This document shows, piece by piece, positions 1-64,000 of a stretch of 64,000 bases of DNA. The stretch comes from Flavisolibacter tropicus. GTDB taxonomy: Bacteria; Bacteroidota; Bacteroidia; Chitinophagales; Chitinophagaceae. A program made the translations under genes and the position numbers. Each line of letters begins with the position of its first letter. Position 1 is the first letter of the stretch. The stretch spans positions 1,860,001 to 1,924,000 of the forward strand of contig NZ_CP011390.1 in the NCBI RefSeq assembly GCF_001644645.1. Direction: 5' to 3'. The notes beneath the pieces are model-generated. The model had not been told where the DNA came from. It searched no databases and saw only the letters and a list, made by a program, of their open reading frames with translations.

Positions 1-1488
1 GACGACCTGCGCATGAAATATCGCTACCTTGATCTGCGTCGTAATGCGGTGAAGCGCAACCTGGAACTACGCTATGCGGTAAACCGCGCCACACGCGACT
101 ACCTGCACCAGCAAGGTTTTATGGATATTGAAACCCCTTTCCTGATCAAGTCTACTCCGGAAGGAGCCCGCGACTTTGTAGTGCCATCCCGTATGAATGA
201 AGGTCAGTTCTATGCCCTGCCCCAGTCGCCACAGACCTTTAAGCAATTGCTGATGGTGAGTGGCTATGACCGTTACTACCAGATCGTAAAATGCTTCCGT
301 GATGAGGACCTGCGTGCCGACCGTCAGCCGGAGTTTACACAGATAGACTGTGAGATGGCCTTTGTAGAGCAGGAAGACATCCTGAACATGTTTGAAGGCC
401 TGATGAAATTCATCTTCAAAGCCGTTAAGAATATCGACTATACTGAGTCTGTAGAGCGCATGACATGGGAAGATGCCATGTGGAACTATGGTATCGACAA
501 ACCTGATATCCGTTTCGGCATGAAGGTCGCGAACCTTAAGGTTCCAGCTTCTGTATTCCTGGATAAGCAAACGCAGCTTAGCAGCTCCCCTTTAGGGGCT
601 GGGGGTAGTGGCTTCCCTGTTTTTGATAATGCAGAAACTGTAGTCGCCATTGCTGTACCCGGCGCTTCTGAGTATACGCGCAAGCAAATTGATGAACTAA
701 CGGATTGGGTAAAGCGTCCACAGATTGGCATGCAAGGCCTGGTGAATATCAAATGCAATGCAGATGGCACGTTTAAGAGCAGCGTAGACAAGTTCTTCAA
801 TGCAGACCAACTGAAGGCCATTGCTCAATATACCAATGCACAACCCGGCGATCTGATCCTGATCTTAGCTGGTGCGGAAGAAAGAACCCGTAAAGCCATT
901 AGCGAATTGCGCTTAGAGCTGGGCGAACGCTTAGGTATGCGTAAGAAAGACGAGTTCAAACTGCTGTGGGTATTAGACTTCCCGCTGTTTGAATATGCAG
1001 AAGAAGAAAACCGTTGGGTAGCGCGTCACCATCCGTTCACATCACCCAAGCCTTCACAAATTGAGGTTATGATCAACAATAACCCGGTGATTGAAAATGC
1101 AGCTGAATACCTGAAGCACCCGTATGCCAACATCAAGGCGAATGCCTATGATATGGTGTTGAATGGTAATGAAATTGGTGGTGGTTCTATTCGTATCTAC
1201 CAGCGTGAATTGCAAGAAAAAATGTTTGCTGCGCTAGGTATGTCGGATGAAGAGGCTAATCACAAGTTTGGCTTCCTGCTGGGTGCGTTTGAATACGGTG
1301 CACCACCACACGGTGGTATTGCCTTTGGCTTTGACCGTACCTGTGCTATCCTAGGCGGTAGTGAAAGCATCCGCGACTTTATTGCCTTCCCTAAAAACAA
1401 TAGCGGCCGCGATGTGATGCTAGATGCACCAAGCGCTATTGATGAAAAGCAACTGGATGAATTGCATATTAAGTTGGATAGCAAATAA
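1..1488 (+). CDS. aspS: Aspartyl-tRNA synthetase, 5'-truncated by window edge
   Basis: Charges tRNA-Asp with aspartate in the cytoplasm. The frame is open from base 1, so the N-terminal anticodon-binding domain and true start lie outside the window; the Met at base 13 is internal. Class II motif 2 is visible as [16 protein letters not shown] (about residues 95-110 counted from that Met) and motif 3 as [13 protein letters not shown] near the C-terminus, with the bacterial-type GAD insertion domain between them ([15 protein letters not shown]). Oddity: at the start of the GAD domain the segment around residues 177-199 contains SSPLGAGG, encoded by bases 583-612, which match a non-coding repeat found twice near 49.4 kb. 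A strong hairpin terminator follows. Identity is secure; the effect of the insert is unknown. Confidence 0.97.
583..612 (+). repeat. Short GC-rich repeat inserted in frame in aspS
   Basis: The core CTCCCCTTTAGGGG followed by CTGGGGGTA recurs at 49487-49516 (same strand) and, inverted, at 49346-49372, both non-coding. Here it is translated as part of the AspRS GAD-domain region. Confidence 0.7.
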
Positions 1489-1510
1489 GAGTATAATTAC
1501 TATAATGGGT

Positions 1511-1541
1511 ACCCGCAGTTTATAAAGCTGCGGGTATTTTT
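1511..1541 (+). terminator. Rho-independent terminator of aspS
   Basis: Stem ACCCGCAG / CTGCGGGT around a 9-base loop, followed by ATTTTTAT; 22 bases after the aspS stop. Confidence 0.85.
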
Positions 1542-1577
1542 ATAACTTTGCTTCAACATTTTCTATATAGGACCTTT

Positions 1578-1611
1578 TAGTCCTTGTGTAGTAGCTGCAC
1601 CAACAACTGAA
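1578..1611 (+). repeat. Partial copy of four-arm repeat family A
   Basis: Matches only the inner segment (TAGTCCTTGTG... CACCAACAACTGAA) of the family seen complete at 4253-4404, 7713-7863, 8505-8656 and 15007-15155; the terminal arms are missing, so this is a decayed copy. The rest of the 1542-1725 spacer shows nothing else clear. Confidence 0.55.
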
Positions 1612-1725
1612 CTTTGATTATCTTTCACTTATAACTAAATGGAATAATAAAGTCTATCCGGCCTTCATCAATCTCTAGCCCGCTGCTTGTAACACTGATG
1701 GAACTTCCAAAACATCAAAGATCAA

Positions 1726-2991
1726 ATGAGAATAACAGATTATAGTTTTCGATTTTTAGCGTTTATAATTTCTTTAAACGGAATAACTGTACTTGTACAA
1801 TCTTGCAAAAACAAAGACTCCTTATATGGAGAAGCAAAAAAACTTTATGATTATGGAGAATATTCAAAAGCATTTGAGTTGTATCATAAAGCGGCAAAGA
1901 CTGGGGACATTTCAGCAATGAATGAAATTGGATGGATGTATGAAAAGGGAGAAGGTGTAAGTAAGGATTTTCATTTGGCCATGGAGTATTACAAAAAGGC
2001 CGCAGAGCAAGGAAACTCTTCAGCTATGGCTAATATCGGATGGATGTATGATAAAGCAGAAGGTGTAAAAGAAGACAACCTAAAAGCTATCGAGTGGTAC
2101 AAAAAAGGAGTTGATGCAGGGAATGCCGATGCCATCTACAATCTTGCATGGATGTACGAAAATGGCGAAGGTGTAAATGTAGACCTCCAAAGAGCAATGG
2201 AGTATTATCAACAAGCAGCACAAGCAGGAAATGCTAATGCTATGAATAGTCTAGGATGGATGTATGAGAACGGTGAGGGAGTGAATGTAGATTACCAAAA
2301 GGCTATGCAATGGTATGAAAAAGCAGCTCTCCTTGGGGTTTCTGATGCTACATTTAATATGGGATATATGTATGAGAAAGGTGAAGGCGTAAATATAGAT
2401 TACCACAAAGCTATGAACTTGTACCAAAAGGCGTATAAAGATGGCAACGCACGGGCAATGAACAATATAGGGTGGCTTTATCATAAAGGCTTGGGGGTTG
2501 ATAAAGATGCCCAAAAAGCTATAGAATGGTACAAAAAATCAGCGGATGTTGGCTATAATATTGCTTTTTACAATCTGGGATGGATGTTTCAGCATGGTGA
2601 AGGAGTCGCAGTTGACTATCTAACAGCCATGAAATGGTATCAAAAAGCAGCGTCAGCTAATAATGCTCAAGCTTTAAATAATATTGGATGGATGCATGAA
2701 AAAGGTGAAGGAGTCAGTATAGATTACCAAAATGCGATGCAGTCATATGAAAAGGCCGCTACGCTAGGCAGCAGTGATGCCATGAACAACTTAGGATGGA
2801 TGTACCAAAATGGAGAAGGGGTAATAACTGATTATCAAAAAGCAAGGGAGTGGTATCAAAAGGCCGCAGATGCTGGAAGTGCTGATGCGATGAACAATCT
2901 AGCATTAATGTATGAAACGGGAATTGGATTGAAAAAGGATATGAAAAAAGCAGCAGAGTGGCACAAAAAGTCAGAGGACTCAAAAAAATGA
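1726..2991 (+). CDS. Sel1-repeat (TPR-like) putative lipoprotein
   Basis: A 421-residue protein made of a short hydrophobic leader ending in a Cys near residue 27 (VLVQSC, an imperfect lipobox), one degenerate helix pair, then ten consecutive 36-residue Sel1 repeats of the form AMNNLGWMYENGEGV..DYQKAMEWYQKAA..GNAD running to the C-terminus with no indels in the period. Sel1 repeats build an alpha-solenoid used as a protein-interaction scaffold; in bacteria they occur in envelope stress, secretion and host-interaction proteins. Partner unknown. The even period and repeat similarity suggest recent internal expansion. It is the first gene of the accessory stretch, and a palindromic repeat (3029-3202) lies directly downstream. 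Confidence 0.85.
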   Translation: MRITDYSFRFLAFIISLNGITVLVQSCKNKDSLYGEAKKLYDYGEYSKAFELYHKAAKTGDISAMNEIGWMYEKGEGVSKDFHLAMEYYKKAAEQGNSSAMANIGWMYDKAEGVKEDNLKAIEWYKKGVDAGNADAIYNLAWMYENGEGVNVDLQRAMEYYQQAAQAGNANAMNSLGWMYENGEGVNVDYQKAMQWYEKAALLGVSDATFNMGYMYEKGEGVNIDYHKAMNLYQKAYKDGNARAMNNIGWLYHKGLGVDKDAQKAIEWYKKSADVGYNIAFYNLGWMFQHGEGVAVDYLTAMKWYQKAASANNAQALNNIGWMHEKGEGVSIDYQNAMQSYEKAATLGSSDAMNNLGWMYQNGEGVITDYQKAREWYQKAADAGSADAMNNLALMYETGIGLKKDMKKAAEWHKKSEDSKK

Positions 2992-3028
2992 CGAAATGAA
3001 ATTTAGGGCCTAAGCGGGGTCTTCCACT

Positions 3029-3202
3029 CGTTGCCGTTGGTCGCCGACCAACGGTTCTTGTTTTAAATGAATATCTGGTAAAACAAAAGCGCCATCTGAG
3101 AAATTATCCCAACAGACAATAACAACACTTTCATTCAACGCCTTGCATACTTTCGAAATAGGTGAACCGTTGGTCGGCGACCAACGGCAACCAACGGCAA
3201 CG
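3029..3202. repeat. Inverted repeat with self-palindromic arms (family D)
   Basis: Arm 3029-3057 and arm 3164-3192 are reverse complements over 28 of 29 bases; each arm is itself nearly palindromic (CCGTTGGTCG ... CGACCAACGG). The right arm is followed by a second CCAACGGCAACG unit. Total span about 165-174 bp, sitting just after the Sel1 gene. No gene inside. Confidence 0.75.
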
Positions 3203-3467
3203 AATAGGCAGTTTTATTGGTCTCCCGCCGGGCACCTATTCGTGGTCCACCCAGAGTGTAACCACTAATTTGGCCGATTATCCTAGCACAACCCGTGTCC
3301 CGGACGGTTTTAAGGCTTACTGGTCTTACCTCTCATTCAGCTTCGGGTACTCTGGTTGTTCCTCCGGGTGTCGACTGCATTATAAAAGGGATCGTTTTTT
3401 GATCGGTATTGATAGTGTCTAAAATTCTTCCTAAGTAGTAAGCCAATCAGGTAAGACCGGTTAAAAC
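3203..3467. other. Intergenic, no convincing gene
   Basis: An 86-codon open frame spans 3162-3422 but starts inside the family D repeat and has no family resemblance that I recognise; fragments such as GTYSWSTQSVTT are reminiscent of secreted repeat proteins, so a decayed gene remnant is possible. Nothing else is supported. Confidence 0.4.
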
Positions 3468-4190
3468 CTAACGCAGGTATTTTCTCTTTATGCTTACCAG
3501 TTGGAATTTAATGCTATCATAGATCAAGGCGCTTATCAATGTTATCACAGACAATAACAGGATTTTTATTCCGATAACCAAATAGCCATAGCCCCCGGTT
3601 ATACCGCCTAAAAAGAAAAAGAAGATGATGGTAAGACGTAGTTTGATGGAAGCAATGAGTTTTTTCTGTTGTTCCTCTTTTTTGTAAAAGAAAAGTTGAG
3701 ACAGCTCGATGCCCAAATCGGTAAACAGTCCAGTCAGGTGCGTGGTTCGAACAACAGAGTTGGACAGTGATGTAACTAAGGCATTTTGAAGACCCATGGA
3801 AAACAAAAGCAGACAAGCAACTATATTGACCTTTGCATGAATAGTGGCTGGATGGAGAAAAGCAATAAACGCCAGAATGGAAATTTCCATTAGAACTGGA
3901 ATCGTGTTGATAAAGCGTTCGTTCACTTTGGAAATCACCTCCAACAGGAGATTAGAGAAAAAAGCGCCAAACAAAAAGGCCAAGATGAATAACAAATAAA
4001 CAACTGCCTGGTCAAAGTTCTTATTTACCATTTCATCAGCGAAAAAAGCAAAGTGCCCGGTTACGTTGGTTGTCAGTCGCTGCACAGCAAATAACCCACT
4101 GACATTAACGATGCCAGCGACAAAGGATAACAAAGAAGCGAGCTTTAAATTATGCGTTAATGTTCTGCTCTTTCCCCGGTGCCTGAACAT
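3468..4190 (-). CDS. DUF1275 (YoaK) family membrane protein
   Basis: A 240-residue integral membrane protein with about six hydrophobic segments. The N-terminal part LLSFVAGIVNVSGLFAVQRL..NVTGHFA is the typical YoaK/DUF1275 opening (gain of a G-x-x-D/N and TGH motif), and FSMGLQNALVTSLSNSVVRT with THLTGLFTDLG matches the second conserved block of the family. Function of the family is unknown; a small-molecule transporter is often supposed. It is the only minus-strand gene in the first 15 kb and faces away from the YegP-like gene, with a family A repeat in the 405-bp gap between them. Assignment to the family is good; role is not inferable. Confidence 0.85.
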   Translation of the reverse strand: MFRHRGKSRTLTHNLKLASLLSFVAGIVNVSGLFAVQRLTTNVTGHFAFFADEMVNKNFDQAVVYLLFILAFLFGAFFSNLLLEVISKVNERFINTIPVLMEISILAFIAFLHPATIHAKVNIVACLLLFSMGLQNALVTSLSNSVVRTTHLTGLFTDLGIELSQLFFYKKEEQQKKLIASIKLRLTIIFFFFLGGITGGYGYLVIGIKILLLSVITLISALIYDSIKFQLVSIKRKYLR

Positions 4191-4252
4191 ACTACTTTAA
4201 AATGAACGCAAAGATAACTAATAGTACCGCTGCGCCTAATCGTTGCACTCTT

Positions 4253-4404
4253 TACGCCGTTGTTGGTGTTCCTCTTGGCCCATGTGCGGCAGCTGCACCA
4301 ACAACTGAACGTAGTAGAGAGGTTCTGCTATAAGTTGTTTATCTTCAACCGTGTTGTTGGTGGGCTTAACACATAACCTTCACCTCAACACCAACAACGG
4401 CGTA
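4253..4404 (+). repeat. Family A four-arm repeat, most intact copy
   Basis: A 152-bp element with perfect 18-bp terminal inverted repeats TACGCCGTTGTTGGTGTT. The 10-mer GTTGTTGGTG occurs four times in alternating orientation: 4259-4268 (+), 4296-4305 (-), 4353-4362 (+), 4389-4398 (-), so it can fold either as one nested stem or as two side-by-side hairpins. No obvious target duplication. No coding capacity. Confidence 0.85.
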
Positions 4405-4595
4405 GTTCAGCTTTTGTGGATTTGTTCGTCTTCAGTTTCTCAATTTAGCATTGGTATCGGGTGTACTTTTGCTCAAGTCATAAGCAAGAAGACACAACAG
4501 ACGGTTTTACAGTCACTGGAACCTTGAGCAAAACTACTGAGCAGCACGACACATTACCCTGCACGACATTTTATAACTTCAAAATAGAAATTACT

Positions 4596-4928
4596 ATGGG
4601 AAAGTTTGTAATTACAAAACGTAGCAACGGCGAGTATCAGTTTAATTTAAAAGCCGGTAACGGACAGACCATTCTTAGCAGCGAAGGCTATTCTTCAAAA
4701 GCGGGTTGCGACAATGGCATTGACTCGGTGCGGAAAAATTCACAGGACGACAGCAAGTATGACCACAAGGTATCTTCTAACGGTAAATATTACTTCAACT
4801 TAAAAGCGACAAACGGGCAAATCATCGGCACAAGTGAAATGTATGAAAGTGTAAGCAGCAGGGACAACGGCATTGCATCTGTAAAAACGAATGCTCCTGA
4901 CGCAACTGTTGACGAACAGACAACATAA
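4596..4928 (+). CDS. YegP-family (DUF1508) protein
   Basis: A 110-residue protein from the ATG at 4596; a longer frame back to 4461 adds a non-homologous leader and is not preferred, since MGKFVITKRSNGEYQFNLKA is the canonical family start. Two tandem DUF1508 units are visible: GEYQFNLKAGNGQTILSSEGY..K..CDNGIDSVRKN (residues 9-50) and GKYYFNLKATNGQIIGTSEMY..V..RDNGIASVKTN (58-100). The fold is a small beta-sheet dimer; the biological role is unknown although the family is widespread and sometimes stress-induced. It lies between a family A repeat (5') and a family B repeat (3'), so it looks like a one-gene cassette. Confidence 0.9.
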   Translation: MGKFVITKRSNGEYQFNLKAGNGQTILSSEGYSSKAGCDNGIDSVRKNSQDDSKYDHKVSSNGKYYFNLKATNGQIIGTSEMYESVSSRDNGIASVKTNAPDATVDEQTT

Positions 4929-5036
4929 CAACACTAATGGTTTTTAGTATGACAGCGAAGTATGGCACATTACTGGGGTTTGCTGCTATGCTGGCTGATA
5001 GCGAATAAAAAATCATCTTTTTATTCCATTTAACTG

Positions 5037-5193
5037 GCGCAAGTATGCAGGGCAAGCCATTGAGCGTGGGGTACTTGTGCCGCACTGTTAGTAATGTTTT
5101 AGCTTAGATGCTTTTCGTCGTTTACAGTAGAGGTAGTACCTGTCCTTTGTCCCGGCACAAGTACGCTTAGCGGCAATGGGCTTGGCTGCATAC
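5037..5193. repeat. Family B inverted repeat
   Basis: Outer arm GTATGCAG (5043-5050) pairs with CTGCATAC (5186-5193), CAAGCCATTG (5053-5062) with CAATGGGCTTG (5174-5184, one-base bulge), and GTACTTGTGCCG (5071-5082) with CGGCACAAGTAC (5153-5164, perfect). Second full copy at 58503-58640 and a half copy at 56797-56848. Lies about 110 bp after the YegP-like gene. Confidence 0.75.
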
Positions 5194-5428
5194 TCATATC
5201 ATTGCAAAAGATTATTTTTCATTATAGCAACAAAGCAATTAAGTAACCAGTACGCATACTAAACAAGCATCGCTATGTTGAGCGCAAGGCCTCCCTTAAT
5301 TGCTTTTTCTTTTAAAGCCTGAACAGTACTTAAAGGTAGCCGCCTTACAGAGCTGCTAACCTTGTATAAAATATGAGAGAAGGCTACTAAAGAAAACGTT
5401 GCTGCGTATTCATTTTTAAAATTCAGGT

Positions 5429-6499
5429 ATGGATTTATTGAAGTATGGTATTGGTATAGACATGGCCATGGACAGCTTTGATGTTTGTTTAAGTGTAATT
5501 GACCGCCAGCAGCACGTTATCATTCAAGCACGCAGCAGTTTTAGTAATGACAAAACAGGGTTTGATCGTTTCGATGCCTGGTGTACGAAACACAAGAAGC
5601 TCCCTTTGCCGACGGTTTATTTAATGGAAGCAACGGGGGTCTATTATGAGCAGCTGGCCTGGTACCTGCACACCAAAGCATACGATCTCTCCGTTGTGCT
5701 TCCCAACAAAGCCCGGAAATATAAAGAGTCGCTGGGCCTGAAATCAAAAACCGATCGTATTGATGCCAAAGGCCTTGCCCAAATGGCCTGCGAACAACAG
5801 TGCAGCCGGTGGCAACCCTTATCGGCCAACATTTACCGGCTGCGATTGGTGACCCGGCAGATTCAAAACCTTACCGAGCAAGCCATCGCGCTGTCCAATC
5901 AGTTGCACGCCCTGCAGCATGGCATGTTCCGCGATAAAGACCTGGAGAAGATGCTGCAAAAGCAACTAGTGGTTCTAAAAAAGAACAAAGCGTCACTTAA
6001 AACAAAAGTGCAGGCACTTATCGATGCTGATCCGGCCTTAAAACAAAAATTTGAAAAGATCGGGAGCATCAAAGGACTGGGCTGCCAAAGCCTGGCCGTA
6101 ATTGTAGCAGAGACCAATGGTTTTGCGGCTTTTGAAAGTGCGGGGCAACTGGTCAGTTATGCAGGCTATGATGTAGTGGCCAACGACTCCGGTAAGCGGG
6201 TAGGTAAAACAAAAATATCCAAGAAGGGCAATAGCCGGATCCGGAGGTGCTTGCATTTTCCGGCTTTTAATATGATTAAATATGAAGTGGGTGTTTTTAA
6301 AAACCTCTATCAAAGGGTGTATGAAAGAAGTAAGCTGAAAATGAAAGCGTATACAGCGGTACAGAAAAAACTGCTTATGATCATCTATGCACTTTGGAAA
6401 AACAACGAAGCTTTTATCGATAAGATACCGGGGCCAGCATTAGGCGATACAGCCGCAGCGCCTTCGGTGGCATTGGTTGGGCAAGGGACAAAAAATTAG
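5429..6499 (+). CDS. IS110-family transposase (DEDD/serine recombinase)
   Basis: A 356-residue transposase of full family length. The RuvC-like DEDD_Tnp_IS110 domain has Asp11 (GIDMAMDSFDV), Glu67 (MEATGVYYE) and Asp109/Asp112 (KTDRIDAKGLA), matching the expected DEDD set. A coiled-coil middle (about 140-210) leads to the Transposase_20 domain with GSIKGLGCQSLAVIVAE and SYAGYDVVANDSGKRVGK; Ser254 in NDSG is the likely catalytic serine. IS110 enzymes cut and paste double-stranded circles guided by a bridge RNA made from the element's non-coding end. All catalytic residues are present, so it may be active. The next ORF (6602) starts right at the presumed right end and seems to have lost its 5' part. 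Confidence 0.95.
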   Translation: MDLLKYGIGIDMAMDSFDVCLSVIDRQQHVIIQARSSFSNDKTGFDRFDAWCTKHKKLPLPTVYLMEATGVYYEQLAWYLHTKAYDLSVVLPNKARKYKESLGLKSKTDRIDAKGLAQMACEQQCSRWQPLSANIYRLRLVTRQIQNLTEQAIALSNQLHALQHGMFRDKDLEKMLQKQLVVLKKNKASLKTKVQALIDADPALKQKFEKIGSIKGLGCQSLAVIVAETNGFAAFESAGQLVSYAGYDVVANDSGKRVGKTKISKKGNSRIRRCLHFPAFNMIKYEVGVFKNLYQRVYERSKLKMKAYTAVQKKLLMIIYALWKNNEAFIDKIPGPALGDTAAAPSVALVGQGTKN

Positions 6500-6521
6500 C
6501 CCGGGCAAACGCCTGGGCTAA
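6496..6521 (+). terminator. Hairpin overlapping the IS110 transposase stop
   Basis: TTAGCCCGGGC / GCCTGGGCTAA, 11-bp stem with one G-T pair and a 4-base loop; it overlaps the stop codon. No T-run follows, so it may be an RNA structure of the element's right end rather than a terminator. Confidence 0.5.
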
Positions 6522-6601
6522 ACAAGATAGACAGCCATCGAAGTATCGGCAGATGTCTTCTTTAAGAAAACAAAGGTATTAAAAATTAGTGCCTGAATAA
6601 T

Positions 6602-6979
6602 TTGGTTTTCTTGACAGTACCTTGCGCCAGATTGAGGGTATTTGGAGATGAACCACTGCCCACGACAATTGTTCATTCATCAAATGACGAAGCAATTATT
6701 GCACAGTGGGTATATGGTGAAAAAGAAAGTGAGAATGCGCTGCAAACTGTTGATTTTCCAGCATTGAATTGGAACTTCAATTTAGTAATTAAATTCTGTT
6801 CACCAGAACAGTATCTGTTTGATGCAACTATCGATGGAAGAAGTTTAGTTGCAAAAGATGATGGCACTTTCTTTTTGAAAATGAATCTATCGACGAGGGA
6901 ATATCAAGTCTTTTCCACTTTTTATGAGCCAGGCAGCCAGACAAGATTTATTCTTTATAAGCTATTGAGAACCAATTAG
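6602..6979 (+). CDS. Hypothetical protein, probably 5'-truncated by IS110
   Basis: An open frame of 125 codons beginning at a TTG with no plausible upstream start: an in-frame stop lies at 6587-6589, inside or at the edge of the IS110 right end. Residues from about 25 on (SSNDEAIIAQWVYGEKES..VDFPALNWNFNLVIKFCSPEQYLFDATIDGRSL) look like an ordinary folded globular protein, but I recognise no family. The simplest reading is the 3' remnant of a larger gene into which the IS element was inserted. It is followed within a few bases by a family C structured repeat (6982-7122). The start and expression are doubtful. Confidence 0.5.
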   Translation: MVFLTVPCARLRVFGDEPLPTTIVHSSNDEAIIAQWVYGEKESENALQTVDFPALNWNFNLVIKFCSPEQYLFDATIDGRSLVAKDDGTFFLKMNLSTREYQVFSTFYEPGSQTRFILYKLLRTN

Positions 6980-6981
6980 CC

Positions 6982-7122
6982 TGCAGCCAACAGCTTTTTA
7001 CTGCAATAGTGGCAAGTGAACATATTTTGAACAACAACTATTCTATTTTACTTTAGTGCAAGCGTGAACCTGAAATGCAAAGAATGCCACCACTGACAGC
7101 AACAAGTTCTCCGTTATCGGCA
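6982..7122 (+). repeat. Family C structured spacer ending in CCGTTATCGG
   Basis: Shares CTGCAGC.AACAG, ACTGCAATAG, TTGAACA and a TTCTA..TTA.TTTAG tract with the spacer at 9328-9480. TAGTGGCA/TGCCACCA and GCCAAC/GTTATCGGC can pair. The 3' end CCGTTATCGG (7111-7120) stops 9 bases before the next ATG, as attC-like cassette junctions do. Confidence 0.5.
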
Positions 7123-7129
7123 ACTTAAT

Positions 7130-7690
7130 ATGACAACTACATTATTTGGATTTATTGTTTTAGCCTGTACTGTAATTGGCTGCACTGACAGCTACTCTCA
7201 TAGTGCGCTCACCCAACAAACGTGGGTTGATACAACGGCATTTCCCAAAAAGCCATTTTCCAAAGTAGTTCTGTTTGTTTTAGATTCAACTGCACGCACT
7301 ACCATTTCTACTGCATCGGAAGGAACAATCCAAGACACGACTAAGGTTGAATACAGAGGTGGCGGCTACACCTTTGTCAGTAAAGCAGGTATTCCTAAGA
7401 CAAGTGAACACAAGACCTATACATTGGACTCGCTACAAGTGCAAGCTTTAGTAACCCAACTTAAGCAGCGGCCCTGCAAAAGTGATTTGGTCGCTGATAA
7501 AAACTGTTCGCCTACCTACCAACATGTATACGTGTTTTACAATCAACAACAGCAACCCATTGCTCAAGTACATGTGTGTTTTAGCTGCGAAAAAGCAGCT
7601 TTTTTACCCGATGTAGAATATATGTGCGATTTTGACAATAAGGCTGATTTTACTGCATTCAAAGCCCTTACAAACCACATCAGTCGCTAA
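7130..7690 (+). CDS. Putative lipoprotein of unknown function
   Basis: A 186-residue protein with a signal peptide and lipobox (LACTVIGC, Cys18), so a lipid-anchored periplasmic or outer-membrane protein. The mature part is mixed alpha/beta with four Cys in the second half (RPCKSDLVADKNC, CFSCEKAAF, YMCDF), possibly disulfide-bonded or metal-binding. No domain recognised. The gene starts 9 bases after the end of a family C fold and is followed after 22 bases by a family A repeat, so it is bounded on both sides by structured repeats in the manner of a gene cassette. Confidence 0.75.
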   Translation: MTTTLFGFIVLACTVIGCTDSYSHSALTQQTWVDTTAFPKKPFSKVVLFVLDSTARTTISTASEGTIQDTTKVEYRGGGYTFVSKAGIPKTSEHKTYTLDSLQVQALVTQLKQRPCKSDLVADKNCSPTYQHVYVFYNQQQQPIAQVHVCFSCEKAAFLPDVEYMCDFDNKADFTAFKALTNHISR

Positions 7691-7712
7691 GTGCAACAGA
7701 AACCTTCTATCT

Positions 7713-7863
7713 AACCCCGTTGTCGGTGTTTATTTTAGCCTTTTCACTGCTACTGCACCAACAACTGAAAAAAGTAGAGATGTCCCGCCATAAGTTGTTT
7801 TTCTTCAACTATATTGCTTGCGGATTAATTACATAGCCCTAGACTCACACAAACAACGGCGTA
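7713..7863 (+). repeat. Family A four-arm repeat, copy 2
   Basis: 151 bp; left end AACCCCGTTGTCGGTGTT and right end CAAACAACGGCGTA, both diverged from the 4253 copy; inner CACCAACAACTGAA...ATAAGTTGTTT...CTTCAAC...ACATAGCC conserved. Same orientation as the other copies. The remaining 7864-8039 stretch is the long AT-rich leader of the RRM gene. Confidence 0.75.
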
Positions 7864-8039
7864 AAATCTATTCTTTGTGACATAATTGGCTGTATATATG
7901 GAAAGAAAGCCTACCTTCATCTTGTTAGTTTGAGCCTCGCATTAGTATTCATTAATTATTCTGCTTAGCAATCTGCATCTTAGTTAGTTTCTTACTGCTT
8001 GCTTTTCTCAATCTTTTTGACAATTATTAATTTTTAAAA

Positions 8040-8354
8040 ATGAACATTTTCGTTTCAAACTTAAGCTTCAACATTCAGGATGAAGACTTAAGAGATTTTT
8101 TTGCTGAATATGGTGAAGTAGCTTCTGCCAAGATAGTGATGGATAAAATGACAAACCGCTCCCGTGGATTTGGTTTTGTTGAAATGGCTGATGATGAAGC
8201 TGCTAAAAAGGCTATTGCCGAATTAGATGGCGCTACAGTTGAAGGCAGAGCCATTAAAGTAATGGAAGCCAAACCAAAAGAAGCCCGTCCTGCTCGCGAC
8301 TTTAATCCCTTCCGCCCCAATAAAGGGAGTGGTTACAATAAAAATAGATATTAA
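8040..8354 (+). CDS. RRM-domain RNA-binding protein (Rbp-type)
   Basis: A 104-residue single RRM protein with RNP2 IFVSNL at residues 3-8 and RNP1 RGFGFVEM at 42-49, followed by a basic, Arg/Pro/Gly-rich tail (RPARDFNPFRPNKGSGYNKNRY). Such small RRM proteins in Bacteroidota and cyanobacteria bind single-stranded RNA and act as RNA chaperones, often in cold or stress responses and as global post-transcriptional regulators. Nearly 180 bp of AT-rich leader precede it, suggesting 5'-UTR control as for cold-shock type genes. It has its own terminator and lies between two family A repeats in the same orientation. Confidence 0.95.
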   Translation: MNIFVSNLSFNIQDEDLRDFFAEYGEVASAKIVMDKMTNRSRGFGFVEMADDEAAKKAIAELDGATVEGRAIKVMEAKPKEARPARDFNPFRPNKGSGYNKNRY

Positions 8355-8380
8355 TAGCTCTCTTCTACAATTTCTGAAAA

Positions 8381-8407
8381 GCCTTGGTGTCATCCAAGGC
8401 TTTTTTA
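8381..8407 (+). terminator. Terminator of the RRM gene
   Basis: GCCTTGG (8381-8387) / CCAAGGC (8394-8400) followed by TTTTTTATTT. Confidence 0.9.
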
Positions 8408-8504
8408 TTTATAGGTAACAAAGAAGTTCACCTGACATTGCTTGGAGTGCCAAAATACCCACAGCCGAACATTCACTTAGCATTTGGTCTTTCATCAACA
8501 CTCT

Positions 8505-8656
8505 TACGCCGTTGTTGGTGTTTCCCATAGCCCTTGTGCTGTGGATGCACCAACAACTGAAAGGAGTAGATGTTTACTGGTATAAGTTGTTTAACTTCAA
8601 CCATGTTAGTGGTGGGCTAATTACATAGCCTTTAACTTAACACCGATTAAGTTGTA
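8505..8656 (+). repeat. Family A four-arm repeat, copy 3
   Basis: 152 bp, left end TACGCCGTTGTTGGTGTT identical to the 4253 copy, right end eroded (AACACCGATTAAGTTGTA). Inner arms conserved. It ends 15 bases before the TTG start of the next gene. Confidence 0.8.
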
Positions 8657-8671
8657 GAAAATTTAAGTCTT

Positions 8672-9325
8672 TTGAACAAACAAGCATATTGGATTGGCGC
8701 CTCTTTAATAGTAATCGCTTTCATATTTGCTGTTATAAGCTACTACCTCCTAATCTTTTGTATTCCGTTATTTGTAATTGGGTTAATCGTTGTTTCTTTT
8801 GCTCGGGTTACCATTAAACGGTGGATTCTAACTTGCGTTCTCCCTGTGGCGCTTTGGCTTCCCTGTAGCTATATGTTTTTGTATGCCTATGGGTGGAACC
8901 CCAAGGAGGTGTATTTGATTCCTGATGGATATACCGGCCCTATTTCCATAGTCTACGAGGAGAAATGCGGTACTACTCCTTTAAAAGAGAACGGCTTTAA
9001 AACATTTCGAGTTCCAGACAATGGTATTTTGATTGTCAACTTGCCTCGGAAAAACGGCTTCATAAATCACGAATACTATTACCTAAAGAAAGATGGAACA
9101 AAAACAAAACTGGCGGAAGCGAACTACTATGACACGTCTCTTCGACAAGTACCTAGTGTTTCATTTACAGGATCGGGTATGATTGGAAGCATCAGCGGAG
9201 GCGAAATTCAGTACTCAGAGCTCTGGGTATTTGGACATAAAAGGGTTGGTCGTTCTGAAAATGAAAGTAAAGTTGATTCAACGTTACTGGCCGAGGTCGA
9301 AAAGTGTAGGCGCTCCTCCCAATAG
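8672..9325 (+). CDS. Membrane protein with DUF6843-like periplasmic domain
   Basis: A 217-residue protein starting at a TTG (MNKQAYWIG); no better start is near. Three hydrophobic segments occupy residues 5-30, 31-48 and 52-75. The C-terminal extracytoplasmic part begins YLIPDGYTGPISIVYEEKCG, the kind of IPxGYxG opening seen in DUF6843-type domains of Bacteroidota (recognised by eye, not searched), and continues through beta-rich sequence to residue 190. Function unknown. Flanked by a family A fold on the 5' side and a family C fold on the 3' side; codon use is not visibly different from neighbours. Confidence 0.7.
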   Translation: MNKQAYWIGASLIVIAFIFAVISYYLLIFCIPLFVIGLIVVSFARVTIKRWILTCVLPVALWLPCSYMFLYAYGWNPKEVYLIPDGYTGPISIVYEEKCGTTPLKENGFKTFRVPDNGILIVNLPRKNGFINHEYYYLKKDGTKTKLAEANYYDTSLRQVPSVSFTGSGMIGSISGGEIQYSELWVFGHKRVGRSENESKVDSTLLAEVEKCRRSSQ

Positions 9326-9327
9326 GA

Positions 9328-9480
9328 CTGCAGCAAACAGAGTGTAACTGCAATAGCAACGAAAGCACAAGGATTGAACATCGGCAACTCTATTCTACAT
9401 TAGTATAAACTTGAGGCCACAGAGCACAGAGTTACAACACCGGCTGCAACATGTTTATCATTTTGAGCAATACTTAATAC
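9328..9480 (+). repeat. Family C spacer, second copy
   Basis: CTGCAGCAAACAG, ACTGCAATAG, TTGAACA and TCTATTCTACATTAG align in order with 6982-7060. The second half is diverged and lacks the CCGTTATCGG end. Confidence 0.45.
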
Positions 9481-9495
9481 AACTAGTCACCAATA

Positions 9496-9957
9496 ATGAA
9501 AAATTTAGCTGACATCCTCCTTACTACGCTAATTGCAGTATTTGTGGGAACACTGGTTTCCTTGGTGATGGTTCTGCTTTTGAGTACAGCCGACAGCGCC
9601 ATATTAGCGGCTATTTTAATCCCATTCAATATTTTTCTGCCTACACTATTAGGAGTGAGTATCTACCATTCCCTAAAGACGTCGAAATTGAAATTACAGC
9701 AGTATGGAGTCTTTCAGCAAGGTTTTCGTCTGTCGATTGTTTTTGGTGCAGGTCTTTTACTATGGGCAGTTTTGGAAGTTCTCATAGGTTCTGGAATTCA
9801 AGCAGGAATGCTGAGCAAAATGAAACGCACCTTTGTTTCTCAGTTTCTGGGATTTGTACCGGTAGCTATTGCGATAGCTTTTGCAATTCCTATAATTGAT
9901 AAGAAACTTAATACCAATAAAACTGCGGCAAAAAGGGATGTAGCGGATAGGCTTTGA
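9496..9957 (+). CDS. Small four-helix membrane protein, unknown
   Basis: A 153-residue protein with four predicted membrane segments (about 7-30, 34-55, 76-98 and 118-136) and a charged C-terminal tail (KLNTNKTAAKRDVADRL). Overall organisation resembles DUF4199-type small membrane proteins of Bacteroidota, but no diagnostic motif is seen, so it is left as hypothetical. It follows a family C spacer. No partner gene suggests a role. Confidence 0.65.
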   Translation: MKNLADILLTTLIAVFVGTLVSLVMVLLLSTADSAILAAILIPFNIFLPTLLGVSIYHSLKTSKLKLQQYGVFQQGFRLSIVFGAGLLLWAVLEVLIGSGIQAGMLSKMKRTFVSQFLGFVPVAIAIAFAIPIIDKKLNTNKTAAKRDVADRL

Positions 9958-10136
9958 TGACACAGCGCTTAACACAATGTTCCGAAAACTATGGCTTGCC
10001 ATCAAGGAATCAGTACACTATCTTTAATTAATGCCAATAGAGGAATAGAGCAGCAGAAACACCTACGCCCACTGTTCCATTAGGCTAAATGTAGAAGACG
10101 CTTCATCTAATCATTTATAACGCCCTTACTAATAAA

Positions 10137-11633
10137 ATGAAAAAAGCTATTTTATTCTTTTCACTTTTTACAATAACCTCCTCATTAGTTGCGCAGAGCA
10201 ATAACCCTCCCGGTTTGAGTTTGATACGCAGCGAAGATTTGAAAAAGGATCTATACAGGTTCGCCAGTGCACATTTTAAAGGACGTTCCGCTGGCACCAT
10301 CGATGAACTGAATGCTTCTGCCTGGTTGGTTGAACAATTCAGAGCTATTGGGCTAAAGCCTGCAGGTGATAACGGAACTTATCTTCAGTTCTTTTCGCTT
10401 GTGCGCAAACAGCTGGCAAACAATTCAACAATAGAGATCAATGGTACGCCTTTGCAGTTATGGAAAGATGTTGCTGTTTCGCAGTTGGCAAATACTAACC
10501 TGAAAGCCCCCATTGTTTATTTGGGCAATGCCGCAGACATAGATACCAATACGGTGGATGTAAAGGATAAAGTAATAGCCATTGAAGCCAGTACAAAAGG
10601 CATTAATTTAAATGTCTCTTTACCTACATGGAGGTACAACCGGTATATTTTTGCCCGGTATGGTATGCCTTTATTAAAAAGAGGCGCTAAGGCTATCCTA
10701 TTTATTGCTGATGAACAAGCTGAAGCAGCTTGGGCTGATGCTACAGAAAACTTTAAAAGAGGCATTTATGATCTTCATGAAGAAGCTAACCCAAATGCAT
10801 CAGCCAGAAGTGCGCAATCTGCAACTGCCACGGCACCGGTGATCTGGCTTCATGCCGAAGCAAAACAAAAACTGCAAAACAATACGGCATCCATTAACAT
10901 GAACCTTATTGTATCGGAATATTTATATCCTTCCGCAAATGTTGTAGGGATGGTTGAGGGAACGGATCCTAAACTAAAATCGGAGTATGTATTGTATAGC
11001 GGTCACACCGATGCTCATGGTATTAGAAACGTCATAAAAGGCGACTCCATTTATTATGGCGCTGATGATAATGGAAGTGTAGATGTGGCTATGCTGGCTA
11101 ACGCACGGGCGTTTGCTAAATACCCGTCCAAAAGATCGGTCTTGTTTGTTATCCATGGAGCTGAAGAAAGAGGCCTGTTTGGATCCCGCTATTATTCAGG
11201 ACATCCAACCGTTCCAGTTGGAAAAATTGTTGCTGTTTTGAATGGTGATATGATTGGCAGAAATAACACAGACAGTGCGGCAATTTTAGGCGTAAATCCA
11301 CCACACAGAAATTCGTCTGATTTAGTTAGTATGGCTTTGGCTGCTAATAAGGAAGGTCCAAATTTTAAACTAGATACCACATGGGACAATATAAACCATG
11401 TTGAAGGATGGTATTTCAGAAGCGATCACCTGCCCTATGCACGGCTAGGAATACCGGCTATTATGTATACTAGTCTTTTGCATCCTGATTACCACACCCC
11501 GCAGGACAATGTTGAAAGCATAAACTATCCAAAGCTGAAAAAGATGGCAGATTGGATGTACCGCACGGGCTGGAAAGTAGCCAATAAAGAAATGCGACCA
11601 GCAACCGATAAGGACTTTAAGCTGGAGCGATAA
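10137..11633 (+). CDS. Secreted M28-family zinc aminopeptidase
   Basis: A 498-residue protein with a Sec signal peptide (MKKAILFFSLFTITSSLVAQ). A PA-like insertion domain lies at about 110-200; the M28 catalytic core carries the expected two-zinc ligand set: His290 and Asp292 (GHTDAHG), Asp310/311 (GADDNGSVDVA), Glu343/344 (HGAEERGLFGS), Asp371 (NGDMIGRN) and His453 (HPDYHTPQDN). M28 enzymes remove N-terminal residues from peptides in the periplasm or outside the cell. All ligands appear intact. A second M28 protein, only distantly similar, is at 23670-25022. Single gene with a long upstream spacer. Confidence 0.93.
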   Translation: MKKAILFFSLFTITSSLVAQSNNPPGLSLIRSEDLKKDLYRFASAHFKGRSAGTIDELNASAWLVEQFRAIGLKPAGDNGTYLQFFSLVRKQLANNSTIEINGTPLQLWKDVAVSQLANTNLKAPIVYLGNAADIDTNTVDVKDKVIAIEASTKGINLNVSLPTWRYNRYIFARYGMPLLKRGAKAILFIADEQAEAAWADATENFKRGIYDLHEEANPNASARSAQSATATAPVIWLHAEAKQKLQNNTASINMNLIVSEYLYPSANVVGMVEGTDPKLKSEYVLYSGHTDAHGIRNVIKGDSIYYGADDNGSVDVAMLANARAFAKYPSKRSVLFVIHGAEERGLFGSRYYSGHPTVPVGKIVAVLNGDMIGRNNTDSAAILGVNPPHRNSSDLVSMALAANKEGPNFKLDTTWDNINHVEGWYFRSDHLPYARLGIPAIMYTSLLHPDYHTPQDNVESINYPKLKKMADWMYRTGWKVANKEMRPATDKDFKLER

Positions 11634-11782
11634 GAGAAGTACAAGCAGGGTCTCCCAACATTTCAAAGCCAGGCAGTGAAGCCCCGCTTAGACTCTTAAT
11701 GGTAGCTCGCAGGAGATTAGGTTGTTTCCACTCGTTTTTATATATCTGTAGCGCAGATTTATTCGTTAGCATCAAACTGTAA

Positions 11783-12262
11783 ATGCAAAAGATTAAGAAG
11801 CTCATAGGCTGTTTGATACTTTTCGTTGCCCATAACGCTGCGAATGGGCAACGAAACATTACAGAGTCCACTATTGACAGCATAGTTGCTATAATTGACA
11901 CGTCAATACCTAAACTGGCACTAACTACAAATCCACCAAAAGAAGGCTATCTTTTGTCCAGAGCGGAATACTATATAGATTCTCAAGGGAGCTTATGTAA
12001 GGTTGTCTTTATGTATGGAAGTCATCCAGGAAGGGTTAATGGGCATCTAATCTACAGAAGTACCTATTTTTACTATAATGATGAACCTTTAAAAGCAGTA
12101 GCGACAACCATTAATTTCAAAGACACTACACTAAGGAGCACCTATTACTTTAACCAACAAGCTGCATCCATCAAAAGCAATCGTTCCAGTTCCAGCCAAA
12201 TTCAAACGGCAAAGTCTTTCTTAAGAACTTATCATTTTACAATTTCCCCAAAAGGCTACTAA
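11783..12262 (+). CDS. Secreted hypothetical protein
   Basis: A 159-residue protein with an N-terminal signal peptide (IGCLILFVAHNAANGQ) and a beta-rich mature part (SRAEYYIDSQGSLCKVVF, RSTYFYYNDEPLKAVATT) resembling small periplasmic beta-structure proteins common in this phylum. No family recognised. The 149-bp gap before it and the 169-bp gap after it hold no clear repeat. Confidence 0.6.
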   Translation: MQKIKKLIGCLILFVAHNAANGQRNITESTIDSIVAIIDTSIPKLALTTNPPKEGYLLSRAEYYIDSQGSLCKVVFMYGSHPGRVNGHLIYRSTYFYYNDEPLKAVATTINFKDTTLRSTYYFNQQAASIKSNRSSSSQIQTAKSFLRTYHFTISPKGY

Positions 12263-12431
12263 CAAGCCCTGCTCCTTTCACCCCTACAAAAGCAACACAA
12301 AGGAAAACACCTAGAAACAGGGAGATATCCCTGTAATTGTTAAAGCTATTCCGCCATTCATCATTATAAATACTACCTGTAACCGCATACTGGCTTATTT
12401 TCAGCGAGTTTTTCACACTTAATAAGCCGTT

Positions 12432-14876
12432 ATGTTGCATAGAGCCTTCTTTACCTTATTTCTTGCACTCAGTTGCCTATTCGTATTTGCACAAAATATG
12501 GGTACTGTTTCAGGTAAAGTAACCGACTCCTTACAACGACCGCTGGAAGGCGCCACCGTATTATTGGTTACCGGAGCAAAAGAGGTGACGGTGAAATCGG
12601 CCTTGTCTGATGATAAGGGAGCTTTTGTTTTAGAGAAAATAAAGTTCGGCACTTATAAATTGATCGTTAGCATGACGGGCTTCAGTAAAGAAACCGGCGT
12701 TACCGTCATACTCAATGAAGAAAAAAATACGATCAACGTAGGCACAGTAAAACTAATGAACGCTGCTACAAACCTGCAGGGCGTTACCGTAACATCGCAA
12801 CGTCCTCCGGTGGAAAGAAGAATTGATAGAACAGTTGTAAACGCTGATCAGATGGTGAGCGCTGCGGGATCAACAGCCTTGGATGTATTGGAGCGGTCTC
12901 CAGGCGTTTCTGTTGACAACAATGGCATTATCAGTTTAAAAGGGAAGAATGGTGTTACCATTTTTGTTGATGATAAATTTACGTATCTAAGCGGCGCCGA
13001 TCTTGAAAACTACTTACGTTCATTACCCGCCTCTTCGGTAGACCAGATAGAACTAATGACCAACCCGCCGGCTAAATACGATGCAGCTGGTGGCGGTGGT
13101 GTTATTAATATCCGTCTGAAAAGAACCAAGACAAAAGGGTTCAATGGCTCCCTCAATACGGCCTACACGCAAGGCAAGTATGCCAAAACAAACAATAGCG
13201 CCAACTTCAATTATCGCAGCGGCAAGTACAATCTGTTCAGTACACTGACACAGAACTACGCCACTAACTTTTCTGACCTTACTATAAATCGTCACTTCAA
13301 AAAACCAGATGGCAGCCGCTATTACGATTTCTTACAAAGCACCTATATTAAACCTTCAGGACTTGCTTTCTCTGCCAAAGTGGGTACCGACTATTACGCT
13401 AATGAAAAGACGACATTCGGCGTTGTTCTTACCGGTGTTACACGAAAAGGAGAACGCAACAATGACAACACCAGTCAAATTTTGAATACCAGTTATCAAC
13501 TCGACTCCACCATTGTTGCCCACAACACACAGGATAACTCATTCAAAAACGGCGGTATCAATTTAAATTTAAGAAAACGCATAAGAAAGAATGGGCCAGA
13601 GTTCTCTATAGATGCCGACTATATTCACTACGGAACCGGTAATGTGCAGGAGTTCAACAACTTTACTTTCCTGGCGGACAATACACTTTCACAACAGGAT
13701 CGCTTAGACGGCGACCTGCCTGCCGGCATCAATATTTATTCGTTGAAAACAGATTACACACATCCATTGAAAAAAGGTTGGAAGGTAGACGCTGGTGCAA
13801 AATCGAGCCAAACGGAAACAGATAACGTGGCTGATTATTTTTCTACAATAAACAATGTAACAAAACCTGACTACGACAAAACGAATCATTTTATCTATAA
13901 AGAAATCATTCATGCAGCCTATATCAATAGCTCTCATGAAGGTAAACGCTGGTCCATGCAGTTAGGACTGCGGGCAGAGAATACCGTATCGAACGGAAAG
14001 CAGTTAGGCAACGCGGTGAAGCCCGATTCTGCATTTAAGAGAACATACACCAGTTTATTTCCTACGGCCTATCTGAATTATAAACTGGATAGCGTTGGGA
14101 ACCACACACTCACTCTTGATTATGGTCGCCGAATTAACCGACCTTATTACCAGGATCTGAATCCTTTTATTTCGCCATTGGATAAGTTCACGTATTATGT
14201 AGGGAACCCGTACCTACAACCGGCCTATACACACAATGTACAGTTGTCATACAGTTACAAGAATAGGATAACTGTTGGATTCAGATACAGTTCTACTTTG
14301 AATAACACCAACGAGACCATTGAGATCGTAAATGGGACTTATTACAGTCGCCCGGGAAACATTGGTAAGATCACCAACATCAGTGGCTCATTAGAAGGCG
14401 ATCTGCCTTTACGGAAATGGCTAAACTTCGGTTTTTATTCAGAAGTGACGAACATCCATTCTAAAACCAATTTTTACACCGGCTTTTTAGATACACAGGG
14501 CACATTTTGGTATGTACAGCCTAACCTGCGTTTCACTTTCAAGAAAGGATGGGCCGCACAGCTCGATGGCGTATATCAAACAGGTCTTACATCAAACCAG
14601 TTCTATTTATTGGAAAGAGGACGATTGAACGCAGGCGTTTCTAAAAAGGTTTCTACAGCTTTGACCGTTCGTGCAGCGGTGAATGATATTCTATACACCA
14701 ATATCAACCGCGGCATCATTAATAATCTCGCCAATACGGAGGCTAATTGGCGTAATGCAAACGATTCACGTACGTTTTCTATTGCCATTGCCTATCGTTT
14801 CGGGAAAGCTATTGCCGATCTGAGAAAACATAGCCAAAACAGTGCACAACAGGAACAAAGCAGGGTGAAAGAATAA
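12432..14876 (+). CDS. TonB-dependent receptor, OMP_b-brl_3 type
   Basis: An 814-residue outer-membrane receptor. Signal peptide at 1-19 (LALSCLFVFAQ), a carboxypeptidase regulatory-like domain at about 22-105 (VSGKVTDSLQRPLEGATVLLV), a plug domain at about 120-220 (ALDVLERSPGVSVDNNGIISLKG, then DQIELMTNPPAKYDAAGGGGVINI) and a C-terminal barrel of the OMP_b-brl_3 type ending in FSIAIAYRFGKA plus a short charged tail. No SusD partner lies next to it, so this is not a Sus-type polysaccharide locus; the substrate cannot be deduced. A TonB C-terminal domain protein follows after a family A repeat. Confidence 0.93.
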   Translation: MLHRAFFTLFLALSCLFVFAQNMGTVSGKVTDSLQRPLEGATVLLVTGAKEVTVKSALSDDKGAFVLEKIKFGTYKLIVSMTGFSKETGVTVILNEEKNTINVGTVKLMNAATNLQGVTVTSQRPPVERRIDRTVVNADQMVSAAGSTALDVLERSPGVSVDNNGIISLKGKNGVTIFVDDKFTYLSGADLENYLRSLPASSVDQIELMTNPPAKYDAAGGGGVINIRLKRTKTKGFNGSLNTAYTQGKYAKTNNSANFNYRSGKYNLFSTLTQNYATNFSDLTINRHFKKPDGSRYYDFLQSTYIKPSGLAFSAKVGTDYYANEKTTFGVVLTGVTRKGERNNDNTSQILNTSYQLDSTIVAHNTQDNSFKNGGINLNLRKRIRKNGPEFSIDADYIHYGTGNVQEFNNFTFLADNTLSQQDRLDGDLPAGINIYSLKTDYTHPLKKGWKVDAGAKSSQTETDNVADYFSTINNVTKPDYDKTNHFIYKEIIHAAYINSSHEGKRWSMQLGLRAENTVSNGKQLGNAVKPDSAFKRTYTSLFPTAYLNYKLDSVGNHTLTLDYGRRINRPYYQDLNPFISPLDKFTYYVGNPYLQPAYTHNVQLSYSYKNRITVGFRYSSTLNNTNETIEIVNGTYYSRPGNIGKITNISGSLEGDLPLRKWLNFGFYSEVTNIHSKTNFYTGFLDTQGTFWYVQPNLRFTFKKGWAAQLDGVYQTGLTSNQFYLLERGRLNAGVSKKVSTALTVRAAVNDILYTNINRGIINNLANTEANWRNANDSRTFSIAIAYRFGKAIADLRKHSQNSAQQEQSRVKE

Positions 14877-14888
14877 TGAGCAAGGAAG

Positions 14889-14990
14889 GGAATATTGAAC
14901 AAGGAACAAGGAATGATGAATAATGAATGAGGGAATGTTCGATGCTCAATATGCAATACTCAATGCTCAAAGAACAAGGTGCAAGGAGAA
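14889..14990 (+). repeat. Low-complexity intergenic repeat
   Basis: GGAATATTGAACAAGGAACA (start of a 25-base match, 14889-14913) recurs in inverted orientation at 22191-22215, and the following TGCTCAATA/ATGCTCAA words also recur near 22060-22095. Non-coding; directly follows the receptor stop codon. Confidence 0.65.
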
Positions 14991-15006
14991 AAGACTGCTA
15001 TCATTT

Positions 15007-15155
15007 TACGCCGTTGTTGTTTCTCTTAGCCCTTGTGCTGCGGCTGCTCCAACAACTGAAAGGAGAAGATACATCCTGCTATAGGCTGTTTACTTCCACT
15101 AGTGTTGTTGGTGGGCTGGTCACATGGCCATAGCCACAACACTAACGGCGGCGTT
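15007..15155 (+). repeat. Family A four-arm repeat, copy 4
   Basis: About 149 bp. Left end TACGCCGTTGTTG, right end CACTAACGGCGGCGTTA; inner CCAACAACTGAAAGGAG, GTGTTGTTGGTGGGCT conserved. Same orientation as all others. Confidence 0.75.
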
Positions 15156-15250
15156 AAAAGAGACCAACAAAAGCCACAACAAAAGTGTTTCATATTCAGA
15201 CATATTGCCTCTCTTATGGAATGCTCTATTCCTTTGCATCTCAAATAAGC

Positions 15251-15667
15251 ATGATACAGTTTTCTAAGTCTCTTATTCTTGGCTTCTTATTGTTTACTTC
15301 TTTTGAGGCTTTTAGTCAAAGAACAGGACAAGACTCTACTATTGGTTGCACTTTTCTTGATGATGTTCACGCTAGCTTCCCGGGCAGTATTGAAACCTGG
15401 AATAAATACTTATTAAGAAAGTTGAATCCGGCTATTGCCAAGCAAAATGGAGCACCAGTAGGAATATATACTGTATATGTTCATTTTAAAATAACCAAAG
15501 TTGGTAGTATTGATAGTGTAAGGGCTACCACAAATCATGGCTACGGAATGGAAGAAGAAGCGGTGCGAGTGATACAGCATGCACCCAAATGGTCTCCGGC
15601 CATAAAGAATGCCATAAATGTACCGGAATGGAAGCAACACGCTATTACATTCACCGTATCCAAATAG
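15251..15667 (+). CDS. TonB C-terminal domain protein
   Basis: A 138-residue protein from the ATG at 15251, chosen because it begins a clean signal sequence (MIQFSKSLILGFLLFTSFEAFSQ); the frame is open back to a GTG at 15185 without a sensible leader. The remainder is a TonB_C-type domain (PVGIYTVYVHFKITKVGSID, then EEAVRVIQHAPKWSPAIKN), which in full-length TonB binds the TonB box of outer-membrane receptors. Here there is no Pro-rich linker and the hydrophobic segment looks cleavable, so it is probably a periplasmic stand-alone TonB_C protein, not a complete energy transducer. Confidence 0.8.
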   Translation: MIQFSKSLILGFLLFTSFEAFSQRTGQDSTIGCTFLDDVHASFPGSIETWNKYLLRKLNPAIAKQNGAPVGIYTVYVHFKITKVGSIDSVRATTNHGYGMEEEAVRVIQHAPKWSPAIKNAINVPEWKQHAITFTVSK

Positions 15668-15741
15668 ATAACCGAAATAGGAAACAGTTAGCATAGTATG
15701 TACTTACAGGTAAAGTAAGCCATCTGCAAACACCTAGCCTC

Positions 15742-16665
15742 CTACCCTTCTGCTTTTTGTATAATCAACCCAACAGAAGTAACAACATACTCATTCAACT
15801 GAAGCTTCAAGTGTATTTCTTGTTTGTGCGGCAAGTAGTCAACTGCATAATCTTCGGGCATAGCGCCCATGGAAAAGTCAAACGGTTCAACAAAATGGCC
15901 ATCACTTCTCAGCTCATTAGCCAGTTGCTCCAAGTCTTTCCTTCTAAAGATCACTGTATTATCATTATCAAGAGTCAATTCTTCAGATGATATATTGTAC
16001 TCCGTTGTATGCACGGCCCATCCACCCGGCTTTAGTGTTTTTAATTGGTTCTTTAAAAAGGTTAGTCCTTTTTCAATAGAACCCAAATGCTCAAACGAAC
16101 AACTGGACCAGTTAAAGTCAAAGTCTTTCAGATCACCCGGTATATCATTCATATCTACAGCCCTGTATTGCACATGTTGGCGCAGTGTTTCATCACTACA
16201 CAAACCACGCTTATTCAATGATTCAATACCAAAGCATAATTGATCTGCAACGGTCCATCCTTTTTCAATACCCACTTCTGGGAAAATATCGGTGGCCAGT
16301 ATATCACAACCATAGTTAGCAAATACAGAAGGCAACGGTTCTGTTCCTACCGCGAATACCAAACCTTTTTTACCGCCAGCAATACAGCCCCTTTCCCATA
16401 GCGCCTGCATCACATACGCGAACTCCCACTGCTTTCGATGAAATCGTGCCGGCTCCTTTATCTCCCTTACCCATCGATTATACCAGTCCGTATGCCAGTC
16501 CTGAGCTTTGCAAAGTTCTGAAATGCGCCAACCCCGGTTATATATAAGAGGCGAAGGCGGAACCCACTCCGGCTCCGGCGCTGTCACAGCCCGTTCATCT
16601 ACCGTATGCTGTTGTTCTTGCTTATTGGAACGAAACCAGTTCTTTACCGTATTGGGAATGCTCAT
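15742..16665 (-). CDS. SAM-dependent methyltransferase-like protein
   Basis: A 307-residue cytoplasmic protein with a Rossmann-type class I methyltransferase core: glycine motif region KKGLVFAVGTEPLPSVFANYGCDILATD at about 100-127, an acidic strand YRAVDMNDIPGDL, and the motif IV/post region FNWSSCSFEHLGSIEKGLTFL with LKPGGWAVHTTEY. The SAM-binding glycine motif is VGTEPL, less glycine-rich than usual. Its start overlaps the stop of the upstream glycosyltransferase by 4 bases, so the two are co-translated; a role in modifying a surface glycan is inferred from that neighbour. Confidence 0.8.
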   Translation of the reverse strand: MSIPNTVKNWFRSNKQEQQHTVDERAVTAPEPEWVPPSPLIYNRGWRISELCKAQDWHTDWYNRWVREIKEPARFHRKQWEFAYVMQALWERGCIAGGKKGLVFAVGTEPLPSVFANYGCDILATDIFPEVGIEKGWTVADQLCFGIESLNKRGLCSDETLRQHVQYRAVDMNDIPGDLKDFDFNWSSCSFEHLGSIEKGLTFLKNQLKTLKPGGWAVHTTEYNISSEELTLDNDNTVIFRRKDLEQLANELRSDGHFVEPFDFSMGAMPEDYAVDYLPHKQEIHLKLQLNEYVVTSVGLIIQKAEG

Positions 16666-17723
16666 AACAATGATTTATAAACCTTAAAATACTCCTGTGC
16701 ACTACGCTTCCAATCAAACAACTTACCACGCTCCCGGATCCGGTCTGCAAGCCCGTTCTGACTGTAGGTATGTAGTCCATCCATCAATACCTGCTGCATG
16801 TGGGCAGGCTCAAAGCTTTTAAAGTAAAAGGCCACATCGCCACCAACCTCTGGCAGTGATGTAAGGTTTGAAAGGAAAATCGGTTTACCAAACTCCATAG
16901 CTTCTACTACGGGCAAACCAAAACCTTCGGCCAAAGAAGGATGCACATATGCTTTGCAGTTCTTCATGTACCATGCCTTTTCACTTTCGGAAATGGGGCC
17001 CAGTATATGCAAGCGTTCCTCTACTTTTCTACCTTTTGCCTGCTTATGCATAAAGCTTACATAGTCGGGCTCATCCAGGCGTCCGGCTACCACCAGTTCC
17101 AGGTCAGCATCGTGTTCCAGCAGCGCCAGCAGTGTATGAAAGTTCTTTTTCTGATTCACATATCCAATACCGAATAAGAATGGACGTTTGGGTTGATAAG
17201 AATTGATGCCTAACACTGGTTTCTCTACATGGCGACTACCATTATGGATGACATAAACCGGCTTATTGCCCACCTCGCAGTTTTTAAGTACATCATTCTT
17301 ACAAAACTCCGACACACATACTATTACGTTGCTGCGCTTTATTAACTGCTGAGTACGTGCTATACTTTCTCTTTGTTCTCTTATTGGTTTGCCTTCGTGC
17401 AACGCGTTCAGGTCATGGATGGTTAAAACCACCTGTACAGATTTGTTTCTATAGGGAACAATTCTACCTGTTTGAAAGGGCGCATGCCAAACACGGCAGT
17501 TCCAAATAAAGGGCTTGAAAAAACGGTGACGCTTATGTTCAATAATTACTTTGTTACCAGGTCCAAAAGCGGCTTTGTCTTTCCGATGTACATAAAACTC
17601 CAATTTCGGCAACCCATGCTCTTCCAGTAACGGATTGACATGCAAGCCCAAATTCAAACAATAATGATACAGCCCTGAGTTGGGATACTTCATCAGGTCG
17701 CAATCCAATATAATTTGGCCCAT
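16662..17723 (-). CDS. GT4-type glycosyltransferase, group 1
   Basis: A 353-residue GT-B glycosyltransferase. Conserved features are the acceptor-domain strand VVLTIHDLNALHEG, the linker IHNGSRHVEKP, the nucleotide-sugar domain opening FLFGIGYVNQKKNFHTLLALL and the EX7E motif in SLAEGFGLPVVEAMEFGKP. No signal peptide, so cytoplasmic transfer of a sugar to a lipid-linked or surface-glycan acceptor is likely. It is first in a two-gene minus-strand operon with the methyltransferase, and is divergent from a close paralog at 18001 (MGQIILDCDLMKYPNSGLYH against MNRIVFDCERMKYPNTGLYS), pointing to local duplication and inversion. Confidence 0.92.
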   Translation of the reverse strand: MGQIILDCDLMKYPNSGLYHYCLNLGLHVNPLLEEHGLPKLEFYVHRKDKAAFGPGNKVIIEHKRHRFFKPFIWNCRVWHAPFQTGRIVPYRNKSVQVVLTIHDLNALHEGKPIREQRESIARTQQLIKRSNVIVCVSEFCKNDVLKNCEVGNKPVYVIHNGSRHVEKPVLGINSYQPKRPFLFGIGYVNQKKNFHTLLALLEHDADLELVVAGRLDEPDYVSFMHKQAKGRKVEERLHILGPISESEKAWYMKNCKAYVHPSLAEGFGLPVVEAMEFGKPIFLSNLTSLPEVGGDVAFYFKSFEPAHMQQVLMDGLHTYSQNGLADRIRERGKLFDWKRSAQEYFKVYKSLL

Positions 17724-18000
17724 ACGTTATGCTTTATTCAAAATGAGGTTACAGGGCACGGACACATCAGTACTTTATCTATCAGTAAATCGGAAAATAA
17801 ATGGCAATTAAAGCAACGTTTCTACGTTAAAGAAGTCTCATAATTTTCGCAGGGACAAATACAAAACAAAGCTCTTTTATACATTTTATATTGATGGGCT
17901 AACGCTTACGGTATAAATTTTGCTTCCGAAGGCCATCCAACTTGTCCATCCTACCTTATAAAAGCTCACCTATTACTTAACCGTTGCTAATCTACACCAC
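17724..18000. promoter_or_regulatory. Divergent promoter region between paralogous GT genes
   Basis: A 277-bp AT-rich gap between two outward-facing starts. It must hold promoters for both operons; TATAAATTTTG near 17912-17922 resembles the TAnnTTTG -7 element on the plus strand with one extra base. Not further resolvable. Confidence 0.4.
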
Positions 18001-19062
18001 ATGCACATGAACAGAATCGTTTTCGATTGTGAACGGATGAAGTATCCTAACACCGGCCTATACAGCTATTGCCTCAACCTTGGAACGCGATTACAGCAAA
18101 CCTTACACCAAAACGCACAGTTAACCTTTTTTATTCCGCCTGCTGTCAAAAAAATCTTTGGTTCACAAAGCTCCAATATTATCCAGCACTCCTATCAAAA
18201 GTTTTGGCTTCCCTCTTTAAAAGACTACCACATCTGGCATGCTACCTATCAAGGCAGTCAGTACCTACCACAACTCAACAAGAAAATTAAAGTTGTGTTA
18301 ACTATACATGATCTAAACTTCATGCATGACCCTAGAAAGTCGGAAGCCAAGAAAAAGAAATATTTAAAAGTGCTACAGCACAACATCGACAGAAGCGCTG
18401 CTATCATCTGCATTTCAGAATTTGCGAAATCAGATGTTCTTCAATACTGTGCTACAAAGAATAAGCCTATATATGTTATACATAATGGTACTAACAGTTT
18501 AGAAAAGCCGGGCCTGTTTGGCAATTCTTACAAGCCACGAACACGCTTTCTTTTCTCTATTGGTGTAATGGAGCGAAAAAAGAACTTTCATGTATTGTTA
18601 CCGCTACTGCAACAAAACAAAGACATGGAATTACTAATAGCCGGGCAGCCAAACGATAGAGAGTACATCGATTATATTATAAGCATGGCCAGAGAATTAG
18701 GTGTGGAAGAAAAACTAAAAGTACTCGGAGCCATATCCGAAGAGGAAAAATCCTGGTATTATGAAAACTGCTATGCATTTACGTTTCCTTCTTTGTCAGA
18801 GGGCTTTGGATTGCCGGTAACAGAGGCCATGTCTGTAGGCAAGCCACTTTTCCTTTCCGACAAAACGGCCTTACCAGAGATCGGTCAAGACATTGCTTTC
18901 TACTTTAACGATTTTAATAGTGCACACATGCAAAAGGTATTTATAGATGGTATGCAGCAGTACAAGACTGAGAAAATGCAGGATGCTATCAAGTTGCGTG
19001 GCCAGGACTTCTGCTGGCAGAAAGCAGCACAACAATATATCAACGTTTATCAATCACTCTGA
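18001..19062 (+). CDS. GT4-type glycosyltransferase, group 1 (paralog)
   Basis: A 353-residue GT-B enzyme, same length and motif order as the divergent gene at 16662-17723: VVLTIHDLNFMHD, IHNGTNSLEKP, FLFSIGVMERKKNFHVLLPLL and EX7E in SLSEGFGLPVTEAMSVGKP. Start is the ATG at 18001 or at 18007 (MNRIVFDCERMKYPN), the latter aligning better with the paralog. It is followed after 24 bases by an MsbA-like exporter, suggesting that the glycan or glycolipid it makes is flipped by that transporter (inference). The pair of paralogs probably adds two successive similar sugars. Confidence 0.92.
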   Translation: MHMNRIVFDCERMKYPNTGLYSYCLNLGTRLQQTLHQNAQLTFFIPPAVKKIFGSQSSNIIQHSYQKFWLPSLKDYHIWHATYQGSQYLPQLNKKIKVVLTIHDLNFMHDPRKSEAKKKKYLKVLQHNIDRSAAIICISEFAKSDVLQYCATKNKPIYVIHNGTNSLEKPGLFGNSYKPRTRFLFSIGVMERKKNFHVLLPLLQQNKDMELLIAGQPNDREYIDYIISMARELGVEEKLKVLGAISEEEKSWYYENCYAFTFPSLSEGFGLPVTEAMSVGKPLFLSDKTALPEIGQDIAFYFNDFNSAHMQKVFIDGMQQYKTEKMQDAIKLRGQDFCWQKAAQQYINVYQSL

Positions 19063-19086
19063 TTAAAAAGGTTAAACCAATAGACA

Positions 19087-20931
19087 ATGAAAATCTACCA
19101 ACGTCTTTTAACCTATGTAAAACCCTATGGGCGTTTTATCCTGCCCTTCTTTGTGCTTACACTGATCAGTGTATTCTTTAGCATTTTTCAATTTGCGTTG
19201 ATCATTCCCTTGCTGAATTTCTTGTTCAATCATACCAGCCCTGAAGACGTTCAGAGGTATGCACATGCTCCTTCCTTTTCATTAACGGCCAACTTTTTCA
19301 AGGATTTCTTTTACTACCAGGTATACCGCCTTAAAAACATGAACCCCAAATATGCGCTGTACCTGATTGCTGCGCTGATTGTAGTAGCTGTTATCTGTAC
19401 CAACATCTTCCGGTACCTGGCACAACGCTGTTTGGTTAATGCCCGCACGCTGTTGGTAAAACGATTACGTGAAGCTTTGTTTACGAAGATCAACAGGCTC
19501 CACCTGGGCTATTTTACAAAAGAACACAAGGGCGATTTACTTTCCCGGATGAATGCCGATGTTTTTGAAATTGAAGCCGTTGCTGCCAACTCTATTGAAG
19601 TGCTTTTTAAAGAGCCTTACGTAATGATTGGTTATTTCATTGCGCTCTTTGCCATATCGCCACAACTTACCTTGTTTACTTTGGTCATCATTCCTATTTC
19701 AGCAGTTGGTATAGCATCGGTTACCAAACGATTAAAAAAAGAAGCCACAGCGGCTCAGGCGTCCATTGGCCGGTTATTTACCATCATTGATGAAACACTA
19801 ATGGGTATGCGTATTATACGCTCCTTCAATGCTTCCAAGTTCATTATCGATAAGTTCAGCCAGGAAAACGACTTTTACCGGAAGGCCAGTTTACAAGGAT
19901 TTAGCCGACGCGAATTAGCACCTGCCTTTTCTGAAGCATCGGGTGTATTTGTAGTGGCTTGTATATTGGTATTTGGTGGTAGCCTGGTCTTAAAAAATCA
20001 AGCTACCGGCACAGGTCTGCAAGCCAGTGCATTCATAGCATTCATAGCCATTTTCTCACAAGTAATCCGTCCCGCCAAAGCCATGGTAATTGCTATGGCC
20101 AATATTCAACGGGGAGAAGCGGCTGGTCAACGCATACTACAGGTGCTGGATACCCAGGTAGAGGTTGACGATCATCCCAATGCCATACCATTACCTTCTT
20201 TTGAAGACGCTATTGAATTTAAGGATGTAAGCTTTGCTTATCATAATAAACCCGTATTGCAGCACGTTAATTTTATTATACCGAAAGGAAAAACGGTTGC
20301 CCTGGTGGGCCCCTCTGGAGTAGGCAAATCCACTATAGCCGACCTGATCCCCCGCTTTTATGATGTAAGGAGTGGTGAAGTGTTGATCGATGGCATTGAC
20401 GTAAGGGGATATACCATGGAGTCGCTTCGAAGCCATATGAGTTTTGTAACTCAGGATGTGATTCTTTTTAATGATACCGTCTTTAATAATATTGCGTTGG
20501 GCCAACCTGAAGCAAAGATGGAAGATGTAATAGAGGCAGCTAAAATTGCAAACGCCCATGAATTTATTAGCAATACGGAAGACGGCTACCAAACTATTAT
20601 TGGTGATCGGGGCATTCGTTTATCTGGAGGGCAACGCCAGCGATTGAGCATTGCGAGAGCGGTGTTCAAAAACCCATCGATCCTGATCCTGGATGAAGCC
20701 ACATCTGCCTTAGATACAGAGTCTGAAAAGTTAGTGCAAGATGCTTTGAATAAACTAATGAAAGGCCGAACCACCTTAGTAATTGCACACCGTCTCAGCA
20801 CTATTAAGGAAGCGGATGAGATCATTGTATTACATGAGGGTCAGATCATAGAAAGGGGCAATCATAAGGAATTAATTGAAACGGAAGGAAGCATTTATAA
20901 GCGACTAACTAACCTTCAAAAAATTGCCTGA
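19087..20931 (+). CDS. MsbA-like ABC exporter (fused TMD-NBD)
   Basis: A 614-residue half transporter working as a homodimer in the inner membrane. ABC_membrane domain with six helices at about 15-330; nucleotide-binding domain with Walker A GPSGVGKST (Lys414), signature LSGGQRQR (from Leu512), Walker B LILDEATSALD (Asp536, Glu537) and switch His568 (IAHRLST). Full set of catalytic residues. Length and organisation match lipid A/glycolipid flippases of the MsbA type; drug or peptide export cannot be excluded. Probably co-transcribed with the glycosyltransferase just upstream. Confidence 0.93.
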   Translation: MKIYQRLLTYVKPYGRFILPFFVLTLISVFFSIFQFALIIPLLNFLFNHTSPEDVQRYAHAPSFSLTANFFKDFFYYQVYRLKNMNPKYALYLIAALIVVAVICTNIFRYLAQRCLVNARTLLVKRLREALFTKINRLHLGYFTKEHKGDLLSRMNADVFEIEAVAANSIEVLFKEPYVMIGYFIALFAISPQLTLFTLVIIPISAVGIASVTKRLKKEATAAQASIGRLFTIIDETLMGMRIIRSFNASKFIIDKFSQENDFYRKASLQGFSRRELAPAFSEASGVFVVACILVFGGSLVLKNQATGTGLQASAFIAFIAIFSQVIRPAKAMVIAMANIQRGEAAGQRILQVLDTQVEVDDHPNAIPLPSFEDAIEFKDVSFAYHNKPVLQHVNFIIPKGKTVALVGPSGVGKSTIADLIPRFYDVRSGEVLIDGIDVRGYTMESLRSHMSFVTQDVILFNDTVFNNIALGQPEAKMEDVIEAAKIANAHEFISNTEDGYQTIIGDRGIRLSGGQRQRLSIARAVFKNPSILILDEATSALDTESEKLVQDALNKLMKGRTTLVIAHRLSTIKEADEIIVLHEGQIIERGNHKELIETEGSIYKRLTNLQKIA

Positions 20932-21052
20932 TTTTGTGTATTTCTCTTCACGAAAAACATTAACAATAAACCCTGCCAATTAAAAATTAAAGCTGGGCCA
21001 TCGGCATAGGAATTGAAGAGATAAATGTACACCCACCACCATAAATCGAACC

Positions 21053-21913
21053 ATGAAAAGTTTAATCACCCTTTTTTTCCTCATGACCATTTTCAGCTCA
21101 TGTGATAGGAGTGCTGGTAACTCCTCAACAGATTCTTTTGCCCCAGCTACGGCAGAGTCGAAAATAAACGTAGCATATGGAAACGACTCGGCTCAACGCT
21201 TGGACATTTATTTGCCGGCAGGCCGAACCAGCGCTACTAAAGTGCTGGTGTTAATACATGGGGGCGGCTGGGCAGGTGGCGACAAAAACGAGTTTGCTTC
21301 TGTCATTCCCACCCTGCAAAAACAATTACCCGGCTATGCTATTGTTAATGTAAACTATCGTTTAGCTAACCAGTTCGGGAACCATTTTCCCACCCAGGAA
21401 AATGATATAAAAGAAGCACTACGATTTGTATTAGGTAACACAAAAGATTATCGCATTTCAAAAGACATAATTATATTAGGCACTTCAGCTGGCGCCCACC
21501 TGGCGCTGCTACAAGCCTATAAGAATACCGATGTCGTAAAGCCAAAAGCCGTCATTTCATTCTTTGGACCGACAGACATGGCAGAGATGTATAACCGGCA
21601 AACTAATTCTTACTATCAATTTGCCATTGGCTTATTAGTTGGTGGCACACCTGCCAAAGTACCTGAGGCTTATGCAAAGGTTAGCCCCATCAATTTTGTA
21701 ACGCCTCAAAGCGTTCCTACGTTATTATTTCATGGTGGTAGAGATGGGATGGTACCGGCTTCTCAATCAAAAAACTTAAAGGCTAAACTGGACAAATTAA
21801 GTGTGCCTTCAGAGCTGGTCATTTATCCTAGAGAAGGACACGGCTGGTGGGGAGCTACACGGGATGACTCCTTTAAAAAGATTGTGGCGTTTTTGAAGAA
21901 GCATGTTGGGTGA
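21053..21913 (+). CDS. Lipoprotein alpha/beta hydrolase
   Basis: A 286-residue protein with a lipoprotein signal (LMTIFSSC, Cys17) and an alpha/beta-hydrolase fold of the BD-FAE/esterase-lipase type: oxyanion motif HGGGWAGGD, nucleophile elbow GTSAGAHLAL (Ser in GTSAG), acid in GRDGMVP and His in EGHGWWG. Likely a periplasm- or surface-anchored carboxylesterase; substrate unknown. A 51-bp arm of a large inverted repeat starts 33 bases after its stop codon. Confidence 0.9.
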   Translation: MKSLITLFFLMTIFSSCDRSAGNSSTDSFAPATAESKINVAYGNDSAQRLDIYLPAGRTSATKVLVLIHGGGWAGGDKNEFASVIPTLQKQLPGYAIVNVNYRLANQFGNHFPTQENDIKEALRFVLGNTKDYRISKDIIILGTSAGAHLALLQAYKNTDVVKPKAVISFFGPTDMAEMYNRQTNSYYQFAIGLLVGGTPAKVPEAYAKVSPINFVTPQSVPTLLFHGGRDGMVPASQSKNLKAKLDKLSVPSELVIYPREGHGWWGATRDDSFKKIVAFLKKHVG

Positions 21914-21946
21914 GGAAAAGCTGCACGCTGTACGCTGCACGCAGCG

Positions 21947-21997
21947 GGTTTCACGCAGAGCGCGCCAAGGCGCGGAGAGGGGATTTCGCACAGAGGA
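21947..21997 (+). repeat. Left arm of 51-bp inverted repeat
   Basis: Begins GGTTTCACGCAGAGCGCG, reverse complement of 22231-22281 over 50 of 51 bases; contains CGCGCC..GGCGCG, itself palindromic. Together the arms enclose 233 bp. Confidence 0.85.
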
Positions 21998-22011
21998 ATT
22001 GCCTATAAAAC

Positions 22012-22041
22012 AAAAGCACTCCACCTAAGGAGTGCTTTTTT
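22012..22041 (+). terminator. Terminator after the alpha/beta hydrolase
   Basis: AAAAGCACTCC / GGAGTGCTTTT stem followed by TTTATTTTC; lies inside the large inverted repeat. Confidence 0.8.
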
Positions 22042-22230
22042 ATTTTCTTCTTCTTTATTGACCATTGAATATTGATCGTTGAGCATTGAACATTTCCTTC
22101 CCTTCCGTGGACCGTCATCTGTCGACCGTGGACTTCTTCTCACCGCTCGTAGCTCATAGCTCGCAGCTTTCCTCCCTTCATCATTCTTCCTTCCTTGTTC
22201 CTTGTTCAATATTCCTCTCCTTTCCTCCTT
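22042..22230. repeat. Low-complexity intergenic repeat inside the inverted repeat
   Basis: Pyrimidine-rich, word-like sequence (CCATTGAATATTGATCG, AGCTCATAGCTCGCAGC, TTCCTTGTTCCTTGTTC). 22191-22215 is the reverse complement of 14889-14913. No gene supported. Confidence 0.6.
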
Positions 22231-22281
22231 TCCTCTGTGCGAAACCCCCTCTCCGCGCCTTGGCGCGCTCTGCGTGAAACC
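22231..22281 (-). repeat. Right arm of 51-bp inverted repeat
   Basis: Reverse complement of 21947-21997 with one mismatch; ends 54 bases before the rarA start. Confidence 0.85.
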
Positions 22282-22335
22282 AGATTCGGTCAAAAAATTG
22301 CATCGCTGTTCATTGATCCTTCTTTAATTTGATAT

Positions 22336-23616
22336 ATGAAAGCAATGGCTCCCCTGGCAGAACGTATGCGCCCGCATACATTGGATGAATTGGTAGGACA
22401 AGAACACTTGGTCGGCAAAGGCAGTATACTACGTACAGCAATAGAAAGCGGTAAGATTCCTTCAATGATCTTATGGGGCCCGCCAGGCACAGGGAAAACT
22501 ACACTGGCTAATATCATTGCGCATCAACTACAACTACCATTTATAAACCTCAGCGCTATTAGCTCAGGTGTAAAAGAAGTGCGCGATGCCATTGCTACTG
22601 CTCAAAGGGCAGGCGGCGCCATTTTGTTTATTGATGAGATACACCGGTTTAATAAAAGCCAACAAGATGCCTTATTAGGGGCAGTAGAGAAAGGTACTAT
22701 TACACTTATTGGCGCTACAACGGAGAACCCCTCTTTTGAAGTCAACAGTGCCTTGCTTAGTCGTTGCCAGGTCTATGTACTGAAAGCTTTAGAAGATGAA
22801 GATTTGGTTAAACTGCTTCAGCAAGCTTTAGAAAAAGATGATCAGTTAAAAGAAAAGAAGATTGAGTTAAAAGAAACGGAAGCGTTACTTACCATTTCAG
22901 GAGGTGATGCCCGCAAACTGCTCAACTTACTGGAACTGGTAGTAGACACACTTACAACGGGAAAAGGATCCAATGGCAAGCATGGGATTACCAATGAGAA
23001 AGTAATGGCCATTGCCCAACAGCGTATAGCCATCTATGATAAAAGCGGTGAGCAGCATTACGATATTATTTCTGCCTTTATCAAGTCCATGCGCGGTTCA
23101 GATCCCAATGGTGCCATATACTGGTTGGCCCGCATGATAGAAGGCGGAGAAGATGTAAAGTTCATTGCACGCCGTATGGTCATCTTTGCCAGTGAAGATA
23201 TAGGAAATGCAAACCCCAATGCCCTGCTCTTGGCCAATGCCAGCTTTGAAGCCGTGAATAAAATTGGTTATCCGGAAGCCCGGATAATCCTGGCCCAATG
23301 CGCCACATATCTGGCCTCCTCTCATAAGAGCAACGCATCGTATATGGCCATCAACGAAGCGTTGGATCAGGTGCGTCGGGAGGGCGACTTACCAGTACCA
23401 TTACACATACGTAATGCGCCTACAGGCCTAATGAAGAAACTGGGATATGGCAAGAACTATAAGTATGCGCATGATTATGAGGGTAATTTTACAGAACAGG
23501 AGTTTTTACCAGAAGAAATCAAAGGCACCACCTTTTACGATCCCGGTCATACACCACGAGAAGAAGAACTTCGCAAATTCCTGCGCAGTCGCTGGGGTAA
23601 TAAATACGGTTATTGA
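22336..23616 (+). CDS. rarA: Replication-associated recombination protein A (RarA/MgsA)
   Basis: A 426-residue AAA+ ATPase of the RarA/WRNIP1 family that acts at stalled replication forks and interacts with SSB. Walker A GPPGTGKTT (Lys54), Walker B ILFIDEIHRF (Asp100, Glu101), sensor 1 GATTENPSFEVNSALLSRC, followed by the MgsA tetramerisation region (HYDIISAFIKSMRGSDPNGA, ARMIEGGEDVKFIARRMVIFASEDIG) and the C-terminal KNYKYAHDYEGNF block. Length normal for the family. Start ATG at 22336 gives MKAMAPLAERMRPHTLDELVGQ, the usual opening. Confidence 0.97.
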   Translation: MKAMAPLAERMRPHTLDELVGQEHLVGKGSILRTAIESGKIPSMILWGPPGTGKTTLANIIAHQLQLPFINLSAISSGVKEVRDAIATAQRAGGAILFIDEIHRFNKSQQDALLGAVEKGTITLIGATTENPSFEVNSALLSRCQVYVLKALEDEDLVKLLQQALEKDDQLKEKKIELKETEALLTISGGDARKLLNLLELVVDTLTTGKGSNGKHGITNEKVMAIAQQRIAIYDKSGEQHYDIISAFIKSMRGSDPNGAIYWLARMIEGGEDVKFIARRMVIFASEDIGNANPNALLLANASFEAVNKIGYPEARIILAQCATYLASSHKSNASYMAINEALDQVRREGDLPVPLHIRNAPTGLMKKLGYGKNYKYAHDYEGNFTEQEFLPEEIKGTTFYDPGHTPREEELRKFLRSRWGNKYGY

Positions 23617-23669
23617 CAACAGATATGAAGGATTTGAAATAGATTAGCAGGATCATTAATTCGTATTAG

Positions 23670-25022
23670 ATGAAACGCTCAAGCATAGCCATTGCTTTTT
23701 CTTTGTTTTTATCGCAAACTACTTCCGCCCAACAGATCATTAATCGTGATGCTGAAATAGAAGGCATGGTCAAAGAAGTATCTTCCGACTCATTAAGAGC
23801 CTATGTAAACAAAATGGTATCCTTTGGTACACGCCACACATTAAGCTCTACTACAGATAAGAAGCGTGGTTTAGGTGCTGCAAGGGAATGGGTTGTTCAA
23901 AAATTCAATGAGTTTGCCAAACAAAGCAATGGGCGCTTAACAGCGTTTGTAGATACCACCATTTTAGAGCCTGATGGCAGAAGGATCGACTCGCGCATTA
24001 ATCTAGGCAATGCTATGGCCACTTTAAAAGGTACAGATCCCAATGATGATCGGATCTATATCATTAGTGGGCACTTAGACAGCCGGGTTACCGATGTAAT
24101 GAACCGAACAGCCGATGCACCAGGTGCGAATGATGATGCCAGTGGTGTTGCTGCTTTAATAGAATGTGCGCGTATTTTGAGCAAACATTCTTTCCCAGCT
24201 ACAGTCATATTTGTAGCCGTTAGCGGAGAAGAACAAGGCCTTCTGGGTGCAGAATACTTAGCTAAGAAAGCAAAGGCCAATAACTGGAACATTGATGGAT
24301 TGTTGAACAATGATATTATTGGTAGCAACAACAGCAGCGAAACAAATATTATTGACAACTCCAAAGTGCGCATCTTTAGCGAATCCTTTTCACAACAAGA
24401 TACAGGCCGTGTTCTTCAAAACATCAGAAGTATGGGTCTGGAAAATGATGGCCGTTCCCGCCAGTTGGCCCGATATATTAAAGAAGTAAGCGAACGCTAT
24501 GTTGATGACCTGGAAGTGATGCTTGTATATCGTAACGACCGCTTCTTGCGTGGAGGAGACCATACCCCATTTGTACAACGCGGTTATCCGGCAATTCGCG
24601 TAACAGAGATGAACGAGAATTTTAATCATCAGCACCAGGATCTCCGCACGGACAAGGGCGTAGTATATGGCGACTTGCCAGAATTTATGGATTTTGAATA
24701 TCTACGTAAGAATACTTCTTTAAACCTGGCAACCTTAGCCAACCTGGCAAAAGCACCTTCTGTGCCTCAAGAAGTAAAAGTGGATGTAAAGAATCTTACC
24801 AACTCAACATTTTTAAGCTGGAAGGCACCTAAGAACGGCAAGGTAAAAGGTTATTATGTAGTAATGCGTGAAAGCAGTTCTCCTGTATGGCAAAAAAAGT
24901 TCTTTACGTATGAAACTAGTATGCGCCTGCCCTATTCCAAGGACAATTACTTCTTTGCAGTACAGGCCGTAAATGCTACTGACAATGAAAGTTTGCCGGT
25001 AATTCCTGCTGTTGGTCGCTAA
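23670..25022 (+). CDS. Secreted M28 peptidase with C-terminal Fn3-like domain
   Basis: A 450-residue protein with a Sec signal peptide (IAFSLFLSQTTSAQ). The M28 core shows His135/Asp137 (SGHLDSR), Asp155/156 (GANDDASGVA), Glu187/188 (SGEEQGLLGA), Asp215 (NNDIIG) and a distal His320 or His322 (NFNHQHQD), a complete two-zinc set. A fibronectin III-like module follows from about residue 370 (PQEVKVDVKNLTNSTFLSWK ... YYVVMRES). Extracytoplasmic aminopeptidase probably used in peptide scavenging. A short-spaced neighbour, the acetyltransferase, begins 10 bases after its stop and may share the transcript. Confidence 0.92.
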   Translation: MKRSSIAIAFSLFLSQTTSAQQIINRDAEIEGMVKEVSSDSLRAYVNKMVSFGTRHTLSSTTDKKRGLGAAREWVVQKFNEFAKQSNGRLTAFVDTTILEPDGRRIDSRINLGNAMATLKGTDPNDDRIYIISGHLDSRVTDVMNRTADAPGANDDASGVAALIECARILSKHSFPATVIFVAVSGEEQGLLGAEYLAKKAKANNWNIDGLLNNDIIGSNNSSETNIIDNSKVRIFSESFSQQDTGRVLQNIRSMGLENDGRSRQLARYIKEVSERYVDDLEVMLVYRNDRFLRGGDHTPFVQRGYPAIRVTEMNENFNHQHQDLRTDKGVVYGDLPEFMDFEYLRKNTSLNLATLANLAKAPSVPQEVKVDVKNLTNSTFLSWKAPKNGKVKGYYVVMRESSSPVWQKKFFTYETSMRLPYSKDNYFFAVQAVNATDNESLPVIPAVGR

Positions 25023-25031
25023 ATTTGTGCT

Positions 25032-25478
25032 ATGCAAATAGAATGGCGCCTTAAGCAATTTGACGAACTGACACCACATGAGCTCTACGCGATCTTACAA
25101 CTACGTATTGAAGTATTTGTAGTAGAGCAGCATTGTGTTTTTCAAGACGCTGACAACAATGACCAGGGATCATTCCATCTAATGGGTTGGCAAGACAATC
25201 TGCTGGCTGCTTATACAAGACTAGTGCCGCCTGGCAACATTTATGAGCAGGCCTCTATTGGCAGAGTGGTAACGTCGCCCAACGTACGACGATTTGGTGC
25301 AGGTAGACAACTAATGCAACAATCCATTGAAACCGTTTACCAACTCTTTGGCCAAGGGCCTATTAAGATAGGCGCCCAGTTTTACCTAAAGAAGTTTTAT
25401 GAGTCTTTCGGTTTCCAACAAATAAGTGATATCTACTTAGAAGATGATATTGAGCATATATATATGATGAAGCCATAA
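25032..25478 (+). CDS. ElaA-like GNAT acetyltransferase
   Basis: A 148-residue GNAT N-acetyltransferase of the ElaA type. Typical opening MQIEWRLKQFDELTPHELYAILQLRIEVFVVEQ, catalytic-core strand LAAYTRLVPPG, and acetyl-CoA binding segment SIGRVVTSPNVRRFGAGRQLM with the R-x-x-G-x-G/A pattern. ElaA proteins acetylate small molecules or peptides; substrate not known. Probably in one operon with the M28 peptidase, from which it is separated by 10 bases. Confidence 0.9.
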   Translation: MQIEWRLKQFDELTPHELYAILQLRIEVFVVEQHCVFQDADNNDQGSFHLMGWQDNLLAAYTRLVPPGNIYEQASIGRVVTSPNVRRFGAGRQLMQQSIETVYQLFGQGPIKIGAQFYLKKFYESFGFQQISDIYLEDDIEHIYMMKP

Positions 25479-25615
25479 TAGGAGAAACCAACTAAGTGTA
25501 TTTACCTATTTTCTGCTATAATTTTATAGAAACATTAGCAAAGGTTTGCTCATTAAATTTTCTGCAACTACATTAGCGCAGTTATCCAACTCTTGTAAAC
25601 CAAAATTCAGTATCC

Positions 25616-26617
25616 ATGAGAACAACTGTACCTAGCGTACGTACATTTGTATTCATTTGTGCTTTCCTGCTCGCGACCTCTAACACCTATTCACAATCGA
25701 TTTTTTTTGGTGGCAAAAATGAAATAGGCTTAGCCCTTGGACCCTCCTTTTTTCTAGGAGATCTGGGTGGGCATAAGGGAAGAGATATTTCTGACACCCG
25801 TCCTGGTGGTCTGAAGCACTTGAATCTACCTCTAACTAAACTATCTAAAGGATTATTTGTTGCTACTTATCCAAATACCTGGTTAGGACTTCGGTTAGGC
25901 ATCAACCACACTGTTCTTGAAGGTGATGATGCATTAATTCCAACTGTTGACCAAAATGATGATGCCTGGTTCCGTAAAAAAAGAAATCTTAGTTTCAAGA
26001 CCAGTGCCTTAGAAGGTCATTTACTGGCTGAAATTTTACCTCTTGGCTTCATGGAAGAATTTACAGAAGCCAGCCTACAACCTTACCTTTTAGCTGGTGT
26101 TGGCGTTACTAAGGTAAATCCTAAAACCCTGTACAATGGAGAATGGATTGAGCTAAAACCATTGATGCTTGAAGGTCACGGTATGGAAGAATTCCCAGAG
26201 CGTAAAAGCTATAGCAACATCGTACCATCATTAAACGTAGGTGCAGGTTTTAAATACTATTTTGGCCGTAATAAATTTGCTGGTTTAGAAGTTTTACACC
26301 GTTCATCTAAAGGCCCTGGTGCTGATATGATCGATGGTGTAAGTACAAACTATATCGATCCAAACTTATTTGATAAATACCTGAGTCCTAAACAAGCAGA
26401 CCTTGCTAATGCGCTTTACTTCCGTGAAGATGAATTGAAAAATCAAAATGGAAGTGTACTGCGTATTCGTCCGCAGGTTGGTGAACAAAGAGGTGATGGC
26501 GGAAAAGAAAAAGACTCTTGGTTTACTGGCATAATCCGCTTTGGATGGGTGATGCCAGATCCAAATTCATTAGAGTCCAGACAAGCAAAACAAATGCGTT
26601 GTCCAACATTCTACTAA
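25616..26617 (+). CDS. Outer-membrane beta-barrel protein
   Basis: A 333-residue protein with a signal peptide (FICAFLLATSNTYSQ) and alternating amphipathic strands typical of a DUF6089-like outer-membrane barrel (NEIGLALGPSFFLGDLGG, YLLAGVGVTKVNPKTLYNG, SLNVGAGFKYYFGRNKFAGLE). The C-terminus (WFTGIIRFGWVMPDP) adds the last strand and a short tail with one Cys. No enzymatic motif; a structural or assembly role in the envelope is inferred. TTTG at 25546 and TACATTAG near 25570 resemble a Bacteroidota promoter with a leader of about 40 bases. Confidence 0.75.
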   Translation: MRTTVPSVRTFVFICAFLLATSNTYSQSIFFGGKNEIGLALGPSFFLGDLGGHKGRDISDTRPGGLKHLNLPLTKLSKGLFVATYPNTWLGLRLGINHTVLEGDDALIPTVDQNDDAWFRKKRNLSFKTSALEGHLLAEILPLGFMEEFTEASLQPYLLAGVGVTKVNPKTLYNGEWIELKPLMLEGHGMEEFPERKSYSNIVPSLNVGAGFKYYFGRNKFAGLEVLHRSSKGPGADMIDGVSTNYIDPNLFDKYLSPKQADLANALYFREDELKNQNGSVLRIRPQVGEQRGDGGKEKDSWFTGIIRFGWVMPDPNSLESRQAKQMRCPTFY

Positions 26618-26828
26618 GAATTATGTATATTAACTGAAACAACTTCTAAATTAGAATAAGATCTTTCCAGTAAGCGACAGAGAACTTAATAAAATTCAAA
26701 TCCTGGTTGAATAAACCTAATCCGTTCCCTATAGTACGCTAATTACAATTTTATTAATCATTCTCTGTCTCCCCTTACTGGAATCAATAAACGCTCTTTG
26801 TTTCAACAACCATAAGTCATTTACAAAT

Positions 26829-26874
26829 AAAAAAAGCCGCATAAATTCTTCTGATTTATGCGGCTTTTTTTATT
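26829..26874. terminator. Bidirectional terminator
   Basis: AAAAAAGCCGCATAAA / TTTATGCGGCTTTTTT, 9-base loop; serves the barrel gene on plus and uvrA on minus. Confidence 0.92.
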
Positions 26875-26887
26875 TACCTACTAGCGT

Positions 26888-29833
26888 TTAATTCAACAGT
26901 TTTTTCCTGGGCTTCAATTCATCTTTTAAGAACTGCCCTGTAAAGCTTGCTTTAACTTTAACCAGGTCTTCCGGTGTACCTTCAAACAAAATCTGTCCTC
27001 CACCAGAACCCCCTTCAGGGCCAAGATCAATAATATGGTCTGCTACTTTCACAACATCCAGATTATGTTCAATAACCAGTACCGTATTACCTCTATCCAC
27101 CAATTTATTAAGTACCTCTAACAAGTGATGGATATCTTCAAAATGCAAGCCTGTAGTTGGCTCATCTAAAATATAAAAGGTCTTACCTGTATCTTTCTTC
27201 GCCAGCTCAGTTGCCAGTTTTACACGCTGCGCTTCACCACCTGATAAGGTAACGGCCGATTGCCCAAGCGTGATGTACCCTAACCCTACATCTTGCAACA
27301 CTTTGATTTTTCTGTAAAGGAAGGGAACATTTTGAAAAAACTCTACCGCCTCTTCTACTGTTAGGTCCAATACATCGGCAATGGACTTTCCTTTGTAGCG
27401 GATCTCTAATGTTTCCCTGTTGTAGCGCTTACCATTGCACTTTTCGCAATGCACATATACATCGGGCAGGAAGTTCATTTCAATAACCCGCATACCACCA
27501 CCTTCGCACACTTCACAACGGCCGCTTTTCACATTAAAGGAAAAGCGTCCTGCATTGTAGCCACGGATCTTTGCTTCAGGAATTGAAGCAAACAGTGTTC
27601 TGATTTCTGTAAAGAAGCCACAATAGGTAGCGGGGTTGCTCCGCGGTGTACGCCCGATAGGCGTTTGATCAATTTCAATGACCTTATCAATATGCTCTAA
27701 GCCTTTTATGGATTTATAAGGCATAGGTGTACCCTTAGATCCATAACAGTGATGCGATAAGATCGGATACAGCGTATCATTAATTAGTGTTGATTTTCCA
27801 CTACCGCTAACACCAGAAACAACGATAAACTTACCTAATGGGAATGTAGTACTTACATTCTTTAAATTATTCCCTGTTACACCTTTCAATGTAATAGTCT
27901 TACCATTGCCTTTACGACGCTCCTTTGGAACTTCAATTTCTCTTTCGCCATTTAAAAAATGTGCTGTCAGGGTATCATTTCTCAAAACATCTTCCGGTTT
28001 GCCCTGTCCCATCACGCGGCCACCATGATAGCCAGCCTTAGGGCCAATATCAATAAGATGGTCTGCCGCCAACATAATGTCTTTATCATGCTCTACAACC
28101 AACACACTGTTTCCAATATCACGAAGGTTCTTTAACGCCGTAATTAACCGGTGGTTATCACGCTGGTGTAATCCAATAGAAGGTTCATCCAAAATGTAAG
28201 TGATGCCTTGCAATTGAGATCCGATCTGCGTAGCTAAGCGGATACGCTGGCTCTCTCCCCCACTTAGGGTTCGCGTTGGTCTATTTAATGTCAGGTAGGT
28301 TAATCCCACATCCAGCAAAAACTGCAACCGCTCCCGTATTTCCTTATTCAACTCACGGGCTATAACATTTTGCTTTTGGCTCATACGGCTCTCAATATCT
28401 TTAAACCAAGCCGCAAGCTGCACCAGGTCCAATTGACTGAGTTCTGAAATATTTCTTCCATCTACCTTGAACCACAAGCTTTCTTTTTTAAGGCGTGTAC
28501 CATTACATGTAGGGCAAGTAGTTAGCTCCATAAAAGCTTCTGCCCATCGCTGTATGGCCTCGGATGTACTGGTAGCAAACCAACGCTTTATTTGATTTAC
28601 AACACCTTCAAACTCACCATTGCTTGAACCTTCACTTATTTCTTCATCATCAAAATGCAGTTCATCGCCTGTTATTCCTTCTTCTTTTCCATACAGCAAC
28701 AGGTTTAATGCCTTCTCTGGCAAATCTTTAACCGGCTTATCTAAACTGAATTTATTGCGTCTGGCTAGTTGCTGTACCTGTCTAAAAGAATAAGCCTCAC
28801 GTTCGCCACCCAAAGGTGCTATACCACCCTCATTAATACTTAAACTATCATCAGGGATTATAGCACTCATACTTACATTATATACTTGCCCTAAGCCTTT
28901 ACAAGTAGGACAAGCACCATAAGGTGAGTTAAAAGAAAACGAGTTTGGTGATGGTTCTTCATACGAAATACCCGTGTCTTCACACATCAACTGACGGCTA
29001 TAAGATACCTCACCAGCACCGCTTCCATTATCTTTTTCATAGGCCACAAACATCAGGTCCTTACCAAGCTTCAACGATTGTTGTACACTTTGGCTAATGC
29101 GTGTGCGCATTGATTTTTCTACTTTCAGACGGTCCACTACCAGTTCTATATCATGAATCTTATAGCGGTCCAACTGCATTTTAGGCGTTAGGTCTTTTAT
29201 TTCTCCATCTACACGAACTTTTAAAAAACCTTTCTTTCGTACTTCTTCAAATAGTTCGCGGTAATGTCCTTTTCTACCTCTTACTAAAGGTGCCAGAAAT
29301 GTTACTTTATAGCCATCCAGCTTTTTGAAAAGGTTATTGACAATTTCATCTTCACTCCACTTAACCATTTTCTTACCGGTGTTGTAAGAATAAGCCTCGC
29401 TGGCACGTGCATATAATAAACGAAGGAAGTCATAGATCTCCGTGACAGTACCAACAGTAGAACGAGGGTTTTTATTGGTAGTCTTTTGTTCTATAGAGAT
29501 AACCGGAGATAACCCCATGATTTTGTCTACATCTGGACGCTCCATCTCGCCCATAAACTGACGGGCATAGGCTCCAAAGGTTTCCATATAGCGTCGCTGT
29601 CCTTCTGCAAAGATGGTATCGAAGGCTAAAGAAGACTTACCACTACCACTTATACCAGTAATAACAACAAGCTGATTTTTAGGAATGTTAATATCAATAT
29701 TCTTCAAATTATGCTCTCTGGCGCCGTATACTTCAATAAACTCTCCATCTACCGGCACTTCGATTGGCTTCTTTGTCCCTTTTTTCATTCGGTTAATTCC
29801 CAAATTTTTTAGTAAGCGAAGATACGGTGCCAT
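26888..29833 (-). CDS. uvrA: Excinuclease ABC subunit UvrA
   Basis: Damage-recognition ATPase of nucleotide excision repair. First Walker A GISGSGKSSLAFD, second GVSGSGKSTLINDTL; two ABC signatures TLSGGESQRIRLATQ and TLSGGEAQRVKLATE; Walker B ITYILDEPSIGLH and FYILDEPTTGLH; zinc-binding Cys clusters CPTCKGLG, CPTCNGTR and CEVCEGGG with CEKCNGKR. At 981 residues from the first Met it is slightly longer than usual; the Met at residue 16 (29788, MKKGTKKPIEVPVDG) is an equally good start. Monocistronic, with a terminator shared with the convergent barrel gene. Confidence 0.97.
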   Translation of the reverse strand: MAPYLRLLKNLGINRMKKGTKKPIEVPVDGEFIEVYGAREHNLKNIDINIPKNQLVVITGISGSGKSSLAFDTIFAEGQRRYMETFGAYARQFMGEMERPDVDKIMGLSPVISIEQKTTNKNPRSTVGTVTEIYDFLRLLYARASEAYSYNTGKKMVKWSEDEIVNNLFKKLDGYKVTFLAPLVRGRKGHYRELFEEVRKKGFLKVRVDGEIKDLTPKMQLDRYKIHDIELVVDRLKVEKSMRTRISQSVQQSLKLGKDLMFVAYEKDNGSGAGEVSYSRQLMCEDTGISYEEPSPNSFSFNSPYGACPTCKGLGQVYNVSMSAIIPDDSLSINEGGIAPLGGEREAYSFRQVQQLARRNKFSLDKPVKDLPEKALNLLLYGKEEGITGDELHFDDEEISEGSSNGEFEGVVNQIKRWFATSTSEAIQRWAEAFMELTTCPTCNGTRLKKESLWFKVDGRNISELSQLDLVQLAAWFKDIESRMSQKQNVIARELNKEIRERLQFLLDVGLTYLTLNRPTRTLSGGESQRIRLATQIGSQLQGITYILDEPSIGLHQRDNHRLITALKNLRDIGNSVLVVEHDKDIMLAADHLIDIGPKAGYHGGRVMGQGKPEDVLRNDTLTAHFLNGEREIEVPKERRKGNGKTITLKGVTGNNLKNVSTTFPLGKFIVVSGVSGSGKSTLINDTLYPILSHHCYGSKGTPMPYKSIKGLEHIDKVIEIDQTPIGRTPRSNPATYCGFFTEIRTLFASIPEAKIRGYNAGRFSFNVKSGRCEVCEGGGMRVIEMNFLPDVYVHCEKCNGKRYNRETLEIRYKGKSIADVLDLTVEEAVEFFQNVPFLYRKIKVLQDVGLGYITLGQSAVTLSGGEAQRVKLATELAKKDTGKTFYILDEPTTGLHFEDIHHLLEVLNKLVDRGNTVLVIEHNLDVVKVADHIIDLGPEGGSGGGQILFEGTPEDLVKVKASFTGQFLKDELKPRKKLLN

Positions 29834-29958
29834 ACATTCTCTTGCACTTCTTTAACATCTATTAAATTTTTTTAGCGGGTTTTCCCCCAATTAACGTTTT
29901 TGGCACAATATTGTCTTAGAAGGGGCAAAAACCTTTCCATCACATAATTTGCTAACAA

Positions 29959-30675
29959 ATGAAAAACACCTTTTTATCAGCAATCATTGCCCTATTTATT
30001 GGCGCAACAGTTAATGCTCAGTCAACGGTAGACTCTATTGCAGCGAAGTATAAACTACTTCCAATGCCAGCTCCTTTAACAGTAGAAAAGACTTTCCCTG
30101 TATTAGGTTCTTATCAACTAGCTTCAGGTACTCCTGGCGCAGTTAGTGCTCCTGCCACTACAGCACCAGCTACTACTACAGCTCCTACTGCTACAGATTC
30201 TAATGCTTCTCAAACAGCTCCTGTTACAGCGCAAGCTCCAGCTACAGTAGCTACTGAAGCAACACCCTCTGTTACAATTACTTTAGATTCTGTAAACAAA
30301 GGAATTGTATGGATAGACGGTTTACCTGAAGGTAAATTCAAAGCTTACTTGAAAAAATCACCTACTACTTATCGAATTGTATCTCAGAAAACAAACCTGG
30401 GTAAAGAAATTCCAGAAGGTACTTTGTACTATGATGTACAAGCAAATGCTTTGAACATTGCTCTTGGAAAACCTTATAATGAAGAAGATCCAACAGCTGT
30501 ATTTGCTGTAAATGCACCTTCTACAGAAGTTGCAGCAACATCTACTGCTAGCACAAAAAGCAAATCTGCAAAACAAAAAACAAAAGTTACTTTCTATACT
30601 GCATCTAAAGTAATTACTGAGCCTGCAACTTCAACAGAAGCGCAAGGCGGCGGTACTGACCACGATCAGCAATAA
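29959..30675 (+). CDS. Secreted protein with Ala/Thr/Pro-rich linker
   Basis: A 238-residue protein with signal peptide (MKNTFLSAIIALFIGATVNAQ). Residues about 55-100 form a low-complexity segment of A, T, P and S (APATTTAPTATDS), followed by a folded part SVTITLDSVNKGIVWIDGLPEGKFKAYLKKSPTTYRI in which an internal KTNLGKEIPEGTLYYDVQANAL strand pair is visible, and a second low-complexity tail ending GGGTDHDQQ. The linker could span the periplasm or be glycosylated. No family recognised. Followed by a terminator. Confidence 0.65.
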   Translation: MKNTFLSAIIALFIGATVNAQSTVDSIAAKYKLLPMPAPLTVEKTFPVLGSYQLASGTPGAVSAPATTAPATTTAPTATDSNASQTAPVTAQAPATVATEATPSVTITLDSVNKGIVWIDGLPEGKFKAYLKKSPTTYRIVSQKTNLGKEIPEGTLYYDVQANALNIALGKPYNEEDPTAVFAVNAPSTEVAATSTASTKSKSAKQKTKVTFYTASKVITEPATSTEAQGGGTDHDQQ

Positions 30676-30704
30676 GAGTTTTCATTTGCATATACATAGG
30701 GACG

Positions 30705-30737
30705 AAGGGGTTGCGCAGGCAGCCCCTTTTATTTTTT
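30705..30737 (+). terminator. Terminator of the linker-protein gene
   Basis: AAGGGGTTGC / GCAGCCCCTT hairpin with TTATTTTTTT after it. Confidence 0.7.
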
Positions 30738-30938
30738 TATATGGATAGGTTAAAAGAAATTATAATTTGGAAGTTAAAACACCAACCTATTAGCTTTGTA
30801 GACTTATAACTACTTGATGGTATCATTATATCACATATGCTACTTCCATCATTGCAGCACGTATTGTATGCCGTAAGGCATAATTATTTTCCCCTAATCT
30901 TACCGACTCCTATTTAATCATTTAATAACTCTTTACGT

Positions 30939-31907
30939 ATGCAATTACCTATAGGTATCTTTTATGAACATCCTGAATGGTTTAAAAAACTGTTCGCCAC
31001 ACTTGAATCCTATCAACTTCCTTATGAAAAGCTACATGCTGGCTTTCATCAATTTGATCCCTTACAAACAAAACCAAAGTATAGTGTGGTTTTAAACAGG
31101 GTTAGCTCCTCCTCTTATCTAAGGGGCCATGGTCAAAGTATATTTTATGCAAAAGGCTTTATCTCCTATTTAGAGCAAATTGGCGTTCCTGTAATCAATG
31201 GTTCTAAGGCTACAGAAATTGAAACATCAAAAGCACTGCAACTACTTCTGCTTTCTCGATTAGGTTTGAAATTTCCAAAGTCAATTGTAGTTAACCACAC
31301 CAACCAATTAGTAAGTGCAGCCAAGCAATTGCAATTCCCTATTGCCGTTAAGCCAAACATTGGTGGCGCGGGCGCTGGCGTTATCAAGTTCAATTCATTA
31401 TCAGCCTTGGAAGAAGCTGTTGAAAATAATGCTATTGATTTGGGCATTGATCAAACAGCTTTAGTACAAGAATTTATTCCTGTTCGTGGCGGTCATATCA
31501 ATCGTGTGGAAACATTGAACGGTAAATTCCTATATGCCATTAAAGTGTTTACCTCGGGCGAAAGTTTTAATCTATGCCCGGCAGAGATCTGTGCTGTTCC
31601 TGAAAAGCCAGCCGTTGAAGAAATTGGTGAAGTGTGCCTGACAACGGCTGTAAAGAAGGGCTTTAAGGTTGAAGCCTTTACGCCTCCTGCCCATATTACT
31701 CAAGCTGTTGAACGCATTGTTGCAGAAGCAAAAATAAATGTGGGTGGTATTGAGTACCTGGTAGATGACAGAAATGGTGATGAGCTTTTTTATGATATCA
31801 ATGCCTTATCAAACTTTATTGCTGACGCTGAGAATGTGGTTGGCTTTGATCCATTTGTAAACCTTGTAGAATACATCAAAACATTTACAAACACTAAAAC
31901 CCATTAA
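30939..31907 (+). CDS. ATP-grasp ligase, RimK-like
   Basis: A 322-residue ATP-grasp fold protein. The ATP-binding subdomain shows FPIAVKPNIGGAGAGVIKF (Lys and the glycine-rich loop, about residues 134-153), LVQEFIPVRGGHINRVETLNGKFLYAIKV and the Mg-binding segment INVGGIEYLVDDRNGDELFYDINALSNF at the C-terminus. Such enzymes activate a carboxylate as acyl phosphate and join it to an amine, in peptide-tailing, amino-acid ligation or small-peptide synthesis. The gene is followed, with one intervening base, by a flavin-dependent monooxygenase, so the two enzymes are almost surely co-expressed and may act in one small biosynthetic or modification route. Substrate not inferable. Confidence 0.88.
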   Translation: MQLPIGIFYEHPEWFKKLFATLESYQLPYEKLHAGFHQFDPLQTKPKYSVVLNRVSSSSYLRGHGQSIFYAKGFISYLEQIGVPVINGSKATEIETSKALQLLLLSRLGLKFPKSIVVNHTNQLVSAAKQLQFPIAVKPNIGGAGAGVIKFNSLSALEEAVENNAIDLGIDQTALVQEFIPVRGGHINRVETLNGKFLYAIKVFTSGESFNLCPAEICAVPEKPAVEEIGEVCLTTAVKKGFKVEAFTPPAHITQAVERIVAEAKINVGGIEYLVDDRNGDELFYDINALSNFIADAENVVGFDPFVNLVEYIKTFTNTKTH

Positions 31908-31908
31908 A

Positions 31909-32934
31909 ATGAGATTTGGCTATTGGCTACCTGTATTTGGCGGCTGGCTACGTAACGTAGAAGATGAGGCCATGGAAACAAGCTGGAACTATGTTAAGCG
32001 CTTAGCGCAACGTAGTGAACAGATTGGCTTTGACCTTACCTTGATCGCTGAACTTTTTTTAAATGATATTAAAGGAGAATCGGCTCCTTCTTTAGATGCA
32101 TGGTCTACAGCAGCTGCCCTGGCAGCCGTTACAGAAAAACAGGAACTAATGGTGGCAGTACGGCCTACGTTTCATAATCCTGCTATATTAGCTAAGCAAG
32201 CTGCTAACATAGCCCACATTAGTAACAACCGTTTATCACTTAATGTAGTATCATCCTGGTGGCAACAAGAAGCTTTAAAATACGGTATCAACTACGAGCA
32301 GCACGATGATCGTTATGCTCGCATGAAAGAATGGCTGGAAATTGTAACCGGCATGTGGGAGAAGGATGATCTAAATTATCAAGGCAATTATTATTGTGTA
32401 GAAAACACCATCCTTCAACCTAAACCTACTATAAAACCCGCTATCTATGCTGGTGGCGAATCAGAAGCAGGTAAAAACCTCATTGCACAATTATGCGACG
32501 GTTATGTTATGCATGGTGATTCTCCTGATGTAATTGCTAAACGTATTGCCGATGTGAAAGAACGTCGCGAAAAGTCAGGCCTTCCTCCTATGAAATATGG
32601 AGTGGCCGCGTATTCAATTGTCCGCAATACAGAACAGGAAGTAAAGAAAGAAATTGAGCGCATTACAGATGTAAAGGCAACAGCTGCCGGCTATAACAAT
32701 TACCAGCAATGGTTGAATGGTACGCAGTTAGAAAAACGTGTATCTCTTGAAGATTATTCTGTTTCTAATAGAGGCTTACGCAGTGGTTTAACAGGAATCC
32801 CTGACCAAGTAGCTGAACAAATAAACAAATTTGAACAAGCAGGTGTTGACTTCTTCTTATTACAATGTAGTCCGCAATTGGAAGAAATGGAGCGCTTTGC
32901 TGAAGCCGTTATTTCACAAAAAGCACTCGTATAA
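31909..32934 (+). CDS. LLM-class flavin-dependent oxidoreductase
   Basis: A 341-residue luciferase-like monooxygenase close to the FMNH2-dependent alkanesulfonate monooxygenase (SsuD) type: opening MRFGYWLPVFGGWLRN, VAVRPTFHNPAILAKQAANI, NRLSLNVVSSWWQQEALKYG (SsuD-like LNVVxGWW), DDRYARMKEWLEIVTGMW, and the C-terminal GIPDQVAEQINKFEQAGVDFFLLQCSP. It would use reduced FMN and O2 and needs a flavin reductase, which is not adjacent. No sulfonate ABC transporter is present, so a role in sulfur scavenging is not supported by context; coupling to the ATP-grasp enzyme upstream argues for a different substrate. Confidence 0.9.
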   Translation: MRFGYWLPVFGGWLRNVEDEAMETSWNYVKRLAQRSEQIGFDLTLIAELFLNDIKGESAPSLDAWSTAAALAAVTEKQELMVAVRPTFHNPAILAKQAANIAHISNNRLSLNVVSSWWQQEALKYGINYEQHDDRYARMKEWLEIVTGMWEKDDLNYQGNYYCVENTILQPKPTIKPAIYAGGESEAGKNLIAQLCDGYVMHGDSPDVIAKRIADVKERREKSGLPPMKYGVAAYSIVRNTEQEVKKEIERITDVKATAAGYNNYQQWLNGTQLEKRVSLEDYSVSNRGLRSGLTGIPDQVAEQINKFEQAGVDFFLLQCSPQLEEMERFAEAVISQKALV

Positions 32935-32954
32935 CACTGATAGACAAGATTAAT

Positions 32955-32987
32955 AAAAAAGCCTTCTGCTTAAGAAGGCTTTTTTAT
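32955..32987 (+). terminator. Terminator of the ATP-grasp/LLM operon
   Basis: AAAAAAGCCTTCT / AAGAAGGCTTTTTT; stem of 8-9 bp with a 4-5 base loop. Confidence 0.9.
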
Positions 32988-33137
32988 TACGCGGAGTTTA
33001 AACATTTTCCAATTAACAAAGTCCTAAACAAATACAAACACTACAGTAGTGGTTATAACATGTTGATAGATTACTAACCACTAAAGACCTTATGGTACGG
33101 TGTTTGAAAAATAGACGAAAATTAAAAAGAGAATGCT

Positions 33138-33812
33138 ATGAAGACACTACAACAATTCGCACTGGCCCTTACGTTGTTCGGCTTAATATTATCTGGATGT
33201 AAATCAATGAATCGGACACAGAAAGGAGCTGTCATTGGCGTAGCGGGTGGAGGTGCTATTGGCGCCGTGGTAGGTAAAGCGTTAGGAAACACTGCGATGG
33301 GTGCTATTGTGGGAGCTACAGTGGGTGGTGTAACCGGTGCAGTAATTGGTCGGAAGATGGATAAGCAAGCCGAAGAGATGAAAAAAGTATTAGGCGATGC
33401 AGAAGTTAAACGAGTAGGTGAAGGAATCGTGATTGAGTTTAAAGACAAAGTATTATTTGGCTATGATCGCTCTGATCTAAGCGACCAGGCACGCGCGAAT
33501 CTGACCAAACTCGCGAATGTTTTACAGAAGTATCCTGATACGAACATAGAAATCTTGGGACATACAGACGATAAAGGTTCAGATGCTTACAATCAGGGCC
33601 TTTCAGAACGTCGTGCTAATTCAGCAGCAGGCTATTTGCGCTCACTGGGAGTAGCCAACGCAAGAGTTACTACAAAGGGCCTAGGTGAGTCTGACCCTAA
33701 AGTTTCCAACGATACAGAAGCCAACCGGGCAGAAAATCGTCGCGTTGAATTTGTTATTACAGCCAACGAGAAAATGGTAGAAGAAGCAAAACGTGAATCA
33801 ACACAGCGTTAA
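33138..33812 (+). CDS. OmpA-family lipoprotein with glycine-zipper domain
   Basis: A 224-residue protein: lipoprotein signal (LILSGC, Cys21), a glycine-zipper segment at about 31-74 (GAVIGVAGGGAIGAVVGKAL, then GAIVGATVGGVTGAVIGRKM) and a C-terminal OmpA domain at about 100-215 with NIEILGHTDDKGSDAYNQGL and the peptidoglycan-contact motif LSERRANSAAGYL plus ESDPKVSND..NRAENRRVEF. It anchors the outer membrane to peptidoglycan non-covalently. Followed after 34 bases by a porin-like barrel gene, likely one transcript ended by the terminator at 34512. Confidence 0.93.
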   Translation: MKTLQQFALALTLFGLILSGCKSMNRTQKGAVIGVAGGGAIGAVVGKALGNTAMGAIVGATVGGVTGAVIGRKMDKQAEEMKKVLGDAEVKRVGEGIVIEFKDKVLFGYDRSDLSDQARANLTKLANVLQKYPDTNIEILGHTDDKGSDAYNQGLSERRANSAAGYLRSLGVANARVTTKGLGESDPKVSNDTEANRAENRRVEFVITANEKMVEEAKRESTQR

Positions 33813-33846
33813 CCAAAATCGATAGATACATTTAAAAAGCAACACT

Positions 33847-34494
33847 ATGAAGAAACTAGCAATGGCGGCAGCGATCGGATTAATCAGCTTCCCTGCTCTC
33901 GCCCAGAACATGACAGTAAATGCCGGAAGAACCACTTTTGGCATCAGAGCAGGCGTTAATTTTCAGAACATCAATGGAAAGAACATGGATGGTGGTGATC
34001 TGGAAAACCATGTACTTACAGGCTTTAACGCTGGCGTAAATGCCGAAGTACCAATAGGTACAGGGTTTTATGTGCAACCTGGATTACTCTATAGCCAGAA
34101 AGGAGCTCAGTCTGAAAATAAGGTAAACAAAGTACATCTTTCCTATGTTGAACTTCCTGTAAACCTGGTGTATAAACCCATTCTTGGAAGCGGCAATATG
34201 GTTTTAGGCTTTGGCCCTTATGCGGCGCTAGGCGTAGGCGGCAATGTTGAAACAAACGGCAATAAAACAAAAGTGGAGTTTGTAAGCGATTACGAACCTT
34301 CTACCCCAGCCCCTCAGTTTAAGAAATTTGATGCGGGTGCCAACTTTTTGGCCGGTTATGAATTTGTAAGCCGTCTTTCCTTCCAGTTAAATGCACAACT
34401 GGGATTAGTAAATATCAATCCTGAAATTTCAACAAACGATAAGTCTAAATTGAAAAACACAGGCTTTGGTGTATCACTTGGCTACCGTTTCTAA
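33847..34494 (+). CDS. Outer-membrane beta-barrel (PorT-like porin family)
   Basis: A 215-residue protein with signal peptide (AAAIGLISFPALAQ) and the TTFGIRAGVNFQNINGKNM ... GFNAGVNAEVPIGTGFYVQPGLLYSQKGAQ pattern of the small eight-stranded PorT/OMP_b-brl_2 barrels, ending in a final aromatic strand FGVSLGYRF, the usual BAM recognition end. Probably co-transcribed with the OmpA-like lipoprotein. Confidence 0.88.
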   Translation: MKKLAMAAAIGLISFPALAQNMTVNAGRTTFGIRAGVNFQNINGKNMDGGDLENHVLTGFNAGVNAEVPIGTGFYVQPGLLYSQKGAQSENKVNKVHLSYVELPVNLVYKPILGSGNMVLGFGPYAALGVGGNVETNGNKTKVEFVSDYEPSTPAPQFKKFDAGANFLAGYEFVSRLSFQLNAQLGLVNINPEISTNDKSKLKNTGFGVSLGYRF

Positions 34495-34511
34495 AATGTT
34501 ATAAAGCACAA

Positions 34512-34539
34512 AAAAAGCTGCCCCGACGGGCAGCTTTTT
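34512..34539 (+). terminator. Terminator after the porin gene
   Basis: AAAAAGCTGCCC / GGGCAGCTTTTT with a CGAC loop; its T-run carries the -33-like TTTG of the next promoter. Confidence 0.9.
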
Positions 34540-34570
34540 GCTTTCTAAGCAATAGCTGCCAGTATATTTG
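34537..34570 (+). promoter_or_regulatory. Bacteroidota-type promoter of the PAP2 gene
   Basis: TTTG at 34537-34540 and TATATTTG at 34563-34570, an exact TAnnTTTG, separated by 22 bases. The predicted transcript start falls at the GTG start codon (34575), suggesting a leaderless mRNA. Confidence 0.5.
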
Positions 34571-34574
34571 CGCG

Positions 34575-35234
34575 GTGATTACCGAACAGAAAACCGACAA
34601 CATTCAGCAACATTTCAAAATTGCTGTTGTCACCAGCCTAGTATTAGCTTTGGTGGTAGCCATCTTTTTAATGATCTATGGCAAGCAAGACTCCTTTGTT
34701 TTAATTAATGGCTATTATCATCCTTCTCTAGATCTCTTCTTTCAATACATCACTTTCCTGGGAGATGGGCTAATCTATATTCCAATTGCACTTTATTGCG
34801 CTGTATACAACAGGAAATACTTAGTGGCCGTAATTGCCGGCATTATCATCTGCACCATCCTTACGCAATTTTTAAAGAATGTGGTCTTCTCTAATGAATT
34901 GCGTCCAATTAGCTTAGAGGCGAAGAAAATCATTATTCATAAAATAGATGGCTTGACCATTCATCGGGAACACAGTTTCCCATCTGGGCATACCAGTACT
35001 GCATTTAGCATGGCATTGTTATTAGCAGCTATCATGAAAAGAAAATTCTGGTGCATCATCCTTCCGTTAATTGCATTCATGGTTGGTTATTCACGAGTAT
35101 ACCTATCACAACACTTTGTCACGGATGTTTTTGCCGGAATGACCATTGGAATTGTCACTGCCTATTTATCCTTACTTATATACTTTAATTATTTAAAAAG
35201 AAGGGAACAAAAGAAGAAACAATTGACATCATAA
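34575..35234 (+). CDS. PAP2-family membrane phosphatase
   Basis: A 219-residue membrane protein starting at GTG 34575; no ATG occurs before residue 33, which would cut off the first helix. Five to six hydrophobic segments. The acid phosphatase triad is complete: KxxxxxxRP-like region KNVVFSNELRP (about 95-105), PSGH in HSFPSGHTSTAF, and SRxxxxxH in YSRVYLSQHFVTD. Probably a lipid phosphatase such as undecaprenyl-diphosphate or phosphatidate phosphatase acting on the periplasmic face. Placed between two strong terminators, so a single-gene unit. Confidence 0.92.
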   Translation: MITEQKTDNIQQHFKIAVVTSLVLALVVAIFLMIYGKQDSFVLINGYYHPSLDLFFQYITFLGDGLIYIPIALYCAVYNRKYLVAVIAGIIICTILTQFLKNVVFSNELRPISLEAKKIIIHKIDGLTIHREHSFPSGHTSTAFSMALLLAAIMKRKFWCIILPLIAFMVGYSRVYLSQHFVTDVFAGMTIGIVTAYLSLLIYFNYLKRREQKKKQLTS

Positions 35235-35271
35235 AAAAAGAAGGGCTCTCAATGAGAGCCCTTCTTTTTTT
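35233..35271. terminator. Bidirectional terminator
   Basis: AAAGAAGGGCTCTC / GAGAGCCCTTCTTT with a 3-base loop, A-run before and T-run after; starts at the PAP2 stop. Confidence 0.93.
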
Positions 35272-35313
35272 ATGTTATTATCAACCTGGATATGTTAAGC
35301 ACTTCTACGCTTA

Positions 35314-35667
35314 CTATCCTTTTTTGCCGTTACTCTTTATGAGTTTAAAATAGGTTGCTTTAAAGCGGTTATCTACTACTTCGCCTTGCACTTCTGCTTT
35401 CCGTATAGCCTTGCAAAAACCATCTTTCGCATGGGCATCTCCATAGGAGTCAATATGCGTTCCATCAACATAGTAAGCTTTTCCATTGATACGCACGGCC
35501 AACTCACAATCCTGCCCCGGCAAGCCAAACTGGCATTGACCGCAAGCGGCCTCTACAACCTGTACAGGCTTAGAGGGATCAGGTTTGGTAGCGACGGTTT
35601 CTTTTGCCTGTGCATGCCCTGCCAAATAAGAAAAACAGCAGACAAGCAATATATAAAGCGATTTCAT
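35314..35667 (-). CDS. DUF6370-like secreted Cys-containing protein
   Basis: A 117-residue protein from the ATG at 35667, which begins a clear signal peptide (MKSLYILLVCCFSYLAGHAQ); the 11 extra upstream codons are not needed. The mature part VEAACGQCQFGLPGQDCELAVRINGK, then YVDGTHIDSYGDAHAKDGFC, has four Cys and matches my memory of the Bacteroidota family DUF6370. The CxxC and separate Cys pair could bind metal or form disulfides in the periplasm. Function unknown. Shares the bidirectional terminator with the PAP2 gene. Confidence 0.8.
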   Translation of the reverse strand: MKSLYILLVCCFSYLAGHAQAKETVATKPDPSKPVQVVEAACGQCQFGLPGQDCELAVRINGKAYYVDGTHIDSYGDAHAKDGFCKAIRKAEVQGEVVDNRFKATYFKLIKSNGKKG

Positions 35668-36073
35668 AAATAAAATATTAGAGGTGTAAAGACAAGTCAA
35701 ACTTACACCTTTATTGACTACTAAGCCTGACTTAACTAGTATGCATGAAAACTGTATAACTCACAAACATTTCTAACAGCCCATCTAACGCTCCTTTTTA
35801 AAAATGATATTTCTGGAGTGACACCGAAGTATGAGCACCCCAAAACATCTCAATTTGAAATAGTATTGTTGAAAAGTAAGGACAACCCTAAAAGTGTATA
35901 AGAACATTTTATCTCACTTCGCTTCTAAAAGTTGTAGTTAACATGCACCAACAGCTCATAAAATCCACATTATTTTCTTGGAACGATTTTTTCTAATAGT
36001 ATTTATAAGAATCGTATTCCCTTTTTATGACTGCATAAAAAGTACCCGAAACACCATTCCATACACGATTTAA
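35668..36073. other. Intergenic, no gene recognised
   Basis: About 400 bp of AT-rich sequence between divergent genes. No open frame, repeat or strong hairpin is evident; it should contain promoters for both neighbours. Confidence 0.5.
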
Positions 36074-36472
36074 ATGAAACCGAACATGACAGCATCTACC
36101 TTACAAGCCAAGAAAACAAAGAAAGTGCTCATCATTGAAGACGAAGGTGACATGTGTTTATTGTTGAACATTATCCTCACTGGAAAAGAAATGGAACTAG
36201 AGCACGTAAAAAATCTTTCAGCTGCAAAAGAATACTTGAAAGAGCATCAACCGGAAGTAGTTCTTCTCGACAACAAGCTGCCTGATGGATTTGGCGTTGA
36301 CTTTATTAGTTACATCAAAGCGAACTATCCCTCTATTAAAATTATTATGATCTCTGGATTTGACATTTCAGCAAAAGATGTTGCACTAGACAATGGTGCG
36401 GACATCTTTTTAGAAAAGCCATTCACCAAGAATCAACTTTATCAATCCATCACTGGATTGTTGCACAACTAA
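36074..36472 (+). CDS. Stand-alone receiver-domain response regulator
   Basis: A 132-residue CheY-like receiver with no output domain. Acidic pair in VLIIEDEGDMC, phosphoacceptor Asp in EVVLLDNKLPDGFG, Ser/Thr switch in IIMISGFD and Lys in FLEKPFTKNQ. Phosphorylated by an unlinked or nearby histidine kinase (one lies at 38364-40271) and would signal by protein-protein contact. Its own terminator follows at 36489. Confidence 0.92.
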   Translation: MKPNMTASTLQAKKTKKVLIIEDEGDMCLLLNIILTGKEMELEHVKNLSAAKEYLKEHQPEVVLLDNKLPDGFGVDFISYIKANYPSIKIIMISGFDISAKDVALDNGADIFLEKPFTKNQLYQSITGLLHN

Positions 36473-36488
36473 AAACACGAGTAAGCTA

Positions 36489-36519
36489 AAAGCGTTGGTC
36501 CAAAGATCAACGCTTTTAT
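36489..36519 (+). terminator. Terminator of the receiver gene
   Basis: AAAAGCGTTG / CAACGCTTTT with an 8-base loop, then ATTACT; moderately strong. Confidence 0.7.
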
Positions 36520-36611
36520 TACTATGTTTTCTATCCCCATTCGGCATACCGTTGTATAATTAGGCAGCATTAATTGCGCTTGCTAGTAACTAGAATTCTG
36601 GGCATCTTTAC

Positions 36612-37643
36612 ATGGAGTTCATACCAGCAATCAATAATTGCCCTATTATACATTTAGCCGTGACTACATCTACTAAACAAGAATGGCATCCCAATGGCCA
36701 GTTAAAAGAAGAAATTCATTATAACGGCTCATTGCCTGCAAATGGTTGGAGTTACAAATCGTATTACCCTAATAGCCAGCTTGAAAAAGAGCAATGCTTT
36801 AGCAAGGGGCAATTGATAGAACAAAAGACGTTTGATGAAAATGGTAACAAAACCAGCCATACTATCTGGAACATCCGCTTACAACAAATGGTTGATCGCC
36901 CCGTAGTTACACCAGCTTCACAAACAATTCGACCAAATGTTGCCAGTGGCTGTATGACAATTGCAAGCATTATAGAAATAATGCCTTGGGTTTGTGAACT
37001 TATTGAAGCGCCTGTTATGGCAAATGAATTAGGGGCTGCACATGACCGTTTTTACAGTCAATTTAATGATGATAAAGAAAACGAGGCTGAAGAAGAAAGA
37101 GATGAGGAAGCTTGGAGGCTGAAAGGCAAAAAAGGCAGCCTTAGTGTATTATTTGAACGCTCCGAAGGCTATTTATTCTATCACATTCATACACCAGACA
37201 ACAATGATTATGTAAAAGCCAACCAATTAGTTGCACGTGCGCAGAATCGAAACCGGCTGGATATGTATTTTACAGAAGAAGAGCTTTTATTAAAAGCCAC
37301 AAGAACAGCAACCCCTATCCTATATTACATAACGCCCTTTCCCAGAAGTCAATGGCTGGAGTTTGAACTGAATGTATGGGGTACTGATCCTGTTTACACC
37401 TTATTATCCAAAGCGTTTACATTGGCGCGCTATTCAATAAACATAAAGAATGACTCAGTTCCTCCTGTGCCCAGCTTTTTGGAATCGCTTCCATACTGGA
37501 ATACTATCATCAAAGAGATTAAAGAGTCAGATAGTGCATTTTATATCATTCACGCACCCCACTCAGCAACGGTACCAATAGTAAAGAACCCTACCCCTAA
37601 AGAATTGGAAAGATTCCTGCAAGATCATAGATCTTCCCAGTAG
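36612..37643 (+). CDS. Hypothetical protein with MORN/YwqK-like repeats
   Basis: A 343-residue cytoplasmic protein. Residues about 22-80 contain two MORN-like units of the YwqK antitoxin type (EWHPNGQLKEEIHYNGSLPANG and YYPNSQLEKEQCFSKGQLIE), followed by a Glu-rich stretch (KENEAEEERDEEAW) and a C-terminal alpha/beta region with no family that I recognise. YwqK-type repeats are found in putative toxin-neutralising proteins and in housekeeping proteins alike; with no toxin gene nearby, the antitoxin idea is not supported here. Next gene downstream is a tiny hydrophilic protein. Confidence 0.65.
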   Translation: MEFIPAINNCPIIHLAVTTSTKQEWHPNGQLKEEIHYNGSLPANGWSYKSYYPNSQLEKEQCFSKGQLIEQKTFDENGNKTSHTIWNIRLQQMVDRPVVTPASQTIRPNVASGCMTIASIIEIMPWVCELIEAPVMANELGAAHDRFYSQFNDDKENEAEEERDEEAWRLKGKKGSLSVLFERSEGYLFYHIHTPDNNDYVKANQLVARAQNRNRLDMYFTEEELLLKATRTATPILYYITPFPRSQWLEFELNVWGTDPVYTLLSKAFTLARYSINIKNDSVPPVPSFLESLPYWNTIIKEIKESDSAFYIIHAPHSATVPIVKNPTPKELERFLQDHRSSQ

Positions 37644-37695
37644 AGCCTTTACTGTTGTGGCATAGTTTTTAACCGCTTTTGTAAAAACAATAACT

Positions 37696-37935
37696 ATGAC
37701 TACAGTTTCCAATACCCGTCTGCCAGAAGAAAATAAATTACCCACCACCAGCCCTGGAAATGCCAGCAACCCTCCTTTACAGGATGAGCGATTTGAACCC
37801 GCCCATAATAATCAACTAATAAATGAACATGGTGAAAAACACCTTCGGGAGACTGCTAATATTGAAGACTATCCAGATGCACAAGACGAACAACACATGG
37901 ATGAAGCTATTAAAAGGCAAAAGAAAGAGGAGTAA
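37696..37935 (+). CDS. Small hydrophilic hypothetical protein
   Basis: A 79-residue, strongly charged protein rich in N, E, P and K (ENKLPTTSPGNASNPPL, IEDYPDAQDEQHMDEAIKRQ) without hydrophobic core, so likely disordered except for a C-terminal helix. Codon use is normal and the frame is bounded by a sensible ATG. No family known to me. Confidence 0.6.
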   Translation: MTTVSNTRLPEENKLPTTSPGNASNPPLQDERFEPAHNNQLINEHGEKHLRETANIEDYPDAQDEQHMDEAIKRQKKEE

Positions 37936-37956
37936 AACTGTATAACGGCAAACCAG

Positions 37957-38367
37957 TTATTTTACTAATTGCTGCTCCTGAATGAGTTTATATAAATCAT
38001 TGGCAAAAGCTGCATAGGCTATAAAGGTGTCAGGCTTCACCATGTACCCTGAAGCTCCTAGTTTCAGACATCGATCAATCATTACTTTGGCGGAAGAAGT
38101 AGAGGTTATGATAACCGGTATATGCCTATAAGCAGGATCTGCTTTTATGCCTTCCAAGATATCATATCCATTTTTACCAGGCATATTCAAGTCAGATAAA
38201 ATTACATCGGGTAACGAAGGCTTATGTTCCTCTAGCCATTCAAACAATGCGTCTCCGTTTTTCAACTGTGATACAATTTCAAATACGCCAGCCACATCAA
38301 AGCCTTCTTTCATAAAGAACTGCTCATCCTCGTCATTTTCTACTATTATCAGCTTGTATTTAATCAT
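37957..38367 (-). CDS. Receiver-domain response regulator (Rcp1-like)
   Basis: A 136-residue receiver-only protein: acidic residues in IIVENDEDEQFF, phosphoacceptor Asp in DVILSDLNMPGKNGYD, Thr/Ser in VIITSTSS, Lys in GYMVKPDTF. The long alpha4-beta5 and the ENDEDE signature are typical of Rcp1-type regulators partnered with phytochrome-like kinases. Its start overlaps the 3' end of the PAS histidine kinase gene by 4 bases, so it is the cognate partner of that kinase by context. Confidence 0.93.
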   Translation of the reverse strand: MIKYKLIIVENDEDEQFFMKEGFDVAGVFEIVSQLKNGDALFEWLEEHKPSLPDVILSDLNMPGKNGYDILEGIKADPAYRHIPVIITSTSSAKVMIDRCLKLGASGYMVKPDTFIAYAAFANDLYKLIQEQQLVK

Positions 38368-40271
38368 GCTATTGACTGTGCCTCCCTGTTTTCTTTATTA
38401 ATGGTAAAATAAAATGTAGTGCCTTTTCCTGGTTCTGACTCTGGCCAGATATGGCCGCCGTGCCGCTCAACAATTTTTTTACAAATAGCCAGGCCTATAC
38501 CAGTACCCGGGTAATCTTTTTTTGTATGTAAACGCCTGAAAATATCAAAAACCTTAGGTATATCGCTTTTAGAAATGCCAATTCCATTATCAGTTACAGC
38601 GAACCTTACAGAGCCCTTCTCATACTTACATGTGACTTTTATTTGCGGCTGCTCCGCCTCTGTAAACTTCAATGCATTTGTAATAAGGTTTTGAAGCAAC
38701 TGTACCAATTGTACACGATCGCCATACACTACACCTACCTCATTTTCAATCACCACTTGAGCTTTTGAGGCATCTATAGCACTCTTTACATTTTGCAAAG
38801 CTTCCTCTATCAATGCATTGACCTCAATATTTTCTTTTGCTATTTCTCCTTTGCTCAACTGCGAGTAATGCAATAAGTTTTGAATCAATTCACGCATGCG
38901 AGTAGCAGCATTGATCGACTTACTAATATAGGTCTTCAAACCTTCATGCTGCTTTGCATCCAACTTCATATCTATGAGCTGCAAAAAACTTTTAATGGTA
39001 CGAATAGGCTCTTGCAGATCGTGCGATACAATAGAGGTAAACTGCTCCAACTCCTCATTAGCATAAGATAATTCAAAATTGGTAACTTTTAGCTCTTCGG
39101 CCAGCATGCGGAAGCGGTCATAGCTTTCACGCAGCGCCTTTTCAGACTCTTTACGTTCGGTAAGATCACGAACAACCTTTGAAAAGCCGATAAGTATATT
39201 CTCATCAGTATATACTGCAGTAATAACAATATTAGCCCAGAAAAGAGATCCGTCCTTTCTAATACGCCATCCTTCTTCTTCATATTTCCCCTCCCTTCTG
39301 GCTACCTTTAGTTCATGAGCAGGCTTGCCGATTAAAATATCTTCTTCTGGATAAAAAATAGAAAAATATTTACCTATAACCTCTTGAGCAGTATATCCAT
39401 TAATTCTTCGGGCGCCTTCATTCCAGCTGACAATACGCCCCTTTTCATCGAGCATAAATATCCCATAATCAGTAACCTGCTCTACTAGGGAACGAAAGCG
39501 CTCTTCACTTTGGCGCAGGCGCTCGTCCTTTTCTTTCCGATCAGTAAGGTCACGTGTCACTTTAGAAAACCCTATCAGCTTATTATGTTCATTGAACAAG
39601 GCAGTGATCACCACATTAGCCCAGAAAAGTGATCCGTCTTTTCTTACCCGCCATCCTTCTTCTTCATATTTCCCAGTAGCCAAGGCTACTCTTAACTCCA
39701 TTTCTGGCTTTTTACTTTCCAGATCTTCTGCAGTATAAAAAGTAGAGAAATGTTTTCCTATGATCTCGCTAGCGGTGTAACCTTTTATACGAGCAGCGCC
39801 CTCATTCCATGTTTTAATATATCCCTCAGTATCCAACATGAAAATGGCATAGTCCCTTACACTCTCTACCATCAATCGATATTTCTCTTCGCTATAACGC
39901 ACATCCAATTCTGCATTTTTCTGCTCAGTGGTGTCGCGTAGTAAACAGCTATAGCCTACAAGCATCTGGTTGTTATCATACAAAGGTGACAATGTCATAG
40001 AAGCCCAAAACTTAGACTCATCTTTTTTTGTTTTCCACCCTTCAGTAACATATGTACCTCTTTTGCTGGCTTGGCTTAATTCATATTCAGCTTTGGTTAG
40101 ATCGTTAAGAATAGGGTATAATGCAGCTAAGGGCCGATTCAGGAGTTCATCGGCGGAATAACCTGTAAGTGTTGTAGCTGCAGGGTTGGAATATTGTATA
40201 TACCCGTTTGTATCCAGCATCAACACTGCTTCGCCTATGCCTTTCAGCAATTGTTGGTAATCAGTAAACAT
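38364..40271 (-). CDS. Three-PAS sensor histidine kinase
   Basis: A 635-residue soluble kinase without membrane segments. PAS domains at about 1-115, 125-245 and 255-370, each with a PAC tail (EEGWRVRKDGSLFWANVVIT); PAS 2 and 3 are so alike that they look like a recent duplication. Short coiled coil, then a HisKA H-box with His417 in SHDLQEPIRTIKSFLQL (phytochrome-kinase style), N-box LLQNLITNALKF, G1 DNGIGISKSDIPKVFDIF and G2 GTGIGLAICKKIVERHGG. Cytosolic sensor, ligand unknown; co-translated with the receiver at 37957-38367. Confidence 0.95.
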   Translation of the reverse strand: MFTDYQQLLKGIGEAVLMLDTNGYIQYSNPAATTLTGYSADELLNRPLAALYPILNDLTKAEYELSQASKRGTYVTEGWKTKKDESKFWASMTLSPLYDNNQMLVGYSCLLRDTTEQKNAELDVRYSEEKYRLMVESVRDYAIFMLDTEGYIKTWNEGAARIKGYTASEIIGKHFSTFYTAEDLESKKPEMELRVALATGKYEEEGWRVRKDGSLFWANVVITALFNEHNKLIGFSKVTRDLTDRKEKDERLRQSEERFRSLVEQVTDYGIFMLDEKGRIVSWNEGARRINGYTAQEVIGKYFSIFYPEEDILIGKPAHELKVARREGKYEEEGWRIRKDGSLFWANIVITAVYTDENILIGFSKVVRDLTERKESEKALRESYDRFRMLAEELKVTNFELSYANEELEQFTSIVSHDLQEPIRTIKSFLQLIDMKLDAKQHEGLKTYISKSINAATRMRELIQNLLHYSQLSKGEIAKENIEVNALIEEALQNVKSAIDASKAQVVIENEVGVVYGDRVQLVQLLQNLITNALKFTEAEQPQIKVTCKYEKGSVRFAVTDNGIGISKSDIPKVFDIFRRLHTKKDYPGTGIGLAICKKIVERHGGHIWPESEPGKGTTFYFTINKENREAQSIA

Positions 40272-40713
40272 GGTTAAGGTAAAGGCCTCCCTAGGAAGAC
40301 ACTTGTTGTAAAGATAACTATCTGACTATTATATGTTTAATTTTTTGACTTCCATCCAACTCTTTTGTTTAACAAAAAAGTGTTCACAAATGGCTCTTCC
40401 AAAAAATACTTCCATCCATATGAAAGGCAAAATTCAGGCAATTCACAAGCTGACAGGGCATATCACCAAGGCTTTTAACAAATTGTATTTCAGTACAGTT
40501 ACACCAAAAGAACACTTCAATTGGCACTATTCTCCGAAGTTTTAATGCTACCTACTTACAGTACGAGGTCGGTATTAAATGGATTCATACAACACTAATT
40601 TTCAACATCTATACGTTTTTGAAAACAAATTGGTTAAGAAACCGGTATCCGGGCTAATCGTACTACATATTAATTATTTACTATTTTCGCTGACCTTAAA
40701 ACCATACGTAATC
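40272..40713. other. Intergenic between divergent signalling genes
   Basis: A 70-codon frame (40333-40545) is present but has no recognisable family and an odd composition; I do not call it. TATTTTCG at 40683-40690 resembles the -7 element for the receiver gene that follows. Confidence 0.4.
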
Positions 40714-41175
40714 GTGCTAAACCTGAATACTAACACTTTACAGGAGCCGCATATTATCATTGTAGATAATGATCCTGACGACAATGCGCGCTTCTTAAAC
40801 TGTTTTCAACATTTAAACTGGCATCATCAAGTAAAAATGCTAAATGATGCGGATGCTTTATTTGAATTATTAGACAATACACCCCATCTTAATCTTTTAC
40901 CAACACTTATTGTACTGGATTACAACTTGCCGCGTTTGGGAGGAGAAACAACATTGATACTACTAAAGAAAGACAAGCGCTTTCAAAGTATTCCTGTAGT
41001 ACTATTTACTACTTCTATATCTGACAGAATGGAAAAGCAATTATTGTCTTTAGGCGCCCTTCTTTGTATTAGAAAGCCCAAAACTATAGATGGCATACAT
41101 TGGCAGGTGGTGGAGCTTATGGAGTTGGCTAAAGCACAATTTCATAGCCACCAAATGGCATTAACCACTAAGTAA
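40714..41175 (+). CDS. Receiver-domain response regulator
   Basis: A receiver-only protein; the frame is open from 40579, but the GTG at 40714 (VLNLNTNTLQEPHIIIVDND) is preferred because receiver homology begins at EPHIIIVDNDPDDN and a promoter-like TATTTTCG lies inside the longer frame. From there 153 residues. Phosphoacceptor Asp in TLIVLDYNLPRLGGE, switch Thr in VVLFTTSISD, Lys in CIRKPKTIDG. The Rcp1-type DNDPDDNARF opening matches the other receivers of this patch. Start uncertain; function by partner contact. Confidence 0.82.
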   Translation: MLNLNTNTLQEPHIIIVDNDPDDNARFLNCFQHLNWHHQVKMLNDADALFELLDNTPHLNLLPTLIVLDYNLPRLGGETTLILLKKDKRFQSIPVVLFTTSISDRMEKQLLSLGALLCIRKPKTIDGIHWQVVELMELAKAQFHSHQMALTTK

Positions 41176-41237
41176 TACTTACGCTAATAGGGAAGCTATT
41201 GTAGTACCTGCTAATAGCAAATGCTCGTAGTATGCCT

Positions 41238-41642
41238 CTACCCATTTGCCAAGGCCAAAATACCTTTTACTACATGGAATAACTCTTTTGGACTTAGGGG
41301 TTTGGTCACAAAAGGAATATTGAATTGTTCGCAAAACGTACGATCCAATTGGCTAGAAGATGTTGTAAACAAGACGATAGGTATACTATCAAAACGACGC
41401 TCTTTTTTAATGCGCGACACCGTTTCTTTTCCGTCCATCAGCGGCATGTTGATATCCATGATAATGAGGCAGGGAAGTTCTTCTTTTGTCTTTGCATTGG
41501 AGAGAAAATGCAAGGCCTCTAAACCGTTAATGGCAGTAGCTATTCGGGCATCAGGATTAATCTCCTTTATTGTTTCAAATACCATCAATTGGTCATCAGC
41601 ATCATCATCAACACAAAGGATGGTTCGCGGAATTACGTGCAT
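41238..41642 (-). CDS. Receiver-domain response regulator
   Basis: A 134-residue receiver-only protein: VDDDADDQLMVFETI acidic pocket, phosphoacceptor Asp in CLIIMDINMPLMDGKE, switch Thr in VLFTTSSS and Lys in FVTKPLSPKE. Convergent with the receiver at 40714-41175 with 62 bp between stops. Fourth receiver-only gene within 5.6 kb, and similar to the others in the Rcp1 manner; no kinase of its own is adjacent. Confidence 0.93.
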   Translation of the reverse strand: MHVIPRTILCVDDDADDQLMVFETIKEINPDARIATAINGLEALHFLSNAKTKEELPCLIIMDINMPLMDGKETVSRIKKERRFDSIPIVLFTTSSSQLDRTFCEQFNIPFVTKPLSPKELFHVVKGILALANG

Positions 41643-41819
41643 ATATCTATCTGAGATAAATCAATATACACATTTTTATACTATTTGTGTGCCTGAAGCT
41701 AAGTTCGCCTAAAAGAAATGTTGATTATAAATAAGGGGTAATGAAATACCCGTAAAAAGTTTATTATTTACTCGTATGCAATATAATTGAGATTAGTCAA
41801 AATAGCAAGGGAGCTATAA

Positions 41820-42068
41820 CTAGCAAAAAAGTGCATTGATATTGATTTCTTCTAAATAAGGATCCAGCTCATTCGTATCCTTAAAGCACTTGACCTTATT
41901 GATCCGGTCCGTATGCCTTTTAAAAAAAATCTCAACATAATAGTCTGTCAGCTGGAAAAGCAAGATGTCTTCAGCATCAGTATTACGGTCACTTACACAA
42001 GCCCCATTAAAAAGCAGGTACTGATACTTTTTGCCTTTAGAGAGACGGTTAAATTGATGAAGTAACAT
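41820..42068 (-). CDS. Small hypothetical protein
   Basis: An 82-residue protein (MLLHQFNRLSKGKKYQYLLF ... YYVEIFFKRHTDRINKVKCF) with a compact mixed alpha/beta look and normal codon use. Comparable short proteins occur commonly in this class of Bacteroidota, but I cannot name a family. Stand-alone gene. Confidence 0.6.
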   Translation of the reverse strand: MLLHQFNRLSKGKKYQYLLFNGACVSDRNTDAEDILLFQLTDYYVEIFFKRHTDRINKVKCFKDTNELDPYLEEININALFC

Positions 42069-42241
42069 AGAGGTAATTATAATATCAATATAAAAAAGAC
42101 AATGCCAAACTGGCTAAAGTTTAAAACTTGAAAAAAATAAACGAATAGCGGCTTTCTTTCCCCAAAATCATCTAATTGTCATTTGACCATAATCAAGGAA
42201 AAGAGTACACCATTTCCCCCTTTCATTGACTTTTATAGAAG

Positions 42242-43141
42242 TTACTTAAACGTACTCTTCATTACTTTTATTACACCTGAAGCTGACCATTCCGGAGAAA
42301 CAATCATACGCCTTACAGTATACAGCGGCTGAGCCGAATCTCTAGGTGTAGCTAACTGGAATGCCATTTTATAACCCCGCTTTTCAATTTCGGGCAAGGC
42401 CTCTTTGCTCCAAATACCAAAGGGATAAGCAAAATAATAGACCGGCTTACCAGTAATTTCTTCTAATTGTGTACGAGTATTTGTCAACTGAAAATCCCAT
42501 TCATTTACTACCTTTTTCTGCCCACGGTACTCGATGGTGTTCTCGTTTTTCAAACGATCTACCCGATGGTGATCCCAGGTGTGGCTTGCAATGACATGCC
42601 CTTCATCCGACAACTGCTTGATCTGCTCTTTGGTCATATAGCGGGGACGGCCAATAGAGATGGTCATTATAAAATAAACCCCTTTAAAGCCATACTTATC
42701 CATTTCCGGCTTAGCAATGCTGAATTGCTCTTCATCGGTATCATCGTAGGTAAGCATAACCGGCTTAGAAGGCAGTGGCGTACCCTTAGTAAGGTAAGCA
42801 TATAACTGGTCAGGAAGAATGGTATGGTAACCACTATCGGCCAATGCCTTCATTTGGGCTTTAAACTCGGCCACAGTTACCTCGTAGCCTCTATCAGCCC
42901 TGCTGGCCATTTGAATATCCCGAATATGATGATAACAAAGAATAGGCACTTGTGTACGGGCCATTATAGTTGCTGCATCAGCCTTTGTTTCGTTGGCTCC
43001 AGTAGTATTTAGAATCAACGAAGGATGGTTACTACTAGCAGTAGCAGAATCTTTAACAGGTGCGGCAGTTGTTTTCGTGGAGGAATCAGAACAGCTAGCC
43101 AGTAAAGTGACTGCAGTTGCAAGGCAAAGGAGGTTTTTCAT
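42242..43141 (-). CDS. Polysaccharide deacetylase (NodB/CE4) lipoprotein
   Basis: A 299-residue lipoprotein (TLLASC, Cys17) with a CE4 NodB domain from about 95: MLTYDDTDEEQ (motif 1, TYDD; the usual following Gly is Thr), ASHTWDHHRVD (motif 2, metal His pair SHTWDH), and FAYPFGIWS (motif 3). The entry segment VPILCYHHIRDIQ is typical of YadE/PgaB-like deacetylases. It would remove N-acetyl or O-acetyl groups from peptidoglycan or an exopolysaccharide in the periplasm or outside the outer membrane. Single gene; no polysaccharide synthase adjacent. Confidence 0.9.
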   Translation of the reverse strand: MKNLLCLATAVTLLASCSDSSTKTTAAPVKDSATASSNHPSLILNTTGANETKADAATIMARTQVPILCYHHIRDIQMASRADRGYEVTVAEFKAQMKALADSGYHTILPDQLYAYLTKGTPLPSKPVMLTYDDTDEEQFSIAKPEMDKYGFKGVYFIMTISIGRPRYMTKEQIKQLSDEGHVIASHTWDHHRVDRLKNENTIEYRGQKKVVNEWDFQLTNTRTQLEEITGKPVYYFAYPFGIWSKEALPEIEKRGYKMAFQLATPRDSAQPLYTVRRMIVSPEWSASGVIKVMKSTFK

Positions 43142-43424
43142 AATGTGTTTTGCTTAGACAAAGGTGTAAAAGATGAGCTTGATTTCAAAAACTTTCTTCC
43201 ACTTTTTTAATTAACCATCAAATTCAATGAAATATAAGCCTGTAAAGACTTACAAACAAAAAGAGTAGACTAAAAACCACCCTTTAAAACGAATTTAACA
43301 ACTTACATGGAAAAGCACCATCCTTTGGACTAATCGCCTTCCTTTTTATCGCTAATTTTTTAGGTTTAAAACCATATGCTGAAACTGTAAGGCATACCCT
43401 TTTCCTACACTTTTCCTACCCCTT
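43142..43424. other. Intergenic, no gene recognised
   Basis: AT-rich region upstream of the deacetylase; holds its promoter and otherwise nothing clear before the large hairpin at 43425. Confidence 0.4.
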
Positions 43425-43552
43425 GCTGTCCTCATAGTCATGACTTCTTCGGGACTGCTTCGAGGCTTGTTCGAGACTTCTTCGAAGCGGCCCGAAGGAA
43501 TCCCGAAGGAGTCCCGAAGCGGTCTCGAACAAAGGATGACGCTAAGGACAGC
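43425..43552. repeat. Giant hairpin built of 11-bp CGAA/TTCG units
   Basis: Closing stem GCTGTCCT (43425-43432) / AGGACAGC (43545-43552). Inside, 11-base units run without gaps: TTCGGGACTGC (43448), TTCGAGGCTTG (43459), TTCGAGACTTC (43470), TTCGAAGCGGC (43481), then the complementary orientation CCGAAGGAATC (43492), CCGAAGGAGTC (43503), CCGAAGCGGTC (43514), TCGAACAAAGG (43525). A related array is at 63861-63915. No coding capacity. Confidence 0.85.
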
Positions 43553-43925
43553 CATTCCACAGCAAAGGATAGAATAGCCCGCAGAAACTAGTACATATCA
43601 ATGGTTTACAGAAGATAAAAGGAAGTTATGGGGGAAAACTTGCAACCAAAAAACAGAAATTTAATACGTTTAAATTCTAAAATCTTTGATACCCTCGACC
43701 AAGCATTTACCAACATATGAATAAGCAGGGGCTAATAATTACATTTTTACCTACCTATTTTTCAACAATTTTGGTTCCCTATACCATGATATAGTTTTGA
43801 ACTACCTATACCTATAATGATTTGTATAGCACCAGAGAGATGGTTACGATCCTGTACAAAGCAGATGGCGTCTGACGAACCCATTGTAACTAATTATTAT
43901 ACAAGTAAGAAGTGGAGAATTGATA
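43553..43925. other. Intergenic, no gene recognised
   Basis: AT-rich. Only a near-palindrome CTATACCATGATATAG around 43782-43797 and several ACCTAT words stand out; significance unclear. Confidence 0.35.
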
Positions 43926-44336
43926 CTAGGACTTAAACCCTAATGTAAATATGCGCTGACGGCCATTATAGGTAAAGATGCAATGCTTGAGCACTTCTAC
44001 GCCTATGATAATAGAAGCTGGATACTGGGGATCGATAAGCGTACCTGCCCTTATTCCTTCAATAACAGCTACCTGTTGCCCTTCCTGGTCAAAGCGCAGA
44101 TCCATCAGGTATTCTGTCAGTGGCATTTTACCAAATAGCGGATGCCGGTAATCGGCCAAACGCAAGGTTTCCAGTTGCAGCTGCTTGGCCAGCTCCTCAC
44201 GTATAAGGCAGTGGGCAGCGCCTGTATCAATAATGGCCTTTGCTGATACAGCCAAGTCTTTTTTCTTGTTGAGCACCTGCAATTGCAAATATGGAAAAGC
44301 GTCTTCATCAAATGTACCGGTTACTATCTTATCCAT
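43926..44336 (-). CDS. Retropepsin-like (clan AA) aspartic protease-like protein
   Basis: A 136-residue protein with one catalytic motif AIIDTGAAHCLI (Asp in DTGA) near residue 38 and the following hydrophobic-hydrophobic-Gly region IIIGVEVLKHCIFTYNG typical of retropepsin-fold domains. One motif per chain means it should act as a homodimer like retroviral protease or bacterial SpoIIGA/PerP-type enzymes. No membrane segment or signal, so cytoplasmic. Substrate unknown. Confidence 0.82.
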   Translation of the reverse strand: MDKIVTGTFDEDAFPYLQLQVLNKKKDLAVSAKAIIDTGAAHCLIREELAKQLQLETLRLADYRHPLFGKMPLTEYLMDLRFDQEGQQVAVIEGIRAGTLIDPQYPASIIIGVEVLKHCIFTYNGRQRIFTLGFKS

Positions 44337-44568
44337 AATCAGAGCATTTACCTCTTACAAACTACAAACTATACATAACATTTAGTGCTTAAATAACCTT
44401 CTTTTTATTGCTTTTTAGGTTAACCAGACCGTGGTTTTTACCACCCTTTGAACCTGCTTAATTACCTATAAAAACAGGGTGTGAAAAACAATTGTATAAA
44501 CTATTAAGAGTTTATCCTAAATTAAGGGTCGAAATAACGTTTGTCTAACCCTTAAATGCTCATAAAAA

Positions 44569-45003
44569 ATGGCAAAAGCAACAAAGAAAGCAGCTCCTAA
44601 AAAAGCAGCTGCTAAAAAAGCGGCCCCTGCTAAAAAGGCTGCTCCAGCAAAGAAAGCATCAGCTAAGGCGCCTGCTAAAAAAGCGGCAGCTAAAAAAGCA
44701 GCTCCTGCAAAGAAAGCAGCTCCTAAAAAAGCAGCAGCTAAAAAATCTGCCCGTAAACCTAATGCGGCCTTCATGGCTCCCCTACAACCTAGCGGACCAT
44801 TAGCAGAAGTAATTGGTAACAAGGCTTTACCTCGTACAGAGATTGTAAAGAAGGTTTGGGACTATATTAAGAAGAACGACCTTCAAGACAAAAAGAACAA
44901 GCGTATGATCAATGCCGACGCTAAGCTGAAACCGCTGTTTGGCAAAAATCAGATCTCTATGTTTGAGTTGGCAAAAATTGTCAATAACCACGTAGTGAAA
45001 TAG
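44569..45003 (+). CDS. Histone H1-like tail fused to a SWIB domain
   Basis: A 144-residue basic protein. Residues 1-64 are almost purely Lys, Ala and Pro in KKAAPAKKA-type steps, like histone H1 C-terminal tails and bacterial Hc1/AlgP proteins; residues about 65-144 form a SWIB/MDM2 domain (FMAPLQPSGPLAEVIGNKA, EIVKKVWDYIKKNDLQDKKN, LKPLFGKNQISMFELAKIV). Fusions of this sort are known in Chlamydiae and in environmental Bacteroidota and are presumed nucleoid-binding. The repeated lysine codons form a DNA-level repeat that could vary in length. Terminator at 45057. Confidence 0.92.
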   Translation: MAKATKKAAPKKAAAKKAAPAKKAAPAKKASAKAPAKKAAAKKAAPAKKAAPKKAAAKKSARKPNAAFMAPLQPSGPLAEVIGNKALPRTEIVKKVWDYIKKNDLQDKKNKRMINADAKLKPLFGKNQISMFELAKIVNNHVVK

Positions 45004-45056
45004 ATGACCTACTTGTTCTGCAGAACACAGCATCTATAACGCTCAAGCTTATACGA

Positions 45057-45085
45057 AAGCCGGTATTTACTACCGGCTTTTTTAT
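45057..45085 (+). terminator. Terminator of the SWIB gene
   Basis: AAGCCGGTA / TACCGGCTT with a 5-base loop and TTTTTATTTT. Confidence 0.9.
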
Positions 45086-45171
45086 TTTATGGCACTGAAC
45101 TTTGCATTAATTACCGGCACATGGTTTGACGCCATATGTTATTCATCTTTTAAACGGCCAATTGATTACTT

Positions 45172-45936
45172 ATGACAGCAACAACTAAAATAGCCCTTGT
45201 AACCGGCGGCAGCCGTGGATTAGGGAAAGACATGGCATTGAGTTTAGCTCAAAAGGGAATTGATGTTATTCTTACCTATCGCACCAACAAATCAGAGGCA
45301 GAAGAAGTGGTCAAACAAATAGAAAGTTCGAAACAAAAAGCAGCAGCCTTAGCACTTGACATGTCGAAGGTTGACTCTTTAGGCTCTTTTGTTGAAGAAC
45401 TCAAGCATACGTTACAAGACAAATGGAACACCAGCCAACTGGACTTCCTGATCAATAATGCTGGCATGGGTGCTACAGTGCCATTTGCAGATGTAACAGA
45501 AGCCCTGTTTGACGAGTTTTTAAATGTACATTTTAAAGGCGTTTATTTTCTTACACAAGGACTGTTACCACATCTGAACCAAGGCGGATGCATTATTAAT
45601 ATCTCAACGGGTACCACACGCTTTGCCAATCCTGGTTACTCCGTATATGCTTCTATGAAAGGAGCTATAGAGGTTTTTACCAGATACCTGGCGAAAGAAC
45701 TAGGCCACAAAGGCATTCGTGCAAACGTAGTAGCTCCCGGCCCAATAGAGACAGATTTTAATAGTTCAGCTATTCGCAGTAATCCACAAATGAAAGAACG
45801 TCTTAGTAGTGTAACTCCATTAGGACGTGTTGGCACAGCCGAGGACATTGGTGGTGTGGTGGCTTTTCTTTGCTCTGATGAAGCTCGCTGGGTCAATGCA
45901 CAGCGTATAGAAGTGAGTGGAGGAATTAATACATAG
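45172..45936 (+). CDS. Short-chain dehydrogenase/reductase
   Basis: A 254-residue classical SDR: cofactor loop TGGSRGLGKDMA (TGxxxGxG), NNAGMG, catalytic Ser in IINISTGT, YxxxK in YSVYASMKGAI, and APGPIETDF. The C-terminal RIEVSGGINT is usual for FabG-like members. An NAD(P)H-dependent oxidoreductase whose alcohol/ketone substrate is not predictable. Position after the nucleoid protein is not informative. Confidence 0.93.
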   Translation: MTATTKIALVTGGSRGLGKDMALSLAQKGIDVILTYRTNKSEAEEVVKQIESSKQKAAALALDMSKVDSLGSFVEELKHTLQDKWNTSQLDFLINNAGMGATVPFADVTEALFDEFLNVHFKGVYFLTQGLLPHLNQGGCIINISTGTTRFANPGYSVYASMKGAIEVFTRYLAKELGHKGIRANVVAPGPIETDFNSSAIRSNPQMKERLSSVTPLGRVGTAEDIGGVVAFLCSDEARWVNAQRIEVSGGINT

Positions 45937-46138
45937 GCCATATGCTTTATACTGCAAGCATTTATACACTTTCCGTTTTGCACTTCTTAAAAGGAGGATT
46001 GCTAATTAAGGCTAATAGATAGTTGGCATTTGAATGCTAAGCAGGTGGTCGGGGATGACTGAATCCGAATCAGCGGCCTCTTCGTCCAGAATTGATAACT
46101 AAATAAAAAACTATGTGCAGAAGAGAATAAGCCACCAA

Positions 46139-46942
46139 CTAGATATTGGCAAACTGTTGTAGCACTTCTTCTTTCATCGTTCTTTTCTTACACTCAATCA
46201 CCCGCTGCAATTCCTGCAGTACCGTACTTTCAGCAAGTTCTTTTATTTGAATAACTTCAGGTAAATGAAGAAGGGTTTGCGATACACATAGATCATGGAA
46301 TTCGCCCAATTTCTCTGCCAGGCCATCAGCTTCTTCTTTCTTCACCAATAAGGCTGGTAGAAGGAGTGACATATACGAGCCCAGGTAATCGCGATTATAT
46401 CCAATATCCTTAACGATCTTTCTTACATCATGTAAGTCATCGTCACTAAAAGAAGCTGGGGCCAGGATTGCAATTAATGCAGTATGTTGATTTAACAGGT
46501 AGCTTTTCCGCTCACCGGCTTTTATCTCCAATTGAATAGGGGAAAGGAGATCTTTACGATTTTTTTTAAATGAAAGCTTTTGCTCTTCAACCCGTAATTG
46601 CTCTATCGCCTTTTCTTTTTCCTTTTCCAATAATTCCGTGAAAACAACAGGCAATGTCAGATGGTTCTCATTGGCCAATTCCTGAATGCGCTGCTCATGT
46701 AGCTGCAGGTTTCTTAGGTTCCCTGTCAGTTTATAATAGGTTTTTAAGTGCCGGTTCAACTTAAGTGTTTCGTGATGCGTTCTGTGTGTATTTAGCAGGC
46801 GCAAGAATGCTTTTAGTTTTTTCATTTCCAGGCGGTAATCGTGCAATTCTTCAGGATCAAAGCTTTTCCTGAGCTTCAAAAAATGTTTCTTGAGCCTTTT
46901 CATTCGCAATTTCAATACGTCAAGGATAGCTTTTTCTTTCAT
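46139..46942 (-). CDS. CHAD-domain protein
   Basis: A 267-residue alpha-helical protein with the conserved His/charged pattern of CHAD domains: MKRLKKHFLKLRKSFDPEELHDYRLEMKKLKAFLRLL and DDLHDVRKIVKDIGYNRDYLG. CHAD domains bind inorganic polyphosphate through clustered basic residues and are often next to CYTH enzymes; here no CYTH gene is adjacent. Cytoplasmic; probably polyphosphate-associated. Confidence 0.9.
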   Translation of the reverse strand: MKEKAILDVLKLRMKRLKKHFLKLRKSFDPEELHDYRLEMKKLKAFLRLLNTHRTHHETLKLNRHLKTYYKLTGNLRNLQLHEQRIQELANENHLTLPVVFTELLEKEKEKAIEQLRVEEQKLSFKKNRKDLLSPIQLEIKAGERKSYLLNQHTALIAILAPASFSDDDLHDVRKIVKDIGYNRDYLGSYMSLLLPALLVKKEEADGLAEKLGEFHDLCVSQTLLHLPEVIQIKELAESTVLQELQRVIECKKRTMKEEVLQQFANI

Positions 46943-47129
46943 AGTGGCTGATGCTAAAAGAACAGTATTAGCAGCTCATCAATTAATAAATTACCCCCTT
47001 TAGAAATAAGTACATCAATAAGCACACCTGAATAATTTCGTAACTTTAAATAGTATCTGGCACCTGTTCATTGAAATATTGTAAAAGGCAGTCTATTCGC
47101 ATTTTAATTAACCTGTAAACAGTTAATTT

Positions 47130-47594
47130 ATGAGAAGTTTTTACAATCAAGCCACCCCCACCTTGACGCCTATTGCTCCTTTCAGTTACGTTCCTTCAAA
47201 TGAGCATGCTGCCTGGTTTGCCATTGCCTATACAATTGCCTGTATTAATGGCGATATTTCAGAAGAAGCGAGAAAAACGTTTTGTAAGCTCATAACTTCA
47301 AAGAGCTTTTTCAGCGGACATCAAACATTGGATTATTTTTTTGAACTAAAAAAAATAAGCGACCTGTTACCTCCAAAAGAAATTATACGTGCTGCCGCTA
47401 GATTGATAAATCCAGAAAATGCGCCTACACTCTTTTGCATTATAGTTGAAATCCTATTAACCAAAGGTTACCTGACACGAAAGGAAGAAAACCTTTTGGA
47501 TTATCTAAGCTTAAGGCTGGCTTTGGACGATAATCTAACCGATAAAATAACAGAAGTATTACTGATTAAAAACAAAGGAAACTGGATTAGCTAA
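47130..47594 (+). CDS. TerB-like helical protein
   Basis: A 154-residue mostly alpha-helical protein. The part EHAAWFAIAYTIACINGDISEEARKTFCKLI (about 30-60) followed by LLTKGYLTRKEENLLDYLSLRLALDDNLTDKI matches the layout of TerB-like domains (helix, acidic GDIS/E turn, helix; repeated with LTRKEE). TerB proteins are membrane-surface stress or metal-response proteins; here no other ter gene is adjacent. Assignment by pattern, not by search. Confidence 0.65.
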   Translation: MRSFYNQATPTLTPIAPFSYVPSNEHAAWFAIAYTIACINGDISEEARKTFCKLITSKSFFSGHQTLDYFFELKKISDLLPPKEIIRAAARLINPENAPTLFCIIVEILLTKGYLTRKEENLLDYLSLRLALDDNLTDKITEVLLIKNKGNWIS

Positions 47595-47780
47595 CACCAG
47601 TCCTATTCCCTAATAATTTCACTTTACCCAAGTGTTCTTCTCTACCTAACAATTAGAATTAAAACCACCATTTTCTCCTCTATAAATCAGCTCTTTTCTC
47701 CCATTACTCATTTTCCAATACCCGCCGTACACAACTCACCACTCACCTCTTCCCTCGTTTAACAGTCCTTTTACAAAAAT

Positions 47781-47799
47781 CTTCAGAAATGCTTCAGAA
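47781..47799 (+). promoter_or_regulatory. Direct repeat, candidate OmpR-type operator
   Basis: CTTCAGAA at 47781-47788 and again at 47792-47799, an 11-base period, 42 bases upstream of the htrA start. OmpR-type regulators usually bind two half-sites in direct repeat about one helical turn apart; such a regulator is encoded at 49527. Confidence 0.4.
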
Positions 47800-47840
47800 G
47801 TGGGAACTAAGCTTGCAATGAAAACAAATTGTAAGCAACC

Positions 47841-49337
47841 ATGACAATAAAACAATCATTGGCAACTGTAGCAGTGGCAGCAGCTACTTCCTTGGGAAGC
47901 ATCTGGGGTTATAGTCAGTATCAACAAAACAAATTACCAATTCTAGATACTACTGATAACGGTTCACTATTTAAGAGTGCTAAATATACCGGCACAGCCG
48001 ACCCTGTAATTGATTTTGAAAAAGCAGCCAACAAAGCTGTACCAGCCGTTGTACATATTAAAACACTTACAAAGGCCAAACAGGCAAATGTTCAAGACTT
48101 GCAAAACAATCCATTCAGAGATTTCTTTGGTGACGACTTTGACCAACTCTTTGGCGGCAGAGGCAACATGCAAGCACAACCGCAGCGCGCTTCCGGATCC
48201 GGCGTGATCATTAGTGCCGATGGTTATATTGTAACCAACAATCACGTAGTAGATGGCGCTGATGAGCTGTCTGTTACACTGAGCAATAATAAAACCTATA
48301 AAGGCAAGGTAGTAGGTAAAGATGCCAGCAGCGATCTGGCTGTTATTAAAATCGACGCTAGTAACCTGTCCTTCTTAAGCTTCGCCAATTCAGATGATAC
48401 GCATTTAGGTCAATCTGTTTTAGCCATTGGCTACCCACTGAATCTGGATGTAACTGTAACTTCTGGAATTGTAAGTGCTAAATCCAGAAGTATTGGTATC
48501 AATGGTCAGAACAGCAAAACCCCATTAGAGGCCTTTATTCAAACCGATGCAGCTATTAACCCGGGTAACAGTGGCGGTGCCCTTGTTAATGCTGATGGCG
48601 ACCTGATTGGTATCAATAGTGCTATTGCTTCACCTACAGGCTCATATGCCGGCTATGGTTATGCTATTCCATCTAATATGGTTAAGAAAATTGCATCTGA
48701 TATTGTAAAGTATGGTAGCACCAAAAGAGCTTACCTGGGTGTAATGTTTGGTTATGACCAAATGAGCGATGAAGATCGCCAGAAATATAACGTAAAGGAA
48801 GGTGATGGCGTGTTTGTAATGGACGTAGCTCAAAACAGTGCTGCATACCAAGCGGGTATTCAGAAAGGTGACTTTATTACCAAAGTAAATGGCATCCCAG
48901 TGAATACCGGCACACAGATCATAGAAAAGATAGCTACTATGCGCCCCGGCGATAAAGTGAGCATTAGTTACCAACGTAATGGTGTCGAGAAAACAGCTTC
49001 TACAACGTTGAAAGGTGAATCTGGTGTATATGCCAGTATGAAAGAGCAAGCTGTTGAAAGCCTGGGCGCTAGTTTTGAAGCAGTGCCAAAAGCACAAGCT
49101 TCACAACTGGGTATAGCTGGTGGTGTGTCTGTAAAATCCCTTTCACAAGGTGTATTAACAGAACAAACACGCATCAAAGAAGGCTTTATCATCACTAAAA
49201 TCAACAACCAGCGAATTACCTCTGTAGACGAGCTAAATGCCGCCCTGCAAAGCGCCGGAAACAGTGCTATCATCAGTGGCATCTATCCTAACAATCCACA
49301 GCGGGAATATCAGTATGCGTTGAATGACTTGCAATAA
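47841..49337 (+). CDS. DegP/HtrA-family periplasmic serine protease
   Basis: A 498-residue HtrA protease/chaperone. N-terminal hydrophobic anchor or signal (VAVAAATSLGSIWGYSQYQQ), trypsin-like domain with His135 (TNNHVVDGAD), Asp165 (SSDLAVIKI) and Ser244 (NPGNSGGALVN), then two PDZ domains at about 300-390 and 405-490. Degrades or refolds damaged envelope proteins. Start at 47841 is the ATG just after an 11-bp direct repeat. A terminator follows at 49415, then an OmpR-type two-component pair that may control it (inference from position). Confidence 0.95.
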   Translation: MTIKQSLATVAVAAATSLGSIWGYSQYQQNKLPILDTTDNGSLFKSAKYTGTADPVIDFEKAANKAVPAVVHIKTLTKAKQANVQDLQNNPFRDFFGDDFDQLFGGRGNMQAQPQRASGSGVIISADGYIVTNNHVVDGADELSVTLSNNKTYKGKVVGKDASSDLAVIKIDASNLSFLSFANSDDTHLGQSVLAIGYPLNLDVTVTSGIVSAKSRSIGINGQNSKTPLEAFIQTDAAINPGNSGGALVNADGDLIGINSAIASPTGSYAGYGYAIPSNMVKKIASDIVKYGSTKRAYLGVMFGYDQMSDEDRQKYNVKEGDGVFVMDVAQNSAAYQAGIQKGDFITKVNGIPVNTGTQIIEKIATMRPGDKVSISYQRNGVEKTASTTLKGESGVYASMKEQAVESLGASFEAVPKAQASQLGIAGGVSVKSLSQGVLTEQTRIKEGFIITKINNQRITSVDELNAALQSAGNSAIISGIYPNNPQREYQYALNDLQ

Positions 49338-49345
49338 GCCCGGCA

Positions 49346-49372
49346 CGCCCCCAAGCCCTAAAGGGGAGACCA
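49346..49372 (-). repeat. Inverted copy of the short GC-rich repeat
   Basis: CCCCCAAGCCCTAAAGGGGA is the reverse complement of the pattern at 583-612 and 49487-49516 (TCCCCTTTAGGG..TGGGGG). Lies 9 bases after the htrA stop. Confidence 0.65.
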
Positions 49373-49414
49373 GCGCGACAAAGCCTATCTAGCGATCATC
49401 CCTCAATATACATT

Positions 49415-49441
49415 AAGGTCAGAGTTAGCTCTGACCTTTTA
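49415..49441 (+). terminator. Terminator of htrA
   Basis: AAGGTCAGAG / CTCTGACCTT with a TTAG loop, followed by TT; strong stem, short T-run. Confidence 0.8.
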
Positions 49442-49486
49442 AGTTTTCATAAAAAGTGAGATAAATAATAGAAGAATGATAGATCT

Positions 49487-49516
49487 AAGTCTCCCCTTTA
49501 GGGAGACAGGGGGTAT
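49487..49516 (+). repeat. Short GC-rich repeat upstream of the response regulator
   Basis: AAGTCTCCCCTTTAGGGAGA then CAGGGGGTA; same family as 583-612 and 49346-49372. It lies directly before the regulator start, so the transcript leader probably contains this hairpin. Confidence 0.65.
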
Positions 49517-49526
49517 TTTTACCACC

Positions 49527-50204
49527 ATGAAACTCCTGATCATTGAAGACGAGCCAGCCTTGCGGGAATCGATACAGACCTACCTTGAGCAGCAGGGCTT
49601 TGTATGTGAAGCGGTTGCTGATTTTAAAGCAGGCTTGCAAAAAGTGCAGCAGTATGATTATGATTGTGTAGTAGTAGATATTAACCTGCCTTATGGAAGT
49701 GGATTGGATATCGTAAAAGAGTTGAAGGCAATTGAAGCCAAAGCCGGCATCATCATCATCTCAGCCCGGGCTTCCCTGGAAGACAAACTCACGGGGCTTG
49801 AATTAGGATCAGATGATTATCTCACCAAACCCTTTCACCTATCTGAGCTTAGCGCACGCATACAAGCCATTATACGACGGCGCAATTTTGGAGGCAGCAA
49901 AACTATCAGCTTCCAGGAAATCCGGCTAGAACCCGATGCACAACGCGTAAGTATTGATAGTAAGCCGGTAGATCTTACTGAGAAAGAATACCGGTTGCTG
50001 GAGTACTTTATTGCCAACCAGCGAAGGGTACTGACCAAGGCTGCCATAGCCACTCACGTATGGGGCGACGAATACGAGCAGGTAAGCAATTATGATTTTA
50101 TATATACCCATATTAAAAACCTGCGTAAGAAACTGATTGATGCCGGTAGTGAGGATTATATAAAAACAGTACACGGTGTCGGCTACCGTTTTACCGATCA
50201 TTAG
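49527..50204 (+). CDS. OmpR-type response regulator
   Basis: A 225-residue receiver plus winged-helix (Trans_reg_C) regulator. The ATG at 49527 (MKLLIIEDEPALRESIQTYL) is chosen; an open frame back to 49476 only reads through a GC-rich repeat. Acidic pocket IEDEPA, phosphoacceptor Asp51 (VVVDINLPYGSG), switch Ser in IIIISARASLED, Lys in YLTKPFHLSEL, and the DNA-binding part LTEKEYRLLEYFIANQRRVLTKAAI and YDFIYTHIKNLRKKL. Activated by the kinase encoded 57 bases downstream; possible target operator at 47781-47799 before htrA. Confidence 0.95.
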   Translation: MKLLIIEDEPALRESIQTYLEQQGFVCEAVADFKAGLQKVQQYDYDCVVVDINLPYGSGLDIVKELKAIEAKAGIIIISARASLEDKLTGLELGSDDYLTKPFHLSELSARIQAIIRRRNFGGSKTISFQEIRLEPDAQRVSIDSKPVDLTEKEYRLLEYFIANQRRVLTKAAIATHVWGDEYEQVSNYDFIYTHIKNLRKKLIDAGSEDYIKTVHGVGYRFTDH

Positions 50205-50261
50205 TAGATATTTACACCAAAGAGTTATGGAATAGGAAAACAGAACAGTAAAAGCGTAAGC

Positions 50262-51527
50262 ATGCGACTACTCACAAAAACAACTCTTTATTTTTTATTA
50301 GCCATGATACCTCTGCTGGTGGTTGGTGGTTATTTTTTATACAAGCAATACAGCACGCAAATCAATGAACGGGCTGACAAAGAGCTGGTTTATGAAGAGG
50401 TACAATGGATCCAGTACCTGGAAGCTGCTACCGCAAATGGATCTAACTTCCTATTGCAATCGCCCGACCTGCTGATCCATCCGGCACAGGAAGAGCCTAC
50501 GCCCTACCCCACTATCACTAACACCAACGGTCTAAAGGCTCGTTCCAATGAAGAAATTCCTTATCGCCAATTAGCGCATATAGTAGATATTAACGGTGTT
50601 CCTTACCAGATTGTGATCCGTAAGTCGCAGGAACAAAAACTGGCACTGGTTTCCAATATTACCTATATCATGCTGTTGGTATTTGGAGGCTTATTTATAG
50701 CAACATTGCTATTTAACTGGATGATCAGTAATCGCCTTTGGCGACCTTTCAGGGCATCCCTGCAAAAAGTACGCAACCTGGAGCTCCAGAAAATGGAAGC
50801 TGTCCGTTTTGAAGAAACGAATACCAAAGAGTTTAATGAGCTAAATGGTGCCCTCAATACCATGGTGCAAAAGATACAGCACGACTACCTGAACATGAAA
50901 GAGTTTACGGAAAATGCCGCGCATGAAATGCAGACACCTCTTGCCATTGCACAATCCAAGCTGGAGTTGCTGCTTCAAGACAGCCAACTGAACGACACAC
51001 AGGTAGGCTCCATTGCACAGGCCACCGAGGCTTTAAGCCGATTAAGCAAGCTTAATCAATCCTTACTATTACTTGCCAAAATAGAAAACAACCAATTTGT
51101 GGCTACCGAAACAATCAACCTAACCAACGTTACTCAGAAATACCTGCGCCTTTTTGATGAGATCATTAAAGACAAACAATTACAAGTACATATACAGGCT
51201 GAGGAAGATTTCACTGCCCGACTACACCCCTTCCTTGCCGACTCTCTGGTAAGCAACTTGCTGGGTAATGCCATTAAATACAATGAGGAAGGCGGTAAGA
51301 TAAACATTCAAGTTAGCCGCAGTTCATTTTGTATCAGCAATACCAGCCAGCAGCCAGCCCTCGATGCCCAACACTTGTTTCAACGTTTCCAAACTCCTAA
51401 TAAGGGCACCACACACTCCACCGGCTTAGGGCTAGCCATTGTAAAACGCATTGTTGATACCTCGCAGTTAAAGATCACCTACCAATACGCGGAGAGTATG
51501 CACCGCTTCTGTATAAGCCAGGCATAG
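50262..51527 (+). CDS. Membrane sensor histidine kinase
   Basis: A 421-residue HK with two membrane segments (about 8-24 and 132-155) enclosing a roughly 105-residue periplasmic sensor with no named domain, then HAMP-like linker, HisKA with His221 (AAHEMQTPLAIAQSKLELL), N-box NLLGNAIKYNEEGG and G2 GLGLAIVKRIV. G1 box is weak (no DxGxG seen after CISNTSQQPALDAQHLF), as in many Bacteroidota kinases of this type. Cognate partner of the regulator at 49527. Confidence 0.93.
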   Translation: MRLLTKTTLYFLLAMIPLLVVGGYFLYKQYSTQINERADKELVYEEVQWIQYLEAATANGSNFLLQSPDLLIHPAQEEPTPYPTITNTNGLKARSNEEIPYRQLAHIVDINGVPYQIVIRKSQEQKLALVSNITYIMLLVFGGLFIATLLFNWMISNRLWRPFRASLQKVRNLELQKMEAVRFEETNTKEFNELNGALNTMVQKIQHDYLNMKEFTENAAHEMQTPLAIAQSKLELLLQDSQLNDTQVGSIAQATEALSRLSKLNQSLLLLAKIENNQFVATETINLTNVTQKYLRLFDEIIKDKQLQVHIQAEEDFTARLHPFLADSLVSNLLGNAIKYNEEGGKINIQVSRSSFCISNTSQQPALDAQHLFQRFQTPNKGTTHSTGLGLAIVKRIVDTSQLKITYQYAESMHRFCISQA

Positions 51528-51653
51528 TAGCTTCTAGTATTTAGTTACCTTTAATAAGTCCGAATAACCAAGGAAGTTTCTCTATTTACGCGTTTCATCT
51601 TACTGGTATTGAAAAGTATGAGAGCATTCATGAACTAACCAACCCACGTCACC

Positions 51654-52580
51654 ATGAAAAAGAATAAAGGCATACAGACCGAAATAGATGCATCTTATTT
51701 ATACCAACAGTTAGCCAATCATGAAGACGATCCCACCATTGCCGATGTATATCGACAAATGAGCGAAATAGAAAAAAGCCATGCAGAAGCCTTTGCACAA
51801 AAAGAGAAAGTATCGCTAGTAATGCAGCCTTCCTGGAGAGCCAAAGTGTTGAACAGGATTGGGAAGACGTTTGGCTATGATTATGTTTTGGGATCCCTAA
51901 TGGACACCGAGAAAAGTATATCCAACGCTGTTATAATCACCAAGGAAAATCAAAAAATAAAGCTTACCGGTTCAGAGACCAACCATGTAAACATCTTACG
52001 TGCTATTCTTGAAAAGCAGTCTAAGGTTACAGGATCCCAGTTATCCAAGTTTGAAAGCCGGCACCGCACTGTTGGCGGCAATGCTATACGGGCAGCCGTT
52101 CTAGGAGGTAATGATGGCTTGGTTTCCAACTTCAGCCTGGTAATGGGAGTTGCTGGTGCTACGGCAGGTGGCACAGCCGTTTTATTAGCCGGTGTTGCGG
52201 GCTTGTTGGCGGGAGCCTTATCCATGTCGCTGGGCGAATGGATATCGGTAAAAAGCTCACAGGAGCTGTACGAAAATCAAATGCAGGTTGAAATGGAAGA
52301 ACTGGAAACCAATCCTGAAGGCGAAATGAAAGAACTGGCCCTGATCTACATTGCCAAAGGCATTCCTAAAGAGCAGGCGTATGAAATGGCGGCAGATACT
52401 ATAAAAGATAAAGAACACGCCCATGAAATACTAGTAAAGGAAGAATTGGGCATTAATGCAGACGAACTAAAAGGCTCACCTATTGAAGCAGCTATCTATT
52501 CCTTCATATTATTCTCTATAGGTGCCATTATCCCCTTTCTCCCTTTCTGTTTAGCGGTGGCTATAATGCCATCATTATGA
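51654..52580 (+). CDS. VIT1/CCC1-family metal transporter, frameshifted at 3' end
   Basis: The frame encodes a rubrerythrin-like N-terminal ferritin-fold domain (EIDASYLYQQLANHEDDPTIADVYRQMSEIEKSHAEAF, about 6-45) and then the VIT family Fe/Mn transporter helices (GGNAIRAAVLGGNDGLVSNFSLVMGVAGA, LAGVAGLLAGALSMSLGEWISVKSSQELYENQ, EIEELETNPEGEMKELALIYIAKGI). It stops after FLPFCLAVAIMPSL. The expected last helices are present in the -1 frame (52577-52744 and a few codons before it). The heptamer CCCTTTC at 52541-52547 has the X XXY YYZ layout at the switch point. Either an assembly or real indel, or programmed -1 frameshifting. Confidence 0.85.
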   Translation: MKKNKGIQTEIDASYLYQQLANHEDDPTIADVYRQMSEIEKSHAEAFAQKEKVSLVMQPSWRAKVLNRIGKTFGYDYVLGSLMDTEKSISNAVIITKENQKIKLTGSETNHVNILRAILEKQSKVTGSQLSKFESRHRTVGGNAIRAAVLGGNDGLVSNFSLVMGVAGATAGGTAVLLAGVAGLLAGALSMSLGEWISVKSSQELYENQMQVEMEELETNPEGEMKELALIYIAKGIPKEQAYEMAADTIKDKEHAHEILVKEELGINADELKGSPIEAAIYSFILFSIGAIIPFLPFCLAVAIMPSL

Positions 52581-52744
52581 GTGTGATCTTTAGTACAATA
52601 GGTTTGTTTTTAATTGGCGCTGCTATTACCTTGTTTACTGGAAAGAATGTATGGTATTCCGGCTTTCGGCAGGTTATATTTGGATTATTAGCGGCCGCTA
52701 TCACATTCGGAATTGGTAAGCTTATAGGTGTATCCGTTTCGTAA
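52577..52744 (+). pseudogene. Out-of-frame C-terminal part of the VIT protein
   Basis: 55 codons (MSVIFSTIGLFLIGAAITLF, then TGKNVWYSGF and FGIGKLIGVSVS) that complete the VIT family C-terminus. In the same frame the preceding bases read FLFSGGYNAII, joining directly to the upstream part if one base is re-read at 52544-52547. Confidence 0.8.
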
Positions 52745-52841
52745 CGACTTGTATATCCAGTAATAGAAAATAAGCAACCGGTCGACGGCAATCGCCAACT
52801 AAGGATTCCCTTTTATTAAATAAAGTTCTGTTCTTGATTAC

Positions 52842-53162
52842 TTAGCCCCCAGGCGCCCTGTAGCTAACATTTTTCTTAGTGGCTTCATCAACATCTGCAG
52901 GTGAAAGCAATACAGTTGTTGTAATTTTAACCAGGCCTGCTGTATTCACTCGCAATCCCACAGCTGCTGCAGAAATATCATCAGGGAGTTCTACAACCAC
53001 ATATACATCATCTTCTCCAAATGCATAATAGAATGACTCCACTTTGCCACCCATATCTGCCAGCATTTTCTCAACAGCATTTTTACGTCCAGAGCCACCT
53101 TCCTGCATTAAGCCTTTAATTCCTTCTGCGTTGTAAGATCCTTTAATCAAATACTTTTTCAT
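52842..53162 (-). CDS. GYD-domain protein
   Basis: A 106-residue protein from the ATG at 53162 (MKKYLIKGSYNAEGIKGLMQ); the open frame to 53300 adds a leader with no similarity. GYD-type alpha/beta ferredoxin-like fold: KVESFYYAFGEDDVYVVVELPDD and TTTVLLSPADVDEATKK. These small proteins are thought to form oligomers; function unknown. Two hairpins lie upstream of its start. Confidence 0.85.
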   Translation of the reverse strand: MKKYLIKGSYNAEGIKGLMQEGGSGRKNAVEKMLADMGGKVESFYYAFGEDDVYVVVELPDDISAAAVGLRVNTAGLVKITTTVLLSPADVDEATKKNVSYRAPGG

Positions 53163-53400
53163 TGTTTGGTAATTTAATTTTTCTACTCTTACGGCTTTTC
53201 GGATTGGTCCAGTCCTTATAAGGTGGGCTCCAATTGAGTATAAAGAAAAAAGAGGTTGACTACCATGAGCTACTCTTTTCAAATACAACAACTGATACAA
53301 AGATTAGGGGAGCATAAACTTCAGATACAATGCCTATAAAAGATACAATATCAGATGCAGAGTTCCTACTCAGCTTTAGCAGAGAGGGCTCCCACTAAAA

Positions 53401-53430
53401 GTAAAAGTGATGCTGATGCATCGCTTTTAC
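53401..53430. repeat. Hairpin upstream of the DUF7477/GYD junction
   Basis: GTAAAAGTGATGC / GCATCGCTTTTAC with a TGAT loop, 13-bp stem with one G-T pair. Nature unclear: lacks a T-run on either side. Confidence 0.5.
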
Positions 53431-53480
53431 ACTGGCTATCAATCACATATTAAGAGCCACTAAGGAGGTAAGCCAAAACG

Positions 53481-53506
53481 AAAACGTTGGCCTCAGCCAA
53501 CGTTTT
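53481..53506. terminator. Strong hairpin, probable terminator of 53550-54818
   Basis: AAAACGTTGGC / GCCAACGTTTT with a 4-base loop (perfect 11-bp stem). On the minus strand it follows the DUF7477-like gene by 43 bases; T-run is short. Confidence 0.6.
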
Positions 53507-53549
53507 CTAATACTTTAAGAGCTAACTGTTTTACCAACAGTCTTCTTAT

Positions 53550-54818
53550 TTATAAACTCTTTTTATTCATAAGTTCATATACTTCAATCAACTCATTCTT
53601 AAAGCTGACATTATTAGGTTCCAGTTTTATAGCTTCCTGTAAATCGTCTTTTGCACCACTGTAATCACCTTTACACTTTTTCGCTTTGGCCCGGTCAACA
53701 AAGTATAAGCTTTCTTTAATAGCACCTAGCTCCTGTTTATAGAGGCGAATAGCTTCATCGTAATAACGAACCGCTTCATCACACCGATTCTTGCACATCA
53801 GTATTGATGCTTTTGTGTGATTATTATATCGTGTTTTTTCCAGCGCCAATGCCTTATCTATACTTTCCATTGCATCATTACAATAACCAGCCTGGTATTG
53901 CGCCCAAGCCAGGTTATTTAGCGCACTAGCGTTTGAAGGATAGAGTTCAAGGGCTTTCTTAAAATCTGCTATTGCCAAATTATAATACTTGCCGTTTAAG
54001 TGGTCAGAGCCATCTTTTAGGTATTTTTTAAATTGCTCCTCATTATTCTCTTCTTTCTTATAATAGATAAAAGAGTTTATTCGTCTTCCCTTATCCCACT
54101 GTTCTTTTATTTTAGAAGTAGGGAATGATGTTTCTGGAAGAAAGGCCGTTTCGCCCTTAGAGGTAGCCTGTTTGGTCATTACTACAATCCACTGCTTGCC
54201 ATCATGCTCAATTGAGGTAATGTTATACTTATCATCATACTGCTCTTGTATCCAGCTGCTAGGAAACGACTCACTGGCCTTGAATTTCTGGTGCTCATAC
54301 GTCTCCATTACAGTAAGAATTACAGCCCAAATGCCGTTTCCATAAGCCAGGTCAGTAATATTATAGCGAGAGTTCTCCTTCCACGTATCGTCTATATATT
54401 TCTTCATACCATCCCAAGTATCGCGCGTTCCCCAGCTTTGCGTTTTTACGTTTTTGTCTGTGGCCATTATTACAAACCACGCTCCATTGCCATACGTAAC
54501 CTTGGTAATATACTTTTTATTATCCCACTCACCTTTTATCCAATCTGAAGGGAAGTCTGGGCCCCATTTCCAGGAGACAGTCGTTTCAACAGCTGTGTAG
54601 GTAGTAACTACATACCATTTACCATCGCCATAGACAATCTCTGTAGGCACATACCCCTTTTTTAACTGGTCGGAGATATAGGTACTAGCACTTTCTAAAG
54701 AATAAAAATAGTCATACGACTGTGCTGCGGTTCCCTGTGTCATCACAGCAGACCACTGATTTTGGGCGCTGAGACAGAGGGTAAAAAGACAAAAGAGGGT
54801 ACTGAAAATCAATCTCAT
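53550..54818 (-). CDS. Secreted DUF7477-like/TPR protein
   Basis: From the ATG at 54818 (MRLIFSTLFCLFTLCLSAQ, a clean signal peptide) 422 residues. The first 265 contain about five repeats built around G-DGKWYVVTT, GNGAWFVIMA, GNGIWAVILT and HDGKQWIVVM with FP..WI.E/KEQWD, a pattern like the DUF7477 domain known from plant casein kinase 1 C-termini. The last 140 residues form three to four TPRs (AIADFKKALELYPSNASALNNLAWAQYQAGYCNDAMESIDKALALE). Extracytoplasmic, probably protein-binding. Family assignment by eye. Confidence 0.75.
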   Translation of the reverse strand: MRLIFSTLFCLFTLCLSAQNQWSAVMTQGTAAQSYDYFYSLESASTYISDQLKKGYVPTEIVYGDGKWYVVTTYTAVETTVSWKWGPDFPSDWIKGEWDNKKYITKVTYGNGAWFVIMATDKNVKTQSWGTRDTWDGMKKYIDDTWKENSRYNITDLAYGNGIWAVILTVMETYEHQKFKASESFPSSWIQEQYDDKYNITSIEHDGKQWIVVMTKQATSKGETAFLPETSFPTSKIKEQWDKGRRINSFIYYKKEENNEEQFKKYLKDGSDHLNGKYYNLAIADFKKALELYPSNASALNNLAWAQYQAGYCNDAMESIDKALALEKTRYNNHTKASILMCKNRCDEAVRYYDEAIRLYKQELGAIKESLYFVDRAKAKKCKGDYSGAKDDLQEAIKLEPNNVSFKNELIEVYELMNKKSL

Positions 54819-54857
54819 AGTTGGCGGTTTTGGCTTCCGATAACCTGCTAAAAGCAA

Positions 54858-55465
54858 ATAAGCAAGCCTAGGGAATTACTTTAAAAATACGCGCAAAGTT
54901 AAGCCCATGCAACATTTCATAAGAAAAATCACTTAGTTGTCGTTAGTCAACGACCAACAAAGTCTAAATAATCGCATGATGACCTATAAGGCGTTAAGAC
55001 AATAGTTATTTTTTATAATAAAGTTTTGCGACAATCCCATATATACAGCCAGCACGAATAATTACATCTGTATCTAAATACTTTAAGTGATATCCCACCA
55101 AAGTATCATATGGCTGTAGGGTAGTTTTTTAGGTCCAGCCATTCAAATCCTAAGGGATTGCAGCAGTATATAAACTTTCATAAGTCAAACAGTTTAATTA
55201 ATAGCGATTGCTACCACCTAGATGCACCTATTTCTGATATTACACAAGCTTATCTTCTTAAATAAAAAAAATCTTTTAAAATCCAATAAGGATAATAAAA
55301 GCATAGCCTTAAGTATTGGCAAGAAACCCGTTTTATTAAACAAATAGTTTGGTGGGAAACCAGAAACAACGAAATGGGTTTGTTTCTCAGCGCAAATGCT
55401 AGAAATGAGTCCTGTACTATAAGGTATAGACTTTCTTAAATTGTGCTATCAATCCATTTATTAAA
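54858..55465. other. Intergenic, no gene recognised
   Basis: About 600 bp AT-rich. CGTTAGTCAACGACCAAC (54938-54955) faintly resembles the family D palindromic arm. Nothing else supported. Confidence 0.4.
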
Positions 55466-56506
55466 CTAGGATTCAGTTGCACGTAACGTCATCGGAGGCG
55501 TTTTCCATTTATTGGTCTCTTTAGGGGGACTTTTCTTAGGCTCTTTACGCTGACTTTCCTTACGCGTTTTAATAACATCGATCACCTTTACCACAACATC
55601 CCGCACAGGAGCGCCAACACCTAAGCGCTGGGCATTAGAATTTGCAGGAGATATCATCATGCTGGTAGGATCAAACACTACGTAATCATCAGCATTCTGT
55701 GCCACTGAATCTGCAACCCCTTCTGGCACATATACCTGTATTTTCGTTTGCTGGTAGTTGTTGGGCAGATACCGTACAAAATAGCCTTCTTCCTGCTTAT
55801 ACCATTGATCGCGCTTCATATGAGGCTTACTGATTTGAGAAGGAGTAGTCAATACCGCCAGGCGCTCATAGGCTTCATACGATGAGGATCCAACATCCAA
55901 CAACTGTTGTAAGCTGCTTTGAAACCCTGACGATGGTAAAACCCTCGCCACCGTCCTTGCTGCTCCCAACACGCCACCGTTCAATTCAAAGATCTGCTTA
56001 GGAGTCAATAATTGCCAGGCAGCTGATTGTACATCTGGGGATAGTTTTTGAAACTGAGAACGACTCACTACAGACCATAACAAGAGCTGTATGTTCTTTT
56101 GATCGAGTTGAGATTGCTTACGTGAATTAAGCAGGATATCTTCAATGATCTCTTTGCGTGGACCTTGTAGGGATGCCTGAAAATACGCATCGTTAGATGA
56201 AGGTCCCGGTGTGCCGGGCTGAAGACAATAGGTCTTAAAATCAGCTTCATAAAAGCCCGGCGCTAATACAAAGGCTCCATCTGTTGTTCGCGGCAGCTCC
56301 GTCAAGGCAACAGGTGTTTTGCCTTCTGTAAGATCGCCAGGAGCAAATAAGCTGGTATCTACTTCTTCAAAATGAGTTGCAAGCGATTGCTTATTCTTGG
56401 TGCTATTCCTACTGGCAGAATTAGTAAAGGTTTTTTTATGTGCCGTAGACGCACAGCCGTATAATAGAATAACAAGCAATAATGCTGAGAGTAAATGTTT
56501 TGCCAT
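55466..56506 (-). CDS. Large putative lipoprotein, unknown
   Basis: A 346-residue protein with lipoprotein signal (LLLVILLYGC, Cys18). The mature part is polar with a LysSer-rich N-terminal linker, a middle helical region (RKEIIEDILLNSRKQSQLDQ), and a C-terminal domain with KIQVYVPEGVADSVAQNADDYVVFDP and a basic tail (KTRKESQRKEPKKSPPKETN). Resembles hypothetical proteins seen repeatedly in this class, but no named domain is known to me. Envelope localisation only. Confidence 0.7.
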   Translation of the reverse strand: MAKHLLSALLLVILLYGCASTAHKKTFTNSASRNSTKNKQSLATHFEEVDTSLFAPGDLTEGKTPVALTELPRTTDGAFVLAPGFYEADFKTYCLQPGTPGPSSNDAYFQASLQGPRKEIIEDILLNSRKQSQLDQKNIQLLLWSVVSRSQFQKLSPDVQSAAWQLLTPKQIFELNGGVLGAARTVARVLPSSGFQSSLQQLLDVGSSSYEAYERLAVLTTPSQISKPHMKRDQWYKQEEGYFVRYLPNNYQQTKIQVYVPEGVADSVAQNADDYVVFDPTSMMISPANSNAQRLGVGAPVRDVVVKVIDVIKTRKESQRKEPKKSPPKETNKWKTPPMTLRATES

Positions 56507-57076
56507 AAGGTACGTTTAGGTGTTATGTGTTGAGCAGGATATTGGATGAGATATACAGGCATACAAATGCTGCTACCAAGGTGTAAACTTATTTGCTTTT
56601 TTGAAATAATAAGGGCAGTAAAGTATTGTTAAGGTTGTTTTCATAACCTATATACTACTCCAAACAATAGTAGCTGGGAAATAAAGCATTTTATTAGCTT
56701 CATAATTCAAGGTTAATGTGGTTAAGAAAAATATCTATGCTATCTACAAGCTACTAAAATATATAGTGTACAAACTGTAACTAGTCATATGACACTGCAC
56801 TAGTACCCTGTGCGTTCCAAGCCAGACGACATATTTATGCCAGATGGAGATTGTTTTCTTAAGGCTGGCATCCTCAAGTACAAGCGGCGAATTAAAGGGC
56901 TGCAACCATTTATTCTAATCCTTTTTGACAATAATAGAACCTTTATCAATCAATGCCAACAATAAAGCAAGCTGATACTAAACACCAATTATTTATTCTG
57001 TTAATAATTAATACTTTCACATCTTCCGCTGTATAAAGTAGTCAAGAAAAGGATACTTCTAAATTAAACTAGTCAA
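56507..57076. other. Intergenic with half copy of family B
   Basis: 570 bp. Contains the half family B repeat described separately and otherwise AT-rich sequence likely holding the CHAT gene promoter. Confidence 0.4.
56797..56848 (+). repeat. Half copy of family B repeat
   Basis: GCACTAGTACCCTGTGCG ... CCAAGCCAGACGACATATTTATG aligns with 58597-58640; the complementary arm is missing. Confidence 0.6.
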
Positions 57077-58483
57077 ATGCAAGTCATGCTAAAACACTCT
57101 TTACTCCTTATTTTTTGTCTAGTTCATTTTTCGATTTACTCTCAGATAACAGACAGTTCCTATACAATCTATTTAGAACAATTCATTGAACTTAGTAATA
57201 CAAGGGCCCTGCAACCAACCGAAATCCAAAAAACTATAAAAGACTTCAAGTCAAATAATTTAAATTCCAATGAAGATTTTGCAAAACTATGTTCCAGACT
57301 TTACCCCAAAGACAAAGGGATAGGCATCCTGCTCTACTTCTTTCATAGAGATACATTGAAAAGGGTTTTCGTTGAACCAGGTAACGTAATAGAGGAAACA
57401 GCAATACCCATTAAAAAAGAAGCCCTTTTAAAACTAAGTGATGATTTAAATTATGCGCTAAACCTCTATAATTTAACTGCCAATCGAGCCCCCACGTTAC
57501 GAGGAGGAATAAGGATTGACAAAAAGGAAGAGAACACGGGACAGAGTTTAAGTAAAATAACTTCTGATCTAACATCTCTTTTGCTACCGAGTAAGTTTAG
57601 TGATAAGTATCGGCATTTAATTATCATCCCCTGTTTGAATATAGGTGTTTTACCCTTCCATTTATTGAAGCCATATAAAGACGATTCTTACCTTATAGAC
57701 AAATGCAGTTTTACGATTGCTCCAACTTTAGTTGACTTCGTTGGCTTACGATCGAGAGTAATAAAAGCCTTGGGAATGAACGTTGAATATATAAAGGATT
57801 TTGATGTAGCCATAAATTCAACAGACTTCGCTGAAGGTCTCATAAAATTTTCAATAGAAAATCCTTTATTTATTTCAAACCCTGACTATCCTAAGAATAG
57901 TGAGTATTTTTTTCCAGATTTACCAGGAGCAGAAAGAGAGATTGACAGCGCTTTACGATATGCTGCACGATACAGTTTATTAAAAGGTAAAGAGGCATCA
58001 AAAGCGCTTGTTATTGAATCTTTAAATCACTCTGACATTGCATATTTTGCTACACATGGTATGTCAAATGCCGAAAATCCTAAAGACAAAAGCTATTTAG
58101 TATTAAGCGGAGATGATCCATTTTTAACATCAAAGGAAATACAGGACTTGCGATTAAAGAAGGACTTTGCCATGCCTGAACTGGTAATATTATCGGCTTG
58201 CCAAACCGGATTAGGCAAGGCAACAGAGGCTGGTATTGCTGGATCTCTTGCCAGGTCATTTATTTTGAGTGGCAGTAACCAGGTGATTACAAGTTTATGG
58301 AGTGTTGATGATAATGCAACAGCCTACCTTATGAATCGTTTTTTCTTTCATTTAGCTAACTCAGAATATTTTATTCCAGCAGAACATTTAAGAAAAGCAA
58401 TTCTTGATACCAAAAATAAATTTCCTAATCCCGCTCACTGGGCAAGCTTTTCATTAGTAGGCGTAGATTATGGTATAAGATAG
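57077..58483 (+). CDS. Secreted CHAT-domain (caspase-like) protein
   Basis: A 468-residue protein with an N-terminal signal peptide (LLLIFCLVHFSIYSQ) followed directly by a CHAT caspase-like domain: His327 in YFATHGMSN and Cys375 in LVILSACQTGLGKA, the classical catalytic dyad, with AGIAGSLARSFILSGSNQVITSLWSVDDNA after it. The usual TPR N-terminus is replaced by a poorly conserved 120-residue region. An Arg- or Lys-directed cysteine protease is expected; extracytoplasmic CHAT proteins are unusual. Start at 57077 or at 57086. Convergent with a hydrolase gene, sharing a family B fold between the two stops. Confidence 0.9.
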   Translation: MQVMLKHSLLLIFCLVHFSIYSQITDSSYTIYLEQFIELSNTRALQPTEIQKTIKDFKSNNLNSNEDFAKLCSRLYPKDKGIGILLYFFHRDTLKRVFVEPGNVIEETAIPIKKEALLKLSDDLNYALNLYNLTANRAPTLRGGIRIDKKEENTGQSLSKITSDLTSLLLPSKFSDKYRHLIIIPCLNIGVLPFHLLKPYKDDSYLIDKCSFTIAPTLVDFVGLRSRVIKALGMNVEYIKDFDVAINSTDFAEGLIKFSIENPLFISNPDYPKNSEYFFPDLPGAEREIDSALRYAARYSLLKGKEASKALVIESLNHSDIAYFATHGMSNAENPKDKSYLVLSGDDPFLTSKEIQDLRLKKDFAMPELVILSACQTGLGKATEAGIAGSLARSFILSGSNQVITSLWSVDDNATAYLMNRFFFHLANSEYFIPAEHLRKAILDTKNKFPNPAHWASFSLVGVDYGIR

Positions 58484-58502
58484 ATGCACAATCCCTCCAT
58501 TT

Positions 58503-58640
58503 GGTGCAAGCTTGCAGGCAGGTTATTACAGGTGGGCGTTCTTGCGCCGTACTGTCAGAGAGGTCTTACTAACAACAGTCTGTGCTTATCATAGCACGGC
58601 ACAAGTACCCTATGCACCCTAAGCCAGGCGGCATACTTCC
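58503..58640. repeat. Family B inverted repeat, second full copy
   Basis: Left arm GCAAGCTTGCAGG..GGGCGTTCTTGCGCCGTACTG, right arm CACGGCACAAGTACCC..CCAGGCGGCATACTT pairs with it; CGGCACAAGTAC (58597-58608) is identical to 5153-5164. Lies in the 174-bp gap between convergent genes. Confidence 0.7.
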
Positions 58641-58657
58641 GACAGATGGGGGCAGAT

Positions 58658-59875
58658 CTATTTTACGTTGTTCAATTGTGCCACGATTTCTTCTGCGATT
58701 CCTTCAAGCCCATGTTGTGATCCTGGATCAGATTCATTTGTCAAAAGAACAATTCCAACTTTACTCTCTGGATAGATTACACAGTAACTTGAAAAACCAA
58801 ATGTCCCACCACTTTGCCAAATCTTTTTTTGCTTTTTTGATGTTATTTGCTCTTGCCAATTCAGCCCAATTGCATAATCATTAATCTCACCCATCGTTAC
58901 TTTGTGTGATAAGGCAACCACTTCATTGTTTTCGTCTAAATGAAATTTCAAATACTGCAGCATATCAGATGTTGTTGAAAATATGCCACCGGCTGCATCA
59001 AGTATTTGTGGATTGTATGGCATAAGTTTTCCTTTATCATTATAACCTTTTACCAAAAGTGTAGCGTCATTCTTTGTATATAGAGAATTGGTGTTTTGCA
59101 TTTTCAAAGGCTTGGTTATGTATTCACTTAAAAGTTTGTCATATGGCATTTTATACACCTTTTCCAAAATGAACTTTAGAAGCTGAGCACCTGCATTTGA
59201 ATAATGAAATTTATACCCCGGGATGGTGTCTAATTGAACGGTATGCAAGTCGTCAAAGAACTTTTGTTTTGAATAGTTCTGTTGAATTTTGGAAATAGTA
59301 AAAGGTAAAGTATCAAAATTTGGTTTTTTAAAAAGATCCGGATTGTCAGGAAGGAAAAAAGGAAGTCCTGAAATATGACTTACCAGATGCGATAGCTTTA
59401 TTGGCTTTCCTTGATATTCCAAGTTAGGGTAATTGCCGTCAAGATACTTTCTAATGTCATCATCCAATTTTACTTTTTTGTCTTTAACTGCTTGGGCAAG
59501 TAATGTTCCTGTAAATGTTTTAGATATTGAGCCTATCTCATAAACCGTTTTATTTGTTGGTAAACTTTGCTTTCCTTTTTGTGTGGTGCCGTAATTATAA
59601 TAATGCACTTCGCCATTTTTGTAGATACCAATTGAAAGTCCAACTTTTGAAGTATCGCTAATAAAAGGTATTGTAGCTTTTTGAACAATGGTGTCTATTT
59701 GACTTTTGAGTTTGTTGTCACTCTGAATAATGGGTTTAATAGTTTGTGTTTGCCCAGCGAATGAGTGGTGTATGTTGACAGGACCTTTTGTATTGGTTTG
59801 GCCACTGCATAAATAAGGAGCTCCAAACGCAAGTAAGGAAATAGCGTAGAAAGCTTTTAATTGTTTTTTACACAT
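58658..59875 (-). CDS. Beta-lactamase-fold serine hydrolase (class C/AmpC-like)
   Basis: A 405-residue protein with signal peptide (LLAFGAPYLCSGQ). Penicillin-binding-protein-like fold: SISK with Ser116 and Lys119, YSN with Tyr225 and Asn227 (HYSNAGAQLLKFIL), and GGTFGF (KTG-like HGG position) near the C-terminus. Family members include esterases, D-aminopeptidases and beta-lactamases; activity cannot be predicted, although the intact triad implies a working hydrolase. Last gene (minus strand) of a series in which each gene is followed by an inverted repeat. Confidence 0.9.
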   Translation of the reverse strand: MCKKQLKAFYAISLLAFGAPYLCSGQTNTKGPVNIHHSFAGQTQTIKPIIQSDNKLKSQIDTIVQKATIPFISDTSKVGLSIGIYKNGEVHYYNYGTTQKGKQSLPTNKTVYEIGSISKTFTGTLLAQAVKDKKVKLDDDIRKYLDGNYPNLEYQGKPIKLSHLVSHISGLPFFLPDNPDLFKKPNFDTLPFTISKIQQNYSKQKFFDDLHTVQLDTIPGYKFHYSNAGAQLLKFILEKVYKMPYDKLLSEYITKPLKMQNTNSLYTKNDATLLVKGYNDKGKLMPYNPQILDAAGGIFSTTSDMLQYLKFHLDENNEVVALSHKVTMGEINDYAIGLNWQEQITSKKQKKIWQSGGTFGFSSYCVIYPESKVGIVLLTNESDPGSQHGLEGIAEEIVAQLNNVK

Positions 59876-60111
59876 GTAATTGTTTGAAATATTTTACAAC
59901 AAACATATATAAAAGCTTTCAACTACGATATGCTTCGTATTACTATTTTAGAGACTTTAACAGGCCATACATAAAAGTTCACTAAAGCCGATGAAACCGT
60001 TTACGAAAAAGTAAGTTGTCTATGAATGTATTTGCGGTCTTAAAACACAAGACTGATACTTGCTATAACATCTAGCACCTCTTGCAAAAGATGAATAATC
60101 AGATAGCTTAT

Positions 60112-60182
60112 CGCTAACGGAGCGAGGATTGGTGAAGTAGCGGAATTTGAAAATTTGCTGCTTCATTTCCTTGCTAGCGTTG
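60112..60182 (-). repeat. AttC-like fold ending in CCGTTAGCG
   Basis: About 71 bp, imperfect hairpin: GCGAGGATTGG..GAAGTAGCG pairs with GCTGCTTCATTTCCTTGC. On the minus strand the element ends CCGTTAGCG (complement of 60112-60120). It follows the gene at 60219-60695 and precedes the hydrolase. Confidence 0.55.
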
Positions 60183-60218
60183 TTTGTTGTTTGAAGCTGA
60201 AAGATAGCACGTCATCCG

Positions 60219-60695
60219 CTATTTTACCGATCCTGTGTTAGCAGCACTGTTCTTCAGTTTGTACCATCTAAAAAACAAAAGAACGATAGCGATAGCCATA
60301 ATGCTTTTAATGACTAACAGTATCAGGTTGTACTTCTCTTCAGTCAGTTGGCTTATACCTAAAGAAGCTAAGGGCGGGTAAGATGTCCATCCATAAGTTA
60401 TATAATCAATAAGGAAAATAAAAACAATCCCTGTTGACAAAGCCGTTATGAATGCGGCCTTGTCTCTCCTTGGAGAATAATAAAGTCTTACAAAGAAGTA
60501 AATAAAAATTATTAGCAGTAACACAGAAACAAAGAACCCCCACAAATTATAAGCAACATAGCTATCCATTATTTTAATTGATATAATGCCATGTTCAAAG
60601 CTCGGTTGCCATAACATTGCAAATAAACTACTGACTACTATCAGAGCCAAGCAGAAACAAACAATATAAAAAGGAATTGATTTACGCTTTCTCAT
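60219..60695 (-). CDS. Small multi-span membrane protein, unknown
   Basis: From the ATG at 60695 (MRKRKSIPFYIVCFCLALIV) 158 residues; an upstream GTG at 60710 is possible. Four hydrophobic segments (about 8-28, 50-72, 85-105, 125-145) joined by a charged loop (RLYYSPRRDKAAF). No recognisable family. Preceded on its 5' side by a structured repeat whose end lies about 20 bases upstream. Confidence 0.65.
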   Translation of the reverse strand: MRKRKSIPFYIVCFCLALIVVSSLFAMLWQPSFEHGIISIKIMDSYVAYNLWGFFVSVLLLIIFIYFFVRLYYSPRRDKAAFITALSTGIVFIFLIDYITYGWTSYPPLASLGISQLTEEKYNLILLVIKSIMAIAIVLLFFRWYKLKNSAANTGSVK

Positions 60696-60715
60696 TTTGG
60701 AGGTTCTCACTCATT

Positions 60716-60854
60716 GCTGATAACGTAGTGAAGCTTTCCGAAGTACAGGTAGTCGGTGTTCATGCCGCTCAGGTTGGTACTAAGATAAATAGAATTGATT
60801 AGTTGAGCCTATGTACTGCCTCCTGTATTTTGGGAAACCTGTATTAGCGGCTGC
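60716..60854 (-). repeat. AttC-like fold ending in ACGTTATCAGC
   Basis: TTTCCGAAGTACAGG (60735-60749) pairs with CCTGTATTTTGGGAAA (60822-60837), and GCTGATAACG with the GTATTAGCGGC side. Minus-strand 3' end ACGTTATCAGC (60716-60726). Begins at the stop codon of the gene at 60855. Confidence 0.55.
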
Positions 60855-61289
60855 TTATTCTAGCATATCCAACGACCAACCCTTATCACCACGCTTTTCT
60901 TTCCATTCCCAGTAGGTCCCATAAAAGTCATCATGCAGAAACGGCATATCTTCTTCAAGGTCTTCTGGCTTATCTATTAGAAATACTCCAGACCACTTTT
61001 CTGTTTCAATGTCGGGAGCTGTAGTGCCGTCGAGGGTATTGAAAAAGGAGAAGAAAACTTCGGCAGTATTATTGGCTAACAGTTTACGAAGGGCTGTCAT
61101 TACTGATTCATTTCCTTTCAACTGTGTTAATGCTTGTGCTTCTGCTTCTGTCAACCCTCCATTAGGAGGATAAGTAATGGATAAGGGCTTACCTTCCAAA
61201 ATAGCCTTTGCTTTAGCATTGGCATAGTCTTCAATTTGCTTATGAAGAGAAAGTAAAAGTGGGGTTCTGTTATTATCAGATAATTGCAT
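60855..61289 (-). CDS. Hypothetical protein, immunity-like appearance
   Basis: A 144-residue cytoplasmic protein, acidic, with EKWSGVFLIDKPEDLEEDMPFLHDDFYGTYWEWKEK near the C-terminus. Small acidic proteins with W/Y-rich ends are common among immunity-like proteins, but there is no toxin nearby and no family that I can name. Its start is 16 bases from an attC-like fold (61305-61438) that is interrupted by the IS1182 element. Confidence 0.65.
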   Translation of the reverse strand: MQLSDNNRTPLLLSLHKQIEDYANAKAKAILEGKPLSITYPPNGGLTEAEAQALTQLKGNESVMTALRKLLANNTAEVFFSFFNTLDGTTAPDIETEKWSGVFLIDKPEDLEEDMPFLHDDFYGTYWEWKEKRGDKGWSLDMLE

Positions 61290-61304
61290 AGAGAGTTAAG
61301 TTAC

Positions 61305-61438
61305 CGCTAACGGAACAAGTATTGCTGCCAGTGGTGGCCGTCCGTGATCCTGTTGTAGGATTAAAGGTAAGGGGTTGATTCGAATTGTTATGCTGGTTAC
61401 AGGTATGCTTCCACCATTGCAGCAATATCGTGTGCTTG
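61305..61438 (-). repeat. AttC-like fold, interrupted by IS1182
   Basis: CAAGTATTGCTGCCAGTGG (from 61316) pairs with CCACCATTGCAGCAATA and CTTG (61411-61438); minus-strand end CCGTTAGCG (61305-61313). The IS1182 left end begins at 61437, in the distal arm. Confidence 0.55.
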
Positions 61439-63066
61439 TTGCACAACTCAGCCTCCTAAAGCCACTGTAAAAGTGGTAAATTAAACCATGCAAGGAAAGA
61501 AACCTTTTCAAGACAAGCGCCTTGCTTCCTTCCGCCTCTCGGAGCGGGTGCCGCGTGACAACTTCTACCGCCGCTTAAAAGCAATCATGGATGTGGAGTG
61601 GCTCTATGAAGCCACCCAAAAGTACTATGGCCGTGAGGGCCACAAATCGCTGGACCCGGTGGTGTTCTTCAAACTCATTTTAATTGGTTATCTCGAGAAC
61701 CTCTTAAGCGATCGAAGAATCATCCAGACCGTCAGCCTGCGCCTGGATCTTTTGTACTTTATCGGTTACTCCCTGGACGAACCGCTGCCCTGGCATTCTA
61801 CCATCAGCCGCACGCGTCAACTTCTGGGTGAAGAGGTCTTTAAAGAACTCTTCAAACGGGTCTTACGCCAGTGTGTGCAACAAGGCATGGTGAAGGGCAA
61901 ACGCCAGGCCCTGGACTCGGTGCATGTCAAAGCCAATGCGTCGATGGACTCCTTAAAAGAAAAAGAAATTGTGCAGGACGGGGAAGCCTATGCAGGTGAA
62001 CTCGGTGAAGATGCAGAGGACGAAGAGCAAACAGAAAAGCAAACCGTCTCCGTCTTCAAACACCAGCAAGTGCAGTGGCATCACGGCTGGAAGCGGAAGG
62101 CCTACAAAGGGCGGCCCAGTGGTGGATGGCGGGCTCGCTTTGTCTCCAACCACACCCACTACAGCACTACCGATGGGGATGCCCGTGTGGCCGTCAAACC
62201 CGGCAAGCCCCGCCAGTTAAACTATTTGGGGCAACTCAGTGTCGATACCGCCCATCACGTTATTACTTGTATACAGGCCGACTATGCCAGTAAAAAAGAC
62301 TCGCAGTGTTTGCCCTCATTACTCCGGCATACCATTGACAATGTAAAGGCGGTAGGCTTAAAAGTAAAAGAAGTACTCTGCGATGCGGGCTACTCCTCTT
62401 CGGAGGCCCTAAAAGCACTGAAGCAGTACCGTGTCACCGGCTATATCCCCAACTTTGGGCAATATAAACCCACCCGGGAAGGCTTCCGCTATTTTGCCGG
62501 CGGGGATTATTACCAATGCTCCCGGGGAGTAAGGCTTCCTTTTAAACGCATCAAGGACTCTCATGATGGCACGTACCAGATGCGGGTCTACAGAAGCAGT
62601 TCTTTGGATTGCAGGAACTGCCCTTTGAGAAAAACCTGTATTGGTAAAAGTGATTTTAAAAAGATTGAAGACACTGTAGACAAACCCCTCTATGATGAGA
62701 TGCATCTCCGGCTACAAACCCGCAAAGCCAAACGTATGAAACGGCTTAGGCAAGCCACCGTCGAACCGGTGATTGGTACCCTGGTGAACTTTTTAGGGAT
62801 GCGACGAGTGAACACAAGAGGCATCCAGCTGGCCAACAAGTGTTTGCTGATGGCCGCCGTGTGTTATAATTTGAAAAGACTCCTAAAATGGATGGGGAAA
62901 GCCGAAGGCAAAGGCGAAAAAACGCTTGGCCAGCTACTGGTTATGCTGTACTGGCTACCGGTTCTCTACAGCCGAAGAGGAGAGCAAATACAAACCAGCT
63001 TAAGCTACGCTTGCTAAAATCAAAAAACCACATACAAATACTGTTTTAGTTCCGAGTTGTGCAACA
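61437..63066 (+). mobile_element. Complete IS1182-family insertion sequence
   Basis: Terminal inverted repeat TGTTGCACAACTC at 61437-61449 and its complement GAGTTGTGCAACA at 63054-63066; 1630 bp with a single transposase gene. No clear target duplication. Confidence 0.85.
61488..63017 (+). CDS. IS1182-family transposase
   Basis: A 509-residue DDE transposase: DUF772 N-terminal domain (SLDPVVFFKLILIGYLENLLSDRRI, PLPWHSTISRTRQLLG), then a DDE core with D in QALDSVHVKANAS, D in DAGYSSSEALKAL, and E in ATVEPVIGTLVNFLGMRRV, with the CxxC-containing insertion CRNCPLRKTC typical of the family. Full length and undamaged, inside intact terminal repeats, so potentially mobile. Confidence 0.95.
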   Translation: MQGKKPFQDKRLASFRLSERVPRDNFYRRLKAIMDVEWLYEATQKYYGREGHKSLDPVVFFKLILIGYLENLLSDRRIIQTVSLRLDLLYFIGYSLDEPLPWHSTISRTRQLLGEEVFKELFKRVLRQCVQQGMVKGKRQALDSVHVKANASMDSLKEKEIVQDGEAYAGELGEDAEDEEQTEKQTVSVFKHQQVQWHHGWKRKAYKGRPSGGWRARFVSNHTHYSTTDGDARVAVKPGKPRQLNYLGQLSVDTAHHVITCIQADYASKKDSQCLPSLLRHTIDNVKAVGLKVKEVLCDAGYSSSEALKALKQYRVTGYIPNFGQYKPTREGFRYFAGGDYYQCSRGVRLPFKRIKDSHDGTYQMRVYRSSSLDCRNCPLRKTCIGKSDFKKIEDTVDKPLYDEMHLRLQTRKAKRMKRLRQATVEPVIGTLVNFLGMRRVNTRGIQLANKCLLMAAVCYNLKRLLKWMGKAEGKGEKTLGQLLVMLYWLPVLYSRRGEQIQTSLSYAC

Positions 63067-63096
63067 GCCACTCGTGTTATACAACGGCATCAGGCA

Positions 63097-63516
63097 TCAC
63101 AATTCATGATAATGCGCTTCATTAGGTATTTCTATCCAGCCATCTTCAGGCTGTTTAACGTTGGTTTGCCTGTAGAATTGATAATTGGCCAGTAGTCGGC
63201 ATTGCTGCGGATTTGAAGGAAGCACCTGCACTAAATACCTGTTTCCTACAATATTCCCCCCTAAAGTGATATGCTTACTACTTTGATACACTTGGCCTTT
63301 AAATTTAAACTGATAATAGACAATCTGGCCTCGGGTAGTCACTTCATACTTTGTAATGTACCCAACTACATAGACACCCTTTTGCTCAATAACGGCATCT
63401 TCTTTCTTCTGAAAAAAGCCTACAGCGATGACTATTAAAGCGGTAGCAACAACAATTAGAATTCGCCATTTATTGGCTCTTACAAATTGAAATACGTTAG
63501 CAGGTAGCTGGCTCAT
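63097..63516 (-). CDS. Small single-span membrane protein, unknown
   Basis: A 139-residue protein with a transmembrane segment at about 16-35 (ILIVVATALIVIAVGFF) and a beta-rich extracytoplasmic part VYVVGYITKYEVTTRGQIVYYQFKFKGQVYQSS, reminiscent of DUF3592-type membrane-anchored domains. No name given. Lies downstream of an unidentified fold at 63637-63749 on its 5' side. Confidence 0.65.
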   Translation of the reverse strand: MSQLPANVFQFVRANKWRILIVVATALIVIAVGFFQKKEDAVIEQKGVYVVGYITKYEVTTRGQIVYYQFKFKGQVYQSSKHITLGGNIVGNRYLVQVLPSNPQQCRLLANYQFYRQTNVKQPEDGWIEIPNEAHYHEL

Positions 63517-63636
63517 TAGAAGGTTCTCTGAAAATAAAGGTTGTTATTGTTGTTGTATAACTATCAAATATACGAACCACTTTCAGTTTATCACCTTTCT
63601 TAGAATTTAGTCTACCCGGCACATTTACAAGTAGTT

Positions 63637-63749
63637 GCAGGTGCGCATCCTTTGTTGCCAGAAGCTTGTTTCCTGCTTATCTTCTGCCCTCCGGCAACAA
63701 AGAAACGAACTTGGTTATGTTAAACAGGCAACCTGAAAAACGCACCTGC
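63637..63749. repeat. Nested inverted repeat
   Basis: Outer GCAGGTGCG (63637-63645) / CGCACCTGC (63741-63749), inner CTTTGTTGCC (63650-63659) / GGCAACAAAG (63693-63702). A two-stem fold of attC-like size in the gap upstream of the gene at 63097. Confidence 0.6.
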
Positions 63750-63860
63750 ATATCCTTATACACTGCCCATTTTATCCAGCATTGTTATCTTTGTAGCCCC
63801 TCTTAATTTTTCTTCTTTAAGCTTTTCTTCCTTCATTCTTTTACCCTTGTTTTGAACTTC

Positions 63861-63915
63861 TTCGGAGATTTCCGAAGGCGTCTCGAAGCAGTCCCGAACA
63901 AGCCTCGAAGGATCT
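63861..63915. repeat. Array of 11-bp CGAA units
   Basis: TTCGGAGATTT, CCGAAGGCGTC, TCGAAGCAGTC, CCGAACAAGCC, TCGAAGGATCT in exact 11-base register; same family as 43448-43535. The rest of 63517-64000 shows no gene. Confidence 0.75.
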
Positions 63916-64000
63916 CAAACCCAAATGATGCAATAAGCTCATTTTCAACCATGTATTACGTTTAGATATCCAACTTTCATTTCCTAAAGTGGGGGAAACG

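Follow-up and report, generated by a model that had tools for sequence, protein, structure and literature searches.

Attachment-site-like folds of Flavisolibacter tropicus probably belong to an integron-like cassette system with a Xer-like recombinase

Integrons are the textbook gene-shuffling device. A region between 4.25 and 9.5 kb of a 64-kb stretch of Flavisolibacter tropicus DNA (contig NZ_CP011390.1, positions 1,860,001 to 1,924,000; the whole stretch is referred to as the window) raised the question of whether short genes, each followed by a structured inverted repeat, constitute a cassette array lacking an integrase, as had been proposed in an earlier note made from the sequence alone. 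The genes and folds listed in that note were recovered by sequence and Pfam analysis. These genes all lie on the plus strand and comprise DUF1508/YegP, IS110, an ORF following it, a lipoprotein-like ORF, RRM and a DUF6843 membrane protein. The folds had been treated as one kind, and this view had to be abandoned, as three unrelated folds were present: A and B are REP elements, and C is attC-like. The cassette reading was thus kept for fold C, which forms gene-plus-site units on one strand, and given up for the other two folds, both of them REP/BIME elements that belong to RAYT transposases. Fold C occurs at 6980-7124 and 9327-9471 and again, on the minus strand, within 60107-61443. The features related to fold C in the window were as follows (R1 and R2 are covariance models).

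4596-4928, plus strand: YegP-like gene (DUF1508, PF07411), probable cassette gene
4955-5020, plus strand: long-form C site 3' of the YegP-like gene, probably its left half, interrupted by REP-B; recognised by visual comparison with long-form sites (for example L183 5227-5432), with no covariance-model match
6602-6979, plus strand: ORF directly 5' of C site 1 (ORF list; no cassette start found)
6980-7124, plus strand: C site 1, attC-like, directly 3' of ORF 6602-6979 (R1 109.2 bits, E 3.5e-21; R2 86.9 bits; part of the training sets of both models)
7130-7690, plus strand: lipoprotein-like ORF, beginning 5 nt past C site 1 (ORF list; no Pfam match)
8672-9325, plus strand: DUF6843 membrane protein gene (PF20862), followed by C site 2
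9327-9471, plus strand: C site 2, directly past the stop (9325) of the DUF6843 gene (R1 87.8 bits; R2 62.2 bits; in the training data of both models)
9962-10090, plus strand: probable degraded C site 3' of ORF 9496-9957 (R2 19.9 bits, E 0.009; weak)
60107-60248, minus strand: C site of a second array (R1 97.9 bits; R2 88.7 bits)
60713-60854, minus strand: C site of the second array (R1 115.2 bits; R2 103.8 bits)
61300-61443, minus strand: C site of the second array, its R'' end separated from the stem by an IS (R1 103.7 bits; IS junctions)
61437-63073, plus strand: IS with a 509-aa DDE transposase (61488-63017), placed by its junctions, ends approximate

The 3' end of C site 1, TCCGTTATCGGCAAC, lies immediately 5' of the lipoprotein-like start, and the spacing example of the earlier note was exact, with CCGTTATCGG (7111-7120) ending 9 bases ahead of the ATG at 7130. 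The region around the plus-strand C sites holds two to three C sites and no integrase. A search for the cassette starts of the three plus-strand C sites of the window found none, and that of ORF 6602-6979 was possibly lost behind REP-B/IS110. Four copies of the IS with the DDE transposase were seen, all four inside C sites. PADLOC gave no match among the 7 proteins submitted.

Across the genome, plain blastn with fold C matched only fold C itself, and a covariance model was therefore needed. This type of search, suggested in the earlier note, gave at least 39 copies in the genome (E<0.002; best 150 of 2059 candidates scored). For 14 C sites of this genome, pairing was 80.7% compared to 30-45% when the structure was slid, and the covariation score was 0.432 compared to 0.174 after shuffling, the structure having been drawn from those same 14 sequences. 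For 103 distinct C sites, in an alignment fitted to the covariance model, pairing was 86.2% and the score was 0.570, compared to 0.171 after shuffling and at most 0.086 after sliding. The conservation of the C site is thus that of a folded strand, in which changes compensate one another and unpaired parts are asymmetric, as is required of an integron site. The supposed link of the folds to gene ends was also borne out for C: in 28 of the 39 C sites of this genome, the distance from a stop codon on the same strand to the start of the site was between -20 and 100 nt (30 of 39 with larger overlaps allowed), whereas random positions held to this limit gave a mean of 2.8 and a maximum of 9. It failed for the first copy of fold A, which is located between two divergent genes.

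The absence of an integrase is correct for this locus, as no Pfam tyrosine-recombinase match was found in the 64-kb window, but does not hold for the genome. At 3.10 Mb, a gene for a 389-aa tyrosine-type recombinase (G000:C1 3104197-3103028, minus strand) heads an array of C sites (3095897-3101609) plus one long-form site. In 40 related recombinase loci, all 127 C sites with E<0.01 were downstream of the recombinase and on its strand, as counted with covariance models that were each untrained on the set they scored. At least one C site was present in 33 of the 40 loci; three of the seven loci with none have less than 300 bp downstream. A search with the recombinase gave four loci. A clear array was present in L142 and a single weak site, on the same strand, in L144, while no C site was seen in L141 or L143, which have 548 and 209 nt of downstream sequence. 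A candidate attI, with 6 or 7 of the 7 predicted bases within 600 nt of the recombinase stop, was found by script in 11 of 20 loci and in none of the other nine; the candidate of this genome is outside those 11 and was identified by eye. The residues R245, K270, H334, R337, H360 and Y369, which we take to be those of the catalytic motif, were invariant among 35 recombinase sequences. Matches to the recombinase were also found on plasmids (87 records with E<=1e-40). Of the four plasmids inspected, one from Chryseobacterium had 4 C sites on the strand of the recombinase, the matches of two were weak (E 0.03 and 0.05 at best), and one had none.

Cassette ends were compared across the gene, the cassette start being paired with the R'' (left end) of its own C site. 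Complementarity at 6 or 7 of 7 nt was observed in 47 of 62 consecutive pairs (mean 5.73 of 7 nt, versus 3.38 shuffled and 3.20 within one site), and in 21 of a separate set of 27 pairs (mean 5.59 versus 2.92). By the same measure, 3 of 11 consecutive pairs conformed in this genome, compared to 44 of 51 outside it. A cassette common to two distant genomes (L249/L251; 91% over 1019 nt) begins at ACC^GTT. The earlier note had proposed unit boundaries at CGTTA(T/G)C, and for fold C boundaries at CG^TT are supported. On sequence grounds, most cassettes appear to fit the integron rule, in that the start is the complement of the left end of the cassette's own C site and the boundary is in the R' box.

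The 147 genomes of the family that were sampled comprised 56 with both recombinase (E<=1e-40) and C sites, 2 with the recombinase only, 46 with sites only and 43 with neither. Degraded integrases, incomplete assemblies, incomplete candidate scoring or another enzyme could explain the 46 genomes with sites only. In a comparison of relatives for presence or absence of the window's cassettes, homologues (51-57%) of the M28 neighbour were detected in 5 of 18 other genomes searched. The four of these regions that were examined gave no match to the other window genes compared, and no syntenic relative was found. In one of the four, L269, the M28 homologue has next to it the remnant of an integrase and a single C site.

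The strongest alternative takes the C sites for ordinary attC sites belonging to IntI integrons, with cassettes that were captured or are moved by a rare or distant IntI and a Xer-like recombinase that is incidental. The anatomy of the C site (R''/stem/R', asymmetric unpaired spacers, CG^TT boundary) and the 46 genomes with C sites and no recombinase at the threshold used would agree with this. Against it, the IntI profile TIGR02249 was matched above its cut-off in none of the 147 family genomes (in some, the best 14 of more candidates were scored); a contiguous match in another genome (L207) was judged by eye to be one of two neighbouring tyrosine recombinases of the ordinary type and was rejected as an IntI. 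The recombinase of F. tropicus scored 177 bits against the cut-off of 265 and matched only positions 4-180 and 241-315 of the profile; residues 181-247 of IntI4 face just 23 of its residues in the alignment. This recombinase therefore lacks the additional domain specific to IntI. The C boxes also depart from those of attC, with RYYYAAC in 7 of 90 and GTTRRRY in 9 of 89 parsed ends among 105 sites examined, as the earlier note had remarked for the core, while GTTR was present in 78 of 89. Together with the position of the 127 C sites relative to the recombinase, these results make an IntI origin improbable, and favour, for fold C, a cassette system other than IntI integrons, which the earlier note had allowed for.

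A second alternative is that fold C, like the other two folds, is a REP/BIME palindrome belonging to a Y1 transposase. For folds A and B this is true, and their features were as follows.

4252-4405, no strand: fold A copy 1, inverted REP-A hairpin pair (BIME/REPIN; blastn, fold comparison)
7712-7865, no strand: fold A copy 2 (blastn, fold comparison)
8504-8657, no strand: fold A copy 3 (blastn, fold comparison)
15006-15155, no strand: further fold A copy, beyond the 4.25-9.5 kb range (blastn)
5032-5194, no strand: fold B, inverted REP-B hairpin pair; the right hairpin is interrupted, with its final bases past the IS at 6621-6630
5195-6620, plus strand: IS110-family element (ORF 5429-6499; PF01548/PF02371), inserted at GCATACT^ of the right REP-B hairpin, its ends deduced from the junctions

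By blastn, fold A gave 27 matches genome-wide, on both strands, and fold B gave 11. Elsewhere in this genome, RAYT1 and RAYT2 are each bordered on both sides by fold B hairpins, the upstream copies of RAYT1 including one A hairpin, and fold A hairpins flank RAYT4 as well as a truncated RAYT5. Four of these Y1 genes passed the NF047646 cut-off of 80 bits (RAYT1 94.6, RAYT2 93.9, RAYT3 108.2, RAYT4 81.5), and the truncated RAYT5 (50.4 bits) was below it. Folds A and B are therefore REP/BIME elements of RAYT transposases (TnpA_REP), of a known kind and unrelated to fold C: they are inverted hairpin pairs with copies flanking Y1 genes, and no essential difference from such elements was seen. The comparison group is the Bacteroidetes RAYT subclass 2.6 of PMC6006769, to which the RAYTs of F. 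tropicus were assigned on the basis of a YIH-NP motif recognised by eye. For fold C, this origin is very improbable. C sites do lie near RAYT2 (L065 9373, 10219) and RAYT4 (L061 2495, 6045), but all are on one strand and 3' of genes, with no inverted pair around the transposase, and the 1.5-kb flanks of RAYT1 and RAYT3 gave no C match. In addition, REPs predict neither the tie of C to gene 3' ends nor the complementarity across genes. A role of the C folds in transcription termination, or as regulatory RNA structures, is least credible of all, in spite of their conserved hairpin just past stop codons, given that no Rfam match in the window reached a gathering score (four weak ones, E 0.7-1), that the matching ends are on opposite sides of a gene, in neighbouring sites, that a recombinase heads the arrays, and that a whole gene-plus-site unit is common to two genomes.

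Fold C thus very probably serves an integron-like system as its site of cassette recombination, the enzyme being a Xer-like tyrosine recombinase. This reading is suggested by the covarying hairpin, its position at gene ends, the same-strand arrays downstream of the recombinase, the cross-gene complementarity, the shared cassette, the invariant motif residues and the candidate attI. The 389-aa recombinase would probably act on the C sites as single folded strands, recombining them with a double-stranded attI beside its own gene, and circular cassettes of the form TTRNNNGC...gene...GCNNNYAAC-stem-CG would be inserted and excised at CG^TT, a movement that may be continuing. The 4.25-9.5 kb region probably represents a small remnant cassette cluster distant from the integrase, similar to a CALIN. 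Later invaders of this cluster would have been REP-A and REP-B, through the action of RAYT transposases, and an IS110 with REP-B as its target. An identical junction was present in all 4 copies of IS110 seen in the DNA examined.

C sites were present in at least 102 of the 147 sampled family genomes, with the best 19 or fewer candidates of each genome scored. Of 296 genomes sampled across the phylum, 83 had the recombinase at E<=1e-55. An extensive pool of mobile genes may therefore have escaped recognition. In a survey of complete genomes, one complete integron is reported in Bacteroidetes proper, in Salinibacter ruber (PMC9024848). No description of a system such as the present one was found in the open-access papers searched. 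We consider it somewhat more probable than not that Bacteroidota have integrons of their own, namely a second, IntI-independent lineage of folded-strand cassettes whose Xer-like integrase is without the domain held essential for folded attC, either as an independent invention or as a survivor of a stage before that domain, with a phylum-wide mobile gene pool missed by IntI-based tools. A chicken-and-egg problem is raised in PMC4792948, in that the additional domain of IntI appears to depend on the extrahelical bases of attC, and these in turn on the domain. A system recombining folded sites without the IntI domain, if true, would make this question directly testable.

When compared with known systems, the arrays resemble integrons in that a recombinase heads a one-strand array of gene-plus-hairpin cassettes, in the attI-like site and the crossover at CG^TT, and in C sites that are conserved more in structure than in sequence. 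The dispersed C clusters lacking an integrase resemble CALINs. They differ from IntI integrons in the lack of the IntI-specific domain in the integrase, in R boxes composed of AAC/GTTR, a variable triplet and then GCNAY, instead of RYYYAAC/GTTRRRY, in the same reading direction of integrase and cassettes, and in site sizes of 130-149 nt (74 of 105) and 200-209 nt (27 of 105). From the simple tyrosine recombinases of the Xer/XerA type (NF040815, PDB 4a8e, 5hxy), the recombinase differs by its score below the NF040815 cut-off (207.8 versus 220), by approximately 110 extra N-terminal residues and by its linkage to cassette arrays.

All of the genes named in the earlier note were found in the window. 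The folds, which it had taken as one class of cassette site, fell instead into three unrelated families: A and B are REP elements, and C is different from both.

Repeated folds in the window
4252-4405, 7712-7865 and 8504-8657: fold A (27 genome-wide blastn matches, both strands)
5032-5194, resuming beyond the IS110: fold B, an inverted hairpin pair
6980-7124, plus strand: C1, a fold C site
9327-9471, plus strand: C2, a fold C site
9962-10090, plus strand: third C site, a weak match
4955-5020, plus strand: left half of a long-form C site, 3' of the YegP-like gene (by eye)
60107-61443, minus strand: three C sites, the second window array

In its long form, fold A consists of two mutually inverted hairpins of about 54 nt (TTTACGCCGTTGTTGGTG...CACCAACAAC), and in its short form of a single hairpin; fold B is a pair of GGCACAAGTAC...GCATACTTGCGCCAG hairpins, inverted in the same way. 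Seven Y1-like matches were present in the F. tropicus genome, and four genes passed NCBIfam NF047646. Of the REP transposase genes, RAYT1 and RAYT2 have fold B hairpins at both flanks (the copies upstream of RAYT1 include one fold A hairpin), RAYT4 has fold A hairpins at both flanks, the truncated RAYT5 is positioned between two fold A hairpins, and RAYT3 (L042) is flanked on both sides by a different hairpin of its own, GGCCTCAGCC...GGCTGAGGCC (by eye). The RAYTs and folds A and B fit the Bacteroidetes RAYT subclass 2.6 of PMC6006769, in which atypical structures lie on either side of the gene and recur elsewhere in the genome. The IS110 (approximately 5195-6620) splits the right fold B hairpin. 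The same junction base in this hairpin was used by four of four distinct copies in the DNA examined (window, L048, L049 and L065). IS110 elements can use REPs as targets.

A profile built from three fold C copies retrieved further copies, in same-strand series. RNAalifold predicted 14 pairs from 15 aligned copies, and one or more compensatory changes were present in 10 of these pairs. For 14 copies from the F. tropicus genome, 80.7% of cells were paired (64.6% when shuffled, 30-45% when slid) and the covariation score was 0.432, against 0.174 shuffled, figures which are flattered because the structure was drawn from those same sequences. Across 103 distinct sites, drawn from F. tropicus and from other genomes, 86.2% of cells were paired and covariation was 0.570 (0.171 shuffled); this alignment was fitted to the model, and slid controls nonetheless did not exceed 0.086. 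In the site, AACA is followed by unpaired bases, as a rule 4, and then by a split stem. A terminal part, 70-141 nt long in 103 of 105 sites, separates this from the other arm, after which come unpaired bases, as a rule 6-8, and CGTTR. In 97-102 of the 105, the stem retains an A opposite a C as well as an unpaired C. Two main length classes were seen, of 130-149 and 200-209 nt (L175, L183, L190 and others), the longer with about 60 extra bases in the terminal part.

The covariance model R1, trained on the F. tropicus genome alone, gave at least 47 fold C matches there at E ≤ 1, at least 39 of them below 0.002; these are lower bounds, as 150 of 2059 candidates were scored, and the E-values of R1 and of the later model R2 are rough. 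Thirty-three of the 39 sites were intergenic by a simple ORF caller (random positions: mean 9.7, maximum 18), and 28 started between -20 and 100 nt from a same-strand stop (random mean 2.8, maximum 9, 200 trials), and in a further 2 the overlap with the stop was 29 and 42 nt. The link of folds to gene ends proposed in the earlier note was thus borne out for fold C.

The C array at 3.10 Mb is headed by the gene for a 389-aa Xer-like tyrosine recombinase, which was found in 58 of 147 family genomes (E ≤ 1e-40). C sites were present in at least 102 of these genomes (E ≤ 0.001, 19 candidates per genome scored). With these candidates, 56 genomes had both, 46 sites only, 2 the recombinase only and 43 neither (Fisher p 9e-10, related genomes not being independent). 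Twenty recombinase loci from family genomes formed a first set, and 20 high-scoring loci a second, from the 78 matching non-family genomes (E ≤ 1e-55; 296 phylum genomes). R1 found 74 sites at E < 0.01 in the first set; R2, trained on the F. tropicus genome, L142 and the first set, found 53 in the second. All 127 were downstream of the recombinase and on its strand, in 33 of the 40 loci; the search covered both strands of 395 kb of downstream and 123 kb of upstream DNA. No C site was found in L182, L241 and L244 (each with <300 bp downstream) or in L189, L243, L248 and L256, nor, at E ≤ 1, in the 1.5-kb flanks of the genome's other four tyrosine recombinases and of RAYT1 and RAYT3. The neighbourhoods of RAYT2 and RAYT4 had C sites, on a single strand and 3' of genes.

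Residues 1-80 of the integrase form an N-terminal extension before the SAM-like domain, predicted as strands and helices (pLDDT ~92). A plasmid of Chryseobacterium sp. SNU WT5 (L260) carries a version of the recombinase followed by four C sites on the same strand, with genes for Crp/Fnr, RidA, a metallophosphoesterase and others; an IS110 is also present, as is a maturase of a group II intron. The sequence of several contigs stops 0.1-2 kb past the recombinase (G040:C20, G118:C25, G110:C18, G041:C203, G064:C3 and others), as if the assemblies broke inside the array. In a genome of the same genus (G004; L269, 2692-6014), a broken integrase relative and a C site adjoin an M28 peptidase gene homologous to the one in the window.

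In an integron, the sequence to the right of the crossover belongs to the next cassette, and its pairing partner should therefore be the left end of the following site and not that of its own. Over the first 7 bases after GTT, 62 consecutive pairs had a mean match of 5.73, with 6 or 7 matches in 47, compared with 3.38 when shuffled (2000 shuffles, maximum 3.89). The mean within a single site was 3.20, over 101 sites. Both ends were parsed in all but 22 of 123 sites, and only pairs no more than 2.2 kb apart were counted. For the second set, 6 or 7 matches were obtained in 21 of 27 pairs (mean 5.59; 2.92 shuffled, maximum 3.85, 5000 shuffles; 2.87 within one site). Position 8 was almost constantly a mismatch. 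Pairs with 6 or 7 matches were 3 of 11 in the F. tropicus genome and 44 of 51 in other genomes; this difference may be due to insertions, and to sites that were missed, between neighbouring C sites.

Loci L249 and L251, from genomes of different families (one of the window genome's class, the other of the same phylum only), have one gene-plus-site unit in common (1019 nt, 91% identity). The likeness begins abruptly at ACC^GTT, after unrelated DNA, and is lost within about 25 nt past the next site's CGTT, where both next cassettes start alike. The unit is taken to be a moved cassette. The predicted partner of the first C site's left end was sought up to 600 nt past the recombinase stop, and a script found a candidate attI (GTT plus 6 or 7 matching bases) in 11 of 20 loci; the match was 7/7 in 9 of them. 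The F. tropicus candidate, GTTCGTATATTTGATA|GTTGTGTGC, approximately 193 nt past the stop, was found by eye with the same rule and is outside the 11. Several candidates have CGTATATTTA or GCGTATATTAGCA before the GTT.

In the window, the pair 60713 to 60107 of the minus-strand array obeys the cassette-end rule at 6 of 7 positions; the plus-strand array gave no confirmation of the cassette-start rule, and its appearance would fit a cluster that has decayed and been interrupted by REPs and the IS110. Four copies, 97-98% alike, of an IS encoding a 509-aa DDE transposase each lie inside a C site (window 61437-63073; L061 4409-6178; L128 13429-15096; L132 7599-9301), in all four between the R'' end and the stem. 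This IS seems to target C recombination sites; some IS and introns target attC. Stretches like TTTATCTTCA occur in fold A (window 4340-4370) and in the mid-part of several fold C sites, and resemble the Bacteroidota promoter box TAnnTTTG, so that folds A and C may carry promoters.

On sequence grounds, the fold C system looks as if it works like an integron, and no account of it was found in the open-access literature. It is not classed as an integron because the recombinase, in contrast to IntI, is without the IntI-specific domain, and because the R-box consensus (GTTRRRY / RYYYAAC) of attC fits only 9 of 89 and 7 of 90 parsed C site ends; that the core sites do not fit GTTRRRY exactly had been remarked in the earlier note. 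The comparison of attC features drew on PMC2727003. Some plasmid-borne relatives of the recombinase bear the NCBI product name 'site-specific tyrosine recombinase/integron integrase'. According to PMC8138268, the insertion is incompletely conserved in a subgroup of integron-like tyrosine recombinases, though essential to integron function, and so proteins without it have already been seen. Bacteroidota (PMC8618304) and the Bacteroidetes/Chlorobi group (PMC2426708) are counted among integron bearers, and for Bacteroidetes proper PMC9024848 reports one complete integron, that of Salinibacter ruber.
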